This document shows, in pieces, positions 1 through 61,902 of a stretch of DNA of 61,902 nt. The stretch lies in IMG/VR virus record IMGVR_UViG_3300005530_000008, positions 1 to 61,902 of that record, one strand, 5' to 3'. Each line of letters begins with the position of its first letter. The stretch's first letter is position 1. Made by a program: the position numbers and the translations under genes. The notes beneath the pieces are model-generated. The model was not told the DNA's origin. It did no database searches and saw nothing but the letters and a program-made list of their open reading frames with translations. Source of the stretch: a virus.

Positions 1-120
1 ATGTAAGAGTTGAGATAAAGTGCCAGGTGTGCGGTGGAGATGGAAAGGTTTGGACCAACACCGAACCTGCCACAAGCAGTGGACATTACATATCTTGTGG
101 TCGCTGCGGCGGCTCTGGGG
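1..120. repeat. Exact 120-bp terminal direct repeat, left copy
   Basis: Bases 1-120 are identical to 61783-61902. This makes the contig circular or terminally redundant with a unique length of 61,782 bp. An exact 120-bp match is typical of an assembler overlap, so it does not by itself prove a packaged terminal repeat. Confidence 0.97.
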
Positions 121-227
121 CAGTGGACCAGACTCCTTTTGGTTCTCACCACCAAATTTTTGCTCCAGGCCTTCAAGAACTTGAACTCATTGTTCGGTGC
201 ACTGGACCGGTGAAGCTCAAGGTATGA
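1..227 (+). CDS. Small DnaJ-type CxxCxGxG zinc-binding protein (3' part; begins at 61776)
   Basis: When the ends are joined, the frame opens at TTG 61776, directly after the stop of the previous gene, and ends here, giving 77 residues. The protein has two CxxCGG(D/S)G knuckles (CQVCGGDG and CGRCGGSG), the pattern of the DnaJ cysteine-rich domain, which would bind one zinc. It has no J-domain, so it is probably a small adaptor or DNA/protein-binding zinc protein rather than a chaperone. The next gene starts inside its stop codon (ATGA), so the two are translationally coupled. Confidence 0.75.
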   Translation, partial: VRVEIKCQVCGGDGKVWTNTEPATSSGHYISCGRCGGSGAVDQTPFGSHHQIFAPGLQELELIVRCTGPVKLKV

Positions 228-472
228 ATATCAACGTCACGAGAATCGAGACACGCCCCGAGTTCATCTACATCGTCGAAATCGATGGTAAGCGGACGAT
301 GATCACGAAGTGGCTGCAGCTTATGACGTTCTGGCGATTCAAGCGCAAGATCGCTAAGGACCTCGAAATCATTCTCGATGACATGAAACAAACTCAGTGG
401 GAAAAGGACCTCCGGGAGATCCTGGAGCGCTGCATCCACATTCCTGACCGCCGACTGGAGCCACGGGAATGA
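224..472 (+). CDS. Stand-alone copy of the phage primase C-terminal domain
   Basis: This 82-residue protein starts at ATG 224, overlapping the upstream stop. Its body aligns by eye with a segment in the C-terminal half of the primase at 9842-11332: both have an (I/V)E(I/V)(D/N)GK start, a WxxLxTFxRFKxK(I/V)xK centre and a Q(T/A)xWExxxxxxL end. That domain usually follows the catalytic and zinc regions in phage AEP-type primases. A free copy could be a regulatory partner of the primase or a remnant of duplication. The similarity is seen in the sequence; the function is inferred. Confidence 0.7.
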   Translation: MNINVTRIETRPEFIYIVEIDGKRTMITKWLQLMTFWRFKRKIAKDLEIILDDMKQTQWEKDLREILERCIHIPDRRLEPRE

Positions 473-520
473 ACAACGGTGTGCTAAGGCTTATGTTTCC
501 TATCTTATGGGAGGATTCTG

Positions 521-697
521 ATGGCGACGAAGTATTTCTGCGACAGGTGCGGTAAGGAAGTAGTGGACGGGAACTCGTTAAAGAAGTTTACGATCCCGAA
601 CGCGCTGCTTTCCGAGTCAACAAACACGTACGAGTTCTGCGCGCGTTGCATTGCTGAAGTTCGTTCATTCTGCGCGCCGAGGCCGAATGAAGGTTAG
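521..697 (+). CDS. Small zinc-ribbon protein
   Basis: A 58-residue protein starting at ATG 521 behind a good Shine-Dalgarno (GGGAGGA). Cysteines 7, 10, 40 and 43 form two CxxC pairs (FCDRC and FCARC) separated by about 30 residues, the layout of a treble-clef or zinc-ribbon fold. It belongs to the large set of tiny zinc proteins in this genome, and its start resembles the protein at 61500 (CDRCG(K/E)E). It overlaps the start of the glycosyltransferase gene. The molecular role is unknown. Confidence 0.7.
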   Translation: MATKYFCDRCGKEVVDGNSLKKFTIPNALLSESTNTYEFCARCIAEVRSFCAPRPNEG

Positions 698-1256
698 CGT
701 CATCTGCTTGTCCGACCGTCCCGACCTACTACCTACCCTCGTCTGGAGCCTTCATAATCAGACGCACAAAGATTGGGAACTCGTCATTCTCGACCAAACG
801 CCGACGTCGGACGTATGCCAGAACGTGAACGATATTCTTGTTCAGCATAAGAGTCAGGTCAAGGTTCGATTCGTTGAGCGAATCGGTGACTGGGGACAGG
901 CTCAAAAAGTGCAGGCTGCAAAAACCGTCGCCACCGGTGACGCGTTCATGTTCCCGAATGATGATTCATACTATATGCCTCGCGCTTTGGAGCTGATGTC
1001 GAGGACCTTGGCGATGAGGGAGAAGGACCTCGCGATTTGCGCCTGGATTTACGGCAAGTACGGCTATGGCTGGATGCCAGCACGTGCAAAAATCGGGTAC
1101 GTGGACGTCGGCGGATTCATGGTCACCCGTAAAACTTTCGAGCGGGTGGGCTGGCAGAGCTTTACGCAGACTGGCGATGGTGAGTTCGTCGAAGCGTGCG
1201 TAGAGATGGGAGCTCGGGTTGCGCTGATTGGGGAGACTCTGTATGTCCAAAATTGA
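687..1256 (+). CDS. GT2-family glycosyltransferase (GT-A fold)
   Basis: This 189-residue protein starts at ATG 687. The N-terminus (MKVSVICLSDRP, then SLHNQTHKDWELVILDQ) is the nucleotide-sugar-binding beginning of family 2 glycosyltransferases, and FPNDDS near residues 89-94 is the DxD-like metal motif. It is short for the family and lacks membrane segments, so it should be cytosolic. The cytidylyltransferase that follows overlaps it by 14 nt, suggesting a pair that makes and transfers an activated group. The acceptor could be phage DNA, a virion protein or a host glycan; nothing here decides which. Confidence 0.82.
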   Translation: MKVSVICLSDRPDLLPTLVWSLHNQTHKDWELVILDQTPTSDVCQNVNDILVQHKSQVKVRFVERIGDWGQAQKVQAAKTVATGDAFMFPNDDSYYMPRALELMSRTLAMREKDLAICAWIYGKYGYGWMPARAKIGYVDVGGFMVTRKTFERVGWQSFTQTGDGEFVEACVEMGARVALIGETLYVQN

Positions 1257-1719
1257 CTGGACTTTCATCGCAGCGCACAACCGAATTGCCCCGTGGCGGC
1301 GTGCGTACATCGGTGGCACGTTCGACTGTTTGCATCGCGGTCATCTGGCGCTGTTTGCTGCAGCCAAGAAGATCTCGAGCGAGCTTGTGGTGAGCGTGAA
1401 CCGAGATGAGTTCGCTACGCGGTACAAGCGGGTCCCTCTGATGCCCCTAGCGGATCGCATGGCTGTGCTGTCAGCGTGTAACTTGGTCGACCGCGTCATC
1501 CTCAACGAGGGGGATGAGGACAGCAAGCCGGCAATTCTAAGGGCCGAAGTCGACTGCATCATTCATGGCTCTGATTGGCTTGGCGACTCGTTACTTCAGC
1601 AAATGGGGCTCACGGCCGAGTGGCTCAAAGAGAAGCAGGTTGATCTGGTTATCCTGCCCTACACCGAGTGGACGAGCACAACGCAGTTGCTGGAAGCCTA
1701 CGAATCCCGCAAGAAATGA
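1243..1719 (+). CDS. Cytidylyltransferase-like nucleotidyltransferase
   Basis: A 158-residue protein starting at ATG 1243 and overlapping the glycosyltransferase gene. GGTFDCLHRGH (residues 24-34) is the nucleotide-binding HxGH motif of the CTP:glycerol-3-phosphate cytidylyltransferase and heptose-phosphate adenylyltransferase superfamily, and a WTSTTQL segment near the C-terminus matches the second signature (usually ISTT). It should join CTP or ATP to a phosphorylated small molecule with release of pyrophosphate. The substrate cannot be read from sequence. Coupling with the upstream glycosyltransferase suggests a shared pathway. Confidence 0.85.
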   Translation: MSKIDWTFIAAHNRIAPWRRAYIGGTFDCLHRGHLALFAAAKKISSELVVSVNRDEFATRYKRVPLMPLADRMAVLSACNLVDRVILNEGDEDSKPAILRAEVDCIIHGSDWLGDSLLQQMGLTAEWLKEKQVDLVILPYTEWTSTTQLLEAYESRKK

Positions 1720-1737
1720 GCTCGGGGCAAAAAGGTG

Positions 1738-1767
1738 TATACAACGGCTACTCGGGTGATGTATAAT
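1738..1767 (+). promoter_or_regulatory. Promoter for the TraR/DksA-like gene
   Basis: A TATACA -35-like box (1738-1743) and a perfect TATAAT -10 (1762-1767) are 18 bp apart. The start codon at 1777 is only 9 nt past the -10, with no ribosome-binding site, so the transcript is predicted to be leaderless. Confidence 0.75.
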
Positions 1768-1776
1768 AGTCTCCTC

Positions 1777-2214
1777 ATGAGCGACTGCGCGAACTGTCAT
1801 CAACCGCTATCTCCCGAACGACTTCTTGCGATGCCCGGTGAAACATGGTGTGCGAAATGCGTTGAAATGTCAGGGGATGTGGAGCGAATCACCGGCTACA
1901 TGTCCTGGGCCCACAAAACAGCTCCCGAGCTTATTCTTGGTCGGGACGCCGAATTGCTTCGACCTTATGACCGACGCGGCTTTCATGCCAGCTTGCCCCT
2001 CAACTCCAAGAACAACCCTCGAATGATTCAATCTGTTGAATCAACGAAGACCCACGCCATCTACTCGGCCGTTCCGGCTGCTCCTGAACCGGAGGTCGAG
2101 CCCGTGTTCTTCAACCCAGCACGCTGTCACCCCAACAAGCCGAGAATCACCCCAAAAGGACTGTGTCTCGACTGCGCGCTTGCGTGGTATAAGCAACCAC
2201 GAATTCCGCAATAA
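1777..2214 (+). CDS. TraR/DksA-type zinc-finger protein
   Basis: A 145-residue protein. Residues 4-28 fit the DksA/TraR zinc finger very well: CANC, a PLSPERLLAMPG stretch (known pattern CxxC-x2-P(I/L)-x3-RL-x-A-x-P) and CAKC. In phages and plasmids such proteins bind RNA polymerase in the secondary channel and modulate promoters. A second cysteine and histidine group (ARCHP, CLDC) lies near the C-terminus. It is read from a leaderless promoter. It is longer than classic TraR (about 70 residues) and lacks an obvious coiled-coil finger, so a different use of the zinc finger is possible. Confidence 0.65.
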   Translation: MSDCANCHQPLSPERLLAMPGETWCAKCVEMSGDVERITGYMSWAHKTAPELILGRDAELLRPYDRRGFHASLPLNSKNNPRMIQSVESTKTHAIYSAVPAAPEPEVEPVFFNPARCHPNKPRITPKGLCLDCALAWYKQPRIPQ

Positions 2215-2235
2215 TTACATCGGAGTAAAAAGGAT

Positions 2236-2265
2236 TGTACAACAGTACAAGGAACAGTTTATAAT
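2236..2265 (+). promoter_or_regulatory. TGTACA-type promoter before 2297
   Basis: TGTACA at 2236-2241 is followed by TATAAT at 2260-2265, with an 18-bp spacer. The downstream gene has a normal leader with an AAGG ribosome-binding site. Confidence 0.78.
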
Positions 2266-2296
2266 CTTTCAATCCGCTTGAAAGGTTAGGCGATAA

Positions 2297-2536
2297 ATGG
2301 CGACCGGTTACGCTCGTGCCCTCATGGACGCAACGCTAGACGAGCTGGCCTACGAAGCCCGTCGCGCCGTTGACTGCCTTCAGGTCACGTTGAACATTGG
2401 TGCTCCTGGTCCCCATCGAGAAGCAATTCGAGACCTGTGCACCATAAATGCAGAACTATTACGACGACTACGACTAGAGGAGAGCGACGTGGAAACGAAA
2501 CCGTGTGCGAAACCCATAAGGAGACTTGATGGCTAA
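2297..2536 (+). CDS. Hypothetical helical protein
   Basis: A 79-residue, mostly helical, charged protein starting at ATG 2297 behind a ribosome-binding site (AAAGGTTAGGCG) and the TGTACA-type promoter at 2236. Its stop lies 8 nt inside the start of the beta-helix gene, so they form an operon. I recognise no family or motif. Confidence 0.6.
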   Translation: MATGYARALMDATLDELAYEARRAVDCLQVTLNIGAPGPHREAIRDLCTINAELLRRLRLEESDVETKPCAKPIRRLDG

Positions 2537-4064
2537 CAGTGACGTCCGTTCCTACCTCACACAAGCCCAAAGCGCAATCGCGAGCGCAATCGCCGCCCTT
2601 CCAGCAGACTCGACCGTTCCACCGCCAGTTCCGCCGATACACGTTACAGCAGGTCAGAACCTTCAGACGGCTTTGGATGCTGCGGCAATTTCGGGCCAAA
2701 ATATCGTGATCGACGATCCCGGAACTTACGTAGGCGGCATTTTGCGTGGCAGAGACCCCAACTCAGCCCCCATCGACATCACGCAGAGTGTAACGCCACC
2801 GATGCCCGCAGGAACTCGAATTGCGACGGCTCCTCCGGTGTTCATTGCGCCAGTTGCTGGAACAAACACGAACATTGCTACGGCAAAAGGCGCTCATGGC
2901 TATGTGTTTAGAGGCCTCGGCTTCTCATCACCCGGAATCTACGGCCAGATGATTGCTCTGGAAACTGGAGCGACGACGGACGCAGACTTCCCTGACACGA
3001 TCGCCATTCAGGGTTGCTGGCTCGACGGCGGGAACGCGTGCAAGCGAGGTATTCAAGGTAACGCGAAGAACCTCGTTGTCATGGACTCGAAGATCTTCGG
3101 AGTCATGAAGATTGGTCAGGACACGCAGGCGATCGGCATCGCGACGGGTCCCGGGCCATTTCTTATTCAGAACAACTATCTTTCGGCGGGTTCGGAAACC
3201 ATGATCGTTGGTGGTGACGATCCGCTGATTCAGGGATTGATTCCAAGCAATGGCATCGTTCGTGGAAATTACTTCACGAAGGACATGGCTTGGATAACAA
3301 CCAAGCAAGTTGCGAAGAACGCTTTCGAGCTGAAGAACGCTGATAACTGGATCATCGAACATAACATCTTCGAGAACTCTTGGATTGACGAGCAGTCAGG
3401 GTGGCTGATTCAGTTCACCGTTCGCAACCAAGGCGGCAAAGCGCCGTGGTCGACGGTCAGCAATATTGAATTTGGATTCAACGTGTGCCGACGCGGGTAC
3501 TGTGGTATCAACCTGCTTGGCCTCGATGACGATACTCCGAAAGACAGCACCGTCGTTTATCCGTCTGTGCGGATGAACAACATCAATATCCACGACATCC
3601 TGTTCTACGACCTTGGTCGGGCGGACTTCGGATCTGGGACGAAGTTCGGAATTGGGCTGAACAACGGGATCAACAACCTGACGATGAAGAACCTCACGAT
3701 GCTTGGGCCAGTTTCTGAAATGCTCGCCCTAACGCTCGGCAAGTCGAACACGCCGTCGAACAACGCGCAAATCCTGAACAGCATCTTTTTCGAAGGCAAT
3801 TACGGGATCATGAGCAGTGCGCTGACAACTCCAGGAACGGCTTCCTGGCAGGCTGGCGTGGACGCGGCGTCGGTGTTCGACTACAACATGATTATCGCAG
3901 GCGGAGTTCGGAAGATTCCGTACCCCGGGGCCAATACGAAGGTCGTGCCCACGATGCCGATGACGCTGCCGTTCACGCCACCCGCAATGCTCGGCAACGA
4001 CGGCAACCAGGTCGGGGTCGATATCGCGAAGCTGCAGTCTCTTATTCCGGAGTTCACTTTCTAG
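2529..4064 (+). CDS. Right-handed parallel beta-helix (pectate-lyase-like) protein
   Basis: A 511-residue protein starting at ATG 2529 behind AAGGAG. After a short helical N-terminus and a proline-rich linker (about residues 30-40), repeated short strands rich in Asn, Ile and Val (NNYL, RGNYF, EHNIFEN, NLTMKNLTM, ILNSIFFEGN) indicate a right-handed parallel beta-helix. Such folds occur in phage tailspikes and depolymerases and in polysaccharide lyases. It is on the early strand next to the glycosyltransferase rather than in the tail module, so it could be a late-evolved spike or an enzyme acting on the host surface. No signal peptide is visible and I cannot assign catalytic residues. Confidence 0.75.
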   Translation: MANSDVRSYLTQAQSAIASAIAALPADSTVPPPVPPIHVTAGQNLQTALDAAAISGQNIVIDDPGTYVGGILRGRDPNSAPIDITQSVTPPMPAGTRIATAPPVFIAPVAGTNTNIATAKGAHGYVFRGLGFSSPGIYGQMIALETGATTDADFPDTIAIQGCWLDGGNACKRGIQGNAKNLVVMDSKIFGVMKIGQDTQAIGIATGPGPFLIQNNYLSAGSETMIVGGDDPLIQGLIPSNGIVRGNYFTKDMAWITTKQVAKNAFELKNADNWIIEHNIFENSWIDEQSGWLIQFTVRNQGGKAPWSTVSNIEFGFNVCRRGYCGINLLGLDDDTPKDSTVVYPSVRMNNINIHDILFYDLGRADFGSGTKFGIGLNNGINNLTMKNLTMLGPVSEMLALTLGKSNTPSNNAQILNSIFFEGNYGIMSSALTTPGTASWQAGVDAASVFDYNMIIAGGVRKIPYPGANTKVVPTMPMTLPFTPPAMLGNDGNQVGVDIAKLQSLIPEFTF

Positions 4065-4065
4065 C

Positions 4066-4191
4066 ATGCTTGATACGGCTCAGTTCGCCTTTCTGTTCTG
4101 GGCTGCGGCGGCGGTTGCACTCTGTAGTGTGATCGCCGCCGTTATTCTAGAACATGTGCTCCGTAAAATGTTCAGACGAAGTAAGAAGTAG
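4066..4191 (+). CDS. Small single-pass membrane protein
   Basis: A 41-residue protein beginning one base after the beta-helix gene's stop. Residues 6-30 form one hydrophobic helix (FAFLFWAAAAVALCSVIAAV) and the C-terminus is strongly basic (RKMFRRSKK), which predicts an N-out, C-in membrane anchor. The TAG stop overlaps the next promoter's -35 region. Its position fits either a membrane partner of the beta-helix protein or a small lysis or exclusion protein; the sequence does not decide. Confidence 0.62.
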   Translation: MLDTAQFAFLFWAAAAVALCSVIAAVILEHVLRKMFRRSKK

Positions 4192-4220
4192 TGTACATCT
4201 AAACTTTGAAGTGATACAAT
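4192..4220 (+). promoter_or_regulatory. TGTACA-type promoter, leaderless, for 4230
   Basis: TGTACA (4192-4197), a 17-bp spacer and TACAAT (4215-4220). The ATG at 4230 is 9 nt past the -10 with no ribosome-binding site. Confidence 0.82.
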
Positions 4221-4229
4221 AGCTCTTGA

Positions 4230-4676
4230 ATGGCAAGACCTATTGTAATTTGTCCCGTCTGCCGGTTCAAGGAAGAACCTAGTTTATGGCGCGGGCACAA
4301 CGTCATTGAGTATGACTGGTGCTACTGCTGCAGTTTCTGGGTTCAATGGATGGCCCAGCGAAATGATCCGAGATCAGTTCGCGTCGCTGGCCGCCACTAC
4401 TGGCTTTTAGACGATCTCGACTACCGTCGGAGATCGTATCCTTACGAAACAATTTGGGAAGTTGAGTTCCTCGATGGCCGGCTCGCTCGGTACGAGCACG
4501 TTCAGTGCCAGGGTGCGATACCCGACCGGTTCAGGGAATTCCTTCCAACAAATGTTCGAGAGCTTCGAATGCGAAACGGTGACGATGTTGCCGTTTCACG
4601 AATGACGAGCTCCGACCTCATCGCTGAGCGGCCATCGGCTCCGGTGAAAAAGCCCGAGGCTCAAAAGCTCTTCTGA
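4230..4676 (+). CDS. Zinc-binding hypothetical protein
   Basis: A 148-residue protein expressed from a leaderless TGTACA-type promoter. Cysteines at the N-terminus (CPVC near residue 8, then CYCC near residue 31) form a probable zinc ribbon. The central part is rich in Tyr, Trp and Arg, and the last 25 residues look disordered (Pro and Lys rich). No family recognised. Confidence 0.6.
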   Translation: MARPIVICPVCRFKEEPSLWRGHNVIEYDWCYCCSFWVQWMAQRNDPRSVRVAGRHYWLLDDLDYRRRSYPYETIWEVEFLDGRLARYEHVQCQGAIPDRFREFLPTNVRELRMRNGDDVAVSRMTSSDLIAERPSAPVKKPEAQKLF

Positions 4677-4837
4677 TGACCCTAGCGAAATTATTGCGGC
4701 TAGGTGAAGATACCATGGCACCTCAATCTTTATTTTCACGTAGGTGGCTTTCTGTGGTCACGCGAAGTGCTTTAACGCTTAGGAGAGGAGTATTTTCTAT
4801 GGAGGCTCGATGTCCCCAACGCAGCTTGCGCCACTAA
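4676..4837 (+). CDS. Possible small coupled ORF or leader peptide
   Basis: A 53-codon frame starts at an ATG overlapping the upstream stop (TGATGA) and runs 28 nt into the next gene. It contains an internal ATG at 4799 behind a strong AGGAGAGGAG, giving a 12-residue peptide whose own codons (ATGGAGGCTCG) hold the ribosome-binding site for 4810. The peptide is arginine-rich and unrecognised. It could be a real coupled gene, a regulatory leader, or chance. Confidence 0.3.
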   Translation: MTLAKLLRLGEDTMAPQSLFSRRWLSVVTRSALTLRRGVFSMEARCPQRSLRH

Positions 4838-5676
4838 ACTCTAGTGAGACCCAGTCGCAGCTCATCGTCCGACTTCTAAATCGTGGCGGCAAGATTCTTG
4901 TCGCCGGCGGGGAGACGAAAGACCTTCCCGAGCGCATCACTCGGCATCCTCAGATCATTATCTGGGATGACAACCAGCAGAACGTCCTCCACAAATCCGT
5001 TCCTTCGAATGTCCGAGCTATCATCTACAATCGCTGGGTTTCCCACGCGATAGCTGGTCAGCTTCGCGAAGCGGCTGGTAAACTCGGCGTTCCGGTCTTC
5101 CCGATGTTGAGAACTCGGGAAATCAAAGTTCTCCTCAGCGAAGTTGTTCAGGAGGTAGCTACTGTGGCAGAGGCTGATCCCATCATCGAAGAGCCGGTTA
5201 TTGAAGTGCCGCTCTCCGAGCCGACGACAGAACCTCAGGGGAAGGGGTTCATTACGGCCGAGGAACTGATGCGACCTGTGAAACGTGGAGAGACGAAAGC
5301 GATTCTCGATGCGGAATTGAAGCCGGGCGAATCCGGCACGATTGCGATGACCGAACGACTGATGCCGATTATCCGTTCGAAGTATCACATCAGCATGACA
5401 CCGGACGCGCTTCGTCAGGCGGTTATAAAGTACCGCACAAATGAGAAAGCTGCCGCTGCTGCTCGACGTCCGACGACTGTAAATTCTCAACCTGCCACGA
5501 AGGCGAAGATCAAAGTTCATACTGACGACTTCGTTGAGGTCGAAAAGTTGCTTCGTGATGCGAAAACGGCGATCGACTTGGCGCTCGAGTTCATCCCCAA
5601 GGTTCGCAAACGGGTCGAACTGCTGGAAGCTCGACGTCAAAAACTCATCGACCTGCTCGGCGGCGGGGAGGAGTAA
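4810..5676 (+). CDS. Hypothetical protein with a Rossmann-like N-terminal domain
   Basis: A 288-residue protein starting at ATG 4810 behind GGAGG. Residues 28-105 alternate strands and helices (KILVAGGETKDLPERI, then VRAIIYNRWVSHAI and LGVPVFPML), resembling the DUF2325-type fold in which a protein senses or pairs by a small Rossmann domain. A long acidic, Pro-rich linker follows, then a helical segment (about 150-210) and a C-terminal coiled coil rich in Arg, Glu and Leu. It may be a DNA- or protein-bridging factor. The DUF2325 link is a by-eye impression. Confidence 0.5.
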   Translation: MSPTQLAPLNSSETQSQLIVRLLNRGGKILVAGGETKDLPERITRHPQIIIWDDNQQNVLHKSVPSNVRAIIYNRWVSHAIAGQLREAAGKLGVPVFPMLRTREIKVLLSEVVQEVATVAEADPIIEEPVIEVPLSEPTTEPQGKGFITAEELMRPVKRGETKAILDAELKPGESGTIAMTERLMPIIRSKYHISMTPDALRQAVIKYRTNEKAAAAARRPTTVNSQPATKAKIKVHTDDFVEVEKLLRDAKTAIDLALEFIPKVRKRVELLEARRQKLIDLLGGGEE

Positions 5677-5698
5677 CCCCGCAAAGACTAAAAAGTAG

Positions 5699-5727
5699 TG
5701 TACTTTGGGTGTGGATTAGGTTATAAT
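5699..5727 (+). promoter_or_regulatory. TGTACT promoter before 5738
   Basis: TGTACT (5699-5704), a 17-bp spacer and TATAAT (5722-5727). The first usable ATG (5738) is 10 nt past the -10, giving a leaderless or nearly leaderless message. Confidence 0.78.
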
Positions 5728-5737
5728 GGGAAACATT

Positions 5738-6073
5738 ATGGTGATCATGGAGCCGATTGAGGAGCTCAACAACAGTCTGGCTTCCTCGTTTCCAAAGCAG
5801 GACAAGGAGTCGGGGCAGCCGCAGGAGTTGCAGGACGCACCGGAACAGCTCGCGAAGATGCTTGGCCGTCAGCGAGTTACGTACGAGCCGGTGTGGCAGA
5901 GCGTCAACCAGAACCCAGGAAAGTGGATTCCCGTTCTGTGCAATTCGTACCGCCGAGCACTTCTCCTGGCCTCTAGCGCGATGCAACATCGCACTCAGGC
6001 CTTCGAAGTCTGGCGTCGTGGTCGGCTTGTTTGTATCCGACTGTTGGCCGAGCAGCAGCGCGTCGCCGGGTAA
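5738..6073 (+). CDS. Hypothetical protein upstream of the helicase
   Basis: A 111-residue protein. ATG 5726 lies inside the -10 box and can be excluded, so 5738 or 5747 (MEPIEELNN) is the start. The N-terminal half is acidic and Gln-rich; the C-terminal half is Arg-rich and helical. It is read just upstream of the SNF2-type helicase (6-bp gap), so it may assist it. No family recognised. Confidence 0.58.
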   Translation: MVIMEPIEELNNSLASSFPKQDKESGQPQELQDAPEQLAKMLGRQRVTYEPVWQSVNQNPGKWIPVLCNSYRRALLLASSAMQHRTQAFEVWRRGRLVCIRLLAEQQRVAG

Positions 6074-6079
6074 ACTCGA

Positions 6080-7642
6080 TTGACGACCCCGGCGATCGAC
6101 TTCTCAGCGTTCAAGACTCCGCCCTTCAAGCATCAGAAAATTGGGGTGGAGTTCCTTGTCGAAAAACCTGAAGCCGCGCTGTTCGACGAGATGGGTTCGG
6201 GCAAGAGCTACCACTTCATCAACGTCGCCTGCGTTCTCTATGAAGCCGGTCTCATCGACACGCTCCTGATCGTCTGCCCAGGCGGTGTTATCTCCACCTG
6301 GGCGGGGCGAGAAAACGGCGAAATCATTCTCCACTCCTGGATTCAAGACTACGTCCAGCAGTATTCGACTCGGAACACCAGACTTCGATTCTACCCAGGA
6401 CTTCTACACTACATCGTTACTAACTACGAATTCATTCGAAACAAAAATCGTTACGACGGGCTAGTAAGTCAGATTCGTGGCCGTAAGGTCATGATCGTTT
6501 TCGACGAATCCTCATACATCACCTCCCACAAAGCCGCGCAATCAAAAGCCTCCCGAGACCTTCGCCAGTATTGCTCACGGGCATATCTGGCGAACGGCAC
6601 CCCCATCAACAACAACCTTATTGACCTCTACACGCCATTTGGAGTGCTCAATAAGAAGATTATCGGCGTACAGAATTGGTACGCGTTCAGGAACCGTTAC
6701 TGCGTCCTTGGCGGTTTCCAGAACAAGCAAATTATCGGTTACCGCAACGTTGAAGAACTGCAGCGAAAGCTGAAGCCTTACATTCTTCGTCGGTTGAAGG
6801 CCGACTGCCTGGACCTTCCGCCAAAGCTGTACAACGCCGTCGAAGTACCGCTGGAGAACGAAACGTGGCGCATCTACAAGCAGCTACGCGATGAAACCAT
6901 CACGTGGTTAGACTCTGCAACCCCGATCATGACCGTTGCGGCCATCGTCAAGATTGTTCGCCTGAGCCAGGTTACGTCCGGCATGATTGGTGGGATGAAG
7001 CGGAGTCTCGAGCTTGTCAAGTCGCTTGGCTTGGCTGACGACACGCTGTTCCAGAATGTTCCCAATAACGAGGAAGCCCTCGATGAAATCCTGAACCAGG
7101 AAGATATTCGTGTTATCTCAAGTGAGAAGCATGACTGGGCCGCAGAGTGGAACGGCGAACGAATCCAGGATGACCCGGAGTTCAGAGTAATCTTTTGGAC
7201 ACGGTTCAGGAAAGAGCAGGAGTTGCTGGCGGCGAAACTCCAGGCGCTTAAGAAAGCTCCTCGAGTTCTGCACATCATGGGCGGTCAAAAGAAGACAGAC
7301 CGCGAAGAGACGATCAGCATGTTCAACTCCTCACTTATCAGCGATCCAGTATCCCTGATTGGGCAGGTACTCGCTGGTGGAATCGGAACGAATCTTCAAC
7401 ACAAGTGCAATTGGGCGGTGTATGTCAGTAACGATTACTCGCTCAAGAATCGACTGCAGTCGGAAGATCGTATTCACCGTTCGGGACAGCTTAGGAGTTC
7501 GGTGAACTACATCGACCTGTTGGCGACTGGACCGAACGGACAGCGAACGATTGACCATGCTGTTCGACGGACGCTGATGAAGAAAGACGAGTTTGCGACG
7601 AACACGACGGCGTTTTGGCGTGCAGCCCTCTTAGAAGAATAG
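6080..7642 (+). CDS. SNF2-family superfamily 2 DNA helicase/translocase
   Basis: A 520-residue ATPase starting at TTG 6080. Motif I is GSGKS (residues 39-43), motif II is FDES (141-144, in place of DEAH), motif III is NGTPINN, and motif VI is DRIHRSGQ near the C-terminus, which is the SNF2 signature. The linker after motif III (RNRYC, then LKPYILRRLKAD) matches the SNF2 helical insertions. Such phage enzymes translocate on duplex DNA and are found in replication and recombination modules. No accessory nuclease domain is seen. Start choice is forced: no ATG precedes the conserved N-terminus. Confidence 0.9.
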   Translation: MTTPAIDFSAFKTPPFKHQKIGVEFLVEKPEAALFDEMGSGKSYHFINVACVLYEAGLIDTLLIVCPGGVISTWAGRENGEIILHSWIQDYVQQYSTRNTRLRFYPGLLHYIVTNYEFIRNKNRYDGLVSQIRGRKVMIVFDESSYITSHKAAQSKASRDLRQYCSRAYLANGTPINNNLIDLYTPFGVLNKKIIGVQNWYAFRNRYCVLGGFQNKQIIGYRNVEELQRKLKPYILRRLKADCLDLPPKLYNAVEVPLENETWRIYKQLRDETITWLDSATPIMTVAAIVKIVRLSQVTSGMIGGMKRSLELVKSLGLADDTLFQNVPNNEEALDEILNQEDIRVISSEKHDWAAEWNGERIQDDPEFRVIFWTRFRKEQELLAAKLQALKKAPRVLHIMGGQKKTDREETISMFNSSLISDPVSLIGQVLAGGIGTNLQHKCNWAVYVSNDYSLKNRLQSEDRIHRSGQLRSSVNYIDLLATGPNGQRTIDHAVRRTLMKKDEFATNTTAFWRAALLEE

Positions 7643-7654
7643 GCGGATAATCAA

Positions 7655-7861
7655 ATGGATCGTGGCTCTGTGGCTCGAGTTGGGACAACTACACATGGGC
7701 TGTCACCCCAGAAATTTTGTCTCGAGTGCGATCGAATGAGAACGACCTTTACGGGAATTTCGGAAGACGGCCGTTACGTCGAATGCTGCTTTGTGTGCGA
7801 ACACGAGATTCGCACTATTGTGAACAACACGGAAGCAAGCAGAGAACGGAGGTACATTTAA
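7655..7861 (+). CDS. Small zinc-ribbon protein
   Basis: A 68-residue protein with two CxxC pairs (CLEC and CFVC) about 20 residues apart, as in a rubredoxin-like zinc ribbon, followed by a charged tail. It starts at ATG 7655, 12 bp after the helicase gene. No specific family recognised. Confidence 0.6.
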   Translation: MDRGSVARVGTTTHGLSPQKFCLECDRMRTTFTGISEDGRYVECCFVCEHEIRTIVNNTEASRERRYI

Positions 7862-7876
7862 CGCGATAAAATGTAG

Positions 7877-7905
7877 TGTACATCGGGGCTAACACGTGGT
7901 ACAAT
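7877..7905 (+). promoter_or_regulatory. TGTACA-type promoter for the cold-shock gene
   Basis: TGTACA (7877-7882), a 17-bp spacer and TACAAT (7900-7905). The gene at 7930 has a short leader with a GAGG ribosome-binding site. Confidence 0.85.
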
Positions 7906-7929
7906 AGGCACAGTCGAAATGAGGCGGTT

Positions 7930-8127
7930 ATGAAAGGTCGAATCAAGAACGTGAACACCGACAAAGGCTTCGGGTTCATTCGCGGCGAGAACGGAACGGA
8001 GTACTTCTTCCATCGTTCGGCTATGCAGGGAACCAAGTTCGAAGACCTGCAGCGCGGCAGCGAGGTCGAGTTCACGGAAGCCGAGAGCGACCGTGGACCT
8101 CGGGCGGAAGAAGTTTCGTTCGCGTGA
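7930..8127 (+). CDS. Cold-shock domain protein (CspA family)
   Basis: A 65-residue protein of exactly the usual Csp size. KGFGFI (residues 12-17) is RNP1 and YFFHRS (25-30) is RNP2, the nucleic-acid-binding surfaces of the five-stranded beta-barrel. It should bind single-stranded RNA or DNA and act as an RNA chaperone or anti-terminator in the infected cell. It has its own TGTACA-type promoter, and its stop overlaps the next start (GTGA). Confidence 0.93.
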   Translation: MKGRIKNVNTDKGFGFIRGENGTEYFFHRSAMQGTKFEDLQRGSEVEFTEAESDRGPRAEEVSFA

Positions 8128-8357
8128 CGGTCGACGAGTACGCCGAAGCAGTTGAGCTCCTGATTAAGACTCGGGAGCTGAGTCTCTTAAACGTGCTCGA
8201 CTTACGGCTCAACCTAAGATTCACAAGAAAACGCGGCGCGGTGGACGGGTGGGACCTCCTGATGCTCAAGAACACAGGGGTTCCACTTCACGGTTACATG
8301 GTGAAGGTTGTTCCAAGACCCGTGAAGAAGAAAGCCGTTCAAGTGGCCATGTTTTAG
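8124..8357 (+). CDS. Hypothetical protein coupled to the cold-shock gene
   Basis: A 77-residue protein starting at GTG 8124, overlapping the Csp stop by 4 nt. It has a helical N-terminus (residues 1-35, Leu- and Glu-rich) and a basic C-terminus (RPVKKKAV). Translational coupling suggests joint expression with Csp. No family recognised. Confidence 0.6.
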   Translation: MTVDEYAEAVELLIKTRELSLLNVLDLRLNLRFTRKRGAVDGWDLLMLKNTGVPLHGYMVKVVPRPVKKKAVQVAMF

Positions 8358-8379
8358 CGTAAGGAGGTAAAAATAGAAG

Positions 8380-8408
8380 TGTACTTGGGCTAACTACCGT
8401 GATATAAT
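8380..8408 (+). promoter_or_regulatory. TGTACT promoter before the 8501 gene
   Basis: TGTACT (8380-8385), a 17-bp spacer and TATAAT (8403-8408). The next clear start is about 90 nt downstream, so this message has a long leader. Confidence 0.8.
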
Positions 8409-8500
8409 GGGGACTTCCCCCAAGCGCTAATTTTGAAAGATTCGAGGGTAGCCATATCGGCAAATGGTCGGGCCTGAAGGGACAAGTTCCGCTCGCCCCG

Positions 8501-8971
8501 GTGGAAGAAAAGTACCAAAACAGGGTAGAAGCCATGAAGGTGGCAGTTCGTGGAACTGAAGACGAACCGCTCCCACCTTATGCAACCCTCAGCAAAACCG
8601 ACAAAGGCAAGGAGTACTGCAAACTCCGCGACGAGAAAGACCGACTCGAGGCTTTGATTTCCGAGATCAACCTCAAGCTCGAGGCTCTCGTGCAGCTGAC
8701 GATCAAGGAGCTGGAACAGGATGGCATGAACCTGTTTCGACTGGACTCTGGCGATACGCTCTCCATCAAGGACGAGCCGTACGTCAGCGTTGAAGATCGC
8801 ACGAAGTTCCTTCAGTGGATTAAGGAGACCTCGCAGGAAGATCTCCTGACCGTGAACTACATGACGATGTCCTCGATCGTCAAGGGACTTCTGCAGAGCG
8901 GCGAGAATCCACCACCCGGAATCAAAGTCTTCCTGAAACAATCAATCACACGTCGACAGTCGAGAGGCTGA
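8501..8971 (+). CDS. Hypothetical coiled-coil protein of the replication operon
   Basis: A protein of 156 residues if started at GTG 8501. The frame is open further upstream to 8408 with plausible codons but no ATG, GTG or TTG, so the true start is uncertain (ATG 8534 is another option). Residues 40-70 form a strongly charged coiled coil (LRDEKDRLEALISEINLKLE). It lies directly upstream of the probable ssDNA-binding protein and primase, so a replication role is likely. No family recognised. Confidence 0.55.
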   Translation: MEEKYQNRVEAMKVAVRGTEDEPLPPYATLSKTDKGKEYCKLRDEKDRLEALISEINLKLEALVQLTIKELEQDGMNLFRLDSGDTLSIKDEPYVSVEDRTKFLQWIKETSQEDLLTVNYMTMSSIVKGLLQSGENPPPGIKVFLKQSITRRQSRG

Positions 8972-8975
8972 CCCA

Positions 8976-9782
8976 ATGGCAAAGAAAAACGAAGAAGCAC
9001 CGAACAATTCGGAAGCGTTGGCGCTGACCAACGAGCAGGTTCTTGCGGCGAGGCCTGACTACATCAAGGAAGGAAGCCGGGGTCAGGAAGAAGTTTCGCT
9101 TCGCGACATGGTTCTCCCGCGTTTGGGACTTTGTCAGACGAACTCCCGAGCCCGGAACAAGAACAACGAGAAGTACATCAAGGGACTCGAAGAAGGGCAG
9201 CTGTTCAACACACTGACCGGGGAGATTTACGGCGAGAAGGTTCAGATCGTTCCGCTGTTCTTCTACCACAGTCGCATCATGTTCCGCGACATGAACGAGG
9301 GTGGCGGCATCATTTGCCAGGCGCCGGATGGCAAGAAATGCCAGTTGAACAACGGCGGTCCTTGCCTGCACTCCATGTGGGGACCCAAGGGCGAACCACC
9401 AGAGTGCAACGAGTTCTTCAATTACCCAAGTCTTGTGTACAAGGGACCTGGGGAACAGACAAACGACCTCATCATCGTCAGCCTCAAGACGACGGGCCTC
9501 GAGGCCGGCCGTAACCTCAACTCGATGATTCGGATGCGAAACGCGGACACGTTCGCAGGCATCTACGAGCTGAGTTCCTACGCTGACAAAAACCCCGCCG
9601 GCAACGACTACTACACATGGCGAGTCAGGAACGGCAACCCGCCGTGGACAGACCCCGTACTTCTCGCGAAAGCAGAGAAGATGTACAAGATCGTTTTCGA
9701 AGGCCTCAAGTCCGGTACCATTACGGTCGACGCCGACGACGATTCCATCGACGCATTCGCAGCTCACGATTCAGAGGTCTAG
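8976..9782 (+). CDS. Replication-module protein, possibly single-strand DNA binding
   Basis: A 268-residue protein starting at ATG 8976. It ends in an acidic tail (DADDDSIDAFAAHDSEV), the feature by which many ssDNA-binding proteins recruit partners, and a central block has aromatic residues and four cysteines (CQAPDGKKC, CLHS, CNEFF) that could bind zinc. It sits directly before the primase. An ssDNA-binding role is inferred from context and the tail, not from a recognised OB-fold motif. Confidence 0.5.
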   Translation: MAKKNEEAPNNSEALALTNEQVLAARPDYIKEGSRGQEEVSLRDMVLPRLGLCQTNSRARNKNNEKYIKGLEEGQLFNTLTGEIYGEKVQIVPLFFYHSRIMFRDMNEGGGIICQAPDGKKCQLNNGGPCLHSMWGPKGEPPECNEFFNYPSLVYKGPGEQTNDLIIVSLKTTGLEAGRNLNSMIRMRNADTFAGIYELSSYADKNPAGNDYYTWRVRNGNPPWTDPVLLAKAEKMYKIVFEGLKSGTITVDADDDSIDAFAAHDSEV

Positions 9783-9788
9783 GGTTTT

Positions 9789-9820
9789 ACGGGCAGTCAC
9801 GGTGTGTGGCTGCCCGTATC
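9789..9820 (+). promoter_or_regulatory. Stem-loop in the leader of the primase gene
   Basis: TACGGGCAG and its complement CTGCCCGTA enclose a short loop between the 8976 gene and the primase. There is no T-run after it, so it is more likely a leader or processing hairpin than a terminator. Confidence 0.5.
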
Positions 9821-9841
9821 TCCAACTGAGCATGGAGAGAA

Positions 9842-11332
9842 ATGGAACCCTGGCAGCAATTTCGAGACCTTTTCACGGGGTCACTTACGGCGTATGGCGA
9901 GTGGGTCCCTGATAGAGACCCACCAGCATCGACAAAACATTCCAAACCTTCGGATAAGCAGTATCAAGACCATCTGAAGGGGGTCACGGGACTTGGTATC
10001 GTCCCGGTAAATTCGGAGGGCATGAGTCGGTTCGGTGCAATCGACATCGACATCGACACGATTGACCATGCCCTGCTTTATAAGAACGTAGCTCAGAAAT
10101 CTTTCGCTCTTAACGTTTGCAGAAGTAAGTCGGGCGGCGCGCACCTTTTTCTCTTTGTCAAAACTGCAATTCAAGCTTCACAAGTACGGCAAATTTTAGG
10201 CCGTTGGGCTGCAATTCTCGGCTACCCAACTGCGGAGATCTTCCCGAAACAGAACAAGACAACCAAGGAGAACCATGGGTCTTGGATCAATCTGCCATAC
10301 TTCGGCGGAGATACTACAACAAGGTACTGCGTTGGTCCAGATGGCTCGCTGAGCCTCGCCGAGTTCCTGAACGGCGTCGTTTATTTCGACCCCAAAGTTC
10401 CTGAGAAGACGGTCCTCCCAAACGACGGTCCTGAGCTACCACCATGCCTCGCCAGGATGGAAAAGGACGGGGTAGTCGCTGGGTACAGGAACTCGGCCTT
10501 GTTCAACTACGCCGTGTTCTATCGCAAGTCGAGCCCTGAAAATTGGGAAACTAAGGTTGCGACTCAGAATTCCCAGTACTTTAACCCGCCGTTGGAATAC
10601 AGGGAAGTAAGCGGCGTCGTTGACTCAGTGTCACGAGCTCGGTATCAGTACTCGTGTGACCAAGAACCGCTAGTTAGCCTCTGCGACCGTAAAACGTGTA
10701 TCACATTGCCATTCGGCGTCGGGCACATGCCATGGCAAGAGCATGGATCTTACGACGATCTCTCTGCGCAGAATTTGCGGAAGTTACTCACGAACCCGCC
10801 CAAGTACATCCTGGAAGTCAATGGCAAAGACATCACAATGGATTGGGAGGACTTGTTCACCTTTCAGCGATTTAAGAGCAAGGTCGGGAAAGAGGCGAAT
10901 CTTATCATCGCTTCAATCAAACAGGCTTCTTGGGAACAGACAGTTAAGGATTTGCTAGCGACTAAAGTTGACATCGTTGCTCCTGTCGGCGCATCGACCA
11001 TGGGACTTGTCATTGAAAAGTTCCAGGAATTTCTTGTACTGCGCGAGCGAGCGACTGAGAAGGAAGACATTCTCCGAGGTCTGCCAATCCAGGTTGGCGG
11101 TCTTGTGATGTTCAGGATGACCGACTTCAAGCACTACCTACAGGGCGCGAAACTTGACAAGGTCGAAGGCGCAGACTTCTTTCTCGCTCTTTCAAGTCAG
11201 GGTGTCAAACATCAGGACCTTGTCGTCAATGGCCGAGAAATAGAAGTCTGGACGTATCCGATCAAGAACATCAAGGAACAGACTGAAGATTTCAAAGTGC
11301 CAAACTTCGAAAAAGACTTCAACGAGGTATAG
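9842..11332 (+). CDS. Archaeo-eukaryotic-type primase (AEP)
   Basis: A 496-residue protein starting at ATG 9842 behind GGAGAG. The AEP core is clear: the metal-binding run DIDID (68-72), SGGAH (97-101) and the basic strand EIFPKQ with a downstream SWINLPYF. A cysteine cluster with YxYSCDQE and CDRKTC, then FGVG, follows near residues 270-300, as in other phage primases with a zinc module. The C-terminal domain (about 310-495) is the one that also occurs alone at 224-472. It should synthesise primers for the family A polymerase. Its stop overlaps the helicase start by one base. Confidence 0.85.
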   Translation: MEPWQQFRDLFTGSLTAYGEWVPDRDPPASTKHSKPSDKQYQDHLKGVTGLGIVPVNSEGMSRFGAIDIDIDTIDHALLYKNVAQKSFALNVCRSKSGGAHLFLFVKTAIQASQVRQILGRWAAILGYPTAEIFPKQNKTTKENHGSWINLPYFGGDTTTRYCVGPDGSLSLAEFLNGVVYFDPKVPEKTVLPNDGPELPPCLARMEKDGVVAGYRNSALFNYAVFYRKSSPENWETKVATQNSQYFNPPLEYREVSGVVDSVSRARYQYSCDQEPLVSLCDRKTCITLPFGVGHMPWQEHGSYDDLSAQNLRKLLTNPPKYILEVNGKDITMDWEDLFTFQRFKSKVGKEANLIIASIKQASWEQTVKDLLATKVDIVAPVGASTMGLVIEKFQEFLVLRERATEKEDILRGLPIQVGGLVMFRMTDFKHYLQGAKLDKVEGADFFLALSSQGVKHQDLVVNGREIEVWTYPIKNIKEQTEDFKVPNFEKDFNEV

Positions 11333-12822
11333 TGCGAACGCTTAAGTTATACGGTTGTCCGGGTACTGGCAAGACGTTTACACTGTTGAAGTACTTCGAG
11401 AAGGAACTAAAAACAATCAAGCCGAACCGTATCGGCTTCATGACATTTACCCGTGCGGGTCGACTGGAAGCTCTTGGTCGAACTGGCATGACGGAAGAAG
11501 AGTTGCCGTATGTCAAAACTCTCCACGCCATCTGTTACAAAGTTCTCGCCATTGATCAAAATCAGCTCGTCCTCGGGCGTGATTTACGGACGTTTGGCGC
11601 CTCTATCGGAGTGCACCTCTCTGGCTATACTCCGGATCTCTTCAACCTCGAAGCTGTCACTGACAAGTACCCCCAACCAACCAAGGCAGACCGACTCCTG
11701 CAAATCAATCACCTTGGCCGACATCGTGGACTGAAGCTTCGCGAAACTCTAAAGGACGCACCCCCCGAAATTGATTTCCGGTACGCGAAGTGGTTTACAC
11801 AAGCGTATCGGGATTGGAAGACCGCCAATGGGAAACTTGATTACACGGATCTCCTCTCCGATTACCTTGCAGGTGGAGAACCTCTTGATCTCGACGTGCT
11901 ATTCGTCGATGAGGCCCAAGACCTCTCCTGGTTACAGTGGCAAGTCGTTCACAAGCTTGCAAGTAAGTGTCAACGACTCTACATTGCTGGTGACGATGAT
12001 CAGGCCATTTTCACGTGGGCCGGTGCGTCCGCCAGTATGTTCAATTGCGAGCCTACAGACGAAACCGTTGTCTTACCTCAAAGTTACCGTCTCCCTCGAA
12101 TCGTCCACGAAGTTTCCCAGAAGATTATCCACCGAGTCAAGACTCGCTTTGAAAAGGAGTTTAGACCGCGAAATGAGGAAGGTTCGTACAAGCCGATTGG
12201 CCAACTGGACGTTCAGCACGTTTCAAATCCAACAACTCTCGTGCTGTATCGAAACTTCCATCGAGGCATTTCTCTGGCGGCACAGTTAGAGAATCTCGGC
12301 GTACCGTTTCAGGGAGCGAACGCCACGCTCAGCAACCCCGATGTGATTCTAGCGCTGAGCGGCTGGCACTGCGTTCAGGAGAATCAACCGATTTCCATGG
12401 ACGCTGCCCGGGCAATTGTTTCAAACGGGAACCCAATCTTCTTACAGCCGGATATCAAGTCTAAACTTGAGGGTAAAACAGGGGAGATTTCGGCAACTTC
12501 ACTTTTCCTACCAGCAGCTTTTGACCGAGAACTGTATCACGTGCTGCCACGGCTTCCAAGGCTCGCCTACCTGACTCGTGCGGCGAAGCAGTACGGTCTC
12601 AAGAAGATGCTCGCGCCGTCGATAAACCTGATGTCGATTCATCAGTCTAAAGGACGCGAAGCACACACCGTTGTGCTGGACCTCGAGATGGCCCGCAAGA
12701 CCTACGAGTCCTACCTTGCAGAACCCGACGATGAGCACAGATGCTGGTACGTGGCTGTGACTCGGGCAAAGCAGGAGTTGCTAACGTTGCTTCCGTCTGA
12801 AAGTATGAACTATGCAATCTGA
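11332..12822 (+). CDS. UvrD/PcrA-type superfamily 1 helicase
   Basis: A 496-residue protein starting at GTG 11332. Motif I is GCPGTGKT (residues 8-15), motif Ia is FTR, motif II is VDEAQD, motif III is GDDDQAIFTWAGA, motif IV region is QSYRLP, motif V is SIHQSKGREA and motif VI is VAVTRAKQ. This is the compact phage form of a 3'-5' DNA helicase and likely the replicative or repair helicase paired with the adjacent primase. No extra nuclease domain is present. Confidence 0.93.
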   Translation: MRTLKLYGCPGTGKTFTLLKYFEKELKTIKPNRIGFMTFTRAGRLEALGRTGMTEEELPYVKTLHAICYKVLAIDQNQLVLGRDLRTFGASIGVHLSGYTPDLFNLEAVTDKYPQPTKADRLLQINHLGRHRGLKLRETLKDAPPEIDFRYAKWFTQAYRDWKTANGKLDYTDLLSDYLAGGEPLDLDVLFVDEAQDLSWLQWQVVHKLASKCQRLYIAGDDDQAIFTWAGASASMFNCEPTDETVVLPQSYRLPRIVHEVSQKIIHRVKTRFEKEFRPRNEEGSYKPIGQLDVQHVSNPTTLVLYRNFHRGISLAAQLENLGVPFQGANATLSNPDVILALSGWHCVQENQPISMDAARAIVSNGNPIFLQPDIKSKLEGKTGEISATSLFLPAAFDRELYHVLPRLPRLAYLTRAAKQYGLKKMLAPSINLMSIHQSKGREAHTVVLDLEMARKTYESYLAEPDDEHRCWYVAVTRAKQELLTLLPSESMNYAI

Positions 12823-13054
12823 GACCTGCACTGATTTGACCTGCGCGCGATGTAAGGGTCACGTTCACCTGGACGTCGGGCTGGGTGTCAAAATTGTGCG
12901 GGCAACAGCAATAGTTGAACAGCAGCCGTTCATCTTCTATTACTGCATTCAATGTGGGGAGGAATTCGGACACACGCCTTGGGAGCATGATTGGCGGATT
13001 CTAGGGAACGGCGATGTTGACATCAACATCTCGCAAGTGTCACCTTCAGAGTAA
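12812..13054 (+). CDS. Small zinc-ribbon protein
   Basis: An 80-residue protein overlapping the helicase gene by 11 nt. Two CxxC pairs (CARC and CIQC) flank a beta-rich stretch, a zinc-ribbon layout. The end (DVDINIS) resembles the end of the protein at 61185 (NIDINI). Function unknown. Confidence 0.6.
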   Translation: MQSETCTDLTCARCKGHVHLDVGLGVKIVRATAIVEQQPFIFYYCIQCGEEFGHTPWEHDWRILGNGDVDINISQVSPSE

Positions 13055-13061
13055 ACTGTAG

Positions 13062-13090
13062 TGTACAATGGTTCTCGGATGGTGTATAAT
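13062..13090 (+). promoter_or_regulatory. TGTACA-type promoter, leaderless, for 13097
   Basis: TGTACA (13062-13067), a 17-bp spacer and TATAAT (13085-13090). ATG 13097 comes 6 nt after the -10, so transcription should start at or next to the initiation codon. Confidence 0.85.
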
Positions 13091-13096
13091 TCTCAT

Positions 13097-13318
13097 ATGC
13101 TTGAAAATAGAGCTGATGAGCGAAAGGCTGCGCTTTACCAACTGCTACAGCTTTCGGATGAGCCCGCGCTCAAGCCTCGCGGACACGTCAGGACCCAGGA
13201 GGCGAACTTCAAGAAAGCGTTTCAAACAATCACCCAAGCCCACCAGAGACATGTTGCCTACTTGCTAGGCGAACCCAAAGACCTCCACGTAAACGGAGAA
13301 ACGGTTGGTACTTACTGA
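13097..13318 (+). CDS. Hypothetical helical protein from a leaderless promoter
   Basis: A 73-residue basic, helical protein. The start at ATG 13097 is fixed by the -10 box 6 nt upstream. No motif recognised. Its end overlaps the candidate TTG start of the next gene. Confidence 0.6.
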   Translation: MLENRADERKAALYQLLQLSDEPALKPRGHVRTQEANFKKAFQTITQAHQRHVAYLLGEPKDLHVNGETVGTY

Positions 13319-13574
13319 CGTGCAGAACGAACTTCTTTCCAAAGACATCGCGGTTGACATCGAGATCATCGGAACCCCCGTTGGTCCTACAGAGAACAGC
13401 TCGTTCAGGGGAGTTTGGCGGCTCCATGGTTACCTCGACGGCAAAGAATACCTGTGGGCCTCAACCGGAGTTTACGCCGGTAGCATCGGTCGGACTGACG
13501 ATGGTCGCTACTATGCGGCCCCAGACGATCGCTTTCGGTCAATGCCAGGCTTCCTGTGTGTTTGGTATAGGTAA
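13305..13574 (+). CDS. Hypothetical beta-rich protein
   Basis: An 89-residue protein if begun at TTG 13305, which has a GGAG 7 nt upstream; GTG 13320, right after the previous stop, is the alternative. Strands such as GVWRLHGYLDGKEYLWAS suggest a small beta-barrel. No family recognised. Confidence 0.5.
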   Translation: MVLTDVQNELLSKDIAVDIEIIGTPVGPTENSSFRGVWRLHGYLDGKEYLWASTGVYAGSIGRTDDGRYYAAPDDRFRSMPGFLCVWYR

Positions 13575-13616
13575 CAACAGGGTGCCCCGTGAATTGCTTT
13601 TCGGGACATTTTTGTG

Positions 13617-13645
13617 TGTACTTGAGGCAAAAGGCATGATACAAT
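13617..13645 (+). promoter_or_regulatory. TGTACT promoter before 13662
   Basis: TGTACT (13617-13622), a 17-bp spacer and TACAAT (13640-13645), 16 nt before the GTG start. Confidence 0.8.
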
Positions 13646-13661
13646 CTCTTTTAGGTCGAAT

Positions 13662-14249
13662 GTGACGGCGGGTGGACGGTTAGAGCCGGGAGACATCTTC
13701 CGGACGGTCACCGGCGATGTGTGGTATGTGGACACGGTAAGCCATTCAGGAGCTTATTGTTTTCATCTTTCTGCCCATCCGACGCCCATAACGACACGTA
13801 AAGGTGTCACCAAGATTGTTAACCGGCACCTGAGAAATTCGGTATTTTCGCCGAACTCGGTTGTCGACTTGGTGGACAAAACAAGGCTGGACCCAATCCA
13901 GCTCAGAAGGAGAATTGGCATGGCTCGCAAGGAAGGCGCAGTGGCGGAGACGGAGCAGACGGCACCGGCGACAACTCGTCCGGCCCCGGTTCGGGCGGCT
14001 CAGGGTTACGTCCGCACGGACAAGACCCCGACGAAGGAGATGCGTGGACAGGGCAAGGAAGTCATGGACGCTCTGAACGCGGCCGGCGGCACGCCGCTTA
14101 CGGCGAAGGAAGTCGCGGATCGTTGCGTGTTCGCGGGAACGCGTCAGGACAAGGAGCGCGTCGCGGGCTTCTACCTGTCGCAGTTCAAGAAGGAAGGGTT
14201 CGTCAAGGTGTCGGAGACCCCGGCATCGACCGACGCGCCCCAGGCGTAA
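13662..14249 (+). CDS. Two-part protein with a C-terminal winged-helix-like domain (family of four)
   Basis: The frame from GTG 13662 encodes 195 residues. The first 86 form a separate small beta-rich domain. A strong AAGGAG at 13907-13912 stands 7 nt before an in-frame ATG at 13920, which would give a 109-residue protein starting MARKEG, like its paralogues at 49617, 51686 and 53116, all of which start MAR. The shared domain has RGQ, a helix, PLTAKEVAD, then RQDxERVxxFY and KKxGFVKVSE, a winged-helix-like pattern. Both forms are probably made from one frame. DNA binding is inferred. Confidence 0.65.
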   Translation: MTAGGRLEPGDIFRTVTGDVWYVDTVSHSGAYCFHLSAHPTPITTRKGVTKIVNRHLRNSVFSPNSVVDLVDKTRLDPIQLRRRIGMARKEGAVAETEQTAPATTRPAPVRAAQGYVRTDKTPTKEMRGQGKEVMDALNAAGGTPLTAKEVADRCVFAGTRQDKERVAGFYLSQFKKEGFVKVSETPASTDAPQA

Positions 14250-14266
14250 AGCTTCGCCAAGGAGAC

Positions 14267-14292
14267 GGGGCGGGGAGCGAGTTCCCCGCCCT
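14267..14292 (+). terminator. GC-rich hairpin after 14249
   Basis: GGGCGGGGA and TTCCCCGCCC pair around a short GCGA-containing loop, 18 nt after the stop. There is no T-run, so it may be a processing or mRNA-stabilising hairpin rather than an intrinsic terminator. Confidence 0.5.
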
Positions 14293-14358
14293 ACCGCTTT
14301 GAAGATTTAGCGGCGTTCAGGACCTCCTGACCGGCGCCAAGTTTTCAAGGAGAGTACC

Positions 14359-14388
14359 ATGAATCTCAAAGGAGGCGCCATGAAGTAA
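14359..14388 (+). promoter_or_regulatory. Nine-codon leader peptide with nested start-stop
   Basis: ATG 14359 behind AAGGAGAG starts a 9-codon frame. Its codons contain AAAGGAGG followed by ATG-AAG-TAA (14380-14388), a minimal start-stop unit with an ideal ribosome-binding site. This stands just upstream of the 14413 gene and could gate its translation. Confidence 0.35.
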
Positions 14389-14412
14389 GCCAACGAAAGG
14401 TGGTGATGCTTC

Positions 14413-14544
14413 ATGGCGAAGAAGAAAGCGCTTGCCGTCAAGTTTGAGACGGTGAACAAGAAGCAGATCAAAGGCAAGGTCGGGCATACCCGTACGGGAG
14501 CCTGTACCGCCAGCGGTCGCTGCTTTCATGGTCGGACTAAGTAA
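14413..14544 (+). CDS. Small basic protein upstream of an in-frame stop
   Basis: A 43-residue, Lys- and Arg-rich protein starting at ATG 14413 behind AGGTGG. It has two cysteines (GACTASGRC). It ends at a TAA, after which the same frame stays open for 89 more codons of protein-like sequence. It may be a stand-alone basic peptide or the first part of a protein joined by stop-codon readthrough. Confidence 0.5.
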   Translation: MAKKKALAVKFETVNKKQIKGKVGHTRTGACTASGRCFHGRTK

Positions 14545-14814
14545 TGCAAGATTGGGGACCTCCCCAACGACGGCACCAGACGCCAGCCAGTAAGAGCAGA
14601 GGGACACGGAAAGTTTAAGCTGATTCCGATACGATGGTTGAGGGAAAAACCTACATCGCAAGATGCGGGCGCCGTTCTCTTCGAAGTCGCCGGTAAGGCT
14701 TACAATCCGGCTCAGCGTCGAGCTGAGAGCCTCCGAGAGCGCGAAAAGGTCTGGATGTGCCTGCGAGTTCGTGGCACGAGAAAAATAGTCAAATCACTGA
14801 ATCCGCCGGCGTAA
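14545..14814 (+). CDS. Open frame directly after a TAA, without a normal start
   Basis: This frame of 89 codons follows the TAA at 14542-14544 in the same phase and ends just before the tmRNA. The translation looks like a protein (KFKLIPIRWL, then AGAVLFEVAGKAYNPAQRRAES and VWMCLRVRG), but the only early start codon is TTG 14637, and none has a ribosome-binding site. Readthrough of the TAA, a stop mutation, or a chance open frame are all possible. Confidence 0.35.
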   Translation, partial: CKIGDLPNDGTRRQPVRAEGHGKFKLIPIRWLREKPTSQDAGAVLFEVAGKAYNPAQRRAESLREREKVWMCLRVRGTRKIVKSLNPPA

Positions 14815-14899
14815 TGACCCGACGGGCTAGGTGGCTGAGGAACCTGCAGTCGTTACATTGACGGGTGCAGACTTCAACGAACTCAACTTTTTTCAGCTT

Positions 14900-15248
14900 G
14901 GGGGTGTCCTGGTTTCGACGGGGATCGTGAATCGTGTGTGCGTGCCGAGCAAGCTCTTAACTCGTTAATCTGAGGGCGATTCTGCTAAACGCGGAACCCG
15001 AATTCGCTCGCGCGGCCTAACACCCGCGCGCTGACACCGCCGACGCCGATACGGCGGACCGTCAGTCATAATTTCGGCTGGCTAATGCTGGGAGAACAGA
15101 GTCCGAGGGGACCGGCATGGCGAGACAACTCGCGGACGCGACAGTAATACCCGTTGACCGCGGGCAGAGGGTCTGCGAAAGGTCACGCACGTAGATGCAT
15201 GCGATGAAGGATTTTCGGACGGGGGTTCGATTCCCCCCACCTCCACCA
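14900..15248 (+). ncRNA. ssrA: Transfer-messenger RNA (tmRNA)
   Basis: The 349-nt RNA has all landmarks. The 5' end GGGGGUG pairs with CACCUCC before ACCA at 15245-15248, with a G3:U70 pair, the alanine identity element. The segment GGUUUCGACGGGG is the conserved tRNA-like D region, and CGGGGG-UUCGAUU-CCCCC is the T arm. An open tag frame runs to a TAA at 15018-15020 located in the loop of a GCGCGG/CCGCGC stem, as in helix 5. The frame ends EFARAA; the resume codon is probably one of 14976-14991. CCA is encoded. Phage tmRNAs are known from actinophages. It would rescue stalled ribosomes and tag their products. Confidence 0.95.
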
Positions 15249-15249
15249 A

Positions 15250-15266
15250 GTCCTGTGTTCGCAGGA
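15250..15266 (+). other. Small hairpin between tmRNA and the next RNA
   Basis: TCCTG and CAGGA pair around a TGTTCG loop immediately after the tmRNA CCA end. It may guide 3' processing of the tmRNA. Confidence 0.5.
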
Positions 15267-15269
15267 GTT

Positions 15270-15426
15270 GCCAGACGGGTGATGACCCTAAGGCGGAAGC
15301 GGAGAAAACCGATACACGAACTTCGGTTCGGTATTCATAGGAATCTCCGTGAGAGGGGTTTCCGGAGAGCGAGCGGCCTCAGGTCGCGAAGCGATGATAC
15401 GGATGGAACCGCCGCGACCGTCTGGC
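15270..15426 (+). ncRNA. Candidate structured RNA next to tmRNA
   Basis: A perfect 9-bp helix (GCCAGACGG at 15270-15278 with CCGTCTGGC at 15418-15426) closes a 157-nt segment. Inside are a GGCGG/CCGCC helix (15292 and 15409), a CGAAC-TTCG-GTTCG hairpin extended by ATAC/GTAT, a GGAA/TTCC arm near 15340 and a TCGC-GAA-GCGA hairpin. The closing helix is followed within 4 nt by TTTTT, which would terminate transcription. There is no gene here. I match it to no known RNA family; a processed by-product of the tmRNA transcript is the main alternative. Confidence 0.6.
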
Positions 15427-15469
15427 AGCATTTTTACCTCGTAAAGTTGCATTTCGCATTAAATTGTTG

Positions 15470-15498
15470 TGTACAACAATTTCCCACCGTGATAGAAT
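15470..15498 (+). promoter_or_regulatory. TGTACA-type promoter, leaderless, for 15508
   Basis: TGTACA (15470-15475) lies in a larger near-palindrome (TTGTTGTGTACAACAA). A 17-bp spacer precedes TAGAAT (15493-15498). ATG 15508 is 9 nt past the -10. The palindrome suggests that a repressor may bind over the -35. Confidence 0.82.
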
Positions 15499-15507
15499 TA
15501 CTTCATA

Positions 15508-15729
15508 ATGCAGCTGACCGCAAGGGAACTGGTTTTAGCCGCGCTGCGCAAGAAATCGCCGCAGACATGCTACGAACTTGCCAAGCTCCTTGACCTTCAA
15601 CCTGCCAGCCTCTCTTCCACACTCAACCGTATGTGGCATAACGGTGAGATAGAACGGGGAAAAGATTCTAAGAATCCCCTGAAAGGAATGCAGTATTGGA
15701 TCGCCAAGCCACCCGGTCAAAACGAGTAA
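15508..15729 (+). CDS. Small winged-helix DNA-binding protein
   Basis: A 73-residue protein. Residues 4-55 follow the winged-helix order: LTARELVLAALRKKSP, a helix-turn-helix (TCYELAKLLDLQPASLSSTLNRMWHNG) and a short wing (IERGKDSKNP...QYWIA). It resembles MarR- or IclR-type DNA-binding domains without a ligand domain. With its leaderless promoter carrying a palindromic -35, autoregulation or control of the TGTACA promoters is a reasonable guess. Confidence 0.75.
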   Translation: MQLTARELVLAALRKKSPQTCYELAKLLDLQPASLSSTLNRMWHNGEIERGKDSKNPLKGMQYWIAKPPGQNE

Positions 15730-16466
15730 GAGAGGACCGCAGATTCGACAAAACTCAGTTACATGCAAGCGGACACGGGAGAATCGTGAACAGAGACTAT
15801 GCATCGCACTTCTTTCGATGGGGCTGGGTTTCACGGCAAGTCAAACAGGGCGAGTCGATTCTCGACATCGGCTGCGGACAGGACCTTCCCCTCCTGTACG
15901 TACTGGGAAATCGAATCCAGACTGTTCCTGACCTATATGTCGGCGTCGATCTCAACAACATCCCCAAGAAGACCAACACCCGCTGGGCCGACATCCACGA
16001 CAACTTCGACTTCGTCACCAACGGGAAGGCTCTGGTCGATGCCCGTTACACTCCATTCGATAAAGCCGTTTGCTTCGAAGTAATCGAGCACATGGCGCCG
16101 GATGACGGGGCAAAGTTGCTCGACAACCTGTTCTACGCTCTCCGACCAGGTGGTCTTCTGTACCTCTCGACTCCAGTGTTCGATGGACTCGCCGCAGCCA
16201 ACCACATCCACGAGTGGACAATTCCCGAACTCGCTGAAGCTGTCAAACTCGCCGGATTCGAGATCGAAAAGCGTATCGGCACATTCGCATCCAAGCCTGC
16301 AATTCGACGGGCGATGATCGAGGCCAATGACAAAGCGGGGCTTGATGTCTACGACAGACTTGAAGACTGGTTCGGCGGAGACGTCATGGCCACCTTTATT
16401 GCCGCTCTCTATCCGGACGCGTCGAGGAACAATCTCTGGGTTCTGCAAAAGCCCATGGAATCGTGA
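15696..16466 (+). CDS. Class I SAM-dependent methyltransferase
   Basis: A 256-residue protein. ILDIGCGQDLP is motif I (SAM binding), followed by LYVGVDLN (acidic residue for the ribose) and, later, AVCFEVIEHM and LRPGGLLYLSTP, the usual class I order. TTG 15696 is chosen because it has AAAGGA upstream and because conserved-looking residues before the later GTG (HASGHGRIVNRDY) would otherwise be lost. The substrate is unknown; related phage enzymes are encoded near DNA metabolism genes. The adjacent LAGLIDADG-type frame overlaps its end. Confidence 0.85.
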   Translation: MDRQATRSKRVREDRRFDKTQLHASGHGRIVNRDYASHFFRWGWVSRQVKQGESILDIGCGQDLPLLYVLGNRIQTVPDLYVGVDLNNIPKKTNTRWADIHDNFDFVTNGKALVDARYTPFDKAVCFEVIEHMAPDDGAKLLDNLFYALRPGGLLYLSTPVFDGLAAANHIHEWTIPELAEAVKLAGFEIEKRIGTFASKPAIRRAMIEANDKAGLDVYDRLEDWFGGDVMATFIAALYPDASRNNLWVLQKPMES

Positions 16467-16794
16467 GCTACTCGCTTGGGCGGCAGGATTCTATGATGGC
16501 GAAGGTTGCACAGGGTTTCACAGTAAAGTTGTTAGTGGCGGAGGTCGAAGCGAACAAGTAAGTTGCGGTGTTAACCAAAAATACCGTGGCATACTTGAGA
16601 AATTTCAGCTTGCCGTTGGTGGCGCAGGTTCGATATATGTGATGGGTAACGGACAAGGTTACATGTGGAGAACTGGACATTTTCAAGATGTTCAGTTTAT
16701 TTCGTGTCTTTTGTGGCCTTGGCTATCGGAAAGAAAAAGGGCTCAGATCGTTGAAACACTGAGCAGATACCATCAGTCTAGAAGTCGTCGCTAA
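16327..16794 (+). CDS. LAGLIDADG-type homing endonuclease-like ORF with an unclear start
   Basis: The conserved part begins WAAGFYDGEGC (a single LAGLIDADG motif) and continues with a QKYRGILEKFQ and YMWRTG layout typical of single-motif homing enzymes. In its frame the nearest ATG codons (16327, 16345) lie deep inside the methyltransferase gene and no start codon occurs between there and the motif. It may be translated by a +1 shift at the methyltransferase stop, from an unusual start, or be a remnant. The true product is probably about 110 residues. Confidence 0.65.
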   Translation: MTKRGLMSTTDLKTGSAETSWPPLLPLSIRTRRGTISGFCKSPWNRELLAWAAGFYDGEGCTGFHSKVVSGGGRSEQVSCGVNQKYRGILEKFQLAVGGAGSIYVMGNGQGYMWRTGHFQDVQFISCLLWPWLSERKRAQIVETLSRYHQSRSRR

Positions 16795-16795
16795 G

Positions 16796-17392
16796 TTGGG
16801 TAATCGGCCTTGTCCTCGCTGCAACTCTAAGGTCTGGTGGTGGCGGGATTTTGACGGTTGCTCGAAGTGTCTCAATGAAGACGGAACGGAGAAATTTGAT
16901 ATGTTGACCGAATACAAAGGCGAGCCAGCGGGATGCCAGCATCACGGGCTCCATTCATCGTTTCCTACTTGCCATCTGCGCGCGCTGTACCAGTATGATG
17001 GTCCCGACGGAACGATCCTGCTCTGTACGCCGCACGCGGCAAAGATCAGGGATCACTTCCAGAACCGTGCCGATGCGGACTACAGCGAAGTGACCCGTTT
17101 CGCCCCGCCGCCGGCTCAGACCGTAGTTCTTGACCCGCTCGTCGTTGACACCGCGACCGATGTCGAGGAAGAAGAGCCGGTGATTCAGGCTCAAGACTCG
17201 ACGGCCTTTGCCGGCGGTGAGTCGGGCGGAGGGGGTGGCGGTGCAGATTTTGGCGATAGCGATGACAGTGTCGTTCCAGGGTCGAGCGCTGCAGAATCTG
17301 AGAATCTTTCTGCTAGCGCTGATAGCGCTGGGAGTAACGACTCTTCTCCTTCGTCGGAAGTGAGCGATTCCGGCTCGACCGATGGAAACTAA
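16796..17392 (+). CDS. Zinc-ribbon protein with a long low-complexity tail
   Basis: A 198-residue protein starting at TTG 16796. The first 30 residues hold CPRC and CSKC pairs, and residues 45-85 hold a second Cys/His set (CQHHG, CHLR, CTPHAA). From about residue 105 it is acidic, then Gly- and Ser-rich, and likely disordered. It overlaps ThyX by 11 nt. The role is unknown; the tail suggests a scaffold or recruitment function. Confidence 0.6.
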   Translation: MGNRPCPRCNSKVWWWRDFDGCSKCLNEDGTEKFDMLTEYKGEPAGCQHHGLHSSFPTCHLRALYQYDGPDGTILLCTPHAAKIRDHFQNRADADYSEVTRFAPPPAQTVVLDPLVVDTATDVEEEEPVIQAQDSTAFAGGESGGGGGGADFGDSDDSVVPGSSAAESENLSASADSAGSNDSSPSSEVSDSGSTDGN

Positions 17393-18152
17393 ACTTCTCG
17401 ACCACGGCTACACCAAGCACATTGAGTCCTGGGGCTCCGATGAAGCGATCATCGAAGCCGCCAGGATGTCAACAAGCAAGGGATTCCTCGGGTGGGGCCC
17501 CAAGCCCTGCCCGCATTGCAGCGCTGGTGAACTTGTTTGGGGAAGAGGCTGCAACAAGTGTGAGAACACTGGCAGGGTTCTCGGTGACGAGAAGCTGCTT
17601 CGCTACCTCTATGAGCACAGGCACGCCACCCCGTTCGAAATGGCCGGCATGACCATCGAGATTCAAGCGCCGATTTTCGTGTTCAGGGAGTGGCACCGGC
17701 ACCGAACGCAATCATACAACGAGATGAGCGGCCGGTATGTCGAACTTCCTGAACTTTCGTACGTGCCGTCGCGTGAGCGACTCGAGCACGGATTCCAGGC
17801 AACGAAGAACAAACAGAGTAGTGAATACCAGCCGCTCACCGATGAGATGTACCTTATCCTCAAACACGAGTTCGAGGACAACTATCGGGACTCTTGGGCT
17901 CGATATCAGCGGTTGCTAAAAGCTGGCATCTCAAGAGAACTGGCCTGCAGGGTGCTTCCAACAACGCAGTATTCTCGAATGCGGGCGAGCGCGAATCTAC
18001 GTAATTGGTTGGCGTTCCTAACATTACGAATGGACACGGCAGCTCAGTGGGAGATTCGCCAATATGCAAACGCCGTCGGAGACTTCATCGCTCAGACGTT
18101 TCCTCGAACATGGGAGCTATTCGCAGAAAATGGCCAAAATCATCGTTCTTGA
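17382..18152 (+). CDS. thyX: Flavin-dependent thymidylate synthase with a zinc-knuckle insertion
   Basis: A 256-residue protein. The ThyX signature RHRxxSxNxxSxR is complete at residues 106-118, and EHRHATPFE and the ERA-like SRELACRVLP helices match the FAD and dUMP sites. It makes dTMP from dUMP using methylene-tetrahydrofolate and NADPH. Between the N-terminal strand and the first helix there is a CxxC-x10-CxxC knuckle (C43, C46, C57, C60) not found in the classical enzyme. The neighbouring genes are all in nucleotide metabolism. Confidence 0.93.
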   Translation: METKLLDHGYTKHIESWGSDEAIIEAARMSTSKGFLGWGPKPCPHCSAGELVWGRGCNKCENTGRVLGDEKLLRYLYEHRHATPFEMAGMTIEIQAPIFVFREWHRHRTQSYNEMSGRYVELPELSYVPSRERLEHGFQATKNKQSSEYQPLTDEMYLILKHEFEDNYRDSWARYQRLLKAGISRELACRVLPTTQYSRMRASANLRNWLAFLTLRMDTAAQWEIRQYANAVGDFIAQTFPRTWELFAENGQNHRS

Positions 18153-19086
18153 GGGACCCGACGGCTCCGGCAAAACAACGCTCGCCCAGGAGTTTGTCAA
18201 GCGCTACGGTTTCGAGTACGTCCACCTGGGTGTTCCGTCGACGTCAGAGGACCTGTTCGAGACCTACGTCACGGTTCTCATCAACGCCCGCGACTCGAAG
18301 AAGAACGTCGTCATCGACAGACTTCATATGGGCGAGGCAACTTACGGGAAGATTTACCGCGGTCAGGACCGCCTCGGCACCCAGGGTGTCAAACTCCTGA
18401 CCCGCATCCTGAACGGCTACGGAGCAAGCGTCGTCGCGTGCTTGCCACCTTACGAAGTTTGTCTCGCAAACTGGAAATCAAGGCATGCAACCGAGTATGT
18501 CGCCGATGAAGTTCCATTCGAGGCCATTTACTCCGAGTATCGGAAATTGTCCGACATGCTCGATTTCGGAGTAACGGGCAAGTACGACTACACCAAGATG
18601 CCGCTAGACATGGCAGTCGACGTTCTCATGTCGTCATTCTGCGACAGGAAAGCTCTGCCTCCCGGGGTGATCGGGTCGACGTCTCCAGCATTTCTTTTCA
18701 TCGGTGAGCGGGCCAACTCGACGCTTATCGACCTCCCGTTCATGGCTTTGAACGCGAGCAGTAGCTATCTGAACGGTTGCATCGAAGAAGCTGGCTATCT
18801 CGAGCGCGAGTTCGCGATGATGAACGCCGTCAGAATCGACGGTAAGTCATGGCGGCCTAGTGAGGTTTGGGAAACCCTGGGTCAGCCAATTCCAGTGTTC
18901 CTTGGTCAAGAATCACGGCGGCACTTCAACACCGGCGAGAATAGCACAGCTGGTGTCCTGATGCCACACCCGGCTTATTGGAAACGTTTCCGGAGCAGTG
19001 AGAAAAACACCTACGTGGACATGCTCCGCAAGATAAGGTTGGCATCGTACAATGGTCTTGGCAATCACGGGCAGCAGCTTTCATGA
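18130..19086 (+). CDS. P-loop nucleotide kinase fused to a possible uracil-DNA-glycosylase-fold domain
   Basis: A 318-residue protein starting at ATG 18130. Residues 1-185 are a thymidylate-kinase-like P-loop domain with GPDGSGKTT (9-17) and DRLHMGE as the substrate/Walker B region. Residues 190-318 hold FLFIGERAN, an NA motif (MMNAV), VFLGQESRR and MPHPAYWKRF, in an order that recalls uracil-DNA-glycosylase-fold domains. It should phosphorylate a deoxynucleoside monophosphate, possibly the product of the TS homologue next door. The second domain's assignment is tentative. Confidence 0.72.
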   Translation: MAKIIVLEGPDGSGKTTLAQEFVKRYGFEYVHLGVPSTSEDLFETYVTVLINARDSKKNVVIDRLHMGEATYGKIYRGQDRLGTQGVKLLTRILNGYGASVVACLPPYEVCLANWKSRHATEYVADEVPFEAIYSEYRKLSDMLDFGVTGKYDYTKMPLDMAVDVLMSSFCDRKALPPGVIGSTSPAFLFIGERANSTLIDLPFMALNASSSYLNGCIEEAGYLEREFAMMNAVRIDGKSWRPSEVWETLGQPIPVFLGQESRRHFNTGENSTAGVLMPHPAYWKRFRSSEKNTYVDMLRKIRLASYNGLGNHGQQLS

Positions 19087-19906
19087 GGCATGGGAACGGC
19101 TTCTTTCACACCTAATTTGCGGAGACCAGCGATCACCAAGAGGTCAGGAGACCTTCGAGCGGCTTGGCGTGGTCCTTCGAGTCGAGAACGCTTTACAGAA
19201 TATCCTGGTCCACCCGCGACGGAACTTGAACTACAAGTTCATGGTCGCCGAGTGGCTCTGGATTATGGCCGGAAGCGATAACCTCGGCGCCATCGCCCAG
19301 TACAATTCTCGGCTTGCACAGTTCAGCGACGACGGTGTAGTGCTTGCTGGAGCCTATGGACCGAGAATTGAGCACCAGCGGCGTTGGGTTCTTAATAAGC
19401 TCACCGAGACCGACACTCGTCAAGCGGTGATTTCGATTTGGACCCCAGCTCCACCAGCCTCGAAAGATATTCCATGTACCCTAACACTGCAGTTCCTGCG
19501 TCGCGGTAATGTCATTTCCCTGATCGTGGGGATGCGTAGCTCGGATATCTGGCTTGGTCTTCCCTACGATTTTTTCGTCTTTTCACAACTTCTAAACTGC
19601 ATCTGCGGCGAGTTGCGATGTGATCCGGGCTTTGTTCAGTTCAACCTGGGGTCATCTCACCTTTACTCCCGTGACCTAGAGGGAGCCATGGGGCTCCTTG
19701 ATGATATCTCCAGTGGGTATTCTTTAAGTTCACTAGGGACCCCAGGGATGCCCCCGCGATGGCTCCTAGGCGTCTTGTGGCACCCTCATTCCGGCGTAAT
19801 CGACGCGACCGACGATCCGAGATGGTGGCGCTACGCGCAGATTCTCAAGGCACCAAGAACGGAAGCTCTTGACATACTTGGAAGGCAAAGTTGTGAATCG
19901 ACCTAA
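19052..19906 (+). CDS. Thymidylate synthase homologue, probably a dCMP (hydroxy)methylase
   Basis: A 284-residue protein with the TS fold: catalytic Cys142 in DIPCTL, the MRSSDIWLGLPYD block (161-173) and HLY (203-205). In TS the last block ends PFN, and that Asn selects dUMP. Here it is Asp173 (PYD). The same Asn-to-Asp change distinguishes T4 dCMP hydroxymethylase and shifts engineered TS toward dCMP. Since the genome already has ThyX for dTMP, this enzyme probably acts on dCMP to give 5-hydroxymethyl- or 5-methyl-dCMP. It overlaps the kinase gene by 35 nt. Confidence 0.8.
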   Translation: MVLAITGSSFHEAWERLLSHLICGDQRSPRGQETFERLGVVLRVENALQNILVHPRRNLNYKFMVAEWLWIMAGSDNLGAIAQYNSRLAQFSDDGVVLAGAYGPRIEHQRRWVLNKLTETDTRQAVISIWTPAPPASKDIPCTLTLQFLRRGNVISLIVGMRSSDIWLGLPYDFFVFSQLLNCICGELRCDPGFVQFNLGSSHLYSRDLEGAMGLLDDISSGYSLSSLGTPGMPPRWLLGVLWHPHSGVIDATDDPRWWRYAQILKAPRTEALDILGRQSCEST

Positions 19907-20339
19907 TCTCGACGTCTACTTCATGCGAATGCTTCGACTCGTAGCGTCAAGGTCCACGTGCTCACGCCGAAAGGTCGGTGCGATAATCACCGATAACAAG
20001 GGACACGTCCTGTCGATGGGCTATAACGGGGTTGTGTCTGGGGCGACTCATTGCACCGACGAGCCGTGTGCAGGTGCACTGGACAAGTCAGGAGACTCTT
20101 CTCGGTGCCAAGCCGTACATGCCGAAATGAACGCTGTCTTGCAATGCCGAGCTCCTGAGCGCGCGGCCGTTATTTACACATCCACGTTCCCGTGCTTCAC
20201 CTGCGCGAAAGTGATTGTGAATGTCGGAATCACTCGAGTGGTTTTCGAAGAAGATTACCCCGACACGTTAGGCAAGGAATTGCTCTGGAACCGGGGAATT
20301 TCAGTCGTCCACATGGCGGTTCCCGAATATGAGCCGTAA
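19893..20339 (+). CDS. dCMP deaminase family protein
   Basis: A 148-residue protein starting at GTG 19893 behind GGAAGG (TTG 19869 is an alternative). HAE (76-78) and PCFTC (100-104) are the zinc ligands and proton-shuttling Glu of the cytidine deaminase fold; an N-terminal CxxC-less Zn site is suggested by C54, C59 and C72. It should convert dCMP to dUMP, feeding ThyX, and could also clear unmodified dCMP. It overlaps both neighbours. Confidence 0.9.
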   Translation: MNRPNLDVYFMRMLRLVASRSTCSRRKVGAIITDNKGHVLSMGYNGVVSGATHCTDEPCAGALDKSGDSSRCQAVHAEMNAVLQCRAPERAAVIYTSTFPCFTCAKVIVNVGITRVVFEEDYPDTLGKELLWNRGISVVHMAVPEYEP

Positions 20340-22176
20340 TCGACCAAAGGGCGACGTTCAGGGCAGTCTCTTGAGTCAGATATCCCCAGACACCGGGTGG
20401 AGGGCTCCTGAGAGTCTCCCGGTTTTAGATTCCCGTTTCAAGCGCCTCAGCTACGACTGTGAGGCGGACGGTGTCGATTGGCATGGGGACTCGATGCCCG
20501 TCGGCTTCTCATTTTGCCTCGAGGACCATCGCAAGTTTTACTTGCCAGTAAATCACCGCGGCGGCGGTAACCTTGACAAGGGCGTTGTTCGCCGCTGGAT
20601 GCAGAATGAGCTCAAGGGCAAAACGCTTGTTACTCTGTCCGGCAAGTTCGACATCCAGATGGCCCGCAAATTCGGGGTCGACCTTGAAGAGATCGGATGT
20701 TCGATCAGGGAAGTTCAGCATAAAGCCGCTCTCCTGAGCGATCAGCGGCGATCGTTCAAGATGGACGACATGCTGTTCGACTTCCTAAAGCGGAGGAAGC
20801 ATGACATTGACAGATCCAGAATTTGGGAACTTCCCGCATATGAAGTCGGTCCTTATGCCGAGTCTGACGCCGAAGATACCTTGGACCTGGACGACCACCT
20901 CGCTCCTCTCGTTACCGAGCAAGAACTCGACGGAGTCCTTGATCTGGAAGATTCCATCGTCTATGCTGTTTGCGAGATGGAGCGGAACGGGGTACCTCTT
21001 GACCTTGAGTTGCTGAACCGTTGGAGCACGAAATCGCGTCGTCGGTTTGAGAACATCGTTTTCATGATCTCGCAGGCAACGGGTCTAAAGGTTAACCCGA
21101 ATTCGGGACACGACCTTGCTCAGCTGTTCGGTCTACTCCAGCTTGAGTATCCGAGAACCGAACCTACAGAGCGCTTCCCGAATGGTCAACCTAGCTTCAC
21201 TGATGAGTTTCTGAAAGAAGTTAACCACGAAGTTGTTCAGCTGGTAAGGGAAGGCCGTGGCATTGATAGCCTGGACTCCAAGTACTTTAGAAAGTATCTT
21301 AAAGCCCAGAGAAACGGAATTCTTTACTACCAGCTTCATCAGCTCAAGGGTGACGCCGATTACGGCACTATTTCGGGACGGTTCTCTTCCAGCCACGTCA
21401 ACATTCAGCAGGTGTTTGATCCCGAGCGTCAAGCCGACAAGACGGGGCTCAGGGACTTCCTTGTTCGGTACCTCTTCAAACCGGCACCCGGGTGCTACTG
21501 GCTTAAGGCTGACGCAAGTCAGATTGAGTTCAGATTTTTCGTTCACTACTCCAGATCCGCCCGACTCATTAAGATCTTCAACGATTACCCAGATACTGAC
21601 TTCCATGAACAGGTCGCTGAATTCTGCTCTATTAAACGGAAGCCAGCCAAGACCGTCAACTTCCTTATGCTCTACGGTGGAGGCAAGGATAAGTTGGCCT
21701 TTCAGCTTGGAACCGGAAGGAAAGAATCCGACGCGCTCTACGCTGAGTACAATAAGCGGTTTCCTGAGACTCGAGATCTGATGGACGAAGTGATGCGGGT
21801 CGCAAAGACTCGCGGCTACGTCAAGACCATCAAGGGCAGGCGAGCTCGATTCCCGAATGGTGAACGGCTCCACAGCGCCCTGAACCGCGTGCTCCAAGGT
21901 AGCTCGGCAGACTACCTTAAGATCAAGCTCAGACAGCTGTACAATGCAAGAAAGCGCCTGGGGCTGTTGCTTAGGATGACCGTTCACGACGATTTCGGCG
22001 GGGATCTCAAGGATCCCAAGATGGGCGAAAAAGTCAAGGAACTGCTCGAGGAACCGGTGCCAGAGCTTAAGATGCGCGTTCCGCTGAAGTGGGACGTCGA
22101 CGTCGCTAGCAGTTGGGGTGAGGCCTCGATTCCCAAAAAGTGGAAAAAAGAAGGCTGGGAGTTACCAGCAGCATGA
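20329..22176 (+). CDS. polA: Family A DNA polymerase with 3'-5' exonuclease
   Basis: A 615-residue polymerase, the size of phage PolA without a 5' nuclease. The exonuclease residues are present: D43/E45 (YDCEADG), a SGKFDIQ Exo II and a YAESDAEDT Exo III. Polymerase motif A is KADASQIEFR, motif B is RKPAKTVNFLMLYG, motif C is TVHDDF. In motif B the residue equal to Phe762 of E. coli Pol I is Phe, the state usually linked to fast, lytic phages. Motif A lacks the common Tyr (DYSQIE becomes DASQIE), and motif C has HDD rather than HDE. Confidence 0.95.
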   Translation: MSRNRPKGDVQGSLLSQISPDTGWRAPESLPVLDSRFKRLSYDCEADGVDWHGDSMPVGFSFCLEDHRKFYLPVNHRGGGNLDKGVVRRWMQNELKGKTLVTLSGKFDIQMARKFGVDLEEIGCSIREVQHKAALLSDQRRSFKMDDMLFDFLKRRKHDIDRSRIWELPAYEVGPYAESDAEDTLDLDDHLAPLVTEQELDGVLDLEDSIVYAVCEMERNGVPLDLELLNRWSTKSRRRFENIVFMISQATGLKVNPNSGHDLAQLFGLLQLEYPRTEPTERFPNGQPSFTDEFLKEVNHEVVQLVREGRGIDSLDSKYFRKYLKAQRNGILYYQLHQLKGDADYGTISGRFSSSHVNIQQVFDPERQADKTGLRDFLVRYLFKPAPGCYWLKADASQIEFRFFVHYSRSARLIKIFNDYPDTDFHEQVAEFCSIKRKPAKTVNFLMLYGGGKDKLAFQLGTGRKESDALYAEYNKRFPETRDLMDEVMRVAKTRGYVKTIKGRRARFPNGERLHSALNRVLQGSSADYLKIKLRQLYNARKRLGLLLRMTVHDDFGGDLKDPKMGEKVKELLEEPVPELKMRVPLKWDVDVASSWGEASIPKKWKKEGWELPAA

Positions 22177-22427
22177 GTTGCCCAAATCATCCGCAATGGA
22201 TTCACAGTCGTGAAGACTGTCCACTATGCGACTCTGAGAGGTTGCTTACAGTATACGTGGTAACGGATGATTCGGGTCCTGCCACAAATCCAGATTTTTA
22301 TGGCGTATTCAGCACTCGAGGAAAGGCCGAATCCTGGATAGCTCGGCAAAAAGAACGTGGTTATCCATGGTGGAACGGTCTCGTCATAAGCGAGATAAAG
22401 CTAGACATGGCAAAGGATTTGAGATAA
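22173..22427 (+). CDS. Small Cys/His protein coupled to DNA polymerase
   Basis: An 84-residue protein starting at ATG 22173, overlapping the polymerase stop (ATGA). The N-terminus has CPNHP and H...CPLC, a likely zinc site; the rest (VYVVTDDSG, then YGVFSTRGKAESW) is an alpha/beta stretch resembling small phage proteins that track an activity code. No function assigned. Confidence 0.6.
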   Translation: MSCPNHPQWIHSREDCPLCDSERLLTVYVVTDDSGPATNPDFYGVFSTRGKAESWIARQKERGYPWWNGLVISEIKLDMAKDLR

Positions 22428-22464
22428 AGGTCTCCTCGGAAGAGCAGGCCAAGGAGTACTTTCA

Positions 22465-22878
22465 GTGAACTATGCCGAGCTGGGAGGCAGATATGACCGG
22501 CTGTTACTAGAAATAGCAGCTCTGCGCACATGGCTAAATGTAGCCGATGACGTTGGCCTAATCGAGGCCGTGTCTGCTTCCATCGATCGCGCCTTTAAGA
22601 ATGGAAAGGCGGCTACCCAGCCGGAGGTTTGTATCTGTGCCGCCGTCAAGATGGGTGACCTGATTATCCGAGGCCATCGACATGACGACTGCATCCGGAA
22701 CTTGGTGAATAGGGGGTTGGACCCGCGACCCATTGAGCAGGGGTTCATCACGTCCCGTAACCGATTCGTGGATCGCAAGGAGGCGATGAAGTTACAGCTA
22801 GCAGCTGGCGCCAAATCCGCCTACTCTCACGATGGGGAATTGCACGGTACTATTCTCTTTTCAGAGGACCTGTACTAA
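22465..22878 (+). CDS. Phage protein with RGHRHDDCI and TSxNRFVxRxEA motifs
   Basis: A 137-residue protein starting at GTG 22465 behind AAGGAG. The C-terminal half has the order RGHRHDDCIRNL, then QGFITSRNRFVDRKEAMKLQ, which I recognise as a widespread uncharacterised phage family, often near metabolism genes. A helical N-terminus precedes it. The role is unknown. Confidence 0.65.
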   Translation: MNYAELGGRYDRLLLEIAALRTWLNVADDVGLIEAVSASIDRAFKNGKAATQPEVCICAAVKMGDLIIRGHRHDDCIRNLVNRGLDPRPIEQGFITSRNRFVDRKEAMKLQLAAGAKSAYSHDGELHGTILFSEDLY

Positions 22879-23321
22879 TGACCGAAAGCGAGTACTCTGG
22901 AAAGATTGTGAAGTACCTCCGGGACATGGGGAACCTCACATTCAAACACTGTGACCGGTTCACTCGGGCTATCCCCGATGTAAGTTCGACCGGGCCGATG
23001 GGAACTGCGTGGATGGAAATGAAGTACCTGAAACGGGGTGAGCAGTTCTACGATCGAGCTATGGAGAAGAAGGACCAGTACTTCAATATGCTGGCCCTCT
23101 CCTCCCTGAGCCGCGCTTTCTACGTTATGGGACGCGGCGATAAGACCTGGATTTTCAACCCCAAGATTTTCATGAAGCGCGCTACGAATGACGAGCTCGA
23201 GCAATTAGCAAAGTGGGAGGGAACTCGACTCCCTGAACTCAGCGACCTTGCCTTTCGCCCAGTGGTAATTCCGATTAACGACTACGGAACGATTCTCCGA
23301 TTCACGAGGGACCCAAAATGA
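22878..23321 (+). CDS. PD-(D/E)XK nuclease (VRR-NUC/Holliday-junction-resolvase type)
   Basis: A 147-residue protein. IPDVSSTG (D34) followed by AWMEMKYLK (E47, K49) is the PD-(D/E)xK catalytic core, and the following helix with KKDQYFNML and LSSLSRAFYVMG matches VRR-NUC domains. It would cut branched DNA during replication or packaging. Its start overlaps the upstream stop by one base. Confidence 0.78.
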   Translation: MTESEYSGKIVKYLRDMGNLTFKHCDRFTRAIPDVSSTGPMGTAWMEMKYLKRGEQFYDRAMEKKDQYFNMLALSSLSRAFYVMGRGDKTWIFNPKIFMKRATNDELEQLAKWEGTRLPELSDLAFRPVVIPINDYGTILRFTRDPK

Positions 23322-23710
23322 CGCACGAAGACTTGGTTCGCGAGTTCATGGTCAAGCATGATCAGTTCAGGGCAGGTGAGCCCACGCCACACATCCCGAT
23401 GGACGTGAAGATTCTGCGTCTTCGGCTGATGATGGAGGAGCTGGGCGAGGTCGCGATGGCGATTCATTCGGGAGACCTCGAGCTGATTGCCGACGGACTC
23501 GCCGACCTGGAATACGTCGTCGTCGGGACGGCCATCGCTTTCGGTATCCCTCACAGCGCGGTCTTCAAAGAGGTGCACCGCTCCAACATGACCAAGCGCC
23601 CGTTGGACAAAACCAACAAGGGCGGGAAGGTCACGAAGGAAGGCTACGAGCCTCCGCAGATCACCGAGGTCATCACGAGGGCGCTTTTAGCCCAATCAAG
23701 TGAAAAGTAG
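23318..23710 (+). CDS. MazG-like nucleotide pyrophosphohydrolase
   Basis: A 130-residue all-alpha protein. MMEELGEVAMAI (E40, E41, E44) and DGLADLEYVVVGTAIAFGI (D59, D63) form the EExxE and DxxxD metal site, and FKEVHRSNMTK is the usual third helix of phage MazG-type proteins. It should hydrolyse a nucleoside triphosphate to monophosphate and pyrophosphate, perhaps a modified or unwanted dNTP, or (p)ppGpp-related nucleotides. Confidence 0.85.
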   Translation: MTHEDLVREFMVKHDQFRAGEPTPHIPMDVKILRLRLMMEELGEVAMAIHSGDLELIADGLADLEYVVVGTAIAFGIPHSAVFKEVHRSNMTKRPLDKTNKGGKVTKEGYEPPQITEVITRALLAQSSEK

Positions 23711-23755
23711 CACTTCTGCTGACTCCAGAGATGACCCTAGCGAAAAAATAAAAAT

Positions 23756-23799
23756 ACACCATGATAGTTACTATGGCGAGCCCCTTTAATGACTTTACC
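23756..23799 (+). repeat. 44-bp intergenic element, copy 1
   Basis: This segment matches 49295-49338 at 34 of 44 positions, with an 18-bp near-palindrome (CCAT...ATGG around TAGT/ACTA) followed by CGAGCCC and ending in CTTTACC. The two copies flank the minus-strand late module. Each also opens a short plus frame beginning M(I/V)V(T/A)MASP. Confidence 0.7.
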
Positions 23800-23953
23800 T
23801 ACACAGACAAAAGTGTGTAAGGAGTGCGGCGGGCCTATCTTAAATCAGAAAAAGGTGGGCAGGCCGCGTCAGTTTTGCAGCAAGCAACACGGGGTTCGGT
23901 TTAAGGATAGAGAGTTTCGGAAAAGAAATCGGCCGCGACCAAGAATCTACTGA
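23789..23953 (+). CDS. Small zinc-finger protein
   Basis: A 54-residue basic protein. VCKECGGPI, then RPRQFCSKQHG, gives C-x2-C...C-x3-H, a common short zinc finger in phage and bacterial DNA-associated proteins, followed by a very basic tail (FRKRNRPRPR). It is the last plus gene before the convergent late operon. No ribosome-binding site is obvious and the start overlaps the 44-bp repeat. Confidence 0.55.
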   Translation: MTLPTQTKVCKECGGPILNQKKVGRPRQFCSKQHGVRFKDREFRKRNRPRPRIY

Positions 23954-24010
23954 ATGGGGCATGACCACCAGCGTCCTCAGTCGCGGCCTACCGGGTGTGG
24001 CGCCCGGGTC

Positions 24011-24565
24011 TCAAACGGCTTTTTTAAGCCGGCTCCTCCGGTTAATGGAAACTCTGCTTTCCTTCAACCGTGGCGGAGCAAGATTGAACTGCTTGTACCA
24101 CTGAACCTCGAGGTCGATGAACTCCTTCAAAGTTGTCCAGGCGGCTTGAAACTTCTTTGTCGTGCCGCCACAGTCAGGGTGAGCTGCTGAGCGCAACTTC
24201 CTGAGTCGGTGAACTGAGCGCTCGTAAAACTTGTCATGGGCGAAGATGCAGACCCGTGCGTTTCCAATCATCGCCCAACGGGGCCGCTTGCGATTTCGCT
24301 GCGAGTCACAAGCAATGCATCGTCGCCGAAAGGTTCCCGGCTTCTTACCCGGCATAAGCTTCGTGTTGGTCTTCGAAAACGGATGACCTTGCTTGCAGTG
24401 CGTTTTTTTCGATGACCAGTGAGCCATACGACCCCAGAGTCTGCTAAGCTTCTCCTTACCCAACGGCGTTAGTCCGTTCTCACCGTACTTCGCTCTGCGC
24501 CTCGCCCACGCGATTTTGGCTCCGTACTGTCGAGCCGATAGCCCCGCAGGCACTAAGCTAGTCAT
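24011..24565 (-). CDS. Zinc-binding protein with a C-terminal J-domain-like segment
   Basis: A 184-residue basic protein. The middle has CKQGHPFSKTNT, then RRRCIACDSQRNRKR (C57, H61, C83, C86), a zinc motif found in phage HNH-related proteins but without catalytic His pairs. The C-terminal helices end in HPDCGGTTKKFQAAWTTLKEF (HPD at 129-131), matching the loop and helix III of a DnaJ J-domain. It could recruit host DnaK. It is the last gene of the late operon and overlaps the secreted-protein gene by 8 nt. Confidence 0.62.
   Translation of the reverse strand: MTSLVPAGLSARQYGAKIAWARRRAKYGENGLTPLGKEKLSRLWGRMAHWSSKKTHCKQGHPFSKTNTKLMPGKKPGTFRRRCIACDSQRNRKRPRWAMIGNARVCIFAHDKFYERSVHRLRKLRSAAHPDCGGTTKKFQAAWTTLKEFIDLEVQWYKQFNLAPPRLKESRVSINRRSRLKKAV
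24014..24031. terminator. Convergent hairpin at the end of both transcription blocks
   Basis: CGGCTT-TTTT-AAGCCG forms a short inverted repeat with T-rich centre. It lies in the last codons of the minus gene 24011 and just after the plus gene 23953, where both transcripts must end. A second GC-rich hairpin (CCGGGTG...CGCCCGG) precedes it. Confidence 0.5.
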
Positions 24566-25067
24566 TGGCCTTGATGACCAGCAAGTTCGTCGGCGGTTTC
24601 AAGAACACGCCAACCGCGAAGGCCGGAGTCTCGTGTCCCTGAATGTTATACGTCGGGTATAACCGGCCATCGAGCGTCTTCGGCAGACACGCGCCTGTGG
24701 TGGCCATCTCCGGGCACGGGTCCCACTTGGCCGCAGGTAGCACGAATGTCAGACTTGCGTACCACATCCCAGGCGGAAGCTGCTGAACGTACAGAGTAGC
24801 ATCGACTTGGCAGAAGAGCCCCACGTTCAGGGGATCGGCCCAGTTGATGAAGTACGAACTTGCAAGCGCGCCTGTCGGAGCCGCGGTGTTCTCGAGCTGG
24901 CACGTAATCTCGCTCGGCGCTAGCAATCTGAATGTGCTGCTCGGCTTGTTCGGTGCAGTGCCGTCGGCGACCAAGTACAGGATAATTCCTGGGTAATCGC
25001 CGACAGGGGTCTGCGCCATCGACTGCGTCGGAATCGTCAGGAGTAAGATCGCAAGCAAGTATCTCAT
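24558..25067 (-). CDS. Secreted hypothetical protein (signal peptide)
   Basis: A 169-residue protein starting at ATG 25067, which overlaps the upstream stop (ATGA). MRYLLAILLLTIPTQSMAQ is a clear signal peptide with a cleavage site after SMA. The mature part is beta-rich with six cysteines (CQLE, CQVD, CPEM, CLPK), suggesting disulphides. Secreted phage products are rare; it may be displayed on the host surface or be part of an adhesin acquired from a host. No family recognised. Confidence 0.65.
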   Translation of the reverse strand: MRYLLAILLLTIPTQSMAQTPVGDYPGIILYLVADGTAPNKPSSTFRLLAPSEITCQLENTAAPTGALASSYFINWADPLNVGLFCQVDATLYVQQLPPGMWYASLTFVLPAAKWDPCPEMATTGACLPKTLDGRLYPTYNIQGHETPAFAVGVFLKPPTNLLVIKAND

Positions 25068-25297
25068 GGAGTCACAGTCACGTTTCTTACAAGTCCGGTT
25101 TCTGACGAGCATCCTTGAAGGTCCGTCACCCGAGCGTGAAGGTGCCAAGTGCCGAGCATCTTAGGTTCAAGAAGTGCCGTCATCTGACCTTGGAGCTGAA
25201 AGCCTCCAGCCGCAATGACGTCACTCTCCGATACCCCGTCGTTCAGCCACACCGTCACAAGCGAAATCGTCCCAGTCCCCGTTACGCCTACCTTCAT
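25064..25297 (-). CDS. Ig-like domain, likely the frameshifted end of the upstream gene
   Basis: From the first ATG (25297) 77 residues are encoded, but a complete Ig-like beta-sandwich appears to start earlier, at about 25363 (QVTVTIATFDSAARLGQP through NVTVTP), in a stretch with no start codon. That point sits just before the stop of the gene at 25345-25815. A -1 frameshift there would join signal peptide, first domain and this domain into one secreted protein of about 250 residues. Confidence 0.5.
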   Translation of the reverse strand: MKVGVTGTGTISLVTVWLNDGVSESDVIAAGGFQLQGQMTALLEPKMLGTWHLHARVTDLQGCSSETGLVRNVTVTP

Positions 25298-25344
25298 CGG
25301 TTGACCCAGGCGGGCCGCTGAGTCGAAGGTCGCGATCGTAACGG

Positions 25345-25815
25345 TTACTTGACTACTCGAACTCCCGTTACCGCAGGAACCGGCTTGCCCGCCGCGAAAA
25401 AAGGGCCAGTAGGTGCGCTTTCTGCCGAGTTTCCCCCAGTCGCCCCGGCGTTTGGATCGGGGATAGCTTCCATCGCTATAACGAATGGCACACCGGCAGG
25501 AAACGCGCTCAGAACGGTAGTGACCGGCGCCGTTTTCAAGTTGATGAGACGGTTGTTTGTATCCGGCGCTACCGGCGTCAGCGTGGTTAGATTCGCTTTT
25601 GGTACGGTGACCGACTGCATCGCCACCGTTGCCTGACCCTGACACGCCCCGTTGAGCAGCGAAGCGCACTGGAAGAAATCAACCTGAAATCCTGAGGCGA
25701 GGCTGAGGTTCGCATCGTCGTACGTGAAGCTCACACCGCTTGGGCTGATTGGCACCTGGGCCCGAGCTGGTACCGCGACGAAGGCGAGCATGGCCACAAA
25801 AAGCAGTACTTTCAT
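25345..25815 (-). CDS. Secreted beta-rich protein (signal peptide)
   Basis: A 156-residue protein starting at ATG 25815, overlapping the DUF1353 stop (TGATG). MKVLLFVAMLAFVAVPARAQ is a signal peptide with an ARA cleavage site. The mature part begins VPISPSGVSFTYDD and has a beta-sandwich pattern with two cysteines. It ends GVRVVK* in a linker-like region, and an Ig-like domain continues in the -1 frame. It resembles bacterial secreted proteins more than virion proteins. Confidence 0.65.
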   Translation of the reverse strand: MKVLLFVAMLAFVAVPARAQVPISPSGVSFTYDDANLSLASGFQVDFFQCASLLNGACQGQATVAMQSVTVPKANLTTLTPVAPDTNNRLINLKTAPVTTVLSAFPAGVPFVIAMEAIPDPNAGATGGNSAESAPTGPFFAAGKPVPAVTGVRVVK

Positions 25816-26228
25816 CACAAACCTCCGTGATACGAGCTGAAGCCGAAGCGATGGACTGCCTGGTACATGATTCGCTGAACTAATCGGCTGACTCCTAGAA
25901 CCTGCATCGCTTCTAGGAAAACAAGGTCGGCCTGAACCTTTGTTGCCTTTCCTTTGGTCCGATAGAGATAGTCGTGAATTACGGCCGCTTTCGCGTACTT
26001 GCCTGTCGGCCACAGCACGCACCAGAACGCTCTGGGAATCGAAGCGAAGTCGGTGACGAACCCCGCTGGAACGGTGATGATGTCGTCCAGGATAGCTGAC
26101 TCGAAGTCATACGACTCGTCGACGCGCCAGTTGATACCGTCGTCGAGAGGCGTGACCTCTAACGGCACTAGGAACGCCGAACGCCACAGTGGCTCCGGCG
26201 TTCCTACTTGTTCCAGCGAGATCGCCAT
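25815..26228 (-). CDS. DUF1353 family phage protein
   Basis: A 137-residue protein. The motif run ITVPAGFVTDFASIPR, then WCVLWPTGKYAKAAVIHDYLYR and QADLVFLEAM is the DUF1353 signature, widespread in tailed phages near lysis and tail-tip genes. The conserved Asp/His residues suggest an enzyme or metal site but no activity is established. It is in the late operon between the holin-type gene and secreted proteins. Confidence 0.88.
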   Translation of the reverse strand: MAISLEQVGTPEPLWRSAFLVPLEVTPLDDGINWRVDESYDFESAILDDIITVPAGFVTDFASIPRAFWCVLWPTGKYAKAAVIHDYLYRTKGKATKVQADLVFLEAMQVLGVSRLVQRIMYQAVHRFGFSSYHGGL

Positions 26229-26229
26229 G

Positions 26230-26475
26230 CTACTTGATGCTGCCGTCGCCCGAGGGTTTCCACGCCGCCCAGTTGGCGACGAACTTGTTGTAGTCCGGCG
26301 GAAGCGCTGCCGTTACCTGATCCGCCGTCGGCCATACCTTCGTCGCGTTGAAATGCGCGATGATGGCTGTCGTGATCAGGGAAATCAGTGGGTCGAACGG
26401 TGCGATCGCCGGCACGAGTGCCTCGGCGACCTTCTCGACGGTCACTGCCGCTGTTTCTGCTTCGGTTGCGTCCAT
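26230..26475 (-). CDS. Small hypothetical protein of the lysis region
   Basis: An 81-residue protein starting at ATG 26475 behind GGAGAGACG. It has an acidic N-terminus, a semi-hydrophobic helix (VPAIAPFDPLISLITTAIIAHF) and a short C-terminal globular part. It lies between the holin/lipoprotein gene and DUF1353. A lysis-related role is possible; no family recognised. Confidence 0.55.
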   Translation of the reverse strand: MDATEAETAAVTVEKVAEALVPAIAPFDPLISLITTAIIAHFNATKVWPTADQVTAALPPDYNKFVANWAAWKPSGDGSIK

Positions 26476-26486
26476 CTTCGTCTCTC

Positions 26487-27248
26487 CTACTGAATGCCGG
26501 CTAAGGCTCCCTGGACTGCTGCCAGGGCCGCCGCCAGCGACTTGTTGGTGATCGTTGTTGGAGGCAGGCCGTTCATAAACGACGTGAACACGTCCTTCAC
26601 GAACAGCATCGTGTTGGCTTGCGCTCCGTGCTCCAGGATCGCTTGGTCCACCGCCATTCGAGCTGCTGTCAAGAGGCCTGGGGCCAGGGTAATTGAATCG
26701 AGGGAAGTTTTCAGGCCCTGCAGAGTCGTTGCCCCGTTCCCATACGCGTTGATCCCCGCTCCCATGATCAGGGAGACGTCCCGGACTTTCGACGTCGTTA
26801 GATCGCTGAGATGTTCCTTGTCCGTCGTCGGCAAGGCGTTCAGGTTGCGAGCCGTCTGGCCTAACGCGTCCAGGTCCTTGATCAGGACGTCGGCTTGGTA
26901 GGTCTGCGTTACCGCTGGCGTGTACGTACCCGCCGGTGGGTTGAGGTGCGAGCAAGCCGTCATTGCGAGACTGAACAGGAGGAACATCCCGATCCTGTTC
27001 AGCGTCGTAGGGGACACGTAATCGTTCTTCCCCGGAAGCTCACTTGTTCGGTGCTGAGCGCTCGAAACTGAGATGAACAGCGCAAGGCCCGCGATGATTG
27101 GGGCATACTTCTCGGGAATCCCCACGGCTGTGATGTTGGTTCCCATCGCCGCGAGTGCCACGATGAATGCGCACCACTTGGTCCAGAACAGGGCAATCGA
27201 GTCCCGAGTCAACCCGATTGCGTCGAAAATCTTCGTTGTAAGTACCAC
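26487..27248 (-). CDS. Holin-like domain fused to a lipoprotein-like (spanin-type?) domain
   Basis: A 253-residue protein starting at GTG 27248 behind AGGAGGG. Residues 18-36 and 47-63 are two hydrophobic helices, a class II holin layout. Residues 86-103 form a third hydrophobic segment that ends in a lipobox-like LAMTAC, followed by about 150 soluble, helical residues. An internal ATG (26987) would start MFLLFSLAMTAC as a separate lipoprotein. Either a fusion of holin and outer-membrane spanin functions or a dual-start gene is possible. The M15 endolysin is encoded a few genes away. Confidence 0.55.
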   Translation of the reverse strand: MVLTTKIFDAIGLTRDSIALFWTKWCAFIVALAAMGTNITAVGIPEKYAPIIAGLALFISVSSAQHRTSELPGKNDYVSPTTLNRIGMFLLFSLAMTACSHLNPPAGTYTPAVTQTYQADVLIKDLDALGQTARNLNALPTTDKEHLSDLTTSKVRDVSLIMGAGINAYGNGATTLQGLKTSLDSITLAPGLLTAARMAVDQAILEHGAQANTMLFVKDVFTSFMNGLPPTTITNKSLAAALAAVQGALAGIQ

Positions 27249-27266
27249 GTTACCCTCCTGTTGAAA

Positions 27267-27512
27267 CTACGAAAAAAGCATTCGAGTGATGACCAGCGGT
27301 GGATCAGTCATAGAATTTGGAGACATCGCTGCCGAAAGCGGTGGCTTGTCTCTCCAGCTGTGTGAACAGTTCGAGCAGAACAAACTGCCATCCTGCTCAC
27401 GCGTAACCGTCGGCGAGGCCTTCGGAATATTGGATGTCTTGCACTTTGGGCAAGTGAGTGCCGAGTTGAGCGCATCGACCCAATTCGATCGCGGATAATC
27501 GGCGTTCAGCAC
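27267..27512 (-). CDS. Small zinc-ribbon protein
   Basis: An 81-residue protein with CPKC and CSNC pairs separated by about 22 residues, the classical zinc-ribbon of transcription-associated proteins (similar to TFIIS- or RPB9-type spacing). It lies within the late operon directly upstream of the holin-type gene. Function unknown. Confidence 0.6.
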   Translation of the reverse strand: MLNADYPRSNWVDALNSALTCPKCKTSNIPKASPTVTREQDGSLFCSNCSHSWRDKPPLSAAMSPNSMTDPPLVITRMLFS

Positions 27513-27515
27513 GAG

Positions 27516-28520
27516 TTACTGCCCTCCGTCCAAAAAGCCAGACGCTCCTGCCGTCATGGCAATTTCGCCGAGCTCCACAGACTCACTCTCTGGATAGTTG
27601 TTCCAGTAGTCAGCATAGGCGGCATACTCGCCCGCATACACTCGCAGGGGAGTCATAGGGCCAAACGCGCTGCCCTTGGGAAAGCCAGAACGACCTGTGT
27701 TGAAGCGATCCTGTAGGTCGGAAATTGCTGCGGCAAAGTTCGACTTGAAGGCCGCGTAGCCGGAGTTGAACGCTGCCGAACCGTGTGGGATGTTCTGTTC
27801 AGCCATGCCCACGTACCCACCGTATTGCGCTAGGAACCCGTGGATGTACGGTGCGACGTTCGTCCAGCCCCAACCCTGCACCCCGGGACCGCTGTCGTTG
27901 CCGCCTACTGGCGAATCCTGGTCAGCGACCATGTGGATGAGGCGCAGCGAGTTTGGGAAGACTCGGGCCATCCACTGGCACATCTGAACCCACCAGGCAT
28001 TGTCGTAGAAATACTTCGGTCCGGGCTCCCATCCCAAACAAACTGAGTGCATCAACGCCTGGGCGCGGGGTGCCGAGAACAAAGGTGTCAGCTCTCGGTC
28101 CAAATCCTCGACTGTCCAGTCAAGCCCAGCGACACCGCGGTCGGGACGTAGAAAGTGAACGCACTTAATGCCGGACGTTTCGAGTTTCTGAGCGGCATCT
28201 AGGTAAAAGTCGAAGTTACCACGCCAGTCGGTCGCTGGGAGCTGGTCATGGTAGCCCGGGTCCACAATCGGTCCAAGTGGCGCGCTGGTGTAGTTGCGTG
28301 GCGAGTTGGGACCATACACCGAAATGATGAGGTCCTGGTTCGCTGGCGTATGGCACTCGAAGTAGTCGATCGTAACGGAGTTGTCCGGCTGCATGGGCCG
28401 CGGACCCCACGGTAGCGGAGCTCGAGCCGTCCACATCGCGCCACGAATCTTGATGCGCTCGGACATTGGAGGCGGAACAAAGCCGCCTCCTCCACGTGGC
28501 CACCACAGGAGCTTGTTCAT
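27516..28520 (-). CDS. Tail-tip associated protein, possibly a TIM-barrel carbohydrate-active domain
   Basis: A 334-residue protein starting at ATG 28520. Its strand-helix rhythm with conserved acidic and aromatic residues (IDYFECHTP, IKCVHFLRPD, SVCLGWEPGP, LRLIHMVADQD, VGMAEQNIPHG, LRVYAGEYAA) suggests a TIM-barrel like those of glycoside hydrolases, without a specific family I can name. Its place between fibre and lysis genes suggests a virion-associated enzyme or receptor-binding factor. Confidence 0.5.
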   Translation of the reverse strand: MNKLLWWPRGGGGFVPPPMSERIKIRGAMWTARAPLPWGPRPMQPDNSVTIDYFECHTPANQDLIISVYGPNSPRNYTSAPLGPIVDPGYHDQLPATDWRGNFDFYLDAAQKLETSGIKCVHFLRPDRGVAGLDWTVEDLDRELTPLFSAPRAQALMHSVCLGWEPGPKYFYDNAWWVQMCQWMARVFPNSLRLIHMVADQDSPVGGNDSGPGVQGWGWTNVAPYIHGFLAQYGGYVGMAEQNIPHGSAAFNSGYAAFKSNFAAAISDLQDRFNTGRSGFPKGSAFGPMTPLRVYAGEYAAYADYWNNYPESESVELGEIAMTAGASGFLDGGQ

Positions 28521-28521
28521 G

Positions 28522-28794
28522 TCAGAATCCCGTCGGCGCAATCACCGTGATGGGCGAGTTCTGATCAATCTGATAGATGCCGAAGAGCCCGTCCCGCTGA
28601 CAGAGCTCGAACACACCTTCAGTTCCAGCTCGGCGCACCTGAATGTCGCCGTTGGGCTGCACGCTGAGCACGTCTCCAGCCTGCGACGGGTTGCCCTTGT
28701 CGTCGCGAAAGCTGTTCGGTTGCGGCGCCGTGATCGTGTATTTTCCGGGCGTTGCAGTCGTGTTGAATCGAAGAACGCTGATAACGCTGACCAT
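28522..28794 (-). CDS. Hypothetical small virion or tail protein
   Basis: A 90-residue beta-rich protein starting at GTG 28794, one base after the endolysin gene's stop in the operon. It looks like a small SH3- or OB-like barrel (DVLSVQPNGDIQVRRAG). No family recognised; tail-tip or fibre-associated by position. Confidence 0.5.
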   Translation of the reverse strand: MVSVISVLRFNTTATPGKYTITAPQPNSFRDDKGNPSQAGDVLSVQPNGDIQVRRAGTEGVFELCQRDGLFGIYQIDQNSPITVIAPTGF

Positions 28795-28796
28795 GG

Positions 28797-29225
28797 TTAT
28801 GCCTTTACTGTTTGTGCTGCGCTGACGGTAACTGGTGGCCAGACGACGCCTTTACGCCGCTGGAAGTGGAAGTGCTCATTCGGTGTTCCTGCCGCTTCGA
28901 GAAAGCCGAAAAAGAACTTTGTCGCAATTCCTCCCGAGACTGGTAGCGCGATATCTCCGACCCCGTCCAGGAGTTCGTTCATCGTCAGGTTTAAGACCAA
29001 CTGCTTCTGAGCCGCGCTGAGGTTGTGGCTTCTGACGTCGTAAGCCTCTCCCAGCGTGTGTGGGTCCAGCGCCGGGTGACTGTTCGACCCGCACGTAATC
29101 TGCAGCACAATTCCTGAGGACCGAGCGACGTCGCTGAGTGCCGCGAGGATTCTAATCCCCGAGGCACGCATCAGCTTGAACTCTACCGGAGTTGGTACAT
29201 CATTAGCGATGGTGAGGTAGCCCAT
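28797..29225 (-). CDS. M15-type peptidase, probable endolysin
   Basis: A 142-residue protein. HTLGEAYD (H56, D63) and NEHFHFQ (E117, H118, H120) match the zinc ligands and catalytic Glu of M15 D-Ala-D-Ala carboxypeptidases and phage L-Ala-D-Glu endopeptidases (SxHxxGxAxD and ExxH). It would cut peptidoglycan peptides. There is no signal peptide, so a holin is needed, which suits the nearby gene at 26487. It has no cell-wall-binding domain. Confidence 0.82.
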   Translation of the reverse strand: MGYLTIANDVPTPVEFKLMRASGIRILAALSDVARSSGIVLQITCGSNSHPALDPHTLGEAYDVRSHNLSAAQKQLVLNLTMNELLDGVGDIALPVSGGIATKFFFGFLEAAGTPNEHFHFQRRKGVVWPPVTVSAAQTVKA

Positions 29226-29226
29226 T

Positions 29227-29502
29227 TCAGTAGCTCCCTCGGAACGACGACCGATCAGTAGCTCGACGCTTCTTGCTTACAAGCTTGACGTCTTCGTGCA
29301 GCCATCCAGATTTTGCCAGCGCGTCAGTGTGAAGGTCGATTACCTCCGCGCTTGACTCAATCCGCTCTTCGTAGCCATCGACGCTCTTGATGAATCGATA
29401 CACCGAGAAAAACATCTTTCGCACTCCCCACCCGATCAGGGTGACGATTGCGGCGATAAACGTCGTGATAATGTCGCCAAGGTGTACGGTTGTATCAATC
29501 AC
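29227..29502 (-). CDS. Small membrane protein next to the endolysin
   Basis: A 91-residue protein with one N-terminal hydrophobic helix (IITTFIAAIVTLIGWGV, residues 11-27) followed by a charged helical domain. This is the layout of an inner-membrane spanin or a small pinholin partner. Its position directly upstream of the M15 endolysin supports a lysis role. Confidence 0.55.
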   Translation of the reverse strand: MIDTTVHLGDIITTFIAAIVTLIGWGVRKMFFSVYRFIKSVDGYEERIESSAEVIDLHTDALAKSGWLHEDVKLVSKKRRATDRSSFRGSY

Positions 29503-29531
29503 GGTCGTGGTCCCCCCAGGGATTAGCCGAA

Positions 29532-30209
29532 TTACATCAGTCTTCTACAAATAACGGTAGTTACACCTGTAATTGTACCTGCACCATTACGGGCAATTGA
29601 GATCGTACCTCCGCCAGAATCTAGGTTGATGGTATATGGTTCGGCACCACTACCTGTCATTGTGAACGTTAAGGCGCCAGCGGTTACAGTTCCAGGACCA
29701 AACCAGGTGCCAGACCACCCGACACCAGCACCGCCTTGCGCCGTTAAGATACACGTCGCCTTGTCGCCCGAAGGTGCAATGATAAGCACGCTTGTAAGCT
29801 GACTTGCACCCTGATAGCCCGTTGATACGGGCGTAGCGGTCAGGTTCGTTATTGAAGACACATAGTCGCACAGATAACTGTTGACTTCGCGCCAGACACC
29901 CGAAGTGGTATCGTACTCAAGTTCGATTCGGCTAAGACCTGCTCGCAGCCGACTGCTGCTAGTAGCATCCAGGGAAAAGCGGTTACCAACGGAGGACGAC
30001 GCACTCGCATTTGCGCAGTCCACATCACCGGTACCAAGAGCGAAGATAATAACTCGCTGTCCGTCCGTACCGGCTTTTAAGCCGGTGATTGTTGCAGCTG
30101 ACGCATTCGTCATGCGGATGACGTTTGCGTTGCTGAAATCTAGATTGTTGATAGTCCCAGTAGTGCTAACCGTAACGCTACTGGTCGACGTAGGATTATA
30201 GATAATCAT
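29532..30209 (-). CDS. Tail fibre-like beta-rich protein
   Basis: A 225-residue protein with long Thr-, Ser- and Asn-rich beta segments. The region MTNASAATITGLKAGTDGQRV, then ALGTGDVDCANASASSS and IELEYDTTSGVWRE, is a module I recognise from the C-terminal parts of many phage tail fibres. It lies in the tail-tip block. It probably contacts the host receptor. Confidence 0.6.
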   Translation of the reverse strand: MIIYNPTSTSSVTVSTTGTINNLDFSNANVIRMTNASAATITGLKAGTDGQRVIIFALGTGDVDCANASASSSVGNRFSLDATSSSRLRAGLSRIELEYDTTSGVWREVNSYLCDYVSSITNLTATPVSTGYQGASQLTSVLIIAPSGDKATCILTAQGGAGVGWSGTWFGPGTVTAGALTFTMTGSGAEPYTINLDSGGGTISIARNGAGTITGVTTVICRRLM

Positions 30210-30211
30210 CC

Positions 30212-30631
30212 TTATGCCTGCGTGTAAAACAGGACGCCGGTCACGGTGACCGCCGCCGAAAGGTTACAAGTTAGGGCGTTTCCTGAGGATGTCGTGAGCC
30301 AAGGTTCGCTAACCATCGGCAAATTGATGCTGCCGTTGATAACTAGCGGGAACGGAGCTCCATTCAGGGACGTCGTCGCGCCGTCTCTGAAATCGAACAG
30401 CACGGTGCCGTTGACGACCAGGAACCCGTAATAGACCTTGATAACCTGACCACCGACGCCGGCAATCAGGGTGTTTTGACCGCTCGCGCTGACGTTGATC
30501 TGCTTAACCGAGAGTTTTGCCTCAGTGCTGTACGAGATCTTGACAGCCTGAATCTGGGCCACTCCATCGAGCGCCGATTCGGTCTTGACCGTTGCTCCTG
30601 CACCAGGAGTAACTGTGATATTGTCAGCCAT
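30212..30631 (-). CDS. Structural beta-rich protein of the tail-tip block
   Basis: A 139-residue Ser/Thr/Val-rich beta protein without cysteines except one. It begins 2 bp after the fibre-like gene in operon order and contains QINVSASGQNTLIAGVGGQVIKVYYGFLVVNGTVLFDFRDG, a pattern seen in small virion proteins. Probably a fibre or fibre-base subunit; not a named family. Confidence 0.55.
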   Translation of the reverse strand: MADNITVTPGAGATVKTESALDGVAQIQAVKISYSTEAKLSVKQINVSASGQNTLIAGVGGQVIKVYYGFLVVNGTVLFDFRDGATTSLNGAPFPLVINGSINLPMVSEPWLTTSSGNALTCNLSAAVTVTGVLFYTQA

Positions 30632-30640
30632 GCTCCACCC

Positions 30641-31066
30641 TTACGAAAGCTGAATTACGCCGCCCGGCACCGACGCGCCAGAGGCCCACTGAATTGTGAA
30701 ACTACCGCCGTTCGTCGGGGTAGCAGTTGTCTGGTACGCCCCGTAAAGCTTCGAGGTTGCGTCGCTACCCGAGTCAATGTATAGCACGACCCAGCCGATG
30801 GTCTGTCCGGTCGCGAGAGCGGCCCAGACGTTGTTGTTGGCCGTGAAGTAGGCCCGGGAGTTGACGTCATCCTGCGTGACGGCCATGCCGGTAAGAGCCT
30901 GACGGGTATACCCTGAAACGGAGAGCTCGTTCGCGACGATTGCCGAAACAAAATTGTCGCTGACCGTCGGCGTATACGCCGTTGTCATCAGCATCGCTTT
31001 CAGTGTCTGCCCGGTCAGATACGTGAGAAAATCTGCCTTGCCTTTGTCGAACGCTGTGTTTGCCAT
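30641..31066 (-). CDS. Hypothetical tail-tip protein
   Basis: A 141-residue protein that starts MANTAFDKGKADFLTYLTG and has a Thr/Ala-rich beta body. I recognise it as a common uncharacterised type encoded just after minor tail proteins in siphoviruses. It is probably part of the tail tip or fibre base. Confidence 0.55.
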   Translation of the reverse strand: MANTAFDKGKADFLTYLTGQTLKAMLMTTAYTPTVSDNFVSAIVANELSVSGYTRQALTGMAVTQDDVNSRAYFTANNNVWAALATGQTIGWVVLYIDSGSDATSKLYGAYQTTATPTNGGSFTIQWASGASVPGGVIQLS

Positions 31067-31069
31067 TTT

Positions 31070-33343
31070 CTATCCTATGACGCTGCCACTCAGGGTGAGT
31101 AATCCGCCGAGTTGTCTCAGCAGGTCCTGTAATGTGAACTTGACGTTTGACGCCGAAACAGTATACAACGGACTCTGAATGATGTTAGCGCCGATGTCAG
31201 TACCGATTCGGCTGATGTCAACCTGCTGAATTAGGAAGTCCCCGGTCAGACCAGCGATATTGACATGAACACTGCGCCCAGGACCAACTTTCGAATCGCG
31301 GGTCGGGTAATCAAACGAAATGATCGGATTTTTGAAGTATGCGAGTTCGGCTGCCGCTCTCGCCTTGACCATTGCGTCAGTAACGAGCGAGCCGTCGCTG
31401 ATGAACTCTTCACGAACTCCAGTATCGCCATTTCCCAGTAATGCCGCAAGAGCTGCTTGTGAAGCCGCATCATCTGCCTGCGTAAAGGACGAAACTGATA
31501 AACCCGACGGAAGTGCCGCACCAGTGCTGAGACCCGTAACGCCTAGAAGCGCCGCTGAACTTCGCAGAACGGTGCCGGGTGTCGGGAAGCTCGCGCCAGC
31601 AGAGAATGCCTGAACTACGAGATTGTTGCCGCTCGCAGTGTACCAAAACGCTGCCCCACCGTTGTAGGTCATCACACCAGGGGAGACGACGTTAGTTCCA
31701 GGGTCACAAACAACCGCTAGTCCGCCAATGCTCGAAACGATCGCTGTCGTCCCAGAGTAAGCTGCCGAGTTGAACACCGGGGCGAACACGCCCAGGGAGT
31801 TATCTGGAACGTTGTCGAAGAACGGTGACGTAAGGCCGCTCTGACCAAGCTGAATGGAGCCAACGAGCTGATATTGACCAAACGAGTTTGCAATTGGCTT
31901 GCGATAAACGTTGATCGCATATGCGCCATTGACTCGGAACGGGAACAGCGCGTTCATGTTGATGTTCATTTGCACCCGGGCCCCGTTAAAGCCCGAGAGC
32001 ACGCTCGTGAACGCTCCAAGTGTCGTTTCACCAGCCAGCGTCAGCGTCGTAAATCCGTAGAAGTACGATCCCGACGGAAGCTGACCACCGCTCAGTACTG
32101 ACGTGCTTTGAACCACGAAAGACGGTGGCGAAATGTACTGAATAGTAGACGTCACAAGTGACGACTGAGTCGCCTGGGTGTACGAAACCGGCGTTGGCGT
32201 CTTCATCGGCCCAGGAGTACCTGCGACTGGGATATCGACAAGTGCCTGTCCCGGTCCACTTAGGTTGAAAGCCAGAGCAGAACTGATTGGTATGAACGAT
32301 GCTCCGCCAGCTCCAATTGGAATCGAAGTGCTGCCGCCGCTTCCACCCTTTACCTTGATTCTGTTACGAATCTGGCTAATGTCAACCTTGTACTTGAAAG
32401 CTGGGTCAATCATCGCCGTCGTGTTGCTGACGTCAATGGGGTCCGGTACAGCGTCAGTTTCGGCCGCCAAGTAGGCGTGAACGATCTTGCTGTCGTCAAT
32501 CCGCCAGTAACCGCCGATGGCGGACATCAACTTCGAAATACAGTGCGGCAGATCTTGAGTACCGTCGAAATTGATTGTCGTAAGCGTTGCAGTAACGCCT
32601 GCGCTGATAGATGTCGCAGCAAATCCGGGAGGCCCATACAAGGTTAACAGATTTGCGATGATGGTTCCAGCGCTGGTGTTCACGTACGAAACGTTCGGAT
32701 AACGTTCACTCAGAAGGAACGTGTAACCAGTGCACGTGACTTGGTAAACTGTATTACCAAGGAGCTTGTCAAATGACTGCTCAACTTGGGTAATTGTGCC
32801 GCCAAAGATCAGATTTGCTGGGAATACCGACTGCAAAGCAATCTTGACGTCCATTCCGGCGGTAGGAGGAGTGCCGGTCTTGTTAACCGTAAGAGTGCAG
32901 CGTTTCGGTTGATCCCCCGCTACGTTGGTAATTCGGATGCTTTCGTAGCGAACAAGGTTCGAGAAATCGCTCCCGTTGAACGTGATAATCGGCTGAAATT
33001 GTCCCGGCGAACCAATCGTTCCAACTAGTGGTACAACATCATGAATGACGAGCGGAGATAGCTGAACCGACATTCCGCCAGCTCTTGCAGCAATTGGCGG
33101 AAGTCGGACTGTGATGTTTTGAGCTCCAAGAATACCTGGAGTCGTAACGTTCAGAAGTAGCGGCAGCGACGCTGGGTATTGAGCCGGTCCCTGAGTAGTA
33201 GCCGGCGATACGTTTCTTTCCGTAACTACGATAGGCGTGACGACAGCCGTAATGTTGCCTGGAGTTCCAGACACCGCTGGAGCGCTGACGTTTCCTGTCA
33301 GGGCTGCGACAACGCCGACCTGTTGAAGAAAGAGAAGAATCAT
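31070..33343 (-). CDS. Minor tail protein / tail hub
   Basis: A 757-residue, beta-rich protein directly after the tape measure gene (4-nt overlap). The N-terminal 130 residues are Val- and Pro-rich; residues from about 150 (RYESIRITNVAGDQPKRCTLTVNKTG, then VKIALQSVFPANLIFGGTITQVEQSF) resemble the baseplate-hub (gp27-like) domains of long-tailed phages, and the C-terminal part (KNPIISFDYPTRDSKVGPGRSVHV) is also hub-like. It should form the tip to which fibres attach. Confidence 0.7.
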   Translation of the reverse strand: MILLFLQQVGVVAALTGNVSAPAVSGTPGNITAVVTPIVVTERNVSPATTQGPAQYPASLPLLLNVTTPGILGAQNITVRLPPIAARAGGMSVQLSPLVIHDVVPLVGTIGSPGQFQPIITFNGSDFSNLVRYESIRITNVAGDQPKRCTLTVNKTGTPPTAGMDVKIALQSVFPANLIFGGTITQVEQSFDKLLGNTVYQVTCTGYTFLLSERYPNVSYVNTSAGTIIANLLTLYGPPGFAATSISAGVTATLTTINFDGTQDLPHCISKLMSAIGGYWRIDDSKIVHAYLAAETDAVPDPIDVSNTTAMIDPAFKYKVDISQIRNRIKVKGGSGGSTSIPIGAGGASFIPISSALAFNLSGPGQALVDIPVAGTPGPMKTPTPVSYTQATQSSLVTSTIQYISPPSFVVQSTSVLSGGQLPSGSYFYGFTTLTLAGETTLGAFTSVLSGFNGARVQMNINMNALFPFRVNGAYAINVYRKPIANSFGQYQLVGSIQLGQSGLTSPFFDNVPDNSLGVFAPVFNSAAYSGTTAIVSSIGGLAVVCDPGTNVVSPGVMTYNGGAAFWYTASGNNLVVQAFSAGASFPTPGTVLRSSAALLGVTGLSTGAALPSGLSVSSFTQADDAASQAALAALLGNGDTGVREEFISDGSLVTDAMVKARAAAELAYFKNPIISFDYPTRDSKVGPGRSVHVNIAGLTGDFLIQQVDISRIGTDIGANIIQSPLYTVSASNVKFTLQDLLRQLGGLLTLSGSVIG

Positions 33344-35703
33344 GCAGTACCGAGCTTCATGCCACCCTTAAGTATATCCATGATGTGCTGGCCAATCATA
33401 CGGCCAAGATCTTCTTTGGCTGAATGATCCATCACACCGCTAACACTTACGTGAATCTCGGTCTTACCAGCCGGAACTCCGCTAGGCGAGACGCTAGCCC
33501 CTCTAGGCAGGTTCACGTATTCACGACCTCGCTCGCCGACCTCCGCGATACCGCCAGGGGCGAAATCTGTACCATCGGCGAACTGAGGAACATTGGCCTG
33601 ACGCCAGAGCTGGCTGAGCGTGGCCTGTCGGCCAATGTATCCGCCGGCTGTTCCATAAGCTGCCGTGCCGCCGCCGTCAGGTCCAAAGAACATCCCGTCC
33701 CTGTGCTGACCACCGTCCCCAGCCATCGTTGCGAGTCCAGAACCAGCTGCTGTCACGCTCTGGGCCAAAACCTTGGCGCTGTTGGCGGCGTTCACCATGG
33801 ACTTGCCAGCTGTATCGACCGAAGCCGCAGCTTTGTTGGCCGCGTTCATCGTTTCTTCAAAAGCTCTTGCGGCTGCGATTTGCAGGGCGTTCGCGTCGTC
33901 CTGGGTAATCATCCCAGCCTTGAGCTTCATGTCGATTTCTTGCTGGGCCTCTTCGTACCTGCGCTCTGCCGCGTCGGCGATGTTCAGGTGAGCATCATCG
34001 GGAGTACCGTCGAGCCGTTGCCCGTCTCCCTTGGCGTTCGAAGCACGAGCCAACCTCGCGGCCTGAGCCTGAGAGATCAGGATTCGCGTGATGTTATCTT
34101 CTTCAGCGGCAATCTGCTTCGAAATCCGCTCGTGGTTTCGTGCGTAGATGTCCTGAGCCTGAGTTCGCTCTTTTTCCGTCGAGAGCGACTTGAGCATTGT
34201 ATCAAGAACTTGCTTCTCGTCGGCGTCCTGCTGCTTCAAATCGCTGATGTGCGACTGAGCAGCGGACAGAGGAGCAATTTGCTGGAACATCTTGATTTCG
34301 TTGTCGAGCTCACTTGAGCGGATGCGGGCCAAATTCGCCTCGTCCGCAAGGTTTTTTCGAACCATCTGGCTCGTTGCGTCAGACTCGTTGTCGATACGAA
34401 TCTTCTGCTCAAGTTCCCTGATGAGCGCACGTTCAGCTTCGGCAGCGTCCTTCAGCTGCTGAATGTACTGCTTGTACTGGCTTGATGTAATGTCAAGGTG
34501 AGCAGCATTTGCCTCAGTCAGTTCTCCAAGTTTCTTGAGCTGCTCAAGTTCCTTGATCTGTTCGTCGGTCAGCGCCTTGACGCTGTTCTTCTCATCAGTC
34601 AGCTGTCTGATATAAGCTGCACCGACATCGAGTGACGGCGTTGACGCTGGAGATGGACCTGCTCCCGCTCCCGCTCCAGCTCCAGCTCGTGCTCCCGTAG
34701 GCTGAGCCGAAACAGTAGGATTCGCTTGCTCAGGAGCAGTAACGGTGATGCCTTGAAGCGCTAGCAGTGACGTAATCCAGGGTGGGAGCCCCGAATTCGT
34801 GCTGGTTCCTGGACCGCCGCCACCGAAAAATGGTGCCGCTAATGCAGCGACAAGCTTTTGACCGTCGTCAATGATTCCCGAAACGATCGGCTTGAGCTCG
34901 GACCCAAAACTCCGATACATCGCGAGCGTGTTGCTCAGCGCATGAACCGTATCGTCGCCCATAGCGGCGTTGTTTTTGCGAGCTTCAGCCTCAAGAGATG
35001 CAAGTTGCTTGATAAGCGGGTCAATGGCGTCAGTCCCGAAGAGCGCAACTTCGGCCTTCGTTCGCTGCAGCTGAGTTGGCAGTGCGGCAATCGCGGCGGC
35101 AGTTTTGTCAAATCGCTCGTCAGGGTTCATTGCCAAAACCGCACCAAGCGAGAGGCCGATGTCGTGCAGCGCGTCAACGGCACCCGATTTTGCGGAAGCA
35201 AGGTTCTTGTCAAACGTGTCGATAGCAGTCGAGACCTTCGTGAACGGAATCCCGAGCTTATCGGCTCCGTACTCCAGTTCCTGGAGCTTGCCAAGCGTCA
35301 TGTCGGTCGAGCTGCTCAGCTTGACCATGCCGTCGGCGGCCTCGAACAAACCTTCAACAAAATTGAAAGTTCCACGAATGGCGTAAAGAATCACCATCCG
35401 CTCGATCAGCCGAGTCGCAAGACCGTCAAGTGCCGCCATCGACTGACCGGTTCGACCAAGCTGGCTTCGGACCTCTTCCTGACCTGCTCCTGACGAAGCG
35501 CTGGCGGCCGATAACTGCGCAAACCTGAACTCCGCCATCTGAAGCTGTGCGTTCAGGGTGTTGAAGGAGGCAACGCTTGCAGTTCCCAGCGTACCGAGTT
35601 GGTATTCCAGCGCCTGGACTCGTTGCGCAGCTCGTTCCATCGCGGGAGTCATGTTGTCCCGCGCGCTCAGAACTGCTTCAACTTCTCCGGCGCTAACTGG
35701 CAT
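33340..35703 (-). CDS. Tail tape measure protein
   Basis: A 787-residue protein after the tail chaperones. The N-terminus has coiled-coil heptads; residues 95-125 contain a hydrophobic segment (LIERMVILYAIRGTFNFVEGLF); a Gly/Ala-rich stretch (GARAGAGAGAGAG) and Pro-rich linker lie in the middle; long helices rich in Glu, Gln and Lys follow; the C-terminus is AKEDLGRMIGQHIMDILKGG. At about 0.15 nm per residue the tail should be near 118 nm, consistent with a siphovirus. Confidence 0.92.
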   Translation of the reverse strand: MPVSAGEVEAVLSARDNMTPAMERAAQRVQALEYQLGTLGTASVASFNTLNAQLQMAEFRFAQLSAASASSGAGQEEVRSQLGRTGQSMAALDGLATRLIERMVILYAIRGTFNFVEGLFEAADGMVKLSSSTDMTLGKLQELEYGADKLGIPFTKVSTAIDTFDKNLASAKSGAVDALHDIGLSLGAVLAMNPDERFDKTAAAIAALPTQLQRTKAEVALFGTDAIDPLIKQLASLEAEARKNNAAMGDDTVHALSNTLAMYRSFGSELKPIVSGIIDDGQKLVAALAAPFFGGGGPGTSTNSGLPPWITSLLALQGITVTAPEQANPTVSAQPTGARAGAGAGAGAGPSPASTPSLDVGAAYIRQLTDEKNSVKALTDEQIKELEQLKKLGELTEANAAHLDITSSQYKQYIQQLKDAAEAERALIRELEQKIRIDNESDATSQMVRKNLADEANLARIRSSELDNEIKMFQQIAPLSAAQSHISDLKQQDADEKQVLDTMLKSLSTEKERTQAQDIYARNHERISKQIAAEEDNITRILISQAQAARLARASNAKGDGQRLDGTPDDAHLNIADAAERRYEEAQQEIDMKLKAGMITQDDANALQIAAARAFEETMNAANKAAASVDTAGKSMVNAANSAKVLAQSVTAAGSGLATMAGDGGQHRDGMFFGPDGGGTAAYGTAGGYIGRQATLSQLWRQANVPQFADGTDFAPGGIAEVGERGREYVNLPRGASVSPSGVPAGKTEIHVSVSGVMDHSAKEDLGRMIGQHIMDILKGGMKLGTA

Positions 35704-35848
35704 TTCGTGCGACCTCTTCGTTAATCAGCTTTATGATTTGGCTGACGTACTCGGGTGGAGCCTTGCAAAGATCGTCGTAACTCCACCCCATCCACTTCAT
35801 TACGTAGATGTCTGAAACGATGATGCCTTCAGAGTATTCCTCGCGAGT
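35693..35848 (-). CDS. Frameshift extension of the tail assembly chaperone (gpGT-type)
   Basis: The upstream chaperone gene contains eight A residues (minus strand, 35855-35848). A -1 slip there gives Q-K-K-T-R-E-E-Y-S and then 45 further residues ending NEEVARNAS at a stop 11 nt inside the tape measure gene, total about 167 residues. The frame-shifted segment is well-formed protein sequence (DIYVMKWMGWSYDDLCKAPPEYV). This is the classical G/GT arrangement of long-tailed phages. Confidence 0.9.
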   Translation of the reverse strand, partial: TREEYSEGIIVSDIYVMKWMGWSYDDLCKAPPEYVSQIIKLINEEVARNAS

Positions 35849-36195
35849 TTTTTTTGGTCGGATCGCTTCGTCACATGCTCGAAGATCGCAGTGCTGATCT
35901 CGGTGAAGGTCTCCGGGTCGAGGTTGCGAATCGCGTCCATCGAGAGCGGAACGGGCTTGTCGTCAGGCCCTCTGAACGACCAATCTTTCAGGAAAATCTC
36001 GGCTCTGAGAAGCTCGTAAATGGTCCAGTCGATGGGGTTGATGAGTTTTCCATCGATCATGACTGGAGGTAGGAGACCAGCGTTTTCGAGCTTCTTCTGG
36101 TCACCGGTGTTGAGGTCGGTCTTCAGCTCAATCCAGTCACCGTCCGAGATTTCGATGCGGGTAACGTCAGCGGAAACGAAGCGGTTGCGAGGCAT
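35800..36195 (-). CDS. Tail assembly chaperone (gpG-type)
   Basis: A 131-residue protein starting at ATG 36195 behind a GGAGC site. The N-terminal part (RFVSADVTRIEISDGDWIELKTDLNTGD) and the helical middle match the small tail chaperones that coat the tape measure during tail assembly. A poly-A slip site near codon 114 produces the longer GT form. It lies between the tail tube block and the tape measure, as usual. Confidence 0.85.
   Translation of the reverse strand: MPRNRFVSADVTRIEISDGDWIELKTDLNTGDQKKLENAGLLPPVMIDGKLINPIDWTIYELLRAEIFLKDWSFRGPDDKPVPLSMDAIRNLDPETFTEISTAIFEHVTKRSDQKKLARNTLKASSFQTST
35848..35855 (-). promoter_or_regulatory. Programmed -1 frameshift site (A8 run)
   Basis: Codons GAC-CAA-AAA-AAA-CTC on the minus strand. 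Slippage by -1 on the A-run moves ribosomes into the GT frame, which stays open to 35693. The run lies in a gene pair where this device is nearly universal. Confidence 0.9.
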
Positions 36196-36206
36196 GCCAT
36201 TTGCTC

Positions 36207-36491
36207 CTAAAACTTCACCACAGGATTGCCGAAAACACGAAACGTGACGGTCGAACCAGCGAAAAACTGCTCATCGACACTCTCTACTGGCCAAACCCAC
36301 CAACATTTACCGAGCCACAGGTAAATCTCGGTAGGTTTTTGCGTCGCCCAGTATCGATTTGCCGAAGCAATCTCTGCGACGATGTCAGACTGCACAACGC
36401 CGATACCGGCGGCTTGGGGAATGACGGTCCAAGTTCTGATCGTCGCCGCGTCTTCACAGCCAACGCGGACTTTCCCCAAGCCGTCGATCAT
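36207..36491 (-). CDS. Hypothetical protein between tail tube and chaperone
   Basis: A 94-residue protein starting at ATG 36491 with an even mix of strands and helices (VVQSDIVAEIASANRYWATQKPTEIYLWLGKCWWVW). It is coupled to the tail tube gene. No family recognised; a minor tail or chaperone-related role is suggested by place only. Confidence 0.5.
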   Translation of the reverse strand: MIDGLGKVRVGCEDAATIRTWTVIPQAAGIGVVQSDIVAEIASANRYWATQKPTEIYLWLGKCWWVWPVESVDEQFFAGSTVTFRVFGNPVVKF

Positions 36492-36492
36492 C

Positions 36493-36906
36493 TTACTGGA
36501 AGCTGAGCGGGCCCTGCCCCGTGAGCTTCAACCCGTTGTTGGCCTTCGTCGTGGTGCTGCCGGCGACGATCTTCGTCAGCTGGAACCACGCCGTGCCGTA
36601 GTAGTAGTTCGTCATGCTCGCCGCACCGTTCGGGTACAGGTAGAACTTCTCCGCCTGCGTGCTGCCAGCCGAGCACAGCCAGAGCTGCGTCGAGGTCGGA
36701 TCGAAGTTTCCCGAGAACGTGCCGGTGTAGCCCTGGAGTCCCTTGACGAAGTACTTCCAGGTGTTGTTCAGCGGCGTGACGTCGACAGACGCCATGTCGA
36801 AGTCGAGCGACCAGTCGAGCTGATCGCCAACATTGATTGGTGCAGCGCCACCCGCGCCGATGTAGATGACCGCACCCTTACCGTGGATAGCGTTTGAACC
36901 AGGCAT
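36493..36906 (-). CDS. Major tail tube protein (probable)
   Basis: A 137-residue beta-rich protein starting at ATG 36906 behind GGAGAA. The pattern GDQLDWSLDFDMASVDVTPLNNTWKYFVKGLQGYTGTFSGNFD is that of siphovirus tail tube subunits, in which a beta-sandwich forms stacked hexameric rings. Gene order (terminator, then tube, then chaperones, then tape measure) supports it; a glycosyltransferase gene interrupts the order just upstream. Confidence 0.75.
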   Translation of the reverse strand: MPGSNAIHGKGAVIYIGAGGAAPINVGDQLDWSLDFDMASVDVTPLNNTWKYFVKGLQGYTGTFSGNFDPTSTQLWLCSAGSTQAEKFYLYPNGAASMTNYYYGTAWFQLTKIVAGSTTTKANNGLKLTGQGPLSFQ

Positions 36907-36915
36907 CTTTTCTCC

Positions 36916-37896
36916 TTACGAAATGGCTGAAATGAGGTCGCAAACCCGGCTATCGAAAGTCTCGTTCTGAACCAAGTGACGTGCTTGGTCTGCAAGGCTG
37001 GCCCGTTGGCCCTCATTCTTCAGGAAATACTTGACCTGCTCTTGCAACTGTTTTGGTGACGTAAACGTTGGAACAGTCATGCCAAACAGAGACGAAAGAT
37101 CTTCACGCGAATCGGATAGCTGGAACGCGCCACACGCTGCCAACTCGTACACCCGAGGTCCTGGAGTCTTCGCCAATCGACTTGCCCTGTGAAAGTTCAA
37201 ACAGATCTTTGCGCTTGAGTAAATCTCTGAAATCTGCGCATTGTCGACGATGCCGGGTCGGTAAAACTTGAAAAGCGGGCTCTTCTCGTCAAGGTCCGGC
37301 CAATTTCCGTAAAGTCGAAGATCGATGCCGGTCCAGTCGGCATACTCAAGAAACGCCTGTCGCTCGCGCCAACCCGTTCCGACCATCACGACGTCACAAA
37401 CATGATCTTTTGAAACGGGAGAAGGTTTGTGAAATTCGGGGTCAAACGACGGCGCCAGAAGCGTCCACCCATACGTTTCAGCAGACGAGCGATCATTCGT
37501 GAAAACCTTCGCCTTCGTGTCAATGCCGACGTGCGTGAGGTCGACCCACTGCTTTTGAAACTCGTCATCGTACGGACTTTCCGTCAAGATCACCGCAGCG
37601 GGAATCTTGAGCTTCGCCAGAGACCAGAGGGCGATCGGGTGCACGTTCAGCCCCGAGATAATTAGGACGAGATCGACCTCACCGTAGAGAGCCTCGAGAG
37701 CGATATTCTCAGAGGCTTGCCGGCACAAAATCTCGGGTGGCACGCCTTCGGGCAGCGCCTTCTGATGATATGTGTACCGAGCCTTCATCGAGTACTCGCA
37801 GATTTGATGACCTGCTCGCTCGAGCGCTCGCCTGTAACCGCGTGACACGTCCGCGATGGACATCGAAACGGACGGCGTCACGAGTAGAATCTTCAT
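36916..37896 (-). CDS. Glycosyltransferase (GT4/GT-B, CgeB-like)
   Basis: A 326-residue protein starting at ATG 37896. The N-terminal domain (MKILLVTPSVSMSIADVSRGYRRALE) and the C-terminal run YSSAKICLNFHR, then GPRVYELAACGAFQLSDSREDL and GQRASLADQARHLV, match the spore-maturation-protein CgeB and family 4 type. It would transfer a sugar to an acceptor in the cytoplasm. Its position inside the tail module, between head-tail joining and tail tube genes, suggests that a virion protein is glycosylated. Confidence 0.85.
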   Translation of the reverse strand: MKILLVTPSVSMSIADVSRGYRRALERAGHQICEYSMKARYTYHQKALPEGVPPEILCRQASENIALEALYGEVDLVLIISGLNVHPIALWSLAKLKIPAAVILTESPYDDEFQKQWVDLTHVGIDTKAKVFTNDRSSAETYGWTLLAPSFDPEFHKPSPVSKDHVCDVVMVGTGWRERQAFLEYADWTGIDLRLYGNWPDLDEKSPLFKFYRPGIVDNAQISEIYSSAKICLNFHRASRLAKTPGPRVYELAACGAFQLSDSREDLSSLFGMTVPTFTSPKQLQEQVKYFLKNEGQRASLADQARHLVQNETFDSRVCDLISAIS

Positions 37897-37898
37897 GC

Positions 37899-38054
37899 CT
37901 ATTCCTCGGGATCGGAAGGCGGATGGTCAGAAGTTGCCGGCTCCACAACCGACTCCGACTTCTCCGCTGGTTTTGCGCAGTTCACGCAGTTCCCCTCTGC
38001 ATCGGCGTGGGCTGCCTCGAGCATTCTATGGCACGTAGCGCACGTGGTCCACAT
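37899..38054 (-). CDS. Very small zinc-binding protein
   Basis: A 51-residue protein starting at ATG 38054 behind AGGGGGA. CATC and CVNC pairs 17 residues apart form a short zinc ribbon, and the tail is Pro-, Glu- and Ser-rich. It overlaps no other gene and fills the gap between the glycosyltransferase and tail terminator genes. Function unknown. Confidence 0.55.
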   Translation of the reverse strand: MWTTCATCHRMLEAAHADAEGNCVNCAKPAEKSESVVEPATSDHPPSDPEE

Positions 38055-38062
38055 GGGTCCCC

Positions 38063-38461
38063 CTAGGACGTACTGGGCTGCTTCGTGACTAAGAAGTTAC
38101 ACGCGAAGTAGCACCGAAAATTGTCGTCACGCTTCAGGTAGAACGGGTCAGCTAGCGGTTCCACTGATAAGAAGCCTGGCAAGCTGCCGTTCAGGATCGT
38201 GACAAACTGCGTCACGACCGACTGAATCAAAATTCGTGGCGTATCGTAGTCGTTTATCACGCCTCGAGTGAGTGCTTGAATCTTGGGATACACGAGCCCA
38301 AGAGTCTTGGTCCCAAGCAACGGTTCACTCTGACGTCCCGGATACTCGAGCAGCGCAATCAGGGCGTCAGGAGTGTCGGGAACGATTCCGTAGAACAAGT
38401 CGGTTCCCTGAGTGCCCAGCCCTTGCGTTTGCAAGAAAGTTGTAAGCTCGTTCAGGACCAC
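38063..38461 (-). CDS. Tail terminator / tail completion protein
   Basis: A 132-residue protein with the alpha/beta order of gpU- or minor-capsid-type tail terminators: an N-terminal helix (MVLNELTTFLQTQGLGTQGTDLFYGIVPDTPDALIALLEY), a central strand series (GLVYPKIQALTRG) and the phrase YDTPRILIQSVVTQF. It caps the tail tube end facing the head. Overlaps the gp10-like gene by one base. Confidence 0.75.
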   Translation of the reverse strand: MVLNELTTFLQTQGLGTQGTDLFYGIVPDTPDALIALLEYPGRQSEPLLGTKTLGLVYPKIQALTRGVINDYDTPRILIQSVVTQFVTILNGSLPGFLSVEPLADPFYLKRDDNFRCYFACNFLVTKQPSTS

Positions 38462-39033
38462 TATTCAAACCCTGCGTACGAAACCGCCGAATCCTCGAAG
38501 CCAACCGCTAATCCGCTGTCGCCGCCGAGCGCGTTCGAAACCGCTTGAGCAAGCCGGTCGGGAACCTTTCCAACTGCCTGATCGTACGGCCGTTCGAGGT
38601 ATTTGGGTCCACCGAACTCGTGGTGGAACGTCAAGTCCTCATGCTGAACCAACGCGTATTCCTGAGCACTTCGAACCCCGTGCTCAAGCGCCTCTGGTCC
38701 AACCACGCCGCCAAACCACATCGCAATCTGCGTGAGCTCGATGCCGCGATTTGGAATGTACTCGTCGCTGTCCCCAGAGTCCTTGAGGACTCCCGTTCGG
38801 AATGGGACGTAGTTCTCCTTCGCATCCTCGATAATCTCATGAGCGATTATCGAGAGCTCAGCACCAGCCGCATCCATTGCGACCGGACCCATTTTCCTAA
38901 GATTTGCGATTAGAGCTTCGATTCCTGTTACTCGAAACGATACGTCAGAGCCCTCGCTCCCAGACTGAAAATCGATCTTGGGAGGTTCTTTGACAAGCTT
39001 CGGTAACGGCGGAAGTTTCCAAACTTTACCCAA
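38461..39033 (-). CDS. HK97 gp10-like tail-completion protein
   Basis: A 190-residue protein. The gp10-like core is clear: HEIIEDAKENYVPFRTGVLKDSG followed by a beta segment and YALVQHEDLTFHHEFGGPKYLERPYDQA. A proline-rich N-terminus of about 30 residues is additional. This protein joins head and tail with the terminator. Confidence 0.85.
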   Translation of the reverse strand: MGKVWKLPPLPKLVKEPPKIDFQSGSEGSDVSFRVTGIEALIANLRKMGPVAMDAAGAELSIIAHEIIEDAKENYVPFRTGVLKDSGDSDEYIPNRGIELTQIAMWFGGVVGPEALEHGVRSAQEYALVQHEDLTFHHEFGGPKYLERPYDQAVGKVPDRLAQAVSNALGGDSGLAVGFEDSAVSYAGFE

Positions 39034-39358
39034 TTTTGATCACCACGTGATGCGGTCCGTTCTCATCCGAACTGAGATTCACGGCAAGCATCGGCGGCGA
39101 TGTGGGCACGTTTCCGGCCGGTAACGTGATCCGATCTTTCACGTTCGGGGCCACTGTCGTGCCCAGGGTAATGGTTCCTCGCGCCAGTACTTCCCGACCC
39201 TCAGCATTCACAATGAGGTGATTTTCCATCGAGATTCGGCAGCGAACCACGGTGGTGTTCAGCTCATCGTACGTAGGTTTTCCCGTTCTATCCTGACTCA
39301 GCCAAGCATTGAAGCTGACCGAGTCAGGCATGAAGTCGAGAAAGTCAGAAATCGGCAC
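39026..39358 (-). CDS. Head-tail joining protein (head closure, probable)
   Basis: A 110-residue beta-rich protein overlapping the gp10-like gene by 8 nt. TYDELNTTVVRCRISMENHLIVNAEGREVLARGTI is typical of phage head-closure or stopper proteins that follow the adaptor. Assignment rests on order and pattern. Confidence 0.65.
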   Translation of the reverse strand: MPISDFLDFMPDSVSFNAWLSQDRTGKPTYDELNTTVVRCRISMENHLIVNAEGREVLARGTITLGTTVAPNVKDRITLPAGNVPTSPPMLAVNLSSDENGPHHVVIKIG

Positions 39359-39359
39359 G

Positions 39360-39800
39360 TTAAACCGAAGTCAAGGGGTTTGCAGGCGGCGTCGCGGGCG
39401 ACGGAGCCAGCGGATTGTCATCCAGACCACGAAGAATCGACGGACGAATCCAATCGGGGTCTGCTTCCAAGGCTTCCTTGTCGGCGACCGAAATGCCGCC
39501 AGCGTAGGGAACCTGATAGTTCATTCCACGGGCTCGAAGTCCAAGTGCAAGCGCCGTGTAGAAAGCTCGGTCGTAGGCAATCATCAGCCCGTCGACCTTC
39601 TTCATCTTGACGGCGCCACCTCTTCCAATGAGAGTGTCGCAGATAGCGGCAGCCGCCATCCAAACGTTCATCTCGTTGGTGAGAACCCAGTTGATTTCTT
39701 CGTCTTGAACAATCGGAGACGCGGGGTTCGTGTCCTGGATTAGAAACCGAACCGCGTCTTTGGGACTGCTAGACGGATCTCCACTGTAGGACCATGCCAT
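39360..39800 (-). CDS. Head-tail connector (adaptor, gp6-like)
   Basis: A 146-residue protein beginning MAWSYSGDPSSSPKDAVRF and IQDEEINWVLTNE, a common start for siphovirus adaptor proteins, followed by a helical bundle (AAAAICDTLIGRGGAVKMKKVDGLMIAYD) and a flexible Pro-rich tail. A possible -10 (TACAAT, minus strand at 39819-39814) lies 13 nt before its ATG. Confidence 0.78.
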   Translation of the reverse strand: MAWSYSGDPSSSPKDAVRFLIQDTNPASPIVQDEEINWVLTNEMNVWMAAAAICDTLIGRGGAVKMKKVDGLMIAYDRAFYTALALGLRARGMNYQVPYAGGISVADKEALEADPDWIRPSILRGLDDNPLAPSPATPPANPLTSV

Positions 39801-39813
39801 GATGTACAGCTTT

Positions 39814-39819
39814 ATTGTA
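39814..39819 (-). promoter_or_regulatory. -10-like TACAAT before the connector gene
   Basis: TAGTACAAT on the minus strand, 13 nt before the ATG at 39800, has no convincing -35; a TGTACA occurs between -10 and ATG instead. An extended -10 or a weak internal promoter is possible. Confidence 0.4.
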
Positions 39820-39872
39820 CTACGCGGGTGGGAAAACTTGCGGTAATGTCTATCCGTGTATATTCTTTAACT

Positions 39873-40070
39873 CTAACGAAATCTCACTGACCCAAAAGGA
39901 ACTCCAAACCCAAGCTGCTGAAGTGCCCACAGAACAGCAAGCACCACGATCACGACGTAAATCACCGTCGCAATTGGCTCATCGATGCTGAAAGCTGCGA
40001 GGAGCTTTTTAGCAATCCAGATCACGAGGCACATGATGATGAAGATAATCAGGAGAGAGATGAGGCTCAT
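39873..40070 (-). CDS. Small two-helix membrane protein
   Basis: A 65-residue protein starting at ATG 40070 behind AGGTGG. Two hydrophobic helices (SLISLLIIFIIMCLVIWIA and VIYVVIVVLAVLWAL) are joined by a short polar loop ending in a FG-rich tail. It matches a family of small phage membrane proteins of unknown role (Thivi_2564-like). A holin or superinfection-exclusion function is possible. Confidence 0.65.
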   Translation of the reverse strand: MSLISLLIIFIIMCLVIWIAKKLLAAFSIDEPIATVIYVVIVVLAVLWALQQLGFGVPFGSVRFR

Positions 40071-40092
40071 GCAATCCACCTTTCAGGAAAGT

Positions 40093-40142
40093 GGCGGTAA
40101 GGTTATCCGCGTCTTATTGGCGCTGCACGGTGCCTTACCGCC
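40093..40142 (-). other. 10-bp perfect inverted repeat in a gene gap
   Basis: GGCGGTAAGG at 40093 and CCTTACCGCC at 40133 enclose 30 bp between the structural gene at 40149 and the small membrane-protein gene. As RNA this is a long hairpin without a T-run, possibly a processing site that separates the two messages. Confidence 0.6.
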
Positions 40143-40148
40143 GAGGTG

Positions 40149-40571
40149 TTAGCCCTTGACGACAGCGTCGACCCGAAGCGTACCAACGTACGTTCCGACG
40201 ATGACGGTCTTCAGCCGAATCTGATCTCCCAGCAATCCGCTGAGAATCGTGTTGGCTGCAATCGAACCGTCAGTCGGCGTGACTGCAGCTGCAAGAGCCG
40301 TTGAAAGGGCTACTGCAGAAATCTTGATAGCGGAAGCGAGCAGGAAGTGGAAGTTCATGATATCCACCCAGGTCGTTCCGCCGTCAAGCGACGTCTGAAC
40401 GTAACAGTCGATCGTTGTTCCGCCAGACGTATATGTGAGGTTCGCCTGAACCTCAAGGAATTTCGCCGCCGCGAGTCCTACAACGGGTGTTCCAAGAACC
40501 GTTCCAGCTGCTGGAACGTTACCCGAGATAAGGTTGACGCGACGGCTCGCGCCGAAGTTCTTCGCGGCCAT
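40149..40571 (-). CDS. Hypothetical virion protein
   Basis: A 140-residue beta-rich protein (KFLEVQANLTYTSGGTTIDCYVQTSLDGGTTWVDIMNFHF) with an Ala-rich C-terminal half. It lies in the capsid region after another small structural gene. The phrase SLDGGTTW is common in head or tail decoration proteins. No exact family. Confidence 0.55.
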   Translation of the reverse strand: MAAKNFGASRRVNLISGNVPAAGTVLGTPVVGLAAAKFLEVQANLTYTSGGTTIDCYVQTSLDGGTTWVDIMNFHFLLASAIKISAVALSTALAAAVTPTDGSIAANTILSGLLGDQIRLKTVIVGTYVGTLRVDAVVKG

Positions 40572-40574
40572 TGA

Positions 40575-41171
40575 TTAGGCCTGACGAACAACTCGGTAGT
40601 CGATGACAACCTTGGCCGTTCCGGTGCCGGCAGCGAACGCGGCCGTTGCGTTCGTGATATCGACGCCGGTCGCTGTTGGAACCGTCGTTCCGTTCGCGCC
40701 CGTCGCAGGACCGAGCTGGGTCAATGTCGTGCCAGCACCCGCGGTAACGACAGATGCAGGGATCGAGCCGGTGTGCGCGTTGACCGAACCACCATGATAC
40801 GGGAACGTCACGGCACCGCCGCCCGTGAACTGGGTCGCGGTCGTGGTGATGACGAACAGGATGTTGTCGACCACGACGCTGTACCCTGCGGGAGGAGCCG
40901 CGATGAGACTCACCGGGGTCGCGTTCATCGCGATGAGCTGCGCAGCGGTCAGGGGAACGATCACCGGGTTCAGCGGCGACCACACGGGCGCAGCCTTCGT
41001 ACCGATGTTGATCCACTTGACGCCGTTGGTGGCGTCGAAGTAGACCGATCCCGGCGCAGCTTTGCCAGCCAACGTCCCCGACGTACCGTTCACGGGGCTG
41101 CCGCTACCAGCGTTCTGACGAACGCCGAGCGCCATGAGAAGCGAGCTTACGCGAAATGTACCGATTGGCAT
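40575..41171 (-). CDS. Hypothetical virion protein
   Basis: A 198-residue Thr-, Ala- and Val-rich protein starting at ATG 41171 behind GGGAA. Segments such as GKAAPGSVYFDATNGVKWINIG and AAPPAGYSVVVDNILFVITTTATQF are typical of beta-sandwich virion proteins. Either a capsid decoration or a head fibre; unresolved. Confidence 0.55.
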   Translation of the reverse strand: MPIGTFRVSSLLMALGVRQNAGSGSPVNGTSGTLAGKAAPGSVYFDATNGVKWINIGTKAAPVWSPLNPVIVPLTAAQLIAMNATPVSLIAAPPAGYSVVVDNILFVITTTATQFTGGGAVTFPYHGGSVNAHTGSIPASVVTAGAGTTLTQLGPATGANGTTVPTATGVDITNATAAFAAGTGTAKVVIDYRVVRQA

Positions 41172-41218
41172 GATTCTGATTTCCCTTCACATCGGCCTGG
41201 ACCGGCCGCCATCTGGGT

Positions 41219-41404
41219 TTACGAGGGTCGGATGAAGCGCTGGTTCAGGAGCTGGCTGACTTTGTACTCGGGCAGCTCTGAAACGTCGACAATCTCGTCG
41301 CGACGGTACGGAACGCCGCGGAGATTGAGTTGCTTACACGCGATGAAGACGGGACCCGAAGGTCCCGTCTTCTCTTGTAGCTCAGCTTTAGGAGCGGAGC
41401 TCAT
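41219..41404 (-). CDS. Small head protein downstream of the capsid gene
   Basis: A 61-residue protein starting at ATG 41404, overlapping the capsid stop by one base. LNLRGVPYRRDEIVDVSELPEYKVSQLLNQRFIRP is a short fold seen in proteins encoded right after major capsid genes, sometimes called head-tail connector accessory or FII-like. Role uncertain. Confidence 0.6.
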   Translation of the reverse strand: MSSAPKAELQEKTGPSGPVFIACKQLNLRGVPYRRDEIVDVSELPEYKVSQLLNQRFIRPS

Positions 41405-42396
41405 TACGCAACACAAGCGGAGAAGAACGCGCCGAGGTCTGCGCCGACGACCTTGTTCGCGAACGCGATTTCCGCTTCGATTCGCACGGTCTCGAGACCG
41501 AGCCACGGCATCGGAATCCGGTACGTTCCGATCGTGAGGCCGATTCCCCGAGAAACGCCCGTCCACATGAACGAGTAACCCGCGCTGGGCTCCATGATGG
41601 AGGGCGAGGGGTTCACGTAGCAGAGCAGCGCGTTCTTGCCCGCGGTCAGCGCGCCCGTGAAGGTCGTGCTGCCCGGAGTTTTCTGCGCCGTGTTCTTCAC
41701 CGACTTCGAAACGATCACGCGCTCGACGTTGAAGATCTTCGCCAGGGCGGCTTCGTTCGCGATCGCCGGGTTGCCGGGACCCGCACCGTACTTGATCAGG
41801 TCGATCACGTCGGGGTGCCGGATGAGCTTCTGGTAGACGCCGAAGCCCATGAGGAAGGTGTTCGCTTCGAACCCGGTCCCCTGGAGCAGCGCGAGCTGCT
41901 GGGCCTGAACGTCTTCGATCGGCGTCGAGCTGGGATCGTCCCAGGTCACAGCCGGGGTGATGTCGCCACCCGTGCTCGAACCGGTCCAGATACCGGTCGT
42001 GAAGAAGTCCGAGATGAACTGGACTTCCTGGCGGAGCAGGAGCTTGCGCGTCACGAAGCGGGTAGCGTCCCGTTCCGGGTTGAGCGGGATGTCCGCGTTC
42101 GCGTTCTCCTGCTCGTCGATGTCCTTGTGGTACGCGTACACGTTGCACGAGTACGACGGGGTGTTGTCGATGTCGTACCCGCCGCCCGCCGACTCCGTGT
42201 TCGGAGCGCGCAGCTGCGCGTCGTCACGGAACCAGTCGTCCTTCGTGTACAGGAAGTACCGGTTCGACTTCTTGTCGGTCGGAATGTACGGGAACACCTT
42301 CCCGCACACGAACGCCTGCTCACTCTGGATGTAAGCGACGCTCATGTTCGAGAGCGGTCGGTCGACGTGAACCTGCGAAAGATACGGATTCGGCAT
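41404..42396 (-). CDS. Major capsid protein
   Basis: A 330-residue protein starting at ATG 42396 behind AGGAG. It begins MPNPYLSQVHVDRPLSNMSVAYIQSEQAFV and contains phrases such as VQFISDFFTTGIWTGSS and FGVYQKLIRHPDVIDLIKYG that I associate with lambda gpE/HK97-fold capsids of this metagenomic siphovirus type. Gene order (protease, scaffold, decoration, capsid) supports the call. Confidence 0.88.
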   Translation of the reverse strand: MPNPYLSQVHVDRPLSNMSVAYIQSEQAFVCGKVFPYIPTDKKSNRYFLYTKDDWFRDDAQLRAPNTESAGGGYDIDNTPSYSCNVYAYHKDIDEQENANADIPLNPERDATRFVTRKLLLRQEVQFISDFFTTGIWTGSSTGGDITPAVTWDDPSSTPIEDVQAQQLALLQGTGFEANTFLMGFGVYQKLIRHPDVIDLIKYGAGPGNPAIANEAALAKIFNVERVIVSKSVKNTAQKTPGSTTFTGALTAGKNALLCYVNPSPSIMEPSAGYSFMWTGVSRGIGLTIGTYRIPMPWLGLETVRIEAEIAFANKVVGADLGAFFSACVA

Positions 42397-42458
42397 TTTC
42401 TACTCCTGTTGAAACCTCTCTGAGCGCTTTTGCGAAAGCTGCTCGAAAAAACCGAACC

Positions 42459-42854
42459 TTACGCCTTGATGCTCGGTGAAGCGCAGTTCACGACCGCCGT
42501 GATCTCGTTGCCCGCCGACGTGCCGCCCGCGACGTTGACCGCCGCGCCGACGACCGTCTGCGTCGAAACCGCCGTCTGAGCCTGACCCGAAGCGTTCGTC
42601 GCGATCGCCGCGCCTGCGGTGATCGACCCACCCGCCTGAACGATCGTTTCGCCGACGACCACGACTTCGACGGGATCGCCCGTCGCTGCTGGCGCCTGAA
42701 GAACGCCAATCGGCACGTCCGTCGTTCCCGAGCAGAGAACCACGGTGTTGTCCGCCGACAACTTCACGAACTTGTACTGCGCGGTCGCTCCCGAAAGACC
42801 CGCGCCGGCCTTGGCGCCGCTGAGCTTGAGCGGCAGTGCTCCCTGAAACGGCAT
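42459..42854 (-). CDS. Head decoration protein (DUF2190-like capsid cement)
   Basis: A 131-residue Ala-, Gly- and Val-rich protein starting at ATG 42854 behind AGGAG. The run IGVLQAPAATGDPVEVVVVGETIVQAGGSI, then AAIATNASGQAQTA, is the DUF2190 pattern of trimeric capsid-stabilising proteins. It lies between scaffold and capsid genes. Confidence 0.82.
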   Translation of the reverse strand: MPFQGALPLKLSGAKAGAGLSGATAQYKFVKLSADNTVVLCSGTTDVPIGVLQAPAATGDPVEVVVVGETIVQAGGSITAGAAIATNASGQAQTAVSTQTVVGAAVNVAGGTSAGNEITAVVNCASPSIKA

Positions 42855-42912
42855 TTCTTTTCTCCTTGACTACTGATCTGTTTGACGCTGAACCCTTGGA
42901 ATCGCGCCGAGC

Positions 42913-43944
42913 TTACTGCTGTTCCTTGCGGTACTCGGCGACGAGCGCCGGATTCGCGAGCATCACCTTCTCGAGGGCCGCTTCACGGCTGACCGTGTGA
43001 CCGCTCTTCTCGATGAGCTGATCCGCCTTCGCCTCGATCTTGTCCCACGCACTTCCGCCGCCGTTGCCGCCAGAGCCGAAGTTCTTGTACAGACCGCTCG
43101 CCGCGGCCTGCGCGTCGGCAGCCTTGAACAGCTCCATCGTGCGGGCGTACGCTTCGGGCGCGTCTTCCTTCATCTTCCGGAACTTCGCGACGTCCGTCGT
43201 GAGATCGAACGGGGTCGCCTTGAAGCTCTTGAGGACGTCGGTCATCTCGCGGTCGAGGCGCGCGTCTTTCTCGATCTTCGCCGCGGCTTCGCTGTCCTCG
43301 AGCCGCTTCTTGAGCGTGGCGACTTCGGCGTCATGCGCCTTTGAAACGGTCGCAACCGCCTCGGCGGCGATCTTCGCCATTTCTTTCTTCTTCTTCTCTT
43401 CGGCGGTCTCGTCATCACCGCCGTCGACCGTGTCTTCGTCGACCGCCTTTGCAAGGGCAGCCACTGCAGCGCTGCGCTTCTCGACGTCCTGCTCGGCGAA
43501 CAACCCGAGGAACTGCTTGAGGATGCTCTTTTTCACGTTCTTCTCCTGATGCTTGTTGGCAGCCTGTAGCTTACTGCGTGCTGAACTCTTCACGGACTCG
43601 GGAATGTCTGCGCCGTCGATTCGGCCAAGCGCGGCCGTCAAATGGTTGTGGTCGATAGAGCCGTCTGCATGCTTGTAGGGCAGCTTGCGCTGTTTCTTCC
43701 CCTGCGCATCAGTCCAAACAGCGGCAAATGCCGAGTCGGGCAAGCTGTTGCGCGTCTCCGAACTGAGCGTGGCTTTCTCGTACTCCTCGCGTTCGTCGGG
43801 CACGTCCACATGAACGTCGCCAACGTTGGGAGCCGACTTGAAGAGGACGATGTGAGCCCCGTCACCAGTCTTCGCATCGTAGTTCGCGCCCTTGTCAACG
43901 AGAGCGACTCGATTGATTCGAAGGTTCGAAAGCTTTCGGGCCAT
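42913..43944 (-). CDS. Scaffold-type protein with an N-terminal DUF6582 domain
   Basis: A 343-residue protein. Residues 65-130 (SLPDSAFAAVWTDAQGKKQRKLPYKHADGSIDHNHL, then RIDGADIPESVKSSARSKL) form a DUF6582 domain; the rest is a long, highly charged coiled coil (about 150-260) and a C-terminal helical part, the layout of capsid scaffolds. It follows the XkdF-type protease, with which this domain is often paired, overlapping its gene by one base. Confidence 0.78.
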   Translation of the reverse strand: MARKLSNLRINRVALVDKGANYDAKTGDGAHIVLFKSAPNVGDVHVDVPDEREEYEKATLSSETRNSLPDSAFAAVWTDAQGKKQRKLPYKHADGSIDHNHLTAALGRIDGADIPESVKSSARSKLQAANKHQEKNVKKSILKQFLGLFAEQDVEKRSAAVAALAKAVDEDTVDGGDDETAEEKKKKEMAKIAAEAVATVSKAHDAEVATLKKRLEDSEAAAKIEKDARLDREMTDVLKSFKATPFDLTTDVAKFRKMKEDAPEAYARTMELFKAADAQAAASGLYKNFGSGGNGGGSAWDKIEAKADQLIEKSGHTVSREAALEKVMLANPALVAEYRKEQQ

Positions 43945-44384
43945 TACACCTTCTCCGCGTCAGCTTCTCCAGCGATGGAGAACATCGTGTATTTTCCCGA
44001 CTTGACGCCCGCGAAGGCTTCTTTGTCGAATTTGTACCCGACCCACCAACGCGGTGGAAAGATCTGCTTGAGCACCGCTAAGTGCTCTTGATTCACGACA
44101 CCGTTCTCATCTTTCGCGAACGCTTCCAGTTTCTCGTGCGTGAACACGATGGACTCGACGAGTTGGCCCTTTGCAGAGCCGCGGTGCATCTCGTCAGCTT
44201 CGCGAAATTCTAAAACGTGGGTGTAGGCTGCTTTTTCGAGCTGGGCAGGTTCGATGAGGTCGCCTTGAAGATCCTTGAAAACCTCGCCGCCCTCGCCTGA
44301 AGCTGTACGCTTCGAGACCGAGACGTTGGCGAAGCCAAAAACAAGGCATTCGTCTTCGTCAATCTTGGCGATCTCGTAGCTCAC
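43944..44384 (-). CDS. XkdF-type prohead protease
   Basis: A 146-residue protein. LQGDLIEPAQLEKAAYTHVLEFREADEMHRGSAKGQLVESIVFTHEKLEAF is the XkdF signature with conserved H and ES residues. It should process scaffold and capsid during head maturation. The GTG start is only 6 nt past a -10-like TACGAT (44396-44391). Confidence 0.82.
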   Translation of the reverse strand: MSYEIAKIDEDECLVFGFANVSVSKRTASGEGGEVFKDLQGDLIEPAQLEKAAYTHVLEFREADEMHRGSAKGQLVESIVFTHEKLEAFAKDENGVVNQEHLAVLKQIFPPRWWVGYKFDKEAFAGVKSGKYTMFSIAGEADAEKV

Positions 44385-44390
44385 GTGATA

Positions 44391-44396
44391 ATCGTA
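44391..44396 (-). promoter_or_regulatory. -10-like TACGAT for a leaderless start of the protease gene
   Basis: TGATACGAT on the minus strand ends 6 nt before the GTG start at 44384, the same spacing as the leaderless genes on the plus strand. The -35 region is poor; an extended -10 is suggested by CGTGA. Confidence 0.45.
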
Positions 44397-44447
44397 TCAC
44401 GCGGAAGAGATCGTGCTTCTCCACGTACACCAATGTATACGCGTGAC

Positions 44448-44663
44448 CTAAACTTCTGGGTATTTAGGCCTTTCGCAGTTGTCGGCGGCGTTGACCCGAA
44501 GCGATCGTAGCCTTGCGATCTCACTTCTCGGGATGCGAATAAGTGACGGTCCGACCCGATACGCGAGGATGTAGCGGTATCGAATCCACCGCCGGATTGT
44601 CACAGGGTTGACATCCAGCAGCTCCGATGCAAGCTTAATGCTGATCGCTTCGGGTAAAGCCAT
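44448..44663 (-). CDS. MerR/excisionase-type helix-turn-helix protein
   Basis: A 71-residue protein. ISIKLASELLDVNPVTIRRWIRYRYILAYRVGPSLIRIPRSEI is a winged helix of the excisionase/MerR (HTH_17) type. It is one of two such small proteins in the head operon (the other at 45652). Whether it regulates late genes or helps packaging is unknown. Confidence 0.75.
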   Translation of the reverse strand: MALPEAISIKLASELLDVNPVTIRRWIRYRYILAYRVGPSLIRIPRSEIARLRSLRVNAADNCERPKYPEV

Positions 44664-44665
44664 TA

Positions 44666-45472
44666 CTAGGCCTTGACGCAGAAGAATGGCATCCGATAGA
44701 AGAATCCCGGATCACCAATGTTCAGCGTTTTTTGGTTGATGAGATCGACGAATTCAATTCGCTGTTCGAGGCTGAGATGCTGAAAGTAGAACTTCCCAAA
44801 CGCCGTCACACCTCGAGGAGCCCGAAGCATCCACTTATAATTTGAACCACCCCAGCCGTCTCGTCGAAGAATCTCGAGATCTGCGACTTCCCACTTTTGG
44901 GTTCCCCAAGACGGCTTGTTATCTTCGCAACTGGCGCTGATCACCCTCAGCTCGTCGCCTTGAGTTTCTGGGATGTCGACGTAAACCTTATAGTTTTTGT
45001 CTGTTGGTCCCAGCCTCACGCGATCTTTCGCAAGTCGCATGAAATCGTCGGGATGCAGACTGCCGCAGTACGAGCACGTTCGTACGCCGTTATGATCCGG
45101 CCCTCGCCAGCGGTCTTCGCCTTCATTACCTTGTCTCGGCATGCCAAATGCCGCCAGGTCGTCTCGACGCGGGCACGTGTGGGTGTTCTTTTCCAACTCT
45201 GGAGCAGTATGGAGCCGCAGGTCCACCCCGCCGACTGCCACCTGAAGCGGTTGCAGCGGTTGGTTGAAAGTGTGAAGCACGATAGTCAGCGGCACACCCA
45301 TGTTCAGGAGCAGCAAGTCGTTGGGTTCCGGCTTCCACTGGCACGCCACGCGGCCGTCGGGAGTAACCAGGGCGGGCAGCGTCAGGTACTCTGATTGGTT
45401 TTCAGCGATGTTGACTTCTCGAGTACCTTCGGGGAGAAGGAACTTTTCTGGGTCGGGTTTGCAGATTTCCAT
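44666..45472 (-). CDS. Hypothetical protein with a zinc-binding centre
   Basis: A 268-residue protein. The middle has CPRRDDL, CSYCGSLHPDDF and C near 185, which could bind zinc; the end (YFQHLSLEQRIEFVDLINQKTLNIGDPGFFYRMPFFC) is a conserved-looking motif that I have seen in uncharacterised phage proteins. It lies between portal and head genes. Function unknown. Confidence 0.55.
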   Translation of the reverse strand: MEICKPDPEKFLLPEGTREVNIAENQSEYLTLPALVTPDGRVACQWKPEPNDLLLLNMGVPLTIVLHTFNQPLQPLQVAVGGVDLRLHTAPELEKNTHTCPRRDDLAAFGMPRQGNEGEDRWRGPDHNGVRTCSYCGSLHPDDFMRLAKDRVRLGPTDKNYKVYVDIPETQGDELRVISASCEDNKPSWGTQKWEVADLEILRRDGWGGSNYKWMLRAPRGVTAFGKFYFQHLSLEQRIEFVDLINQKTLNIGDPGFFYRMPFFCVKA

Positions 45473-45473
45473 G

Positions 45474-45671
45474 CTATTCCACCGGCGGCTTGAAGTCTTC
45501 GTCGGTGAGAATGATCTCGCTCCGGAGACCCGGAGGCACGATCAGGGGAGCTCCGACACCGCCGCGGGACGCACGTGTCCGGCGCAACTCGTCCAGCGTC
45601 TTCAGCGTGTCCTGGTGCTCCTTCTTCTTCTCGATGACGGCGTAATCTTTCTCAGCTTCTTTGTGTGACAA
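45474..45671 (-). CDS. Hypothetical short charged protein
   Basis: A 65-residue protein with a charged helix (HKEAEKDYAVIEKKKEHQDTLKTLDELRR) followed by a Gly/Pro segment. It overlaps the HTH gene at 45652 by 20 nt. No family recognised. Confidence 0.5.
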   Translation of the reverse strand: MSHKEAEKDYAVIEKKKEHQDTLKTLDELRRTRASRGGVGAPLIVPPGLRSEIILTDEDFKPPVE

Positions 45672-45843
45672 TTGTCGGCTCCTCTTCTTCGACGTTCTTG
45701 ATGACCTGCGATTTGCGAATCATTTTTCGTGGACCAACCATTTCGTAGTCCACGTACCCGCGCTTGATCCAGCCCCGGACCGTCTCTTCAGAGACCCGAT
45801 ACTTCGCCGCGAAATCATTGATTGAGATCAGGTCCTGGTCCAT
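45652..45843 (-). CDS. Excisionase-type helix-turn-helix protein
   Basis: A 63-residue protein: ISINDFAAKYRVSEETVRGWIKRGYVDYEMVGPRKMIRKS is a clear HTH_17/MerR winged helix, with an acidic C-terminal tail. It sits between portal and head genes, where small HTH proteins sometimes act in DNA packaging or late regulation. Confidence 0.75.
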   Translation of the reverse strand: MDQDLISINDFAAKYRVSEETVRGWIKRGYVDYEMVGPRKMIRKSQVIKNVEEEEPTIVTQRS

Positions 45844-45988
45844 TTTCAGCCTTTGCTAGCCGTTCTGTGAGCTGGGTCAGAGCCGCAACGCAGTCCTTGA
45901 GAAGCTTCCGATTGGGATTGCGCTTGCTCATGCCGCGAGCGCCCGCCTGACACCTGTTTACGAGTTCCTGAATCGTCTCTTCTGCCAC
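45815..45988 (-). CDS. Hypothetical 57-residue helical protein
   Basis: Starts at GTG 45988 behind AAAGGA, 10 bp after the portal stop, and overlaps the next HTH gene by 29 nt. The sequence is a short helical pair rich in Lys, Arg and Leu. Too short for the usual length cut-offs but supported by its spacing and ribosome-binding site. Confidence 0.55.
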   Translation of the reverse strand: MAEETIQELVNRCQAGARGMSKRNPNRKLLKDCVAALTQLTERLAKAENGPGPDLNQ

Positions 45989-45998
45989 AAAGTCCTTT

Positions 45999-47534
45999 CT
46001 AGGTAGTTACGAGGTCTGCCGGACCTCCCGAGTTGTTCCCCTGGGGGTCCAGAGGATGCGGGTCGAGCTCGTCTGCACCCGCTTTGTTGTCCCCGACGCC
46101 GTCTTTTGCAGGCTTCGGAGCCTCCCCACCAGCGCCAGCTTTCGGCAACGTGGGCGACAGCCGCGTCGCCTCCGACACCGTGAAGGGCAGTTTCGCGATA
46201 TCCATGATCGCTTTTTGCGCCTCGGGGCTGGCCAGCGGGTTGAACCCGGTGCCCGCTACCTTCTGAATAAAGTCCCCAAGCTCTTGCAAATTGACTGATT
46301 CCACGTTCCCGTGTTCCATAACGGGGCACAATTCCTGTGGATAGCCATTGAATTGGAGCAGAAGAGGTACCGCTTTGCGTGATATGATCGCCGCTGCGGT
46401 GTCCAGGAAGCTAGAGAGAGCACTTGTGAACAGCGAAATCTTCGTCGCGGCCAGGGCCTTTGAGCCGACGGCTTCGTGACCAAGCATAATGAAGTCCGCC
46501 ATCATGCTCATGGAGATGCGCTGGTCGTATCTCCCGATGATCGAGTTCGTGTCGAAGTTGCGCTTCGAACCGGTCCCAACCAAGGAGAACTTGGCCCACC
46601 ATGGCAGAACCATGCCTTCCTGCTCATCCCGGCGGACCGACCGAACCATCTTTTGGATCGCCGCAAGCATCGCGACCATCTTCGCGTCCTGGGTATTCCA
46701 GATGTCGGGAACAGCGAGACCGTTCGCGATGTCCGGCTTCTCCATCTGGATGACGGGGTAGCCGGCCAGGTCTCTCTCGATGCCGATACCTTCGAAGACC
46801 TGCAGGTTCTTCTTGAAGTAGTACGACGTCCAGGCGTTTCGCAGGATGCTCCGACCCTCGGGGTTGTTCTTCGAAACCTGCGTCCTGAACAGGAGCGCTT
46901 TCGCCAGGGGAATCCGCCGGATTCGATAATCAGGGGACGCCATCTGCTGCATCACGACGGCGTTCGAGTCCTCGTCGAACTCCCACTGAAACAACGTTTC
47001 CTGTGACCGAAGTGACCAGTCACGAAATCCGATTTTCCCGTCATCGAAGCGACTTGGTGCGAAATTTGGAACCTCGTAGCCCAACCCGCCGACCCCGTTG
47101 TACACGTCCGAGATCGCCGGTGGCCTGAGGTCCACCTTCCCCATCCCGAGGCGCCGCTTCATCCTGAACTCGAGCAGCGCCCAGCCAAACGGCAGCATCG
47201 TCAGGATTTCTGACAGCGTGTCCGGCCACGTCTGCGTCATGTCATCGAAAATCGCGCCGCCGACGAAGTCCGCGACCTCCTTCGCCTTGTTCGAGTCATC
47301 CGCTGGGCGAAACTTGAACGTGACCTTTCGACAGAGATGCAGCGCGGCGTACATCACCGCCCCGACAATCGGGTCGTTGTCGTACATCTCGCGGAAGTTC
47401 TTCATCCCCTGCGGTCCTTGGAGCTCCTTCAGGAACTCCTCGTAGACCCGGCTGACGGCACCGTAGCGCGTCAACCCCGAGAGTCCCTCCATACCGAAGC
47501 TCGCCGTTACCGCATCTTTTCGTCTTGGACTCAT
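45999..47534 (-). CDS. Portal protein
   Basis: A 511-residue protein. DPIVGAVMYAALHLCRKVTFKFRP, then FGWALLEFRMKRR, is the clip/stem start of Mu gp29/DUF935-like portals; PEGRSILRNAW, YFKKNLQVFEGIGIERDLAGYPVI and ADFIMLGHEAVGSKALAATK follow in order. The C-terminal 50 residues are a disordered Pro/Gly/Asp-rich tail. It sits between the terminase and head genes, as is usual. Confidence 0.88.
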   Translation of the reverse strand: MSPRRKDAVTASFGMEGLSGLTRYGAVSRVYEEFLKELQGPQGMKNFREMYDNDPIVGAVMYAALHLCRKVTFKFRPADDSNKAKEVADFVGGAIFDDMTQTWPDTLSEILTMLPFGWALLEFRMKRRLGMGKVDLRPPAISDVYNGVGGLGYEVPNFAPSRFDDGKIGFRDWSLRSQETLFQWEFDEDSNAVVMQQMASPDYRIRRIPLAKALLFRTQVSKNNPEGRSILRNAWTSYYFKKNLQVFEGIGIERDLAGYPVIQMEKPDIANGLAVPDIWNTQDAKMVAMLAAIQKMVRSVRRDEQEGMVLPWWAKFSLVGTGSKRNFDTNSIIGRYDQRISMSMMADFIMLGHEAVGSKALAATKISLFTSALSSFLDTAAAIISRKAVPLLLQFNGYPQELCPVMEHGNVESVNLQELGDFIQKVAGTGFNPLASPEAQKAIMDIAKLPFTVSEATRLSPTLPKAGAGGEAPKPAKDGVGDNKAGADELDPHPLDPQGNNSGGPADLVTT

Positions 47535-47540
47535 TTTGGC

Positions 47541-47592
47541 TTTCCTAAATCACGTTTACGTGATTTACGGTCACCGACTAAAGTCGGGTGAC
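47541..47592 (-). terminator. Two hairpins between terminase and portal genes
   Basis: Directly after the terminase TAA, AGTCACCCGAC-TTTA-GTCGGTGAC forms a 9-bp hairpin with one bulge (minus strand), followed by AAATCACG-TTTA-CGTGATTT before the portal start. The first hairpin is repeated exactly after the stop of the gene at 53795. There is no T-run, so it may separate or protect the messages rather than stop polymerase. Confidence 0.65.
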
Positions 47593-47593
47593 T

Positions 47594-49267
47594 TTATCTC
47601 CACTTCGAACCAATTCCGCCCGACCAGCGGCTTACAGAACCCCAGGTGGAACCCGAATCGCTCTCGAGGTCGCTTCCCGACGCGACGCTGTGCCAGCGGC
47701 TATCCTGGGTCGTCATCGTCGGCATTCCGCCCACTGTTCCGTCACCGCCGATGAACAGGAGAGCTTGACTCGTCGCGTCCGCGTAGTCATCCTTCTTCGC
47801 CTTCGGGAACGCGCACAGCTCGTAGATGTACTCCTTGATCCAGGGAGCGATCGATTCGTGCGGCAGAAACACGTTCCCCGCCCTGAACCGCCACGAAACC
47901 GCTTCCAACCTGGACTGCTTGCTTCCCTGGCCAGGCTCAAACGCCATCATGCCAGGAATCCGGTGCTTCATCGTGTCAACAATCGCCGTACCGTTCGCCT
48001 TATCTTCCACGAGCTTAATCTTAATAAACGGGAAGATGCCCGGGAACTCTTTCGAGCCGTCCAGGTTGGCTCCGCCGACGTACTCGGCGACTGCGTCAAT
48101 AGTATTTGGGAAGTTGAGCCGTTTGTGAATACAAACCGGCATAAGGTATATATCAGCACCGAACTGGGCCCAACCCAGTCCGGCCACAAAGTCAGTGTCC
48201 TTGTGCTCTTTGAAAGAACAATCGAGGGACAGTAGAGGCGTAAACGGGTTTGTGGCAAGCTTCCAATCTGGTATTGGAGGCTGACCTGGACCACCGTAAT
48301 ACTTAAGCCACTGAGCCTGAATGATCGTTCCCGTAGGCGGAACCGGGTTTTGACCGTGCTGAGCAGCATACTGGTAGTCGCCAAGGTCTATCTTCGCTTT
48401 CTCGTTCTGCTGGGCGTCAAATCGCTGCGGATTGAGAAGCTCCCCGATCTCCTGGCGCGGGTCCTCCCATCGAGCCTCTGACCCATCAGAACGTGTCCAT
48501 GACGTGAAGCACCGCGAGCCCCCACCAAAACCGAATTCCGTCGGAAGGTTGAGATGGACGTAGCCGCCTTTTTCGATGATGTCACCGGCAACATCGCCCT
48601 CATGGGTCCGCTGCTGTACGACGACGCGGGCGGCACGAACATCATTACGCCTGGTAGACATGACAATGTTCCACCAGTTGACTGTGTCCAACCGGACATC
48701 CTCGGACTCCGATTTCTTGACGTTGTGCGGGTCATCCGCAACGATGCGCTCACCGCCCTCGCCAGTATTCGAACCTCCCACTGAGCTCGCAAGCATGAAG
48801 CCCTTGTGGTCGTTCTCGTACCGGACTTTCGTGTTCTGCTCGTCGATGATTTTGAACTTGTTCGCCCAGCGCTGCTGGTACCACGGGCTCTGAATGATTC
48901 TTCGGCGCTTGATGGAATCGCGCACGCTCAGGGAGAAGGCGTAGGAGGCGAACACCCACCGGAATTGCGGGTTTTCAATCCACTCCCAAGCTGGCCACAG
49001 TACCGAAACAATCAGTGACTTCGAGTGCCGAGGTGGCATCGTGATCAGGAGGTCTTGGATTTCCCCCTTGGTGATTGCTTCGAGGTGTTCAGCAATTGCG
49101 TCGATGTGCCAGTTGGGGACGAAGGTGGACGGCTCGATGATGCCCCAGGCTTTGGGGATAAAAGCCCGTAAGTTGGTCTCCATTTCCCGGACTTCAAGCT
49201 GAGCCTCGAGTGCTTCTAGCGCCTCGAGCTCCTCTTGGAGGTCCTGGATGCTATCCTGTGACTCCAC
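47594..49267 (-). CDS. terL: Terminase large subunit
   Basis: A 557-residue protein. MPPRHSKSL (78-84) is the modified Walker A of phage terminases, RIVADDPHNVKKSES is Walker B with following Glu/coupling motif, and VVQQRTHEGDV is the ATPase motif C region. The nuclease domain starts near LLSLDCSFKEHKDTDFVAGLGW (first cat. Asp) and continues to DYADATSQALLFI (third Asp). It packages DNA with the portal. The probable small terminase is 5.3 kb away on the same strand. Confidence 0.95.
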   Translation of the reverse strand: MESQDSIQDLQEELEALEALEAQLEVREMETNLRAFIPKAWGIIEPSTFVPNWHIDAIAEHLEAITKGEIQDLLITMPPRHSKSLIVSVLWPAWEWIENPQFRWVFASYAFSLSVRDSIKRRRIIQSPWYQQRWANKFKIIDEQNTKVRYENDHKGFMLASSVGGSNTGEGGERIVADDPHNVKKSESEDVRLDTVNWWNIVMSTRRNDVRAARVVVQQRTHEGDVAGDIIEKGGYVHLNLPTEFGFGGGSRCFTSWTRSDGSEARWEDPRQEIGELLNPQRFDAQQNEKAKIDLGDYQYAAQHGQNPVPPTGTIIQAQWLKYYGGPGQPPIPDWKLATNPFTPLLSLDCSFKEHKDTDFVAGLGWAQFGADIYLMPVCIHKRLNFPNTIDAVAEYVGGANLDGSKEFPGIFPFIKIKLVEDKANGTAIVDTMKHRIPGMMAFEPGQGSKQSRLEAVSWRFRAGNVFLPHESIAPWIKEYIYELCAFPKAKKDDYADATSQALLFIGGDGTVGGMPTMTTQDSRWHSVASGSDLESDSGSTWGSVSRWSGGIGSKWR

Positions 49268-49294
49268 GTGTCTCCACTGTGAAACTTAAAAGAC

Positions 49295-49338
49295 ACACCA
49301 TGGTAGTAGCTATGGCGAGCCCTTACTGCGTCTTTACC
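49295..49338 (+). repeat. 44-bp intergenic element, copy 2
   Basis: 34 of 44 bases equal 23756-23799. It lies between the terminase start and its promoter. The central near-palindrome (CCATGGTAGTAGCTATGG) could be an operator or a packaging-related site. Confidence 0.7.
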
Positions 49339-49371
49339 AACCCAGTCGACTCTATTGGCAGGGAGGAACCC

Positions 49372-49400
49372 ATAGTACCACGTTTTTTAGCCGATGTATA
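49372..49400 (-). promoter_or_regulatory. Promoter for the late (terminase) operon
   Basis: On the minus strand, TATACA (49400-49395), a 17-bp spacer and TACTAT (49377-49372). The sequence around it (ACATCGG, then ACGTGGTAC) closely resembles the plus-strand promoter at 7877. The leader of about 100 nt contains the 44-bp repeat. Confidence 0.7.
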
Positions 49401-49425
49401 CACTTTTTTCTCCCGAATTTTTTGA

Positions 49426-49616
49426 GTCGAAATCTGGAATGTGAAAACGAGGTCTAACATTTTGGTGTTCTTGTTTCGGGGTTGGAACTGCTTTTTTCCG
49501 GGTAAAATTTTCCGGGCATATACGTGAGAACGACACAAAAAAATCCCTATAAAAACGTACGAAATCTGTAATTCAGCAGACGACGTATGAGGGATCGGGA
49601 CAGGGAGGGTACAGAC
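49426..49616. other. Intergenic region between divergent blocks (part of 49268-49616)
   Basis: About 190 bp of AT-rich sequence with A- and T-runs. Apart from the late promoter and 44-bp repeat to its left I see no gene, no promoter of the TGTACA class pointing right, and no iteron. Some plus-strand promoter for 49617 must exist but I cannot point to it. Confidence 0.4.
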
Positions 49617-49964
49617 ATGGCGAGAGAGCGTAAGTACGGCTGGAACGGGGAGCTGCCGGCGAAAGAAGTGAGCGGGCAGGCGCTCATCGTGCTGAACGGC
49701 CTGCGGGCGGCGCCTGATGCGCTGCGCACGGGGAAAGAGTGGACGGAGACAATCGGCGGGGAACTGAAGACGAAACAAGATCCCTACCGCGTCGTTCTCT
49801 ACTACATCCTGATTCTCAAATCGAAGGGATGCATCAGAACGGCGGAACACGACATCGAGGCGGTGACGAAGAACGGCGACATCAAACACGAAGTGACGGT
49901 GCGCACGACGGCGACCGTCGAGGACCGCGGCATGGCGGTCGACGAGGAAGTGGAAACGGAATAA
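49617..49964 (+). CDS. Winged-helix-like paralogue 2 (MARERKYG family)
   Basis: A 115-residue protein starting at ATG 49617 behind GGGAGGG. It is closely similar to the protein at 51686 over its first 85 residues (ARERKYGWNGELPAKE, then SGQALIVLN and LKTKQDPYRVVLYY), and more distantly to those at 13662 and 53116. The order helix, helix, KTKQDPYRVV helix and GCIRT strand suits a winged helix. The last 30 residues are acidic. DNA or RNA binding is inferred. Confidence 0.65.
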   Translation: MARERKYGWNGELPAKEVSGQALIVLNGLRAAPDALRTGKEWTETIGGELKTKQDPYRVVLYYILILKSKGCIRTAEHDIEAVTKNGDIKHEVTVRTTATVEDRGMAVDEEVETE

Positions 49965-49971
49965 CCCCTGA

Positions 49972-49995
49972 GGGGCGCGGCGGGGCGCCCCTTCT
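49972..49995 (+). terminator. Hairpin with T-rich tail after 49964
   Basis: GGGGCGC (49972-49978) pairs with GCGCCCC (49985-49991), followed by TTCTTCTC. This is a plausible rho-independent terminator of the 49617 gene. Confidence 0.65.
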
Positions 49996-50016
49996 TCTCA
50001 AGGACGGGAGGGCAGG

Positions 50017-50073
50017 ATGAGCGACGCACGGTACGCCGAGCTACTAGCGAAACTCGGCGGGCGCGGGAAATGA
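50017..50073 (+). CDS. Possible 18-residue peptide
   Basis: ATG 50017 is 2 nt behind GGCAGG and GGGAGGG. The peptide is helical and unrecognised (MSDARYAELLAKLGGRGK). It overlaps an ATG at 50070 that opens a 24-codon frame in the structured leader of 50141; that second frame is probably not translated. Confidence 0.35.
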   Translation: MSDARYAELLAKLGGRGK

Positions 50074-50088
50074 ATTGGGATGACGAAA

Positions 50089-50140
50089 TCCGGGAGCGAT
50101 CCCGGATCCGGGGAATGAACCCCGCTGATGAGGTCCCAAG
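50089..50140 (+). promoter_or_regulatory. Structured leader element, copy 1
   Basis: Two hairpins stand directly before the ribosome-binding site of 50141: TCCGGGA-GCGA-TCCCGGA and CGGGG-AATGAA-CCCCG, then CTGATGAGGTCCC. The same layout occurs at 51302-51350 with compensating base changes in both stems. This is a cis-regulatory RNA candidate. Confidence 0.65.
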
Positions 50141-50341
50141 ATGATTTCGGAAGCCAAGTCCCGGCAGGTGTTCGAAGCGGTTCACGGAGGGTTGCGGGTC
50201 GTGTGCGCGTGGTGCGAAACCGAAATGAGACCCGGTCCCAAGCATCCCGTCTCGCACGGCATCTGTCCCAAGTGTTCCGAACGGATGTTTGCCGAGGACC
50301 AAATGCGGCGAGCCCTGAGACTTTCCCTTCGTAGTAAATAG
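50141..50341 (+). CDS. Small zinc-ribbon protein behind a structured leader
   Basis: A 66-residue protein starting at ATG 50141, 6 nt after GAGGTCCC. CAWCETEM, then SHGICPKC, is a CxxC...SHGxCxxC pattern common in small two-component or regulatory-associated bacterial proteins. A helical tail follows. Probably a small zinc-binding regulator. Confidence 0.65.
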   Translation: MISEAKSRQVFEAVHGGLRVVCAWCETEMRPGPKHPVSHGICPKCSERMFAEDQMRRALRLSLRSK

Positions 50342-50344
50342 AAG

Positions 50345-50373
50345 TGTACAACGACATCCCGGTGTAGTACAAT
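50345..50373 (+). promoter_or_regulatory. TGTACA-type promoter for the 50392 operon
   Basis: TGTACA (50345-50350), a 17-bp spacer and TACAAT (50368-50373). A short leader with AGGAG leads to ATG 50392. Confidence 0.85.
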
Positions 50374-50391
50374 AGACCCAGGAGTTTGAAA

Positions 50392-50601
50392 ATGACCAAA
50401 GACGCAGCGCAGCAGCACTACAAAACACACCGTTACGATTTCGAAATTCAATTCAACGACGGCCGGATTTTCGAAGTTTACTGCACCACAGAAACCGCGA
50501 AAGTCATCGGCGACGGGTTCCTCGAATCGGCAGCTATGGTCCCAGTTCATCCAGAGTTTCTTGGGTGGACCCCGGAAGAAATTGCTCAGAACGCGGAGTA
50601 A
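50392..50601 (+). CDS. Hypothetical protein
   Basis: A 69-residue mixed alpha/beta protein (DFEIQFNDGRIFEVYCTTETAKVIGDGF) starting at ATG 50392 behind AGGAG. It heads an operon of small genes. No family recognised. Confidence 0.6.
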   Translation: MTKDAAQQHYKTHRYDFEIQFNDGRIFEVYCTTETAKVIGDGFLESAAMVPVHPEFLGWTPEEIAQNAE

Positions 50602-50607
50602 CCAAAA

Positions 50608-50748
50608 ATGAAGTTCACCATCGCGTATCGCTGGAACGACCACGAGTATCACGAGAACTTCGACAACTGGTTCTCGGCGATGCGGCGGTACTGGGAACTC
50701 GTCGCGGCCGGCAAAGGCCCGACGCTTCACGAACGGAGCACGAAATGA
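50608..50748 (+). CDS. Small hypothetical protein
   Basis: A 46-residue protein starting at ATG 50608, 6 bp after the previous stop. It is rich in aromatic residues (AYRWNDHEYHENFDNWFSAMRRYW) and has no recognisable motif. The next gene starts inside its stop region (ATGA). Confidence 0.55.
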   Translation: MKFTIAYRWNDHEYHENFDNWFSAMRRYWELVAAGKGPTLHERSTK

Positions 50749-51005
50749 ACGGTCGCGTCGTCTGTCACCGCACCACGCAGCGTCGGCCCGCCCGCCGCGG
50801 GCACCCGGCTCTGGAAGCCGGCTCGCTGCTCTACCTCATCCAGTACCCGGACGGTTCCTTCTTCCGAAACGGGTACGTGCTTCAGAGCTCGGCGAAGAAG
50901 GTCATGGCGAACCTGACCGGTGACGACCAGGAACGCGCGTTCAACTCGACTCGAGACCCGGAGCACGTCTTGCAGACGTGGACGGACCCGACCAACATTT
51001 ACTGA
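50745..51005 (+). CDS. Hypothetical protein
   Basis: An 86-residue protein starting at ATG 50745. The N-terminal 25 residues are basic (HRTTQRRPARRGH); the following part forms a small beta-sheet (SLLYLIQYPDGSFFRNGYVL) with a helical end. No family recognised. Confidence 0.55.
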   Translation: MNGRVVCHRTTQRRPARRGHPALEAGSLLYLIQYPDGSFFRNGYVLQSSAKKVMANLTGDDQERAFNSTRDPEHVLQTWTDPTNIY

Positions 51006-51015
51006 GGAGAATCCC

Positions 51016-51291
51016 GTGAAGAAGATTGTAGGACGGTACGGCTACAGCGCGCAGGCCCACGACATGTACCAGTTTCTCGGCGTCAAGTCACTTCCCGCGG
51101 AGGGCATGGCGGAGCGGCTGATTCAGGGAGTTCGCGTCTACGTCCGGCCGCTAACCTGTCCCGTCGAGCAGTCCGGTTGGGGTGGACGCCACATGCGTCG
51201 CAACTGGCAAGGCTTGCGGGTCATGGCGATCTGCGACTGCGGCCGGCACATCCCGGTCGGGCGGATGCACCAGCACAAGTGCAAGGTTTAA
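51016..51291 (+). CDS. Hypothetical protein with a C-terminal Cys/His zinc motif
   Basis: A 91-residue protein starting at GTG 51016 behind GAGGAG. It ends ICDCGRHIPVGRMHQHKC, a compact C-x-C...H-x-H-x-C set able to bind zinc. The middle is helical with GLRVMAI strand before the motif. No family recognised. Confidence 0.58.
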   Translation: MKKIVGRYGYSAQAHDMYQFLGVKSLPAEGMAERLIQGVRVYVRPLTCPVEQSGWGGRHMRRNWQGLRVMAICDCGRHIPVGRMHQHKCKV

Positions 51292-51301
51292 GGAACTAGA
51301 A

Positions 51302-51350
51302 ACCGGGAGCGATCCCGGTCGCCCGAATGAACGGGCCTGACGAGGTTCCT
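51302..51350 (+). promoter_or_regulatory. Structured leader element, copy 2
   Basis: ACCGGGA-GCGA-TCCCGGT, then GCCCG-AATGAA-CGGGC, then CTGACGAGGTTCC. Compared with the copy at 50089 the loops (GCGA, AATGAA) are kept while the stem pairs change together: T-A to A-T in hairpin 1 and all five pairs of hairpin 2. GAGGT at 51341-51345 is the presumed ribosome-binding site. Confidence 0.65.
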
Positions 51351-51360
51351 GTGAAAGAGC

Positions 51361-51561
51361 TTGTCGCTTGCGCATCAGACATGGGGTGGCGTCCCGGGGT
51401 ACCGTCCCGACGTCATCTTTCACCAGGGTGTCACGTTCGATTTATTGCATGCCGAGATCCACGACGGTGACGTGAAGTTCTGGCTTTACCGGGAAGTCGT
51501 GGTCGACGACCGCTGCAACTTGGTGCCGGGAACCCAGACACTCACGGTGTTCAACGACTGA
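51361..51561 (+). CDS. Hypothetical protein with ambiguous start
   Basis: The well-formed part (DVIFHQGVTFDLLHAEIHDGDVKFWLYREVVV) is in a frame whose first start is TTG 51361, giving 66 residues. But the ribosome-binding site of the structured leader points to GTG 51351 in another frame (VKELVACASDMGWRPG, then frames diverge at a GGGG run near 51395). A +1 shift there would give one continuous protein. Either a start mis-choice or a real frameshift. Confidence 0.45.
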   Translation: MSLAHQTWGGVPGYRPDVIFHQGVTFDLLHAEIHDGDVKFWLYREVVVDDRCNLVPGTQTLTVFND

Positions 51562-51596
51562 TACCCCGCAACATGCACAAGCGGGTTAAAAAGTAG

Positions 51597-51625
51597 TGTA
51601 TGTTTGTTTCCCGTTGAGATAGAAT
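51597..51625 (+). promoter_or_regulatory. TGTATG promoter for paralogue 3
   Basis: TGTATG (51597-51602), a 17-bp spacer and TAGAAT (51620-51625). The gene at 51686 has a 60-nt leader with TAGGAGA. Confidence 0.72.
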
Positions 51626-51685
51626 CTATCTATCGGTCGTACGTACGGTGTGGCAATTCCGCCACGACATGTTAGGAGAAACGGC

Positions 51686-52051
51686 ATGGCTCGCGAACGC
51701 AAGTACGGATGGAACGGCGAACTCCCGGCGAAGGAACTCTCGGGGCAGGCGCTCATCGTGTTGAACGCGCTGCGCGCGGAACCCGAGGAACTCCGGACGG
51801 GGCACGAGTGGACGGCGGTCATCGCGTCGGACCTCAAAACCAAGCAGGACCCGTACCGCGTGGTTCTCTACTACCTCATGGTTCTCAAATCCAAGGGGTG
51901 TATCCGGACCAACGAGTTCGACATCGACGCGGTCACGGTGAACGAGTCCACGAAGCACGGCATCACGGTCAAGACCGAGAGCGGCGTGGTCGAGCGCGAA
52001 ATCGTCGACGAGACCACGGAAGACGAGGAGCTCGAGGAAGTCGGAGCGTAG
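51686..52051 (+). CDS. Winged-helix-like paralogue 3 (MARERKYG family)
   Basis: A 121-residue protein starting at ATG 51686 behind TAGGAG. It is very similar to the protein at 49617 over the first 85 residues; the C-terminal part ends in an acidic tail (EIVDETTEDEELEEVGA). The nearly identical N-terminal halves point to a recent duplication. A TGTATG-type promoter precedes it. Confidence 0.68.
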   Translation: MARERKYGWNGELPAKELSGQALIVLNALRAEPEELRTGHEWTAVIASDLKTKQDPYRVVLYYLMVLKSKGCIRTNEFDIDAVTVNESTKHGITVKTESGVVEREIVDETTEDEELEEVGA

Positions 52052-52062
52052 TCGAACCCCCG

Positions 52063-52088
52063 TGGCCGGGAGCAATCACGTTCCCGGC
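52063..52088 (+). other. GGCCGGGA hairpin, related to the leader elements
   Basis: TGGCCGGGA pairs with TCCCGGCCA (one mismatch) around a short loop, before a purine-poor segment and the 52115 gene's ribosome-binding site (CGGAG). The stem resembles hairpin 1 of the two structured leaders (CCGGGAGC...CCCGG). It may also act as a terminator for the gene at 51686. Confidence 0.45.
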
Positions 52089-52114
52089 CAATTCTCTCTT
52101 TCCCGGAGTCCCCC

Positions 52115-52285
52115 ATGCGCGTAGTTCTTCGTTTCAAGGGCAAGTCCCCACGGCACGCCGACATCACAATCAAGTCCGAAGATTGCGGAACGATCCCGCT
52201 TACTCATCTTCGAGAACTATGGACGGCGGAAACGGTCATCAACGCCTTGCCCGGAATCCGGCTCCACCTCGAGGTGACGGAATGA
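52115..52285 (+). CDS. Hypothetical protein
   Basis: A 56-residue protein starting at ATG 52115 behind CGGAG. It has two strands and a helix (MRVVLRFKGKS, ELWTAETVINALP, RLHLEV). The next gene's ATG overlaps its stop. Confidence 0.55.
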   Translation: MRVVLRFKGKSPRHADITIKSEDCGTIPLTHLRELWTAETVINALPGIRLHLEVTE

Positions 52286-52569
52286 AACCGGGTGAGAAGT
52301 TTCACATTGCCGGGTACGACGTCATCGCGCTCGCGGGTTCTGACCACGGCCACGTTATCGTGCTCAGCAACAACTCGTCTCACTACCTGGTCGCGATGGT
52401 CGGAAGTTCCGGAACCGACCTGAGCGGTCAGGGAATCTACACGTTGCAGATGAACCCGGTCGCTACCCTGTGTCAAAGTTTCAGGTACACGACCGGTTTC
52501 AAGGAAGCGTACAAACAATCGCTCTCGTATATGCGGGACCTGGTGCTCCAAGACACGGAGGATGCGTAA
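52282..52569 (+). CDS. Hypothetical protein
   Basis: A 95-residue protein starting at ATG 52282. It begins with a beta-barrel-like segment (GEKFHIAGYDVIALAGSDHGHVIVLSNN) and ends helical. The next gene begins immediately after its stop. No family recognised. Confidence 0.55.
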   Translation: MKPGEKFHIAGYDVIALAGSDHGHVIVLSNNSSHYLVAMVGSSGTDLSGQGIYTLQMNPVATLCQSFRYTTGFKEAYKQSLSYMRDLVLQDTEDA

Positions 52570-52812
52570 ATGCGGTACAGCATCGGCGTCACCGTCACGT
52601 TCGCGTTCGACGTGGAGATCGAGTTTGACGGCACGAAGGAGGAGTTCGCCGCACTTTCCCGCGAGGACCGGGAACGGATCGCGTACCCAGCGGTTCAGGA
52701 AGCTTGGGATTCCGACTTAAACCTGGACAACCGGTTCAAGCGCGCCGAGGAGTGGATGATGGCGGACATCTGCGAGGTCGACGACCCTGAGAACCTAGTG
52801 GAGCTCGACTAG
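52570..52812 (+). CDS. Hypothetical acidic protein
   Basis: An 80-residue protein starting at ATG 52570, one base after the previous gene. The beginning is a beta-hairpin (YSIGVTVTFAFDVEIEF) and the rest is helical and acidic, ending ICEVDDPENLVELD. No family recognised. Confidence 0.55.
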   Translation: MRYSIGVTVTFAFDVEIEFDGTKEEFAALSREDRERIAYPAVQEAWDSDLNLDNRFKRAEEWMMADICEVDDPENLVELD

Positions 52813-53060
52813 TGGCTCGGATGTCGGAGAAGGAAGCGATCCGGTGCGGCTTGATTTCTGGTCCTCCGGAAATCTCGCCGCAGGAAGCCTTGGCCAATGA
52901 CTGGGAAAAGCTCCCGCCTCTCGGCTATCGCCGGATTCCTTGGCCGAAGACCGTCTATGTGAAAGTCCCGACGCCGACTTGGGGTTTCTCTCACCTCATG
53001 TTCGGCATCATCATGTGGCTGCTCGGGTTCTTCTGCGCGCTCATGTTCCACGCTACCTAA
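52812..53060 (+). CDS. Small C-terminally anchored membrane protein
   Basis: An 82-residue protein starting at GTG 52812. Residues 58-78 are a hydrophobic helix (LMFGIIMWLLGFFCALMF) preceded by a Pro- and Trp-rich stretch. It is a C-tail anchored protein with its main part in the cytoplasm. No family recognised. Confidence 0.58.
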   Translation: MARMSEKEAIRCGLISGPPEISPQEALANDWEKLPPLGYRRIPWPKTVYVKVPTPTWGFSHLMFGIIMWLLGFFCALMFHAT

Positions 53061-53086
53061 TTTCCCGTTCCACAAAGTAAAAAGAA

Positions 53087-53108
53087 AGGGGAGCCACTCG
53101 GCTCCCCT
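53087..53108. terminator. Bidirectional terminator between convergent genes
   Basis: AGGGGAGCC pairs with GGCTCCCCT around ACTC. A-rich sequence precedes it (TAAAAAGAA), giving a T-run on the minus strand. It separates the converging gene at 53060 and that at 53116. Confidence 0.82.
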
Positions 53109-53115
53109 CGTCACT

Positions 53116-53691
53116 TTAGGCGATCGTGTAGAGGTCGCCGTCCCTCGAGATCCGACCCTGACGGAGCAGGTTTCCAAGCGAGCTGGTCACTTGGTTGACT
53201 TTGAAGTCGTAACCGTGCGCGTTCAGGAAGTCGGTGATCCCGGCGGCGTCGGCCGGCTTGCCGACGTGCTGCATGACCAGGAGCACTCCCTCACCGAGCT
53301 TCTTGCCTTCGAGCGACGGGAACTCGTTGGCGGTCTCGACCGCAACTTCCATGTTCACGGCGTTGTGCGTGTCCGCGTCCACCCCGCCGACCTCGTCGTT
53401 CACGGAGTGCGGGGCGTTGTCCGCGTCGTTCGAGGACTTGGCCTCGGCGTCGGTCACGTCGACCTCCGACACCTTGACCCAGCCTTTCTTCTTCCACACG
53501 GACATGTAGAACGCGACCACGCGCTCCGGGTCCTGCCGGGTGGTGAGCTTGGACACGATCACGTCGGCGATCGCCTTCGTGGTCATCGGCTCGGTCCCGG
53601 CTTTCAGCGCGTTCAGGATGAGCTCGGCCTGGCCGCGGAACTTCTGGTCCGCGGGAATGTTCCCGAGTACGTACGCTCTTGCTCTCGCCAT
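53116..53691 (-). CDS. Winged-helix-like paralogue 4 (MARARAYV family)
   Basis: A 191-residue protein starting at ATG 53691, 7 nt after GAGG (ATG 53697 is too close to it). The N-terminal domain (FRGQAELILNALKAG, then MTTKAIADVIV and TTRQDPERVVAFYMSVWKKKGWVKVSE) matches the C-terminal half of the 13662 protein closely. A second winged-helix-like domain ends the protein (LLVMQHVGKPADAAGITDFLNAHG, then SSLGNLLRQGRISR). It is the longest member of the family and is on the opposite strand from the others. Confidence 0.68.
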   Translation of the reverse strand: MARARAYVLGNIPADQKFRGQAELILNALKAGTEPMTTKAIADVIVSKLTTRQDPERVVAFYMSVWKKKGWVKVSEVDVTDAEAKSSNDADNAPHSVNDEVGGVDADTHNAVNMEVAVETANEFPSLEGKKLGEGVLLVMQHVGKPADAAGITDFLNAHGYDFKVNQVTSSLGNLLRQGRISRDGDLYTIA

Positions 53692-53740
53692 CGTCATGCC
53701 TCGTCGTCGAATCGGTTGTTGAAGGCCGGGACCGCTCACC

Positions 53741-53763
53741 TCGAGCGATCCCGGAAAAAGAAG
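53741..53763 (-). other. Hairpin with CCGGGATCGCTC stem
   Basis: On the minus strand CCGGGATCGCTC pairs with GAGCGGTCCCGG around GAGGT, upstream of the 53691 start. Its GAGCGATCCCGG resembles hairpin 1 of the structured leaders, so it may be a related element. Confidence 0.4.
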
Positions 53764-53769
53764 AATCCC

Positions 53770-53794
53770 GGTCACCGACTAAAGTCGGGTGACT
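53770..53794 (-). repeat. Hairpin repeat after the Asp-rich gene
   Basis: Immediately after the TAG stop of the gene at 53795, minus strand AGTCACCCGAC-TTTA-GTCGGTGACCG repeats the hairpin that follows the terminase stop (47569-47593). The two copies are identical over about 25 bp and are placed in the same way. Confidence 0.75.
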
Positions 53795-54004
53795 CTACTC
53801 GTCGTCGTCCTGGTCGTCCCCGTCTTCCTCGTCCTCGTCGTCGTCTTCGTCGACGTCCGCGTCGTCATCCTCGTCGTCGTCCGACATGAAGATCTCCCGC
53901 GGGAGCTCCTCTGCCGAAGACATCCCGAACTCGCGCTTCGCTGCCGACTCCGTGGGGTCCGCGTACGCAAACAAGTTTCGCATCGCAATCTCCGTCGACC
54001 GCAC
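53795..54004 (-). CDS. Small Asp-rich acidic protein
   Basis: A 69-residue protein starting at ATG 54004 (or 53983). The last 30 residues are nearly all Asp and Glu (DDDEDDDADVDEDDD...). Such tails mimic nucleic acid or bind basic proteins; the protein may be a DNA mimic or a histone-like chaperone. It has its own TGTACA-type promoter. Confidence 0.6.
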   Translation of the reverse strand: MRSTEIAMRNLFAYADPTESAAKREFGMSSAEELPREIFMSDDDEDDDADVDEDDDEDEEDGDDQDDDE

Positions 54005-54043
54005 TCAGCTTGATTGCTTCGTGCTAACCAATCAACAGAGACA

Positions 54044-54072
54044 ATTCTATCATGACTGTAAGCCCTTGTACA
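54044..54072 (-). promoter_or_regulatory. TGTACA-type promoter for the Asp-rich gene
   Basis: On the minus strand: TGTACA (54072-54067), a 17-bp spacer and TAGAAT (54049-54044). About 40 nt of leader precede the ATG at 54004. Confidence 0.82.
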
Positions 54073-54152
54073 ATCCTATTTGCTCCGTTCTAAAAGATGC
54101 GGGGTACTGTGAAGAGCTATCACAGCTCATCTGTAGAGCACACCAGGGTTCT

Positions 54153-54181
54153 GTTGTACACTACTTTATATTCCGTGATTT
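54153..54181 (-). repeat. 29-bp direct repeat, copy 1
   Basis: GTTGTACACTAC, then TTTATATTCCGTGATTT, identical to 54206-54234. Each copy contains, on the minus strand, the AAGTAGTGTACA motif that forms the -35 of many promoters here, without a matching -10. They may be operators. Confidence 0.85.
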
Positions 54182-54205
54182 TTATGTGGGGCAGCATTAT
54201 TTTAG

Positions 54206-54234
54206 GTTGTACACTACTTTATATTCCGTGATTT
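54206..54234 (-). repeat. 29-bp direct repeat, copy 2
   Basis: Identical to 54153-54181, 53 bp away. It ends at the stop of the endonuclease VII-like gene. Confidence 0.85.
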
Positions 54235-54565
54235 ATACGTGACTGCTTATATACGCGCGCGCCCGCGCGTATAAGACGGAATCGCGAAGCTTACCGTGTT
54301 CATACTGTCCGACGAGTCTGTTGCACTTATGGCACAGTAATCCGCGCGCTTTTCCCGTCTTGTGATCATGGTCGACGCAGAGTCTGTGATATGCCACGTC
54401 CCAGTGTTTTGTGTGACACATTGCGCAGGTCCCATTTTGTTGGTGCAGCATCTCACTAAACTGTTCAGCGGAGATTTCGTACTTGTTCTTTACCGTTGTT
54501 AAGTGGTCGTCGTGCCACTTATCGTCCCATCCTGTAAATTCGGAGTAGAAATATTCTGGAATCAT
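54233..54565 (-). CDS. Endonuclease VII-like HNH nuclease
   Basis: A 110-residue protein. CAMC (C47, C50), then LCVDHDHKTGKARGLLCHKCN (C78, C81), is the zinc and HNH catalytic core of recombination endonuclease VII, in which the DHDH and final N residues act. It would resolve branched DNA before packaging or act as a free-standing homing nuclease. The gene overlaps the probable small terminase by 4 nt. Confidence 0.88.
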   Translation of the reverse strand: MIPEYFYSEFTGWDDKWHDDHLTTVKNKYEISAEQFSEMLHQQNGTCAMCHTKHWDVAYHRLCVDHDHKTGKARGLLCHKCNRLVGQYEHGKLRDSVLYARARAYISSHV

Positions 54566-55173
54566 GGTTTTGTGAATGGAACGACGTTGCTGTCTGCCAT
54601 AACTACTTCACCCTCGAGCACCGGCCTTGACACTTCGGATGTAACTTCCGGCGCTGGATTTAGCGCTTTTACCTCCGTATTTTGAGGTGGGAGCGAGGAA
54701 TCGAGGGACCCAGCGCTTTTTAACCGTTCACGTAAAAGTGCCACTTTTTCCAGTAATTGCTCACGAGTCAGCACCTCGCCGTCTTTTTTCACGGTCAACT
54801 CGGATTGCGTTGGCGCATCCACTCCAGTGAGCTTGGCCAGCCTAGCTTCCAGCTTAAGGAAGACTTCGATGTGGTCCAAGCTTCCTTGCTGGACTCGTTC
54901 CATGATGGCGTTCATCATTTGGTGAAGCCTTGCGATCGCCGCGGCGCGCACCGTGTCAGTGGGCTCGTTCAATTCCTTGATCCGAGCTTTCATTACAACC
55001 CGGTAGTCTTCCGCGCACTGGACCGCAGAGATTGGCCGGTCGAACTTCTCCCGCACCATCCTGGCGATCTCGTCGAACGTGTAGCATTCAACCCGTTTTT
55101 GCATCACGAAAACGCGTCGCTCGTGAAGTTCCTCCGGCGTTGCCGGCATCAGGGACGAGTACTGGTTCGCCAT
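54562..55173 (-). CDS. Probable terminase small subunit
   Basis: A 203-residue helical protein. The beginning has a helix-turn-helix-like part (YTFDEIARMVREKFDRPISAVQCAEDYRVVM), a central pair of helices (LDHIEVFLKLEARLAKLTGVDAPTQSEL) typical of small terminases, and a disordered C-terminus. It would recognise the packaging site and load the large subunit. The large subunit gene is 5.3 kb upstream, separated by an unrelated block, which is unusual. Confidence 0.65.
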   Translation of the reverse strand: MANQYSSLMPATPEELHERRVFVMQKRVECYTFDEIARMVREKFDRPISAVQCAEDYRVVMKARIKELNEPTDTVRAAAIARLHQMMNAIMERVQQGSLDHIEVFLKLEARLAKLTGVDAPTQSELTVKKDGEVLTREQLLEKVALLRERLKSAGSLDSSLPPQNTEVKALNPAPEVTSEVSRPVLEGEVVMADSNVVPFTKP

Positions 55174-55217
55174 CTTCTCCTAAGCCTCTGTCGAAGCATC
55201 TTGTTAAGCTCCCAGAC

Positions 55218-55247
55218 ATTGTACTACGTTCAGGAGTTCTTTGTACA
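55218..55247 (-). promoter_or_regulatory. TGTACA-type promoter for the small terminase gene
   Basis: On the minus strand: TGTACA (55247-55242), an 18-bp spacer and TACAAT (55223-55218). The leader is about 45 nt. Confidence 0.8.
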
Positions 55248-55291
55248 CTGCTTTGTTTTTGGTTTATTTTGCCTATATAAGGAGGGAGGGA

Positions 55292-55646
55292 GGCATACGG
55301 GCATAGACTTATAAAAAGATTAATTTTGATTGAATGCTGTTACGCCTGTTTTTATTTGAACATGTATGTGGACCTAGTAAGGCATACAGGGCATACGTGG
55401 CATACAAATTCAAACCCTGAGCATGTATACACCCTATGCCCTGTATGCCTACGTGGGTCTACATACTTCAAGTACATCGGTCTTATGCGTCTTTATTCAA
55501 CGAGATTTAATCCATTTATAACGATATGCCCGTATGCCCTTAACTTTTCTGTATATATAAGGCGCTTACCGCAATCACCTTAAATTTTGTTTTTCTTTAC
55601 GGTGCAATGTGTATGCCCAGACGTGCTATAATAGCTCCTGTATGCC
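55292..55646. other. AT-rich iteron cluster, candidate replication origin
   Basis: The core GGCATAC (or its complement GTATGCC) occurs about eleven times. Three are in exact 9-bp tandem at 55381, 55390 and 55399; pairs occur at 55292/55300 and, inverted, at 55434/55443 and 55524/55532; singles at 55611 and 55640, the last at the ATG of the 55642 gene. The region is AT-rich, has no gene, and separates divergent genes. This is the pattern of an iteron origin or an operator array. Confidence 0.72.
55627..55632 (+). promoter_or_regulatory. Extended -10 for the leaderless 55642 gene
   Basis: TGCTATAAT (TATAAT at 55627-55632, TGn extended) ends 9 nt before the ATG. An iteron lies in the spacer and another at the start codon, so a repressor or initiator binding the iterons should control this gene. 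Confidence 0.6.
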
Positions 55647-56121
55647 TAAGAATCCTTACGACCCGAGGCAGAATCCATACTTCGAGAAAAACAGGGCAAC
55701 CTTCCTACGCCATATCTCACCTTACTACAACGAGTACAAGTGCGATGTCTGGGTTGGGGCCAAGTATTTCAAGTACGGCAAACGTATCCCGTACATGTGG
55801 ATGCGAATGCCGGATGGAACGAGGAAGCAGGTCTACGCGCGTCGTTTCGCTTTCGCCCTTCAAAATCGGCGTCCCGTCCCGGAAGGTATCGATATCCGCT
55901 GTTCTTGCGGCGAGGACCTGTGCGTTAAGATCGCTCCTGGACATTGCTGGGAATTTCAGCACGGCAAGGATCTCGAGCGAGTCACGGTTCAGCACAGACA
56001 AGGCGGAGCCATCGTCATAAAGGCTGTTCGCCACACAAGGAACCCTCAACATGACTTCAGCGAAGTCGAGGTAGCAGGACCCATCCCGACGGAAGAGGAG
56101 TTCATGAAGGGAAAGAAGTGA
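55642..56121 (+). CDS. HNH-like protein next to the iterons
   Basis: A 159-residue basic protein starting at ATG 55642 with an extended -10 in front. Its order (AKYFKYGKRIPYMWMRMPDGTRKQVYARRFAF, then GIDIRCSCGEDLCVKIAPGHCWEF) resembles phage HNH homing proteins, but with CxC and C in place of the usual HxN/H layout, so it may be an inactive or zinc-binding variant. Its start overlaps an iteron; autoregulation is likely. Confidence 0.6.
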   Translation: MPKNPYDPRQNPYFEKNRATFLRHISPYYNEYKCDVWVGAKYFKYGKRIPYMWMRMPDGTRKQVYARRFAFALQNRRPVPEGIDIRCSCGEDLCVKIAPGHCWEFQHGKDLERVTVQHRQGGAIVIKAVRHTRNPQHDFSEVEVAGPIPTEEEFMKGKK

Positions 56122-56146
56122 CGGAGCGGTTCCGGTTTCCAAGTGT

Positions 56147-56326
56147 GTGGACCGGGCATTGCTGTTCCACCTGTCGAAGTGCGAAGTCGCGGACCAGCGT
56201 GCGAGGAAGGACCCCAGCTATCCTGACCACGCGAGGGAGGTCCTGAACCTCATGCACACCGAGCTATTTGCCGAGGCCGTCAAGCGCGGTCTTCGTGATC
56301 CCTACACCCAGGAGCACCCAGAATGA
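56147..56326 (+). CDS. Small helical protein
   Basis: A 59-residue protein starting at GTG 56147. It is strongly helical (RALLFHLSKCEVADQRARKDPSYPDHAREVLNLMHTELF). The frame extends a little upstream without a start codon, so an earlier non-standard start is conceivable. It overlaps the next gene by 4 nt (ATGA). Confidence 0.55.
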   Translation: MDRALLFHLSKCEVADQRARKDPSYPDHAREVLNLMHTELFAEAVKRGLRDPYTQEHPE

Positions 56327-56544
56327 GGCAAGAGTACACGTTGACGGACGAGGAGTTCGAACGGCTGATGGAAGCAGCGAAGCCGGTCCCTTACCTCGTG
56401 ATCGGGGGCCACGCCCCGAGGTCACCGCAAGAGAACGCGAATGTGGTATGGCAGGAGATTGCCAAGAAACGTGGCGTTGTCTGGGATTCTATCCAGAGCT
56501 CTCCCAAAGATATCCGGATATTCACTGCAGAAAAGGAGGATTGA
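56323..56544 (+). CDS. Hypothetical protein
   Basis: A 73-residue protein starting at ATG 56323, overlapping the previous stop. A helical start (MRQEYTLTDEEFERLMEAAKP) is followed by a loop rich in Pro and Gly and a helix; I recognise the layout from phage proteins of unknown role. The next gene starts 1 nt before its end. Confidence 0.55.
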   Translation: MRQEYTLTDEEFERLMEAAKPVPYLVIGGHAPRSPQENANVVWQEIAKKRGVVWDSIQSSPKDIRIFTAEKED

Positions 56545-57020
56545 TGCTGATTCGTACGCAGAATGGACTTCCTACGAGTGACGCGAAGAACTCGTGGGAC
56601 CTGATGGAGGACGTGATTACGGTCATCGACGAGGAGCCGAATCGTCTGAACTGGGTCGAGTGGCTCGTGCGTGACGTCGCGTTTTTCCACTTGTCAAGGA
56701 CACAGGATGCGAAAATCCCGGCATGCAAGACGATCGGGTGCATCGGTGGGTGGTGCAGCGCCCTGACGGACTCGTGGAACTCGGTTTACCCGTACAGCTG
56801 CGTAAGCGATTGGAAGAACCTGGTCTACGCAACCGGGCCATACGCCGACCCGCGCCAAGACGAGAACCGGAGTTCAATGCAGCCGCTGCCCGGCGAGACG
56901 CAGCGTCAATACGCGGACCGGGCAATCAAGGCTATTCGGCTCTACATGACTCGTAACGAGGAAGCGCTGCGGGGTCACGAGCTCCTTCTTCCGAAGCATC
57001 TTGGAGGCACCGCGTGCTGA
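56544..57020 (+). CDS. Tandem paralogue A (PACxTIGCxGGWCS family)
   Basis: A 158-residue protein starting at ATG 56544 behind AGGAGG. It and the next gene are paralogues: both have LPTSDAxNxxDLxxDVITVIxEEPNRxNWxxW near the start and a PAC(K/G)TIGC(I/V)GGWCSxL motif in the middle, with a helical Glu-rich end (YADRAIKAIRLYM). The two conserved Cys-rich patches could bind a metal. No family recognised. Confidence 0.65.
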   Translation: MLIRTQNGLPTSDAKNSWDLMEDVITVIDEEPNRLNWVEWLVRDVAFFHLSRTQDAKIPACKTIGCIGGWCSALTDSWNSVYPYSCVSDWKNLVYATGPYADPRQDENRSSMQPLPGETQRQYADRAIKAIRLYMTRNEEALRGHELLLPKHLGGTAC

Positions 57021-57466
57021 CTTACAGGACAGATAGCCTCGTTCCCCTGAGCAACGCGCAGAACGCGTACGATCTGCTGGCCGACGTCATCACGGTGATC
57101 AGGGAAGAACCGAATCGGTTCAACTGGACCGACTGGAAGATGAGAGCGGTCCCGGAGCGGGCTGCGTTCGATGCGCGACTCCCGGCGTGCGGCACCATCG
57201 GTTGCGTGGGTGGGTGGTGCAGCATCCTGAAAGGCGCCGTGATTGGGCAAGTGTTTTCCTTTGATGTGTGGAACGAGCTGCAAGATCTGTTTTACGCCGA
57301 ACCTCCCTACACGGGCTTCGTGGGCGATGGATACCTCGAGAATGAGCCGCTCGACCCGCAGGAAGGAGAATCGCAGAAAGGGTACGCAGAACGGGCGATC
57401 AGAGCAATCGAGCTGTTCATGAAAGACCACGAAGAGCTCCTCAAAGCGGGCAGGCTTTGCTCCTGA
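57014..57466 (+). CDS. Tandem paralogue B (PACxTIGCxGGWCS family)
   Basis: A 150-residue protein starting at GTG 57014, 6 nt inside the previous gene. It shares the same order of motifs as its neighbour (NAQNAYDLLADVITVIREEPNRFNW and LPACGTIGCVGGWCSIL, then AERAIRAIELFM), so the pair arose by tandem duplication. The middle third differs most. Role unknown. Confidence 0.65.
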   Translation: MLTYRTDSLVPLSNAQNAYDLLADVITVIREEPNRFNWTDWKMRAVPERAAFDARLPACGTIGCVGGWCSILKGAVIGQVFSFDVWNELQDLFYAEPPYTGFVGDGYLENEPLDPQEGESQKGYAERAIRAIELFMKDHEELLKAGRLCS

Positions 57467-57517
57467 ACAAGAGGCGAAGGACAACCCCGTAAAGATCCAT
57501 CTCGGGGCAAAATGGGT

Positions 57518-57546
57518 TGTACATCAGTTCTCGGGTGATGTATAAT
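57518..57546 (+). promoter_or_regulatory. TGTACA-type promoter, leaderless, for 57553
   Basis: TGTACA (57518-57523), a 17-bp spacer and TATAAT (57541-57546). ATG 57553 is 6 nt past the -10. Confidence 0.85.
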
Positions 57547-57552
57547 TCTTAC

Positions 57553-57783
57553 ATGACATTGGATGAACTTCGGGAGATGTTAGCGGATGGTTCGTTCCAT
57601 CACGCAACGTACCGGAACCATGGCACTCTGTGGGAAGGCCTCTGGATATACGAGAAAAACCCGCAAGGGTTTCGTGGATATTCTCCGGCCGGATGTTTCG
57701 GTCACACGAATCCCGACCTCAAAGCAGCCGAAGAACTGGTACGTGGGACGGGAGTCAGCGTAGGTGCTTATGGCCGCGGATAA
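57553..57783 (+). CDS. Hypothetical protein from a leaderless promoter
   Basis: A 76-residue protein. The start at ATG 57553 is fixed by the -10. It is a mixed alpha/beta sequence (GTLWEGLWIYEKNPQGFRGYSPAGCF); no family recognised. It overlaps the next gene by 14 nt. Confidence 0.6.
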   Translation: MTLDELREMLADGSFHHATYRNHGTLWEGLWIYEKNPQGFRGYSPAGCFGHTNPDLKAAEELVRGTGVSVGAYGRG

Positions 57784-57934
57784 AGAGCCGATTCCGCAGG
57801 AGTGGATCAAGAACTATGTGGACCAGCTCCTGGCAGTTGGGTCAAAGCTGGCTCCTGGGCTGATGCGTGACGCCGCGTTACTGCGAGCTGAGCACGCGAT
57901 GGACCTCGTAAAAGCCTGGAGGGACTCGAAATGA
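57770..57934 (+). CDS. Small helical protein
   Basis: A 54-residue helical protein starting at ATG 57770 (EWIKNYVDQLLAVGSKLAPGLMRDAALLRAEHAMDL). It sits between two overlapping genes in a dense operon. No family recognised. Confidence 0.55.
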   Translation: MAADKEPIPQEWIKNYVDQLLAVGSKLAPGLMRDAALLRAEHAMDLVKAWRDSK

Positions 57935-58101
57935 GCTTCAAAGTCGGTGATCGGGTCAAATTCCGTAACCCGCCCGTCGAAAGGGGCCGGGTCATCGACG
58001 TCGAGCGAGGCGTCTTGGTGGTCGAGCTCGATAAGCAGTACCGCGAAGACGGGGATGACGGACTCCGTGAATGCCCCGAGTCGGAGGTTGAGCCGGAATG
58101 A
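57931..58101 (+). CDS. Small SH3-like (KOW-type) protein
   Basis: A 56-residue protein starting at ATG 57931. KVGDRVKFRNPPVERGRVIDVERGVLVVELDK has the KOW/SH3 beta pattern (GDxVxF...GxVxxxxxxxxxV). It may bind RNA or a polymerase-like partner, but the motif is short. Coupled to the SLOG-type gene. Confidence 0.6.
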   Translation: MSFKVGDRVKFRNPPVERGRVIDVERGVLVVELDKQYREDGDDGLRECPESEVEPE

Positions 58102-58532
58102 TCTCGAAGATCGAAATTGGGTTCACCGGCACATCGAAGGGCATCACCCGAGAGCAGTACGTGACGGTCGACCGGCTGTTTTTCAGTTGTGTCCCGGACG
58201 TGCTGCATCACGGTGACTGCATTGGTGGAGACGAGCAGATTCATAAGCTCGCGCTCGAGCACGGACTCCAAATTGAGATACACCCGCCGTTGGACCCCAA
58301 GAAGCGCGCGTGGTGTACAGGTCACACAAAGCTCTGGTCTCCGAAGCCGTACATCGTGCGCAACCACGACATCGTCGATTGTGCAGTTAACGGGGTCATC
58401 GCCGCGCCACGGACCAAGAATGAGCAATTTCGCGGTTCGGGCACCTGGGCCACCATTCGTTACGCGCGAAAGAAAAAGCGCAATCTCTGGATTGTGTGGC
58501 CCGATGGCACGTACTCGGAGGAGCTGAGATGA
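58098..58532 (+). CDS. SLOG-superfamily nucleotide-binding protein (YspA-like)
   Basis: A 144-residue protein. IGFTGTSKGITREQ, then HHGDCIGGDEQIHKLA, PPLDPKKRAWC, PKPYIVRNHDIVD and RGSGTWATIRYARKKKR, is the order of the YspA/cpYpsA-related SLOG family, whose Rossmann-like fold binds a nucleotide or sugar-nucleotide. In phages it may sense or process a host signalling nucleotide. The activity is not established. Confidence 0.8.
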   Translation: MISKIEIGFTGTSKGITREQYVTVDRLFFSCVPDVLHHGDCIGGDEQIHKLALEHGLQIEIHPPLDPKKRAWCTGHTKLWSPKPYIVRNHDIVDCAVNGVIAAPRTKNEQFRGSGTWATIRYARKKKRNLWIVWPDGTYSEELR

Positions 58533-58678
58533 ACGAGCAAGATCAGAAATTTCTCGAACAAGTCAGGGACTTGGTGCGCATCGCGAAAATGGCTATCGAA
58601 GAAGCTGACTCGTACGCCGAGGACATCCACGATCCCGTTCTTAAGAAGCAGGCTCAGGACTTACTGGACAGTATATGA
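58529..58678 (+). CDS. Small helical protein
   Basis: A 49-residue, strongly helical protein starting at ATG 58529, overlapping the SLOG gene by 4 nt. No family recognised. Confidence 0.55.
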   Translation: MNEQDQKFLEQVRDLVRIAKMAIEEADSYAEDIHDPVLKKQAQDLLDSI

Positions 58679-58869
58679 TTCACCGATTCGTAGTCACGAC
58701 AAAGCAGATCATCGAGATCGAGACGGATGAAACCGTTAGCGTCGATGATGTTCAGGATTCAGTCATGGACACGGCTCTCGATGGTCAGGACGAGACGTTC
58801 CAGACATCCGACGGAAAGTTCAACTACGTTCCCAAAGATATCCTGCTCCTGACTGTGGAGAAAGAATGA
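58675..58869 (+). CDS. Hypothetical acidic protein
   Basis: A 64-residue protein starting at ATG 58675 that overlaps its neighbour by 4 nt. It is acidic and beta-containing (HRFVVTTKQIIEIETDETVSVDDVQDSV). It resembles the start of short single-strand- or protein-binding phage peptides, without a definite family. Confidence 0.5.
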   Translation: MIHRFVVTTKQIIEIETDETVSVDDVQDSVMDTALDGQDETFQTSDGKFNYVPKDILLLTVEKE

Positions 58870-59105
58870 AGCTAATCAAAACCGTCGATGGTTACGAAAT
58901 CTGGCTCGTCGAGAACGGTTCGTACTGCCTCGTCGCGAATCAAGACTGCGTCGCTGATGCGAAGTCCAAAGCAATACGCAAGCTCCTGGAATACGCATTA
59001 GCGATCACAAATCTCGTGGCCGACGATGCTGCCAACCTCGAGCTAGATCCGATAACGGCATCGTGCTTGAAAACAGCCCTCGAGCAGCAGAGGACTCGGA
59101 AGTGA
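58866..59105 (+). CDS. Hypothetical protein
   Basis: A 79-residue protein starting at ATG 58866. A small beta-hairpin (TVDGYEIWLVENGSYCLVAN) is followed by a long helix. Coupled to both neighbours by 4-nt overlaps. Confidence 0.55.
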   Translation: MKLIKTVDGYEIWLVENGSYCLVANQDCVADAKSKAIRKLLEYALAITNLVADDAANLELDPITASCLKTALEQQRTRK

Positions 59106-59287
59106 CAAGCATTCGCGTCGAGATCGCCAAGCTACTAACGGGGCGGTGTAATAACTGCTACAGGGAGCTGCCCGGCTACCAAGTTCATGGGGAAGGATGG
59201 AACTGGGCAACGCCGAATTTCGGTCCATTCTGCGACGAGTGCTGGGAGGACTTGAAAACAGCATTCGTAGAGAAGGAGCCGAAGTGA
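59102..59287 (+). CDS. Small zinc-ribbon protein
   Basis: A 61-residue protein starting at GTG 59102. CNNCYREL and FCDECWEDL form two CxxC knuckles about 27 residues apart. It is part of a run of three consecutive zinc proteins (with 59284 and 59498). Confidence 0.62.
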   Translation: MTSIRVEIAKLLTGRCNNCYRELPGYQVHGEGWNWATPNFGPFCDECWEDLKTAFVEKEPK

Positions 59288-59487
59288 GCCAGAGCTTCAT
59301 TTTTTGTCCCTACTGCGGTGCTCGAGCCGTCAAGCATAAGCTGTATGCCGCGGACGGGGATCAGTACGAGTGCCGTCAGTGTCCGTTCACTGCAGCCACG
59401 AAGAGCCCCACACGCGCAGATCTCGAGAAACTTCGGATGCTGCAGGATAAGAATCCCGGCATGAGGATGGTTCACATTTCGAGGTAA
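59284..59487 (+). CDS. Small zinc-ribbon protein
   Basis: A 67-residue protein starting at GTG 59284. CPYCGARAVKHKLYAADGDQYECRQCPF is a textbook zinc ribbon as in DNA-associated proteins. A helical tail follows. Overlaps the previous gene by 4 nt. Confidence 0.68.
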   Translation: MSQSFIFCPYCGARAVKHKLYAADGDQYECRQCPFTAATKSPTRADLEKLRMLQDKNPGMRMVHISR

Positions 59488-59497
59488 GGCTCTGATA

Positions 59498-59821
59498 ATG
59501 ACCAATGTCAAAGCGTGGTTCACAAAAAGTGATATTCAGCACCTCGATGAACGGCAGGCTCACGCCGTGTTCATGCAGGTCCTCGATCAACTCCGAGAAG
59601 AGCATTTCCTGCGAGGTAGTAAGCTCTTCCAGACGATCGACATGCAGGGCCACGGTTCTGACATCGACGAAGAGGTCCGCCCCGGCGAATACGACGAGCT
59701 TCGGTTCAAACGAATTACGCAAGCCATCAAACTCCACGAGCTCCTGAGCCCGCTCTGTTTTAACTTCGAGCCGCATCGAGTAACCAACAGCAGGTGTGTA
59801 GACTGCGGAAGACCCGTATGA
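59498..59821 (+). CDS. Hypothetical protein with a C-terminal zinc knuckle
   Basis: A 107-residue helical protein starting at ATG 59498. The last residues NSRCVDCGRPV form a half zinc knuckle, and the body has charged helices with an RFKRITQAIKL core. It overlaps the membrane protein gene by 4 nt. Confidence 0.55.
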   Translation: MTNVKAWFTKSDIQHLDERQAHAVFMQVLDQLREEHFLRGSKLFQTIDMQGHGSDIDEEVRPGEYDELRFKRITQAIKLHELLSPLCFNFEPHRVTNSRCVDCGRPV

Positions 59822-60036
59822 TAATTGTTGTCGTGGAACTAGCATTGGCGGGAGTTTGCCTGTTTATGGCAGGCTTCCTTGTCGGGGAAATGCAAGCAAC
59901 CCGGAAGCACATCAAGCGCTGGGATGCCTCGATTCAAGAAGCTGAGAAGGCGAGAGACGAGTTCGAGGGGTTCCTCGATGAACAGAAGAGACTTGCTCAA
60001 GATTCTACTCGCATCTCCGGCAACAGCATTCATTGA
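59818..60036 (+). CDS. Single-pass membrane protein with coiled coil
   Basis: A 72-residue protein starting at ATG 59818. Residues 2-23 form a hydrophobic helix (IIVVVELALAGVCLFMAGFLV) and the rest is a charged coiled coil (EAEKARDEFEGFLDEQKRLA), the layout of an i-spanin or a small membrane-anchored regulator. It overlaps the next, different-frame gene by 59 nt, which is typical of nested spanin pairs. Confidence 0.6.
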   Translation: MIIVVVELALAGVCLFMAGFLVGEMQATRKHIKRWDASIQEAEKARDEFEGFLDEQKRLAQDSTRISGNSIH

Positions 60037-60202
60037 TTTTGAGAAACTGCTCTGGGTGCCACGGCCGATTATCACGGTTCCAGAAGCTCCTCTCGTTATC
60101 ACTGTTAGCTGCGATGTTTCGGAATTCGTGAGAGCGATTCTTTACGCCAATACCGAGCTCTATAAGCTGATGGGCATCCCCGTGAAGTTCATGTCGGAGT
60201 AA
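59978..60202 (+). CDS. Tat-like signal protein of a common phage type, nested start
   Basis: A 74-residue protein starting at ATG 59978. It begins MNRRDLLKILLASPATAF, a twin-arginine-like signal (RRDLLK), followed by FEKLLWVPRPIITVP, a motif (LLWVP...I.VP) I recognise from small phage proteins in metagenomes. The rest is beta and helix without a clear fold. It starts within the membrane-protein gene, in another frame, so the two may work as a pair at the membrane. Confidence 0.55.
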   Translation: MNRRDLLKILLASPATAFIDFEKLLWVPRPIITVPEAPLVITVSCDVSEFVRAILYANTELYKLMGIPVKFMSE

Positions 60203-60209
60203 AAAGGCA

Positions 60210-60238
60210 TGTACATTAGTTCTCAGTCATGATAGAAT
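60210..60238 (+). promoter_or_regulatory. TGTACA-type promoter, leaderless, for 60245
   Basis: TGTACA (60210-60215), a 17-bp spacer and TAGAAT (60233-60238). ATG 60245 is 6 nt past the -10. Confidence 0.85.
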
Positions 60239-60244
60239 CTACTC

Positions 60245-60550
60245 ATGATTGATGAGGTTGCGGCCAAGCTAAACGAACGAGGCATCGAGACGGTTATCGA
60301 GTATCCCGGAGTCGTGCACATCGTCCGTGGCAACTTCTGGACGTCCGATTGCAACAGCACCTGGACCATCGACAAGCTGGATGACAACGGGAACTACGTC
60401 GACAGCGTCGATTCCCTAGTGCCAAGCACTGAGACCGATGCCAGCAAGATCGTTAACGGACTTCTCAAAGCCATTGGGCGCTGCGAGCGCTGTGGTTCGG
60501 AGAAGCCCACGGGTCAGTCATGCGGGTGTTTCGACAATGGATGCCAATAA
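60245..60550 (+). CDS. Hypothetical protein with a Cys-rich tail
   Basis: A 101-residue protein with a fixed leaderless start. The body alternates strands and helices (VVHIVRGNFWTSDCNSTWTIDKL); it ends CERCGSEKPTGQSCGCFDNGC, a likely zinc-binding tail. Overlaps the next gene by 14 nt. Confidence 0.6.
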   Translation: MIDEVAAKLNERGIETVIEYPGVVHIVRGNFWTSDCNSTWTIDKLDDNGNYVDSVDSLVPSTETDASKIVNGLLKAIGRCERCGSEKPTGQSCGCFDNGCQ

Positions 60551-60890
60551 ACCGTTCGAACCTCATCCGAATCTCTCAAAAGAGATCAACGACAACATCG
60601 CCAAGTCGGAGATCGACGGCGGCGCCTGGATCAAGGACCTCAAGCCCGGCAAGTCGCTGAAGGTCCAGACGAAGAACACCCTGTACACGATTCACAACGG
60701 TGAGGGTGGCTTGACGATCCAGGGTCACCCGAAGATTTGTCCCGAGCCCTCTCCCGTGTCAATCCATGGCTCCACGTGGGGCGGCTCCATGCTCAAAATC
60801 GGCTTCATCGGCCGAGGCATGTACATGGAGTTCTCCACAAATGGCCAGCAATACGTGACCTCGATGGTTCAGGAAGTTACCGAGCAGTGA
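60537..60890 (+). CDS. Hypothetical beta-rich protein
   Basis: A 117-residue protein starting at ATG 60537. The middle is a beta-barrel-like series (KSLKVQTKNTLYTIHNGEGGLTIQGHPKIC...GGSMLKIGFIGRGMYMEFSTN), reminiscent of small OB-like or beta-sandwich domains. No family recognised. Overlaps both neighbours. Confidence 0.55.
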   Translation: MDANKPFEPHPNLSKEINDNIAKSEIDGGAWIKDLKPGKSLKVQTKNTLYTIHNGEGGLTIQGHPKICPEPSPVSIHGSTWGGSMLKIGFIGRGMYMEFSTNGQQYVTSMVQEVTEQ

Positions 60891-61183
60891 AGGGACGTGT
60901 TGAGGCGCTCGAGCAGCAAATCGTTGAGCTGCGGAAAGAAGTAGCCGAACTGCGACGGCTGCTCAATACCGGCGGCCAGCGATTAGGCCCGATGCCGGAG
61001 ACTGCAAAGGAGCAAGAAGCCCGGGTGAAGGCGATTACTGAGAAGATCGTTCAAGCCATGACGCCTTCCTGCCCCGAGTGCAACTCGCCACAGAACGTGA
61101 CCCGCGAATCTCCGCTTAAGGGAGATCGCCCAGATGAGTGGTACTGCACCGCGTGCGACTTCGCGTGGCAAGTGGAGGGGTAA
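60887..61183 (+). CDS. Coiled-coil protein with C-terminal zinc ribbon
   Basis: A 98-residue protein starting at GTG 60887. Residues 2-30 form a coiled coil (EALEQQIVELRKEVAELRRLL) and the end has CPEC and CTAC pairs, a zinc ribbon. Such dimeric zinc proteins may act as assembly or DNA-binding factors. Role unknown. Confidence 0.62.
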   Translation: MKGRVEALEQQIVELRKEVAELRRLLNTGGQRLGPMPETAKEQEARVKAITEKIVQAMTPSCPECNSPQNVTRESPLKGDRPDEWYCTACDFAWQVEG

Positions 61184-61184
61184 A

Positions 61185-61499
61185 GTGGCTAAAGCAGATG
61201 AGTATGCGGCTCGAGTCGCTTTGACACAGCGGTTCCATGGGGAAATCTGGATCGGTGATCAGAAATTCAACACGGTGAGTGATGCGGTTCGCGCTGCGTT
61301 CAAAGCCGGCGAAAAGTCGGCTCAGGAGCTCATCTACCGAGTCGTCACCGGCGACGGGGCCCAGCTCGAGAACCTCGACATGACAGAGCAGGAGTGGCGA
61401 GATGGCACAGCCAGAGCGGGAGATGACGGAAATATCGACATCAACATCCCGGTCGAAGACTGGCTCGAGCTGATTCGAATCGCAAAGCTAGGAGGCTAG
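61185..61499 (+). CDS. Hypothetical protein
   Basis: A 104-residue protein starting at GTG 61185. It has a helical middle (DAVRAAFKAGEKSAQELIYRVVTG) and an acidic end with NIDINIPVEDWLELIR. It is followed by the 61500 gene without a gap. Confidence 0.55.
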   Translation: MAKADEYAARVALTQRFHGEIWIGDQKFNTVSDAVRAAFKAGEKSAQELIYRVVTGDGAQLENLDMTEQEWRDGTARAGDDGNIDINIPVEDWLELIRIAKLGG

Positions 61500-61775
61500 G
61501 TGTCGATAAAGCGGTTTTGTGACCGGTGCGGGGAAGAGCTCACGAAGAAAAACTGCAGTGGCCGGGATAGTGATGGCCGGCTGTTCGGTCGAATTTCTCT
61601 TCCCGGTGGCAAGTCATCGATGTTCGTGCAGGTCATCGTTGGCACCAATGAGACCTGGAATAGCGGGGATTACTGCAACTTCTGCATTGCGGCGGCACTT
61701 CGTGCCGGGCTTAACTCGCAAGAAGCAGAAGTTATCGCCCCCAAGCATATCGTCGGCGCACCTCAGGAGGCTTAA
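61500..61775 (+). CDS. Zinc-ribbon protein
   Basis: A 91-residue protein starting at GTG 61500. FCDRCGEEL and CNFC knuckles frame a beta-rich centre (SSMFVQVIVGTNETW). It is similar in layout to the small zinc protein at 521, which follows two genes later when the genome is circularised. Confidence 0.62.
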   Translation: MSIKRFCDRCGEELTKKNCSGRDSDGRLFGRISLPGGKSSMFVQVIVGTNETWNSGDYCNFCIAAALRAGLNSQEAEVIAPKHIVGAPQEA

Positions 61776-61902
61776 TTGGCGAATGTAAGAGTTGAGATAA
61801 AGTGCCAGGTGTGCGGTGGAGATGGAAAGGTTTGGACCAACACCGAACCTGCCACAAGCAGTGGACATTACATATCTTGTGGTCGCTGCGGCGGCTCTGG
61901 GG
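61776..61902 (+). CDS. DnaJ-type zinc protein (5' part; continues at 1-227)
   Basis: Starts at TTG 61776 directly after the 61500 gene's stop and runs off the window. Joined to the left end it gives the 77-residue CxxCxGxG protein described at 1-227. Confidence 0.72.
   Translation, partial: MANVRVEIKCQVCGGDGKVWTNTEPATSSGHYISCGRCGGSG
61783..61902. repeat. Exact 120-bp terminal direct repeat, right copy
   Basis: Second copy of bases 1-120. It lies inside the small zinc-ribbon gene that starts at 61776 and continues at the left end of the window. Confidence 0.97.

What the first reader, a model, noticed from the sequence alone, without database searches (positions are those of the whole stretch)
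19052..19906. TS homologue with the dCMP-selecting Asp beside ThyX, a kinase and a dCMP deaminase
The residue that selects dUMP in thymidylate synthase (Asn in PFN) is Asp (PYD) here, as in T4 dCMP hydroxymethylase, while ThyX already supplies dTMP. The next genes are a nucleotide kinase fused to a second domain and dCMP deaminase. This suggests that the phage makes a 5-substituted dCMP for its DNA, possibly as protection from restriction. The GT2 glycosyltransferase and cytidylyltransferase near the left end could add further groups.
Basis: partly seen in the sequence, partly recalled or inferred. Interest (0 to 1): 0.8.

Follow-up and report, generated by a model that had tools for sequence, protein, structure and literature searches.

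The report
Phage pathway for modified cytosine DNA
This virus of bacteria carries an enzyme that looks built to attach a hydroxymethyl group to the DNA letter C before it is copied into viral DNA, next to a methyl-adding enzyme that in related viruses alternates with a sugar-adding enzyme, which hints at a C disguise not yet described against bacterial DNA-cutting defences.

Summary
ORF 19052-19906 is a thymidylate-synthase-fold protein with Asp at the base-selecting position (D173 = T4 D179 / E. coli N177). It also has Asp three residues before the catalytic Cys (D139 = T4 D145), the published mark of hydroxymethylases, and the Arg and Ser that favour deoxyribose. The best prediction is a dCMP hydroxymethylase, not a TS or a dCMP methylase. 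ThyX, a nucleotide kinase fused to a UDG-fold domain, dCMP deaminase, PolA and a MazG/PRA-PH pyrophosphohydrolase surround it. This module recurs in many phages. Phage AXL3 has the same module plus ThyX, and its DNA resists 35 of 37 restriction enzymes, all with G/C in their sites.

A class I methyltransferase (15696-16466) recurs beside this module. Sister phages carry instead a glycosyltransferase whose model resembles T4 beta-glucosyltransferase. Of 180 distinct loci 84 have the methyltransferase, 46 the glycosyltransferase and none both, with about ten swaps on the tree. I propose that it caps 5hmC, perhaps as 5-methoxymethyl-dC (inferred, untested). The GT2 and cytidylyltransferase at the left end are not part of the module. 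Verdict: new variant of a known kind.

The parts
15696..16466 (+). Class I SAM-dependent methyltransferase (256 aa), EVIEH and NHIHE motifs; proposed decorator of the hydroxymethyl group
   Evidence: PF13489 9.6e-15; conserved next to the module; profile nearest UbiG O-methyltransferase 4.5e-11 and HEN1 4e-9; never with the GT family
16327..16794 (+). Probable homing endonuclease-like ORF overlapping the end of the methyltransferase (not part of the pathway)
   Evidence: phrog_5046 HNH endonuclease 1.2e-8; LAGLIDADG_1 only 0.06
17382..18152 (+). ThyX, flavin-dependent thymidylate synthase: supplies dTMP without needing DHFR
   Evidence: PF02511 9.9e-44; ThyX motif RHRTQSYNEMSGRY
18064..19086 (+). 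P-loop (deoxy)nucleotide kinase (about residues 24-195) fused to a UDG-fold domain (about residues 200-330)
   Evidence: phrog_761 thymidylate kinase 8.5e-21; profile to YorR 2.1e-15 and to Thermus UDG 3.8e-6; AF2 pLDDT 88.5; Foldseek YorR and UdgX
19052..19906 (+). TS-fold dCMP hydroxymethylase (predicted); C142 nucleophile, D139 (T4 D145), D173 (T4 D179), E67, Y102, R123, S163
19869..20339 (+). dCMP deaminase
   Evidence: PF00383 7.3e-21; phrog_174 3.9e-46
20329..22176 (+). Family A DNA polymerase with 3'-5' exonuclease domain; would incorporate the modified dCTP
   Evidence: PF00476 6.9e-52
22878..23321 (+). Small protein at the position where MW202510 has a gene annotated VRR-NUC; conserved in L006
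   Evidence: tblastn 34% in L006; no Pfam or PHROG match
23318..23710 (+). MazG/PRA-PH-type nucleotide pyrophosphohydrolase; possible dCTP-lowering enzyme
   Evidence: PF01503 4.7e-14; phrog_671 5.2e-22; recurrent neighbour

Best explanation
The locus is a pathway for replacing cytosine in phage DNA with a 5-hydroxymethylcytosine derivative. The TS-fold enzyme (19052-19906) adds methylene from CH2-THF to C5 of dCMP through C142, holds the cytosine with D173, and lets water (activated by D139) rather than hydride complete the reaction, which gives 5hm-dCMP and THF. The adjacent kinase would phosphorylate it, dCMP deaminase and the MazG-like pyrophosphohydrolase would drain plain dCMP/dCTP, ThyX makes dTMP from the resulting dUMP, and PolA incorporates the modified nucleotide. 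The methyltransferase at 15696-16466 then most likely caps the hydroxymethyl group, on the nucleotide or in DNA. Shown here: sequences, residues, gene neighbourhood, mutual exclusion of decorators. Inferred: every catalytic step. The stated confidence is for the 5hm-dCMP pathway; for the methyltransferase step alone I give about 0.45.
For: (1) Residues: D173 = base selector; D139 three residues before Cys = T4 D145, which the T4 dCMP hydroxymethylase structure paper names as the hydroxymethylase signature, with D145N unable to make 5hm-dCMP (PMC6400193); R123 and S163 = deoxyribose type (PMC5175136). (2) The same residues sort the reference enzymes: dUMP-hydroxymethylase-type proteins (SPO1, Yuavirus LKO4, phiD3, Montesquieu) are D/N, Xp12-relative DoCa10 is N/D, E. 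coli ThyA L/N, T4 and MilA D/D. (3) The best solved-structure match is MilA CMP hydroxymethylase, 3.8e-25, far ahead of any TS. (4) PF00303 with Asp177 co-occurs with PF01503 and PF00383 in cytosine-modified contigs (PMC8670742); all are present here. (5) No DHFR, as expected if THF, not DHF, is released. (6) Sister phages with the same kinase-HMase-deaminase-PolA order carry a GT whose AF2 model is most like T4 beta-glucosyltransferase by TM-score (TM 0.61), the enzyme that glucosylates 5hmC. (7) The methyltransferase and this GT never co-occur: 0 of 50 whole records (20 and 16), 84/46/0 of 180 distinct TS, about 10 swaps on the tree. Of 80 loci fetched by the methyltransferase alone 60 hold a TS-like gene, all 60 D/D. 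(8) AXL3 has methyltransferase, NTP-PPase, kinase-UDG, this enzyme (D/D), deaminase and ThyX, and its DNA was cut by only 2 of 37 enzymes, both with A/T-only sites (PMC7504290).
Against: No nucleoside analysis exists for this phage or, in the literature I could search, for AXL3. The T4 Ser94 signature (Ser or Thr two residues before Tyr96) is not met: the window has Gly, as do 244 of 271 family rows and also Yuavirus LKO4. T4 gp42 is distant from this clade. Methyltransferase substrate is inferred from context only; its nearest solved relatives act on quinones and RNA ends. Over a quarter of loci (50 of 180) show neither decorator. The loci are often fragments, and exclusion p-values ignore shared ancestry.
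Confidence: 0.82

Rival explanations
1. The TS-fold enzyme is a dCMP methylase: it reduces the methylene intermediate and gives 5-methyl-dCMP, so the DNA holds plain 5mC as in Xp12.
For: Asp at position 177 alone turns a TS into a dCMP methylase (Liu and Santi 1992, cited in PMC8670742); Xp12 relatives carry Asp there too.
Against: Xp12 relatives DoCa10 and A1432 have Asn, not Asp, at Cys-3 and Pro at 147, and AXL1/Xp12-type phages encode DHFR (PMC9206674), absent here. T4 D145N makes no 5hm-dCMP, so Asp at Cys-3 points the other way. The TS C-terminal tail is not recognisable (Pfam match ends at 219 of 266). Relatives carry a BGT-like GT, expected only with 5hmC.
Confidence: 0.1
2. The enzyme acts on dUMP and is either a second thymidylate synthase or a dUMP hydroxymethylase.
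For: Many homologues are annotated thymidylate synthase or deoxyuridylate hydroxymethyltransferase, and AXL3's authors read it as TS.
Against: Asn177 is the dUMP-type residue in TS and dUMP hydroxymethylases; here and in nearly all close relatives it is Asp. ThyX already makes dTMP.
Confidence: 0.05
3. The 5hmC pathway is real, but the methyltransferase has another job (for example HEN1-like RNA-end methylation, or methylation of another position such as N4), and the DNA carries plain 5hmC or another group.
For: Profile relatives include HEN1 and UbiG; class I methyltransferases are catalytically diverse.
Against: Tight linkage to D/D hydroxymethylases (60 of 60) and strict alternation with a BGT-like GT are what one expects of an alternative decorator of the same group.
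Confidence: 0.4
4. The enzyme makes ribonucleotide 5hm-CMP for a small molecule, as MilA does.
For: MilA is the nearest solved structure.
Against: The two residues that make MilA prefer CMP (Lys133, Ala176) are Arg and Ser here (PMC5175136); context is DNA replication.
Confidence: 0.03

Closest known systems
T4 dCMP hydroxymethylase gp42 with gp1 kinase, cd deaminase, gp56 dCTPase and beta/alpha-glucosyltransferases
   Same: Asp179, Asp145, Cys148, Glu60 and Tyr96 equivalents; same logic of dCMP hydroxymethylation, kinase, deaminase and removal of plain dCTP; relatives carry a BGT-fold GT
   Different: Low sequence similarity (22%); Gly at the Ser94 place; dTMP from ThyX, not a TS; kinase carries a UDG-fold domain; here a methyltransferase instead of a glucosyltransferase
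MetaGPA module: TS (Asp177), PRA-PH, dCMP deaminase, with 5hmC carbamoyltransferase (PMC8670742)
   Same: Same three domains in one cluster, Asp177, changed residue 147 (Thr)
   Different: No carbamoyltransferase; the decorator candidate is a class I methyltransferase
Stenotrophomonas phage AXL3 (PMC7504290) and Pseudoxanthomonas phage PW916
   Same: Methyltransferase, NTP-PPase, kinase-UDG, D/D TS-fold enzyme, deaminase in one row; AXL3 also has ThyX; AXL3 DNA is resistant to enzymes with G/C sites
   Different: 37-39% identity; gene order around PolA differs; annotated by their authors as thymidylate synthesis or deoxyuridylate hydroxymethyltransferase
Xp12-type dCMP methylation (Bosavirus; 5mC replaces C)
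   Same: Asp177, dCMP deaminase neighbour
   Different: Asn at Cys-3, DHFR present, no methyltransferase or kinase-UDG neighbour in the relatives read here
MilA CMP hydroxymethylase (mildiomycin)
   Same: Nearest solved structure; Asp177 and Asp at Cys-3
   Different: Ribose determinants Lys133/Ala176 absent; phage DNA context

Membership tests
dCMP hydroxymethylase (T4 gp42 type) | Catalytic Cys (T4 C148) | tested here: met
   C142, invariant in 179 of 179
dCMP hydroxymethylase (T4 gp42 type) | Asp selecting cytosine (T4 D179) | tested here: met
   D173
dCMP hydroxymethylase (T4 gp42 type) | Asp three residues before Cys (T4 D145), published signature of hydroxymethylation | tested here: met
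   D139
dCMP hydroxymethylase (T4 gp42 type) | Ser or Thr two residues before the active-site Tyr (T4 S94) | tested here: not met
   Gly100; also Gly in 244 of 271 family rows and in LKO4. So I claim that it works like T4 gp42, not that it is a close member of that lineage
dCMP hydroxymethylase (T4 gp42 type) | No TS C-terminal tail closing over folate | tested here: met
   Pfam match ends at profile position 219 of 266; no tail motif in the alignment
dCMP hydroxymethylase (T4 gp42 type) | Deoxyribose preference: Arg123 and Ser (MilA K133R/A176S) | tested here: met
   R123 and S163 (PMC5175136)
dCMP hydroxymethylase (T4 gp42 type) | Makes 5hm-dCMP in vitro | not testable with these tools
   Needs enzyme assay
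Thymidylate synthase ThyA | Asn177 and hydrophobic residue at Cys-3 | tested here: not met
   Asp and Asp
dUMP hydroxymethylase (SPO1 gp29 type) | Asn at 177 | tested here: not met
   Asp173
Xp12-type dCMP methylase | Asp177 with Asn at Cys-3 and phage DHFR | tested here: not met
   Asp at Cys-3; no DHFR. Xp12 itself was not in the collection; relatives DoCa10 and A1432 stand in
MilA CMP hydroxymethylase | Lys133 and Ala176 ribose pocket | tested here: not met
   Arg123 and Ser163
5hmC carbamoyltransferase system | Carbamoyltransferase domain PF02543 | tested here: not met
   None in the record
T4 beta-glucosyltransferase-type decoration | BGT-fold GT of family A5 in the same genome | tested here: not met
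   Absent from the window, present in sister records
UDG superfamily (C-terminal domain of the kinase) | UDG fold with GE(x)N and HP motifs | tested here: met
   glycosylase activity not tested

The most novel reading that the evidence does not exclude
The phage and a wide family of relatives (including AXL3) carry O-methylated 5hmC, 5-methoxymethyl-2'-deoxycytidine, made by a dedicated methyltransferase that is the evolutionary alternative to beta-glucosyltransferase. The kinase-UDG fusion would be a quality gate that removes a wrong (for example deaminated) nucleotide before phosphorylation.
Probability: 0.35. Interest if true: 0.82.

Novelty: new variant of a known kind. Interest (0 to 1): 0.62.

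Why it matters
Hundreds of phage contigs carry this enzyme: 448 relatives of it passed confirmation in one scan, and many relatives in public records are labelled thymidylate synthase. Reading them as dCMP hydroxymethylases changes the predicted chemistry of their DNA. The alternation of a methyltransferase with a BGT-like glycosyltransferase points to a cytosine decoration for which I found no report, and it can be tested directly on cultured phages. If true it adds a small, uncharged cap to the known ways of hiding 5hmC from restriction.

Tried and rejected
GT2 (651-1256) and cytidylyltransferase (1228-1719) as decorators: no homologues near the module. DHFR in the window: none. Carbamoyltransferase: none. 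Xp12 record MT664984: not in the collections, so relatives were used. Pfam and PDB sequence searches for the GT family gave nothing; only the fold search identified it. The A2 scan is biased, because one of its patterns contains KD[IV]PCT; so I repeated the residue count on loci fetched by the kinase (33 of 36 distinct D/D) and by the methyltransferase (60 of 60). Literature search for methoxymethylcytosine in phage: no paper in the library, which holds open-access papers only. Handle limits cost four failed calls.

Full report
What was checked. The window is a 61,902-base IMG/VR virus record, linear, possibly a fragment. ORF 19052-19906 encodes an intact TS-fold protein. Its Asp173 aligns with E. 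coli ThyA Asn177 and T4 gp42 Asp179. The neighbours are: class I methyltransferase 15696-16466; an HNH-like ORF 16327-16794; ThyX 17382-18152; kinase plus second domain 18064-19086; dCMP deaminase 19869-20339; PolA 20329-22176; and a MazG/PRA-PH pyrophosphohydrolase 23318-23710. Structural genes (terminase, portal, major head, tape measure) lie on the other strand.

Which reaction. Asp at 177 selects cytosine, but by itself turns a TS into a dCMP methylase, so it does not say methyl or hydroxymethyl. The T4 dCMP hydroxymethylase structure paper (PMC6400193) names Asp145, three residues before the catalytic Cys, as the signature of hydroxymethylation; D145N makes no 5hm-dCMP and TS has Leu there. 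The window has KDIPC, so Asp. Across references the two positions (Cys-3, then 177) sort the known activities: E. coli ThyA Leu/Asn; SPO1, LKO4, phiD3 and Montesquieu Asp/Asn (dUMP hydroxymethylase type); DoCa10 and A1432, relatives of the 5mC phage Xp12, Asn/Asp; T4 and MilA Asp/Asp; window Asp/Asp. The deoxyribose-type Arg and Ser (PMC5175136) are present. The Ser94 signature is not met: the window has Gly, as does nearly the whole family. The nearest solved structure is MilA, not a TS. No DHFR is found, in keeping with enzymes that release THF (the hydroxymethylase, and ThyX by general knowledge of that family).

How widespread. One scan of viral contigs gave 448 confirmed relatives. In a set fetched by the kinase alone, 33 of 36 additional distinct TS-like genes were Asp/Asp. 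Kinase, TS-fold enzyme and deaminase are adjacent in most. The kinase's C-terminal domain is a UDG-superfamily fold: profile match to Thermus UDG 3.8e-6, AF2 pLDDT 88.5, Foldseek UdgX. Its motifs GERANS and HPAYWKRF are conserved in kind. What it does is open; removal of a wrong nucleotide is a guess.

The decorator. The methyltransferase at 15696-16466 has homologues within 3.5 kb of the module in 38 of 80 loci. Other relatives carry instead a protein with no Pfam or PDB sequence match. Its AF2 model (pLDDT 88.9) has its highest TM-scores with T4 beta-glucosyltransferase (1j39, 0.61), and T4 alpha-glucosyltransferase is also among the matches. The two never occur together: TS-first sample 38 and 16 of 80, none both (hypergeometric p 6e-6); whole records 20 and 16 of 50, none both at full strength, though two GT records have a weak generic methyltransferase match (p 3e-5); all distinct TS 84, 46, none both of 180. 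The last set was partly sampled by the two families themselves, so its p-value is not meaningful alone. Parsimony on the TS tree gives about 10 swaps, one of them close to the window (L032 with the GT beside L036 and the window clade with the methyltransferase; support for that node is moderate). Of 80 loci fetched by the methyltransferase alone, 60 hold a TS-like gene and all 60 are Asp/Asp. Its motif ExxEH and a downstream His are invariant. The ExxEH stretch aligns with UbiG O-methyltransferase and bacterial Hen1; from general knowledge, such motifs bind a metal for O-methyl transfer. I therefore propose that it methylates the hydroxymethyl oxygen, with confidence of about 0.45.

Independent experimental hint. 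AXL3 carries methyltransferase, NTP-PPase, kinase-UDG, the Asp/Asp enzyme and dCMP deaminase in a row and also ThyX. Its DNA was cut by 2 of 37 enzymes, both with A/T-only sites (PMC7504290). Its authors read the cluster as thymidylate synthesis and left the modification open. MetaGPA (PMC8670742) found TS with Asp177, PRA-PH and dCMP deaminase enriched in cytosine-modified contigs.

Right on Asp, on dCMP and on the likely outcome; wrong on the GT2 and cytidylyltransferase; did not see the methyltransferase, the Asp at Cys-3 or the nature of the kinase's second domain.

Limits. Every catalytic step is inferred. Contigs are often fragments. Exclusion statistics ignore shared ancestry apart from the parsimony count. 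The literature library is open-access only.

Noticed in passing
14900-15248 (+): ARAGORN predicts a tmRNA with tag AEPEFARAA* inside the phage gene block, between replication genes; a phage-encoded tmRNA rather than a flanking host gene.
   Followed up: no
L024:3007-3909 (Microbacterium phage SansAfet): TS-like protein with Asp at 177 but Ile at Cys-3 and Met at 147, close to a DHFR gene: predicted dCMP methylase, so possibly 5mC DNA in these phages.
   Followed up: partly
L002:2552-2950, L003:2229-2666, L004:8727-9107: A small protein with LCGSTRFYK motif near the module in several relatives, reminiscent of nucleoside deoxyribosyltransferase/MilB-type N-glycosidases; not found in the window.
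   Followed up: partly
L115 (IMGVR_UViG_3300028072_000006): A relative with the GT-B gene but Asn at Cys-3 of its TS-fold enzyme, an exception to the two-residue pattern.
   Followed up: no
16327-16794 (+): HNH-like ORF overlapping the end of the methyltransferase gene in another frame, perhaps a homing endonuclease beside the pathway.
   Followed up: no
1228-1719 (+): GTFDCLHRGHL motif, glycerol-3-phosphate-cytidylyltransferase-like ORF next to a short GT2; no relatives near the module.
   Followed up: partly
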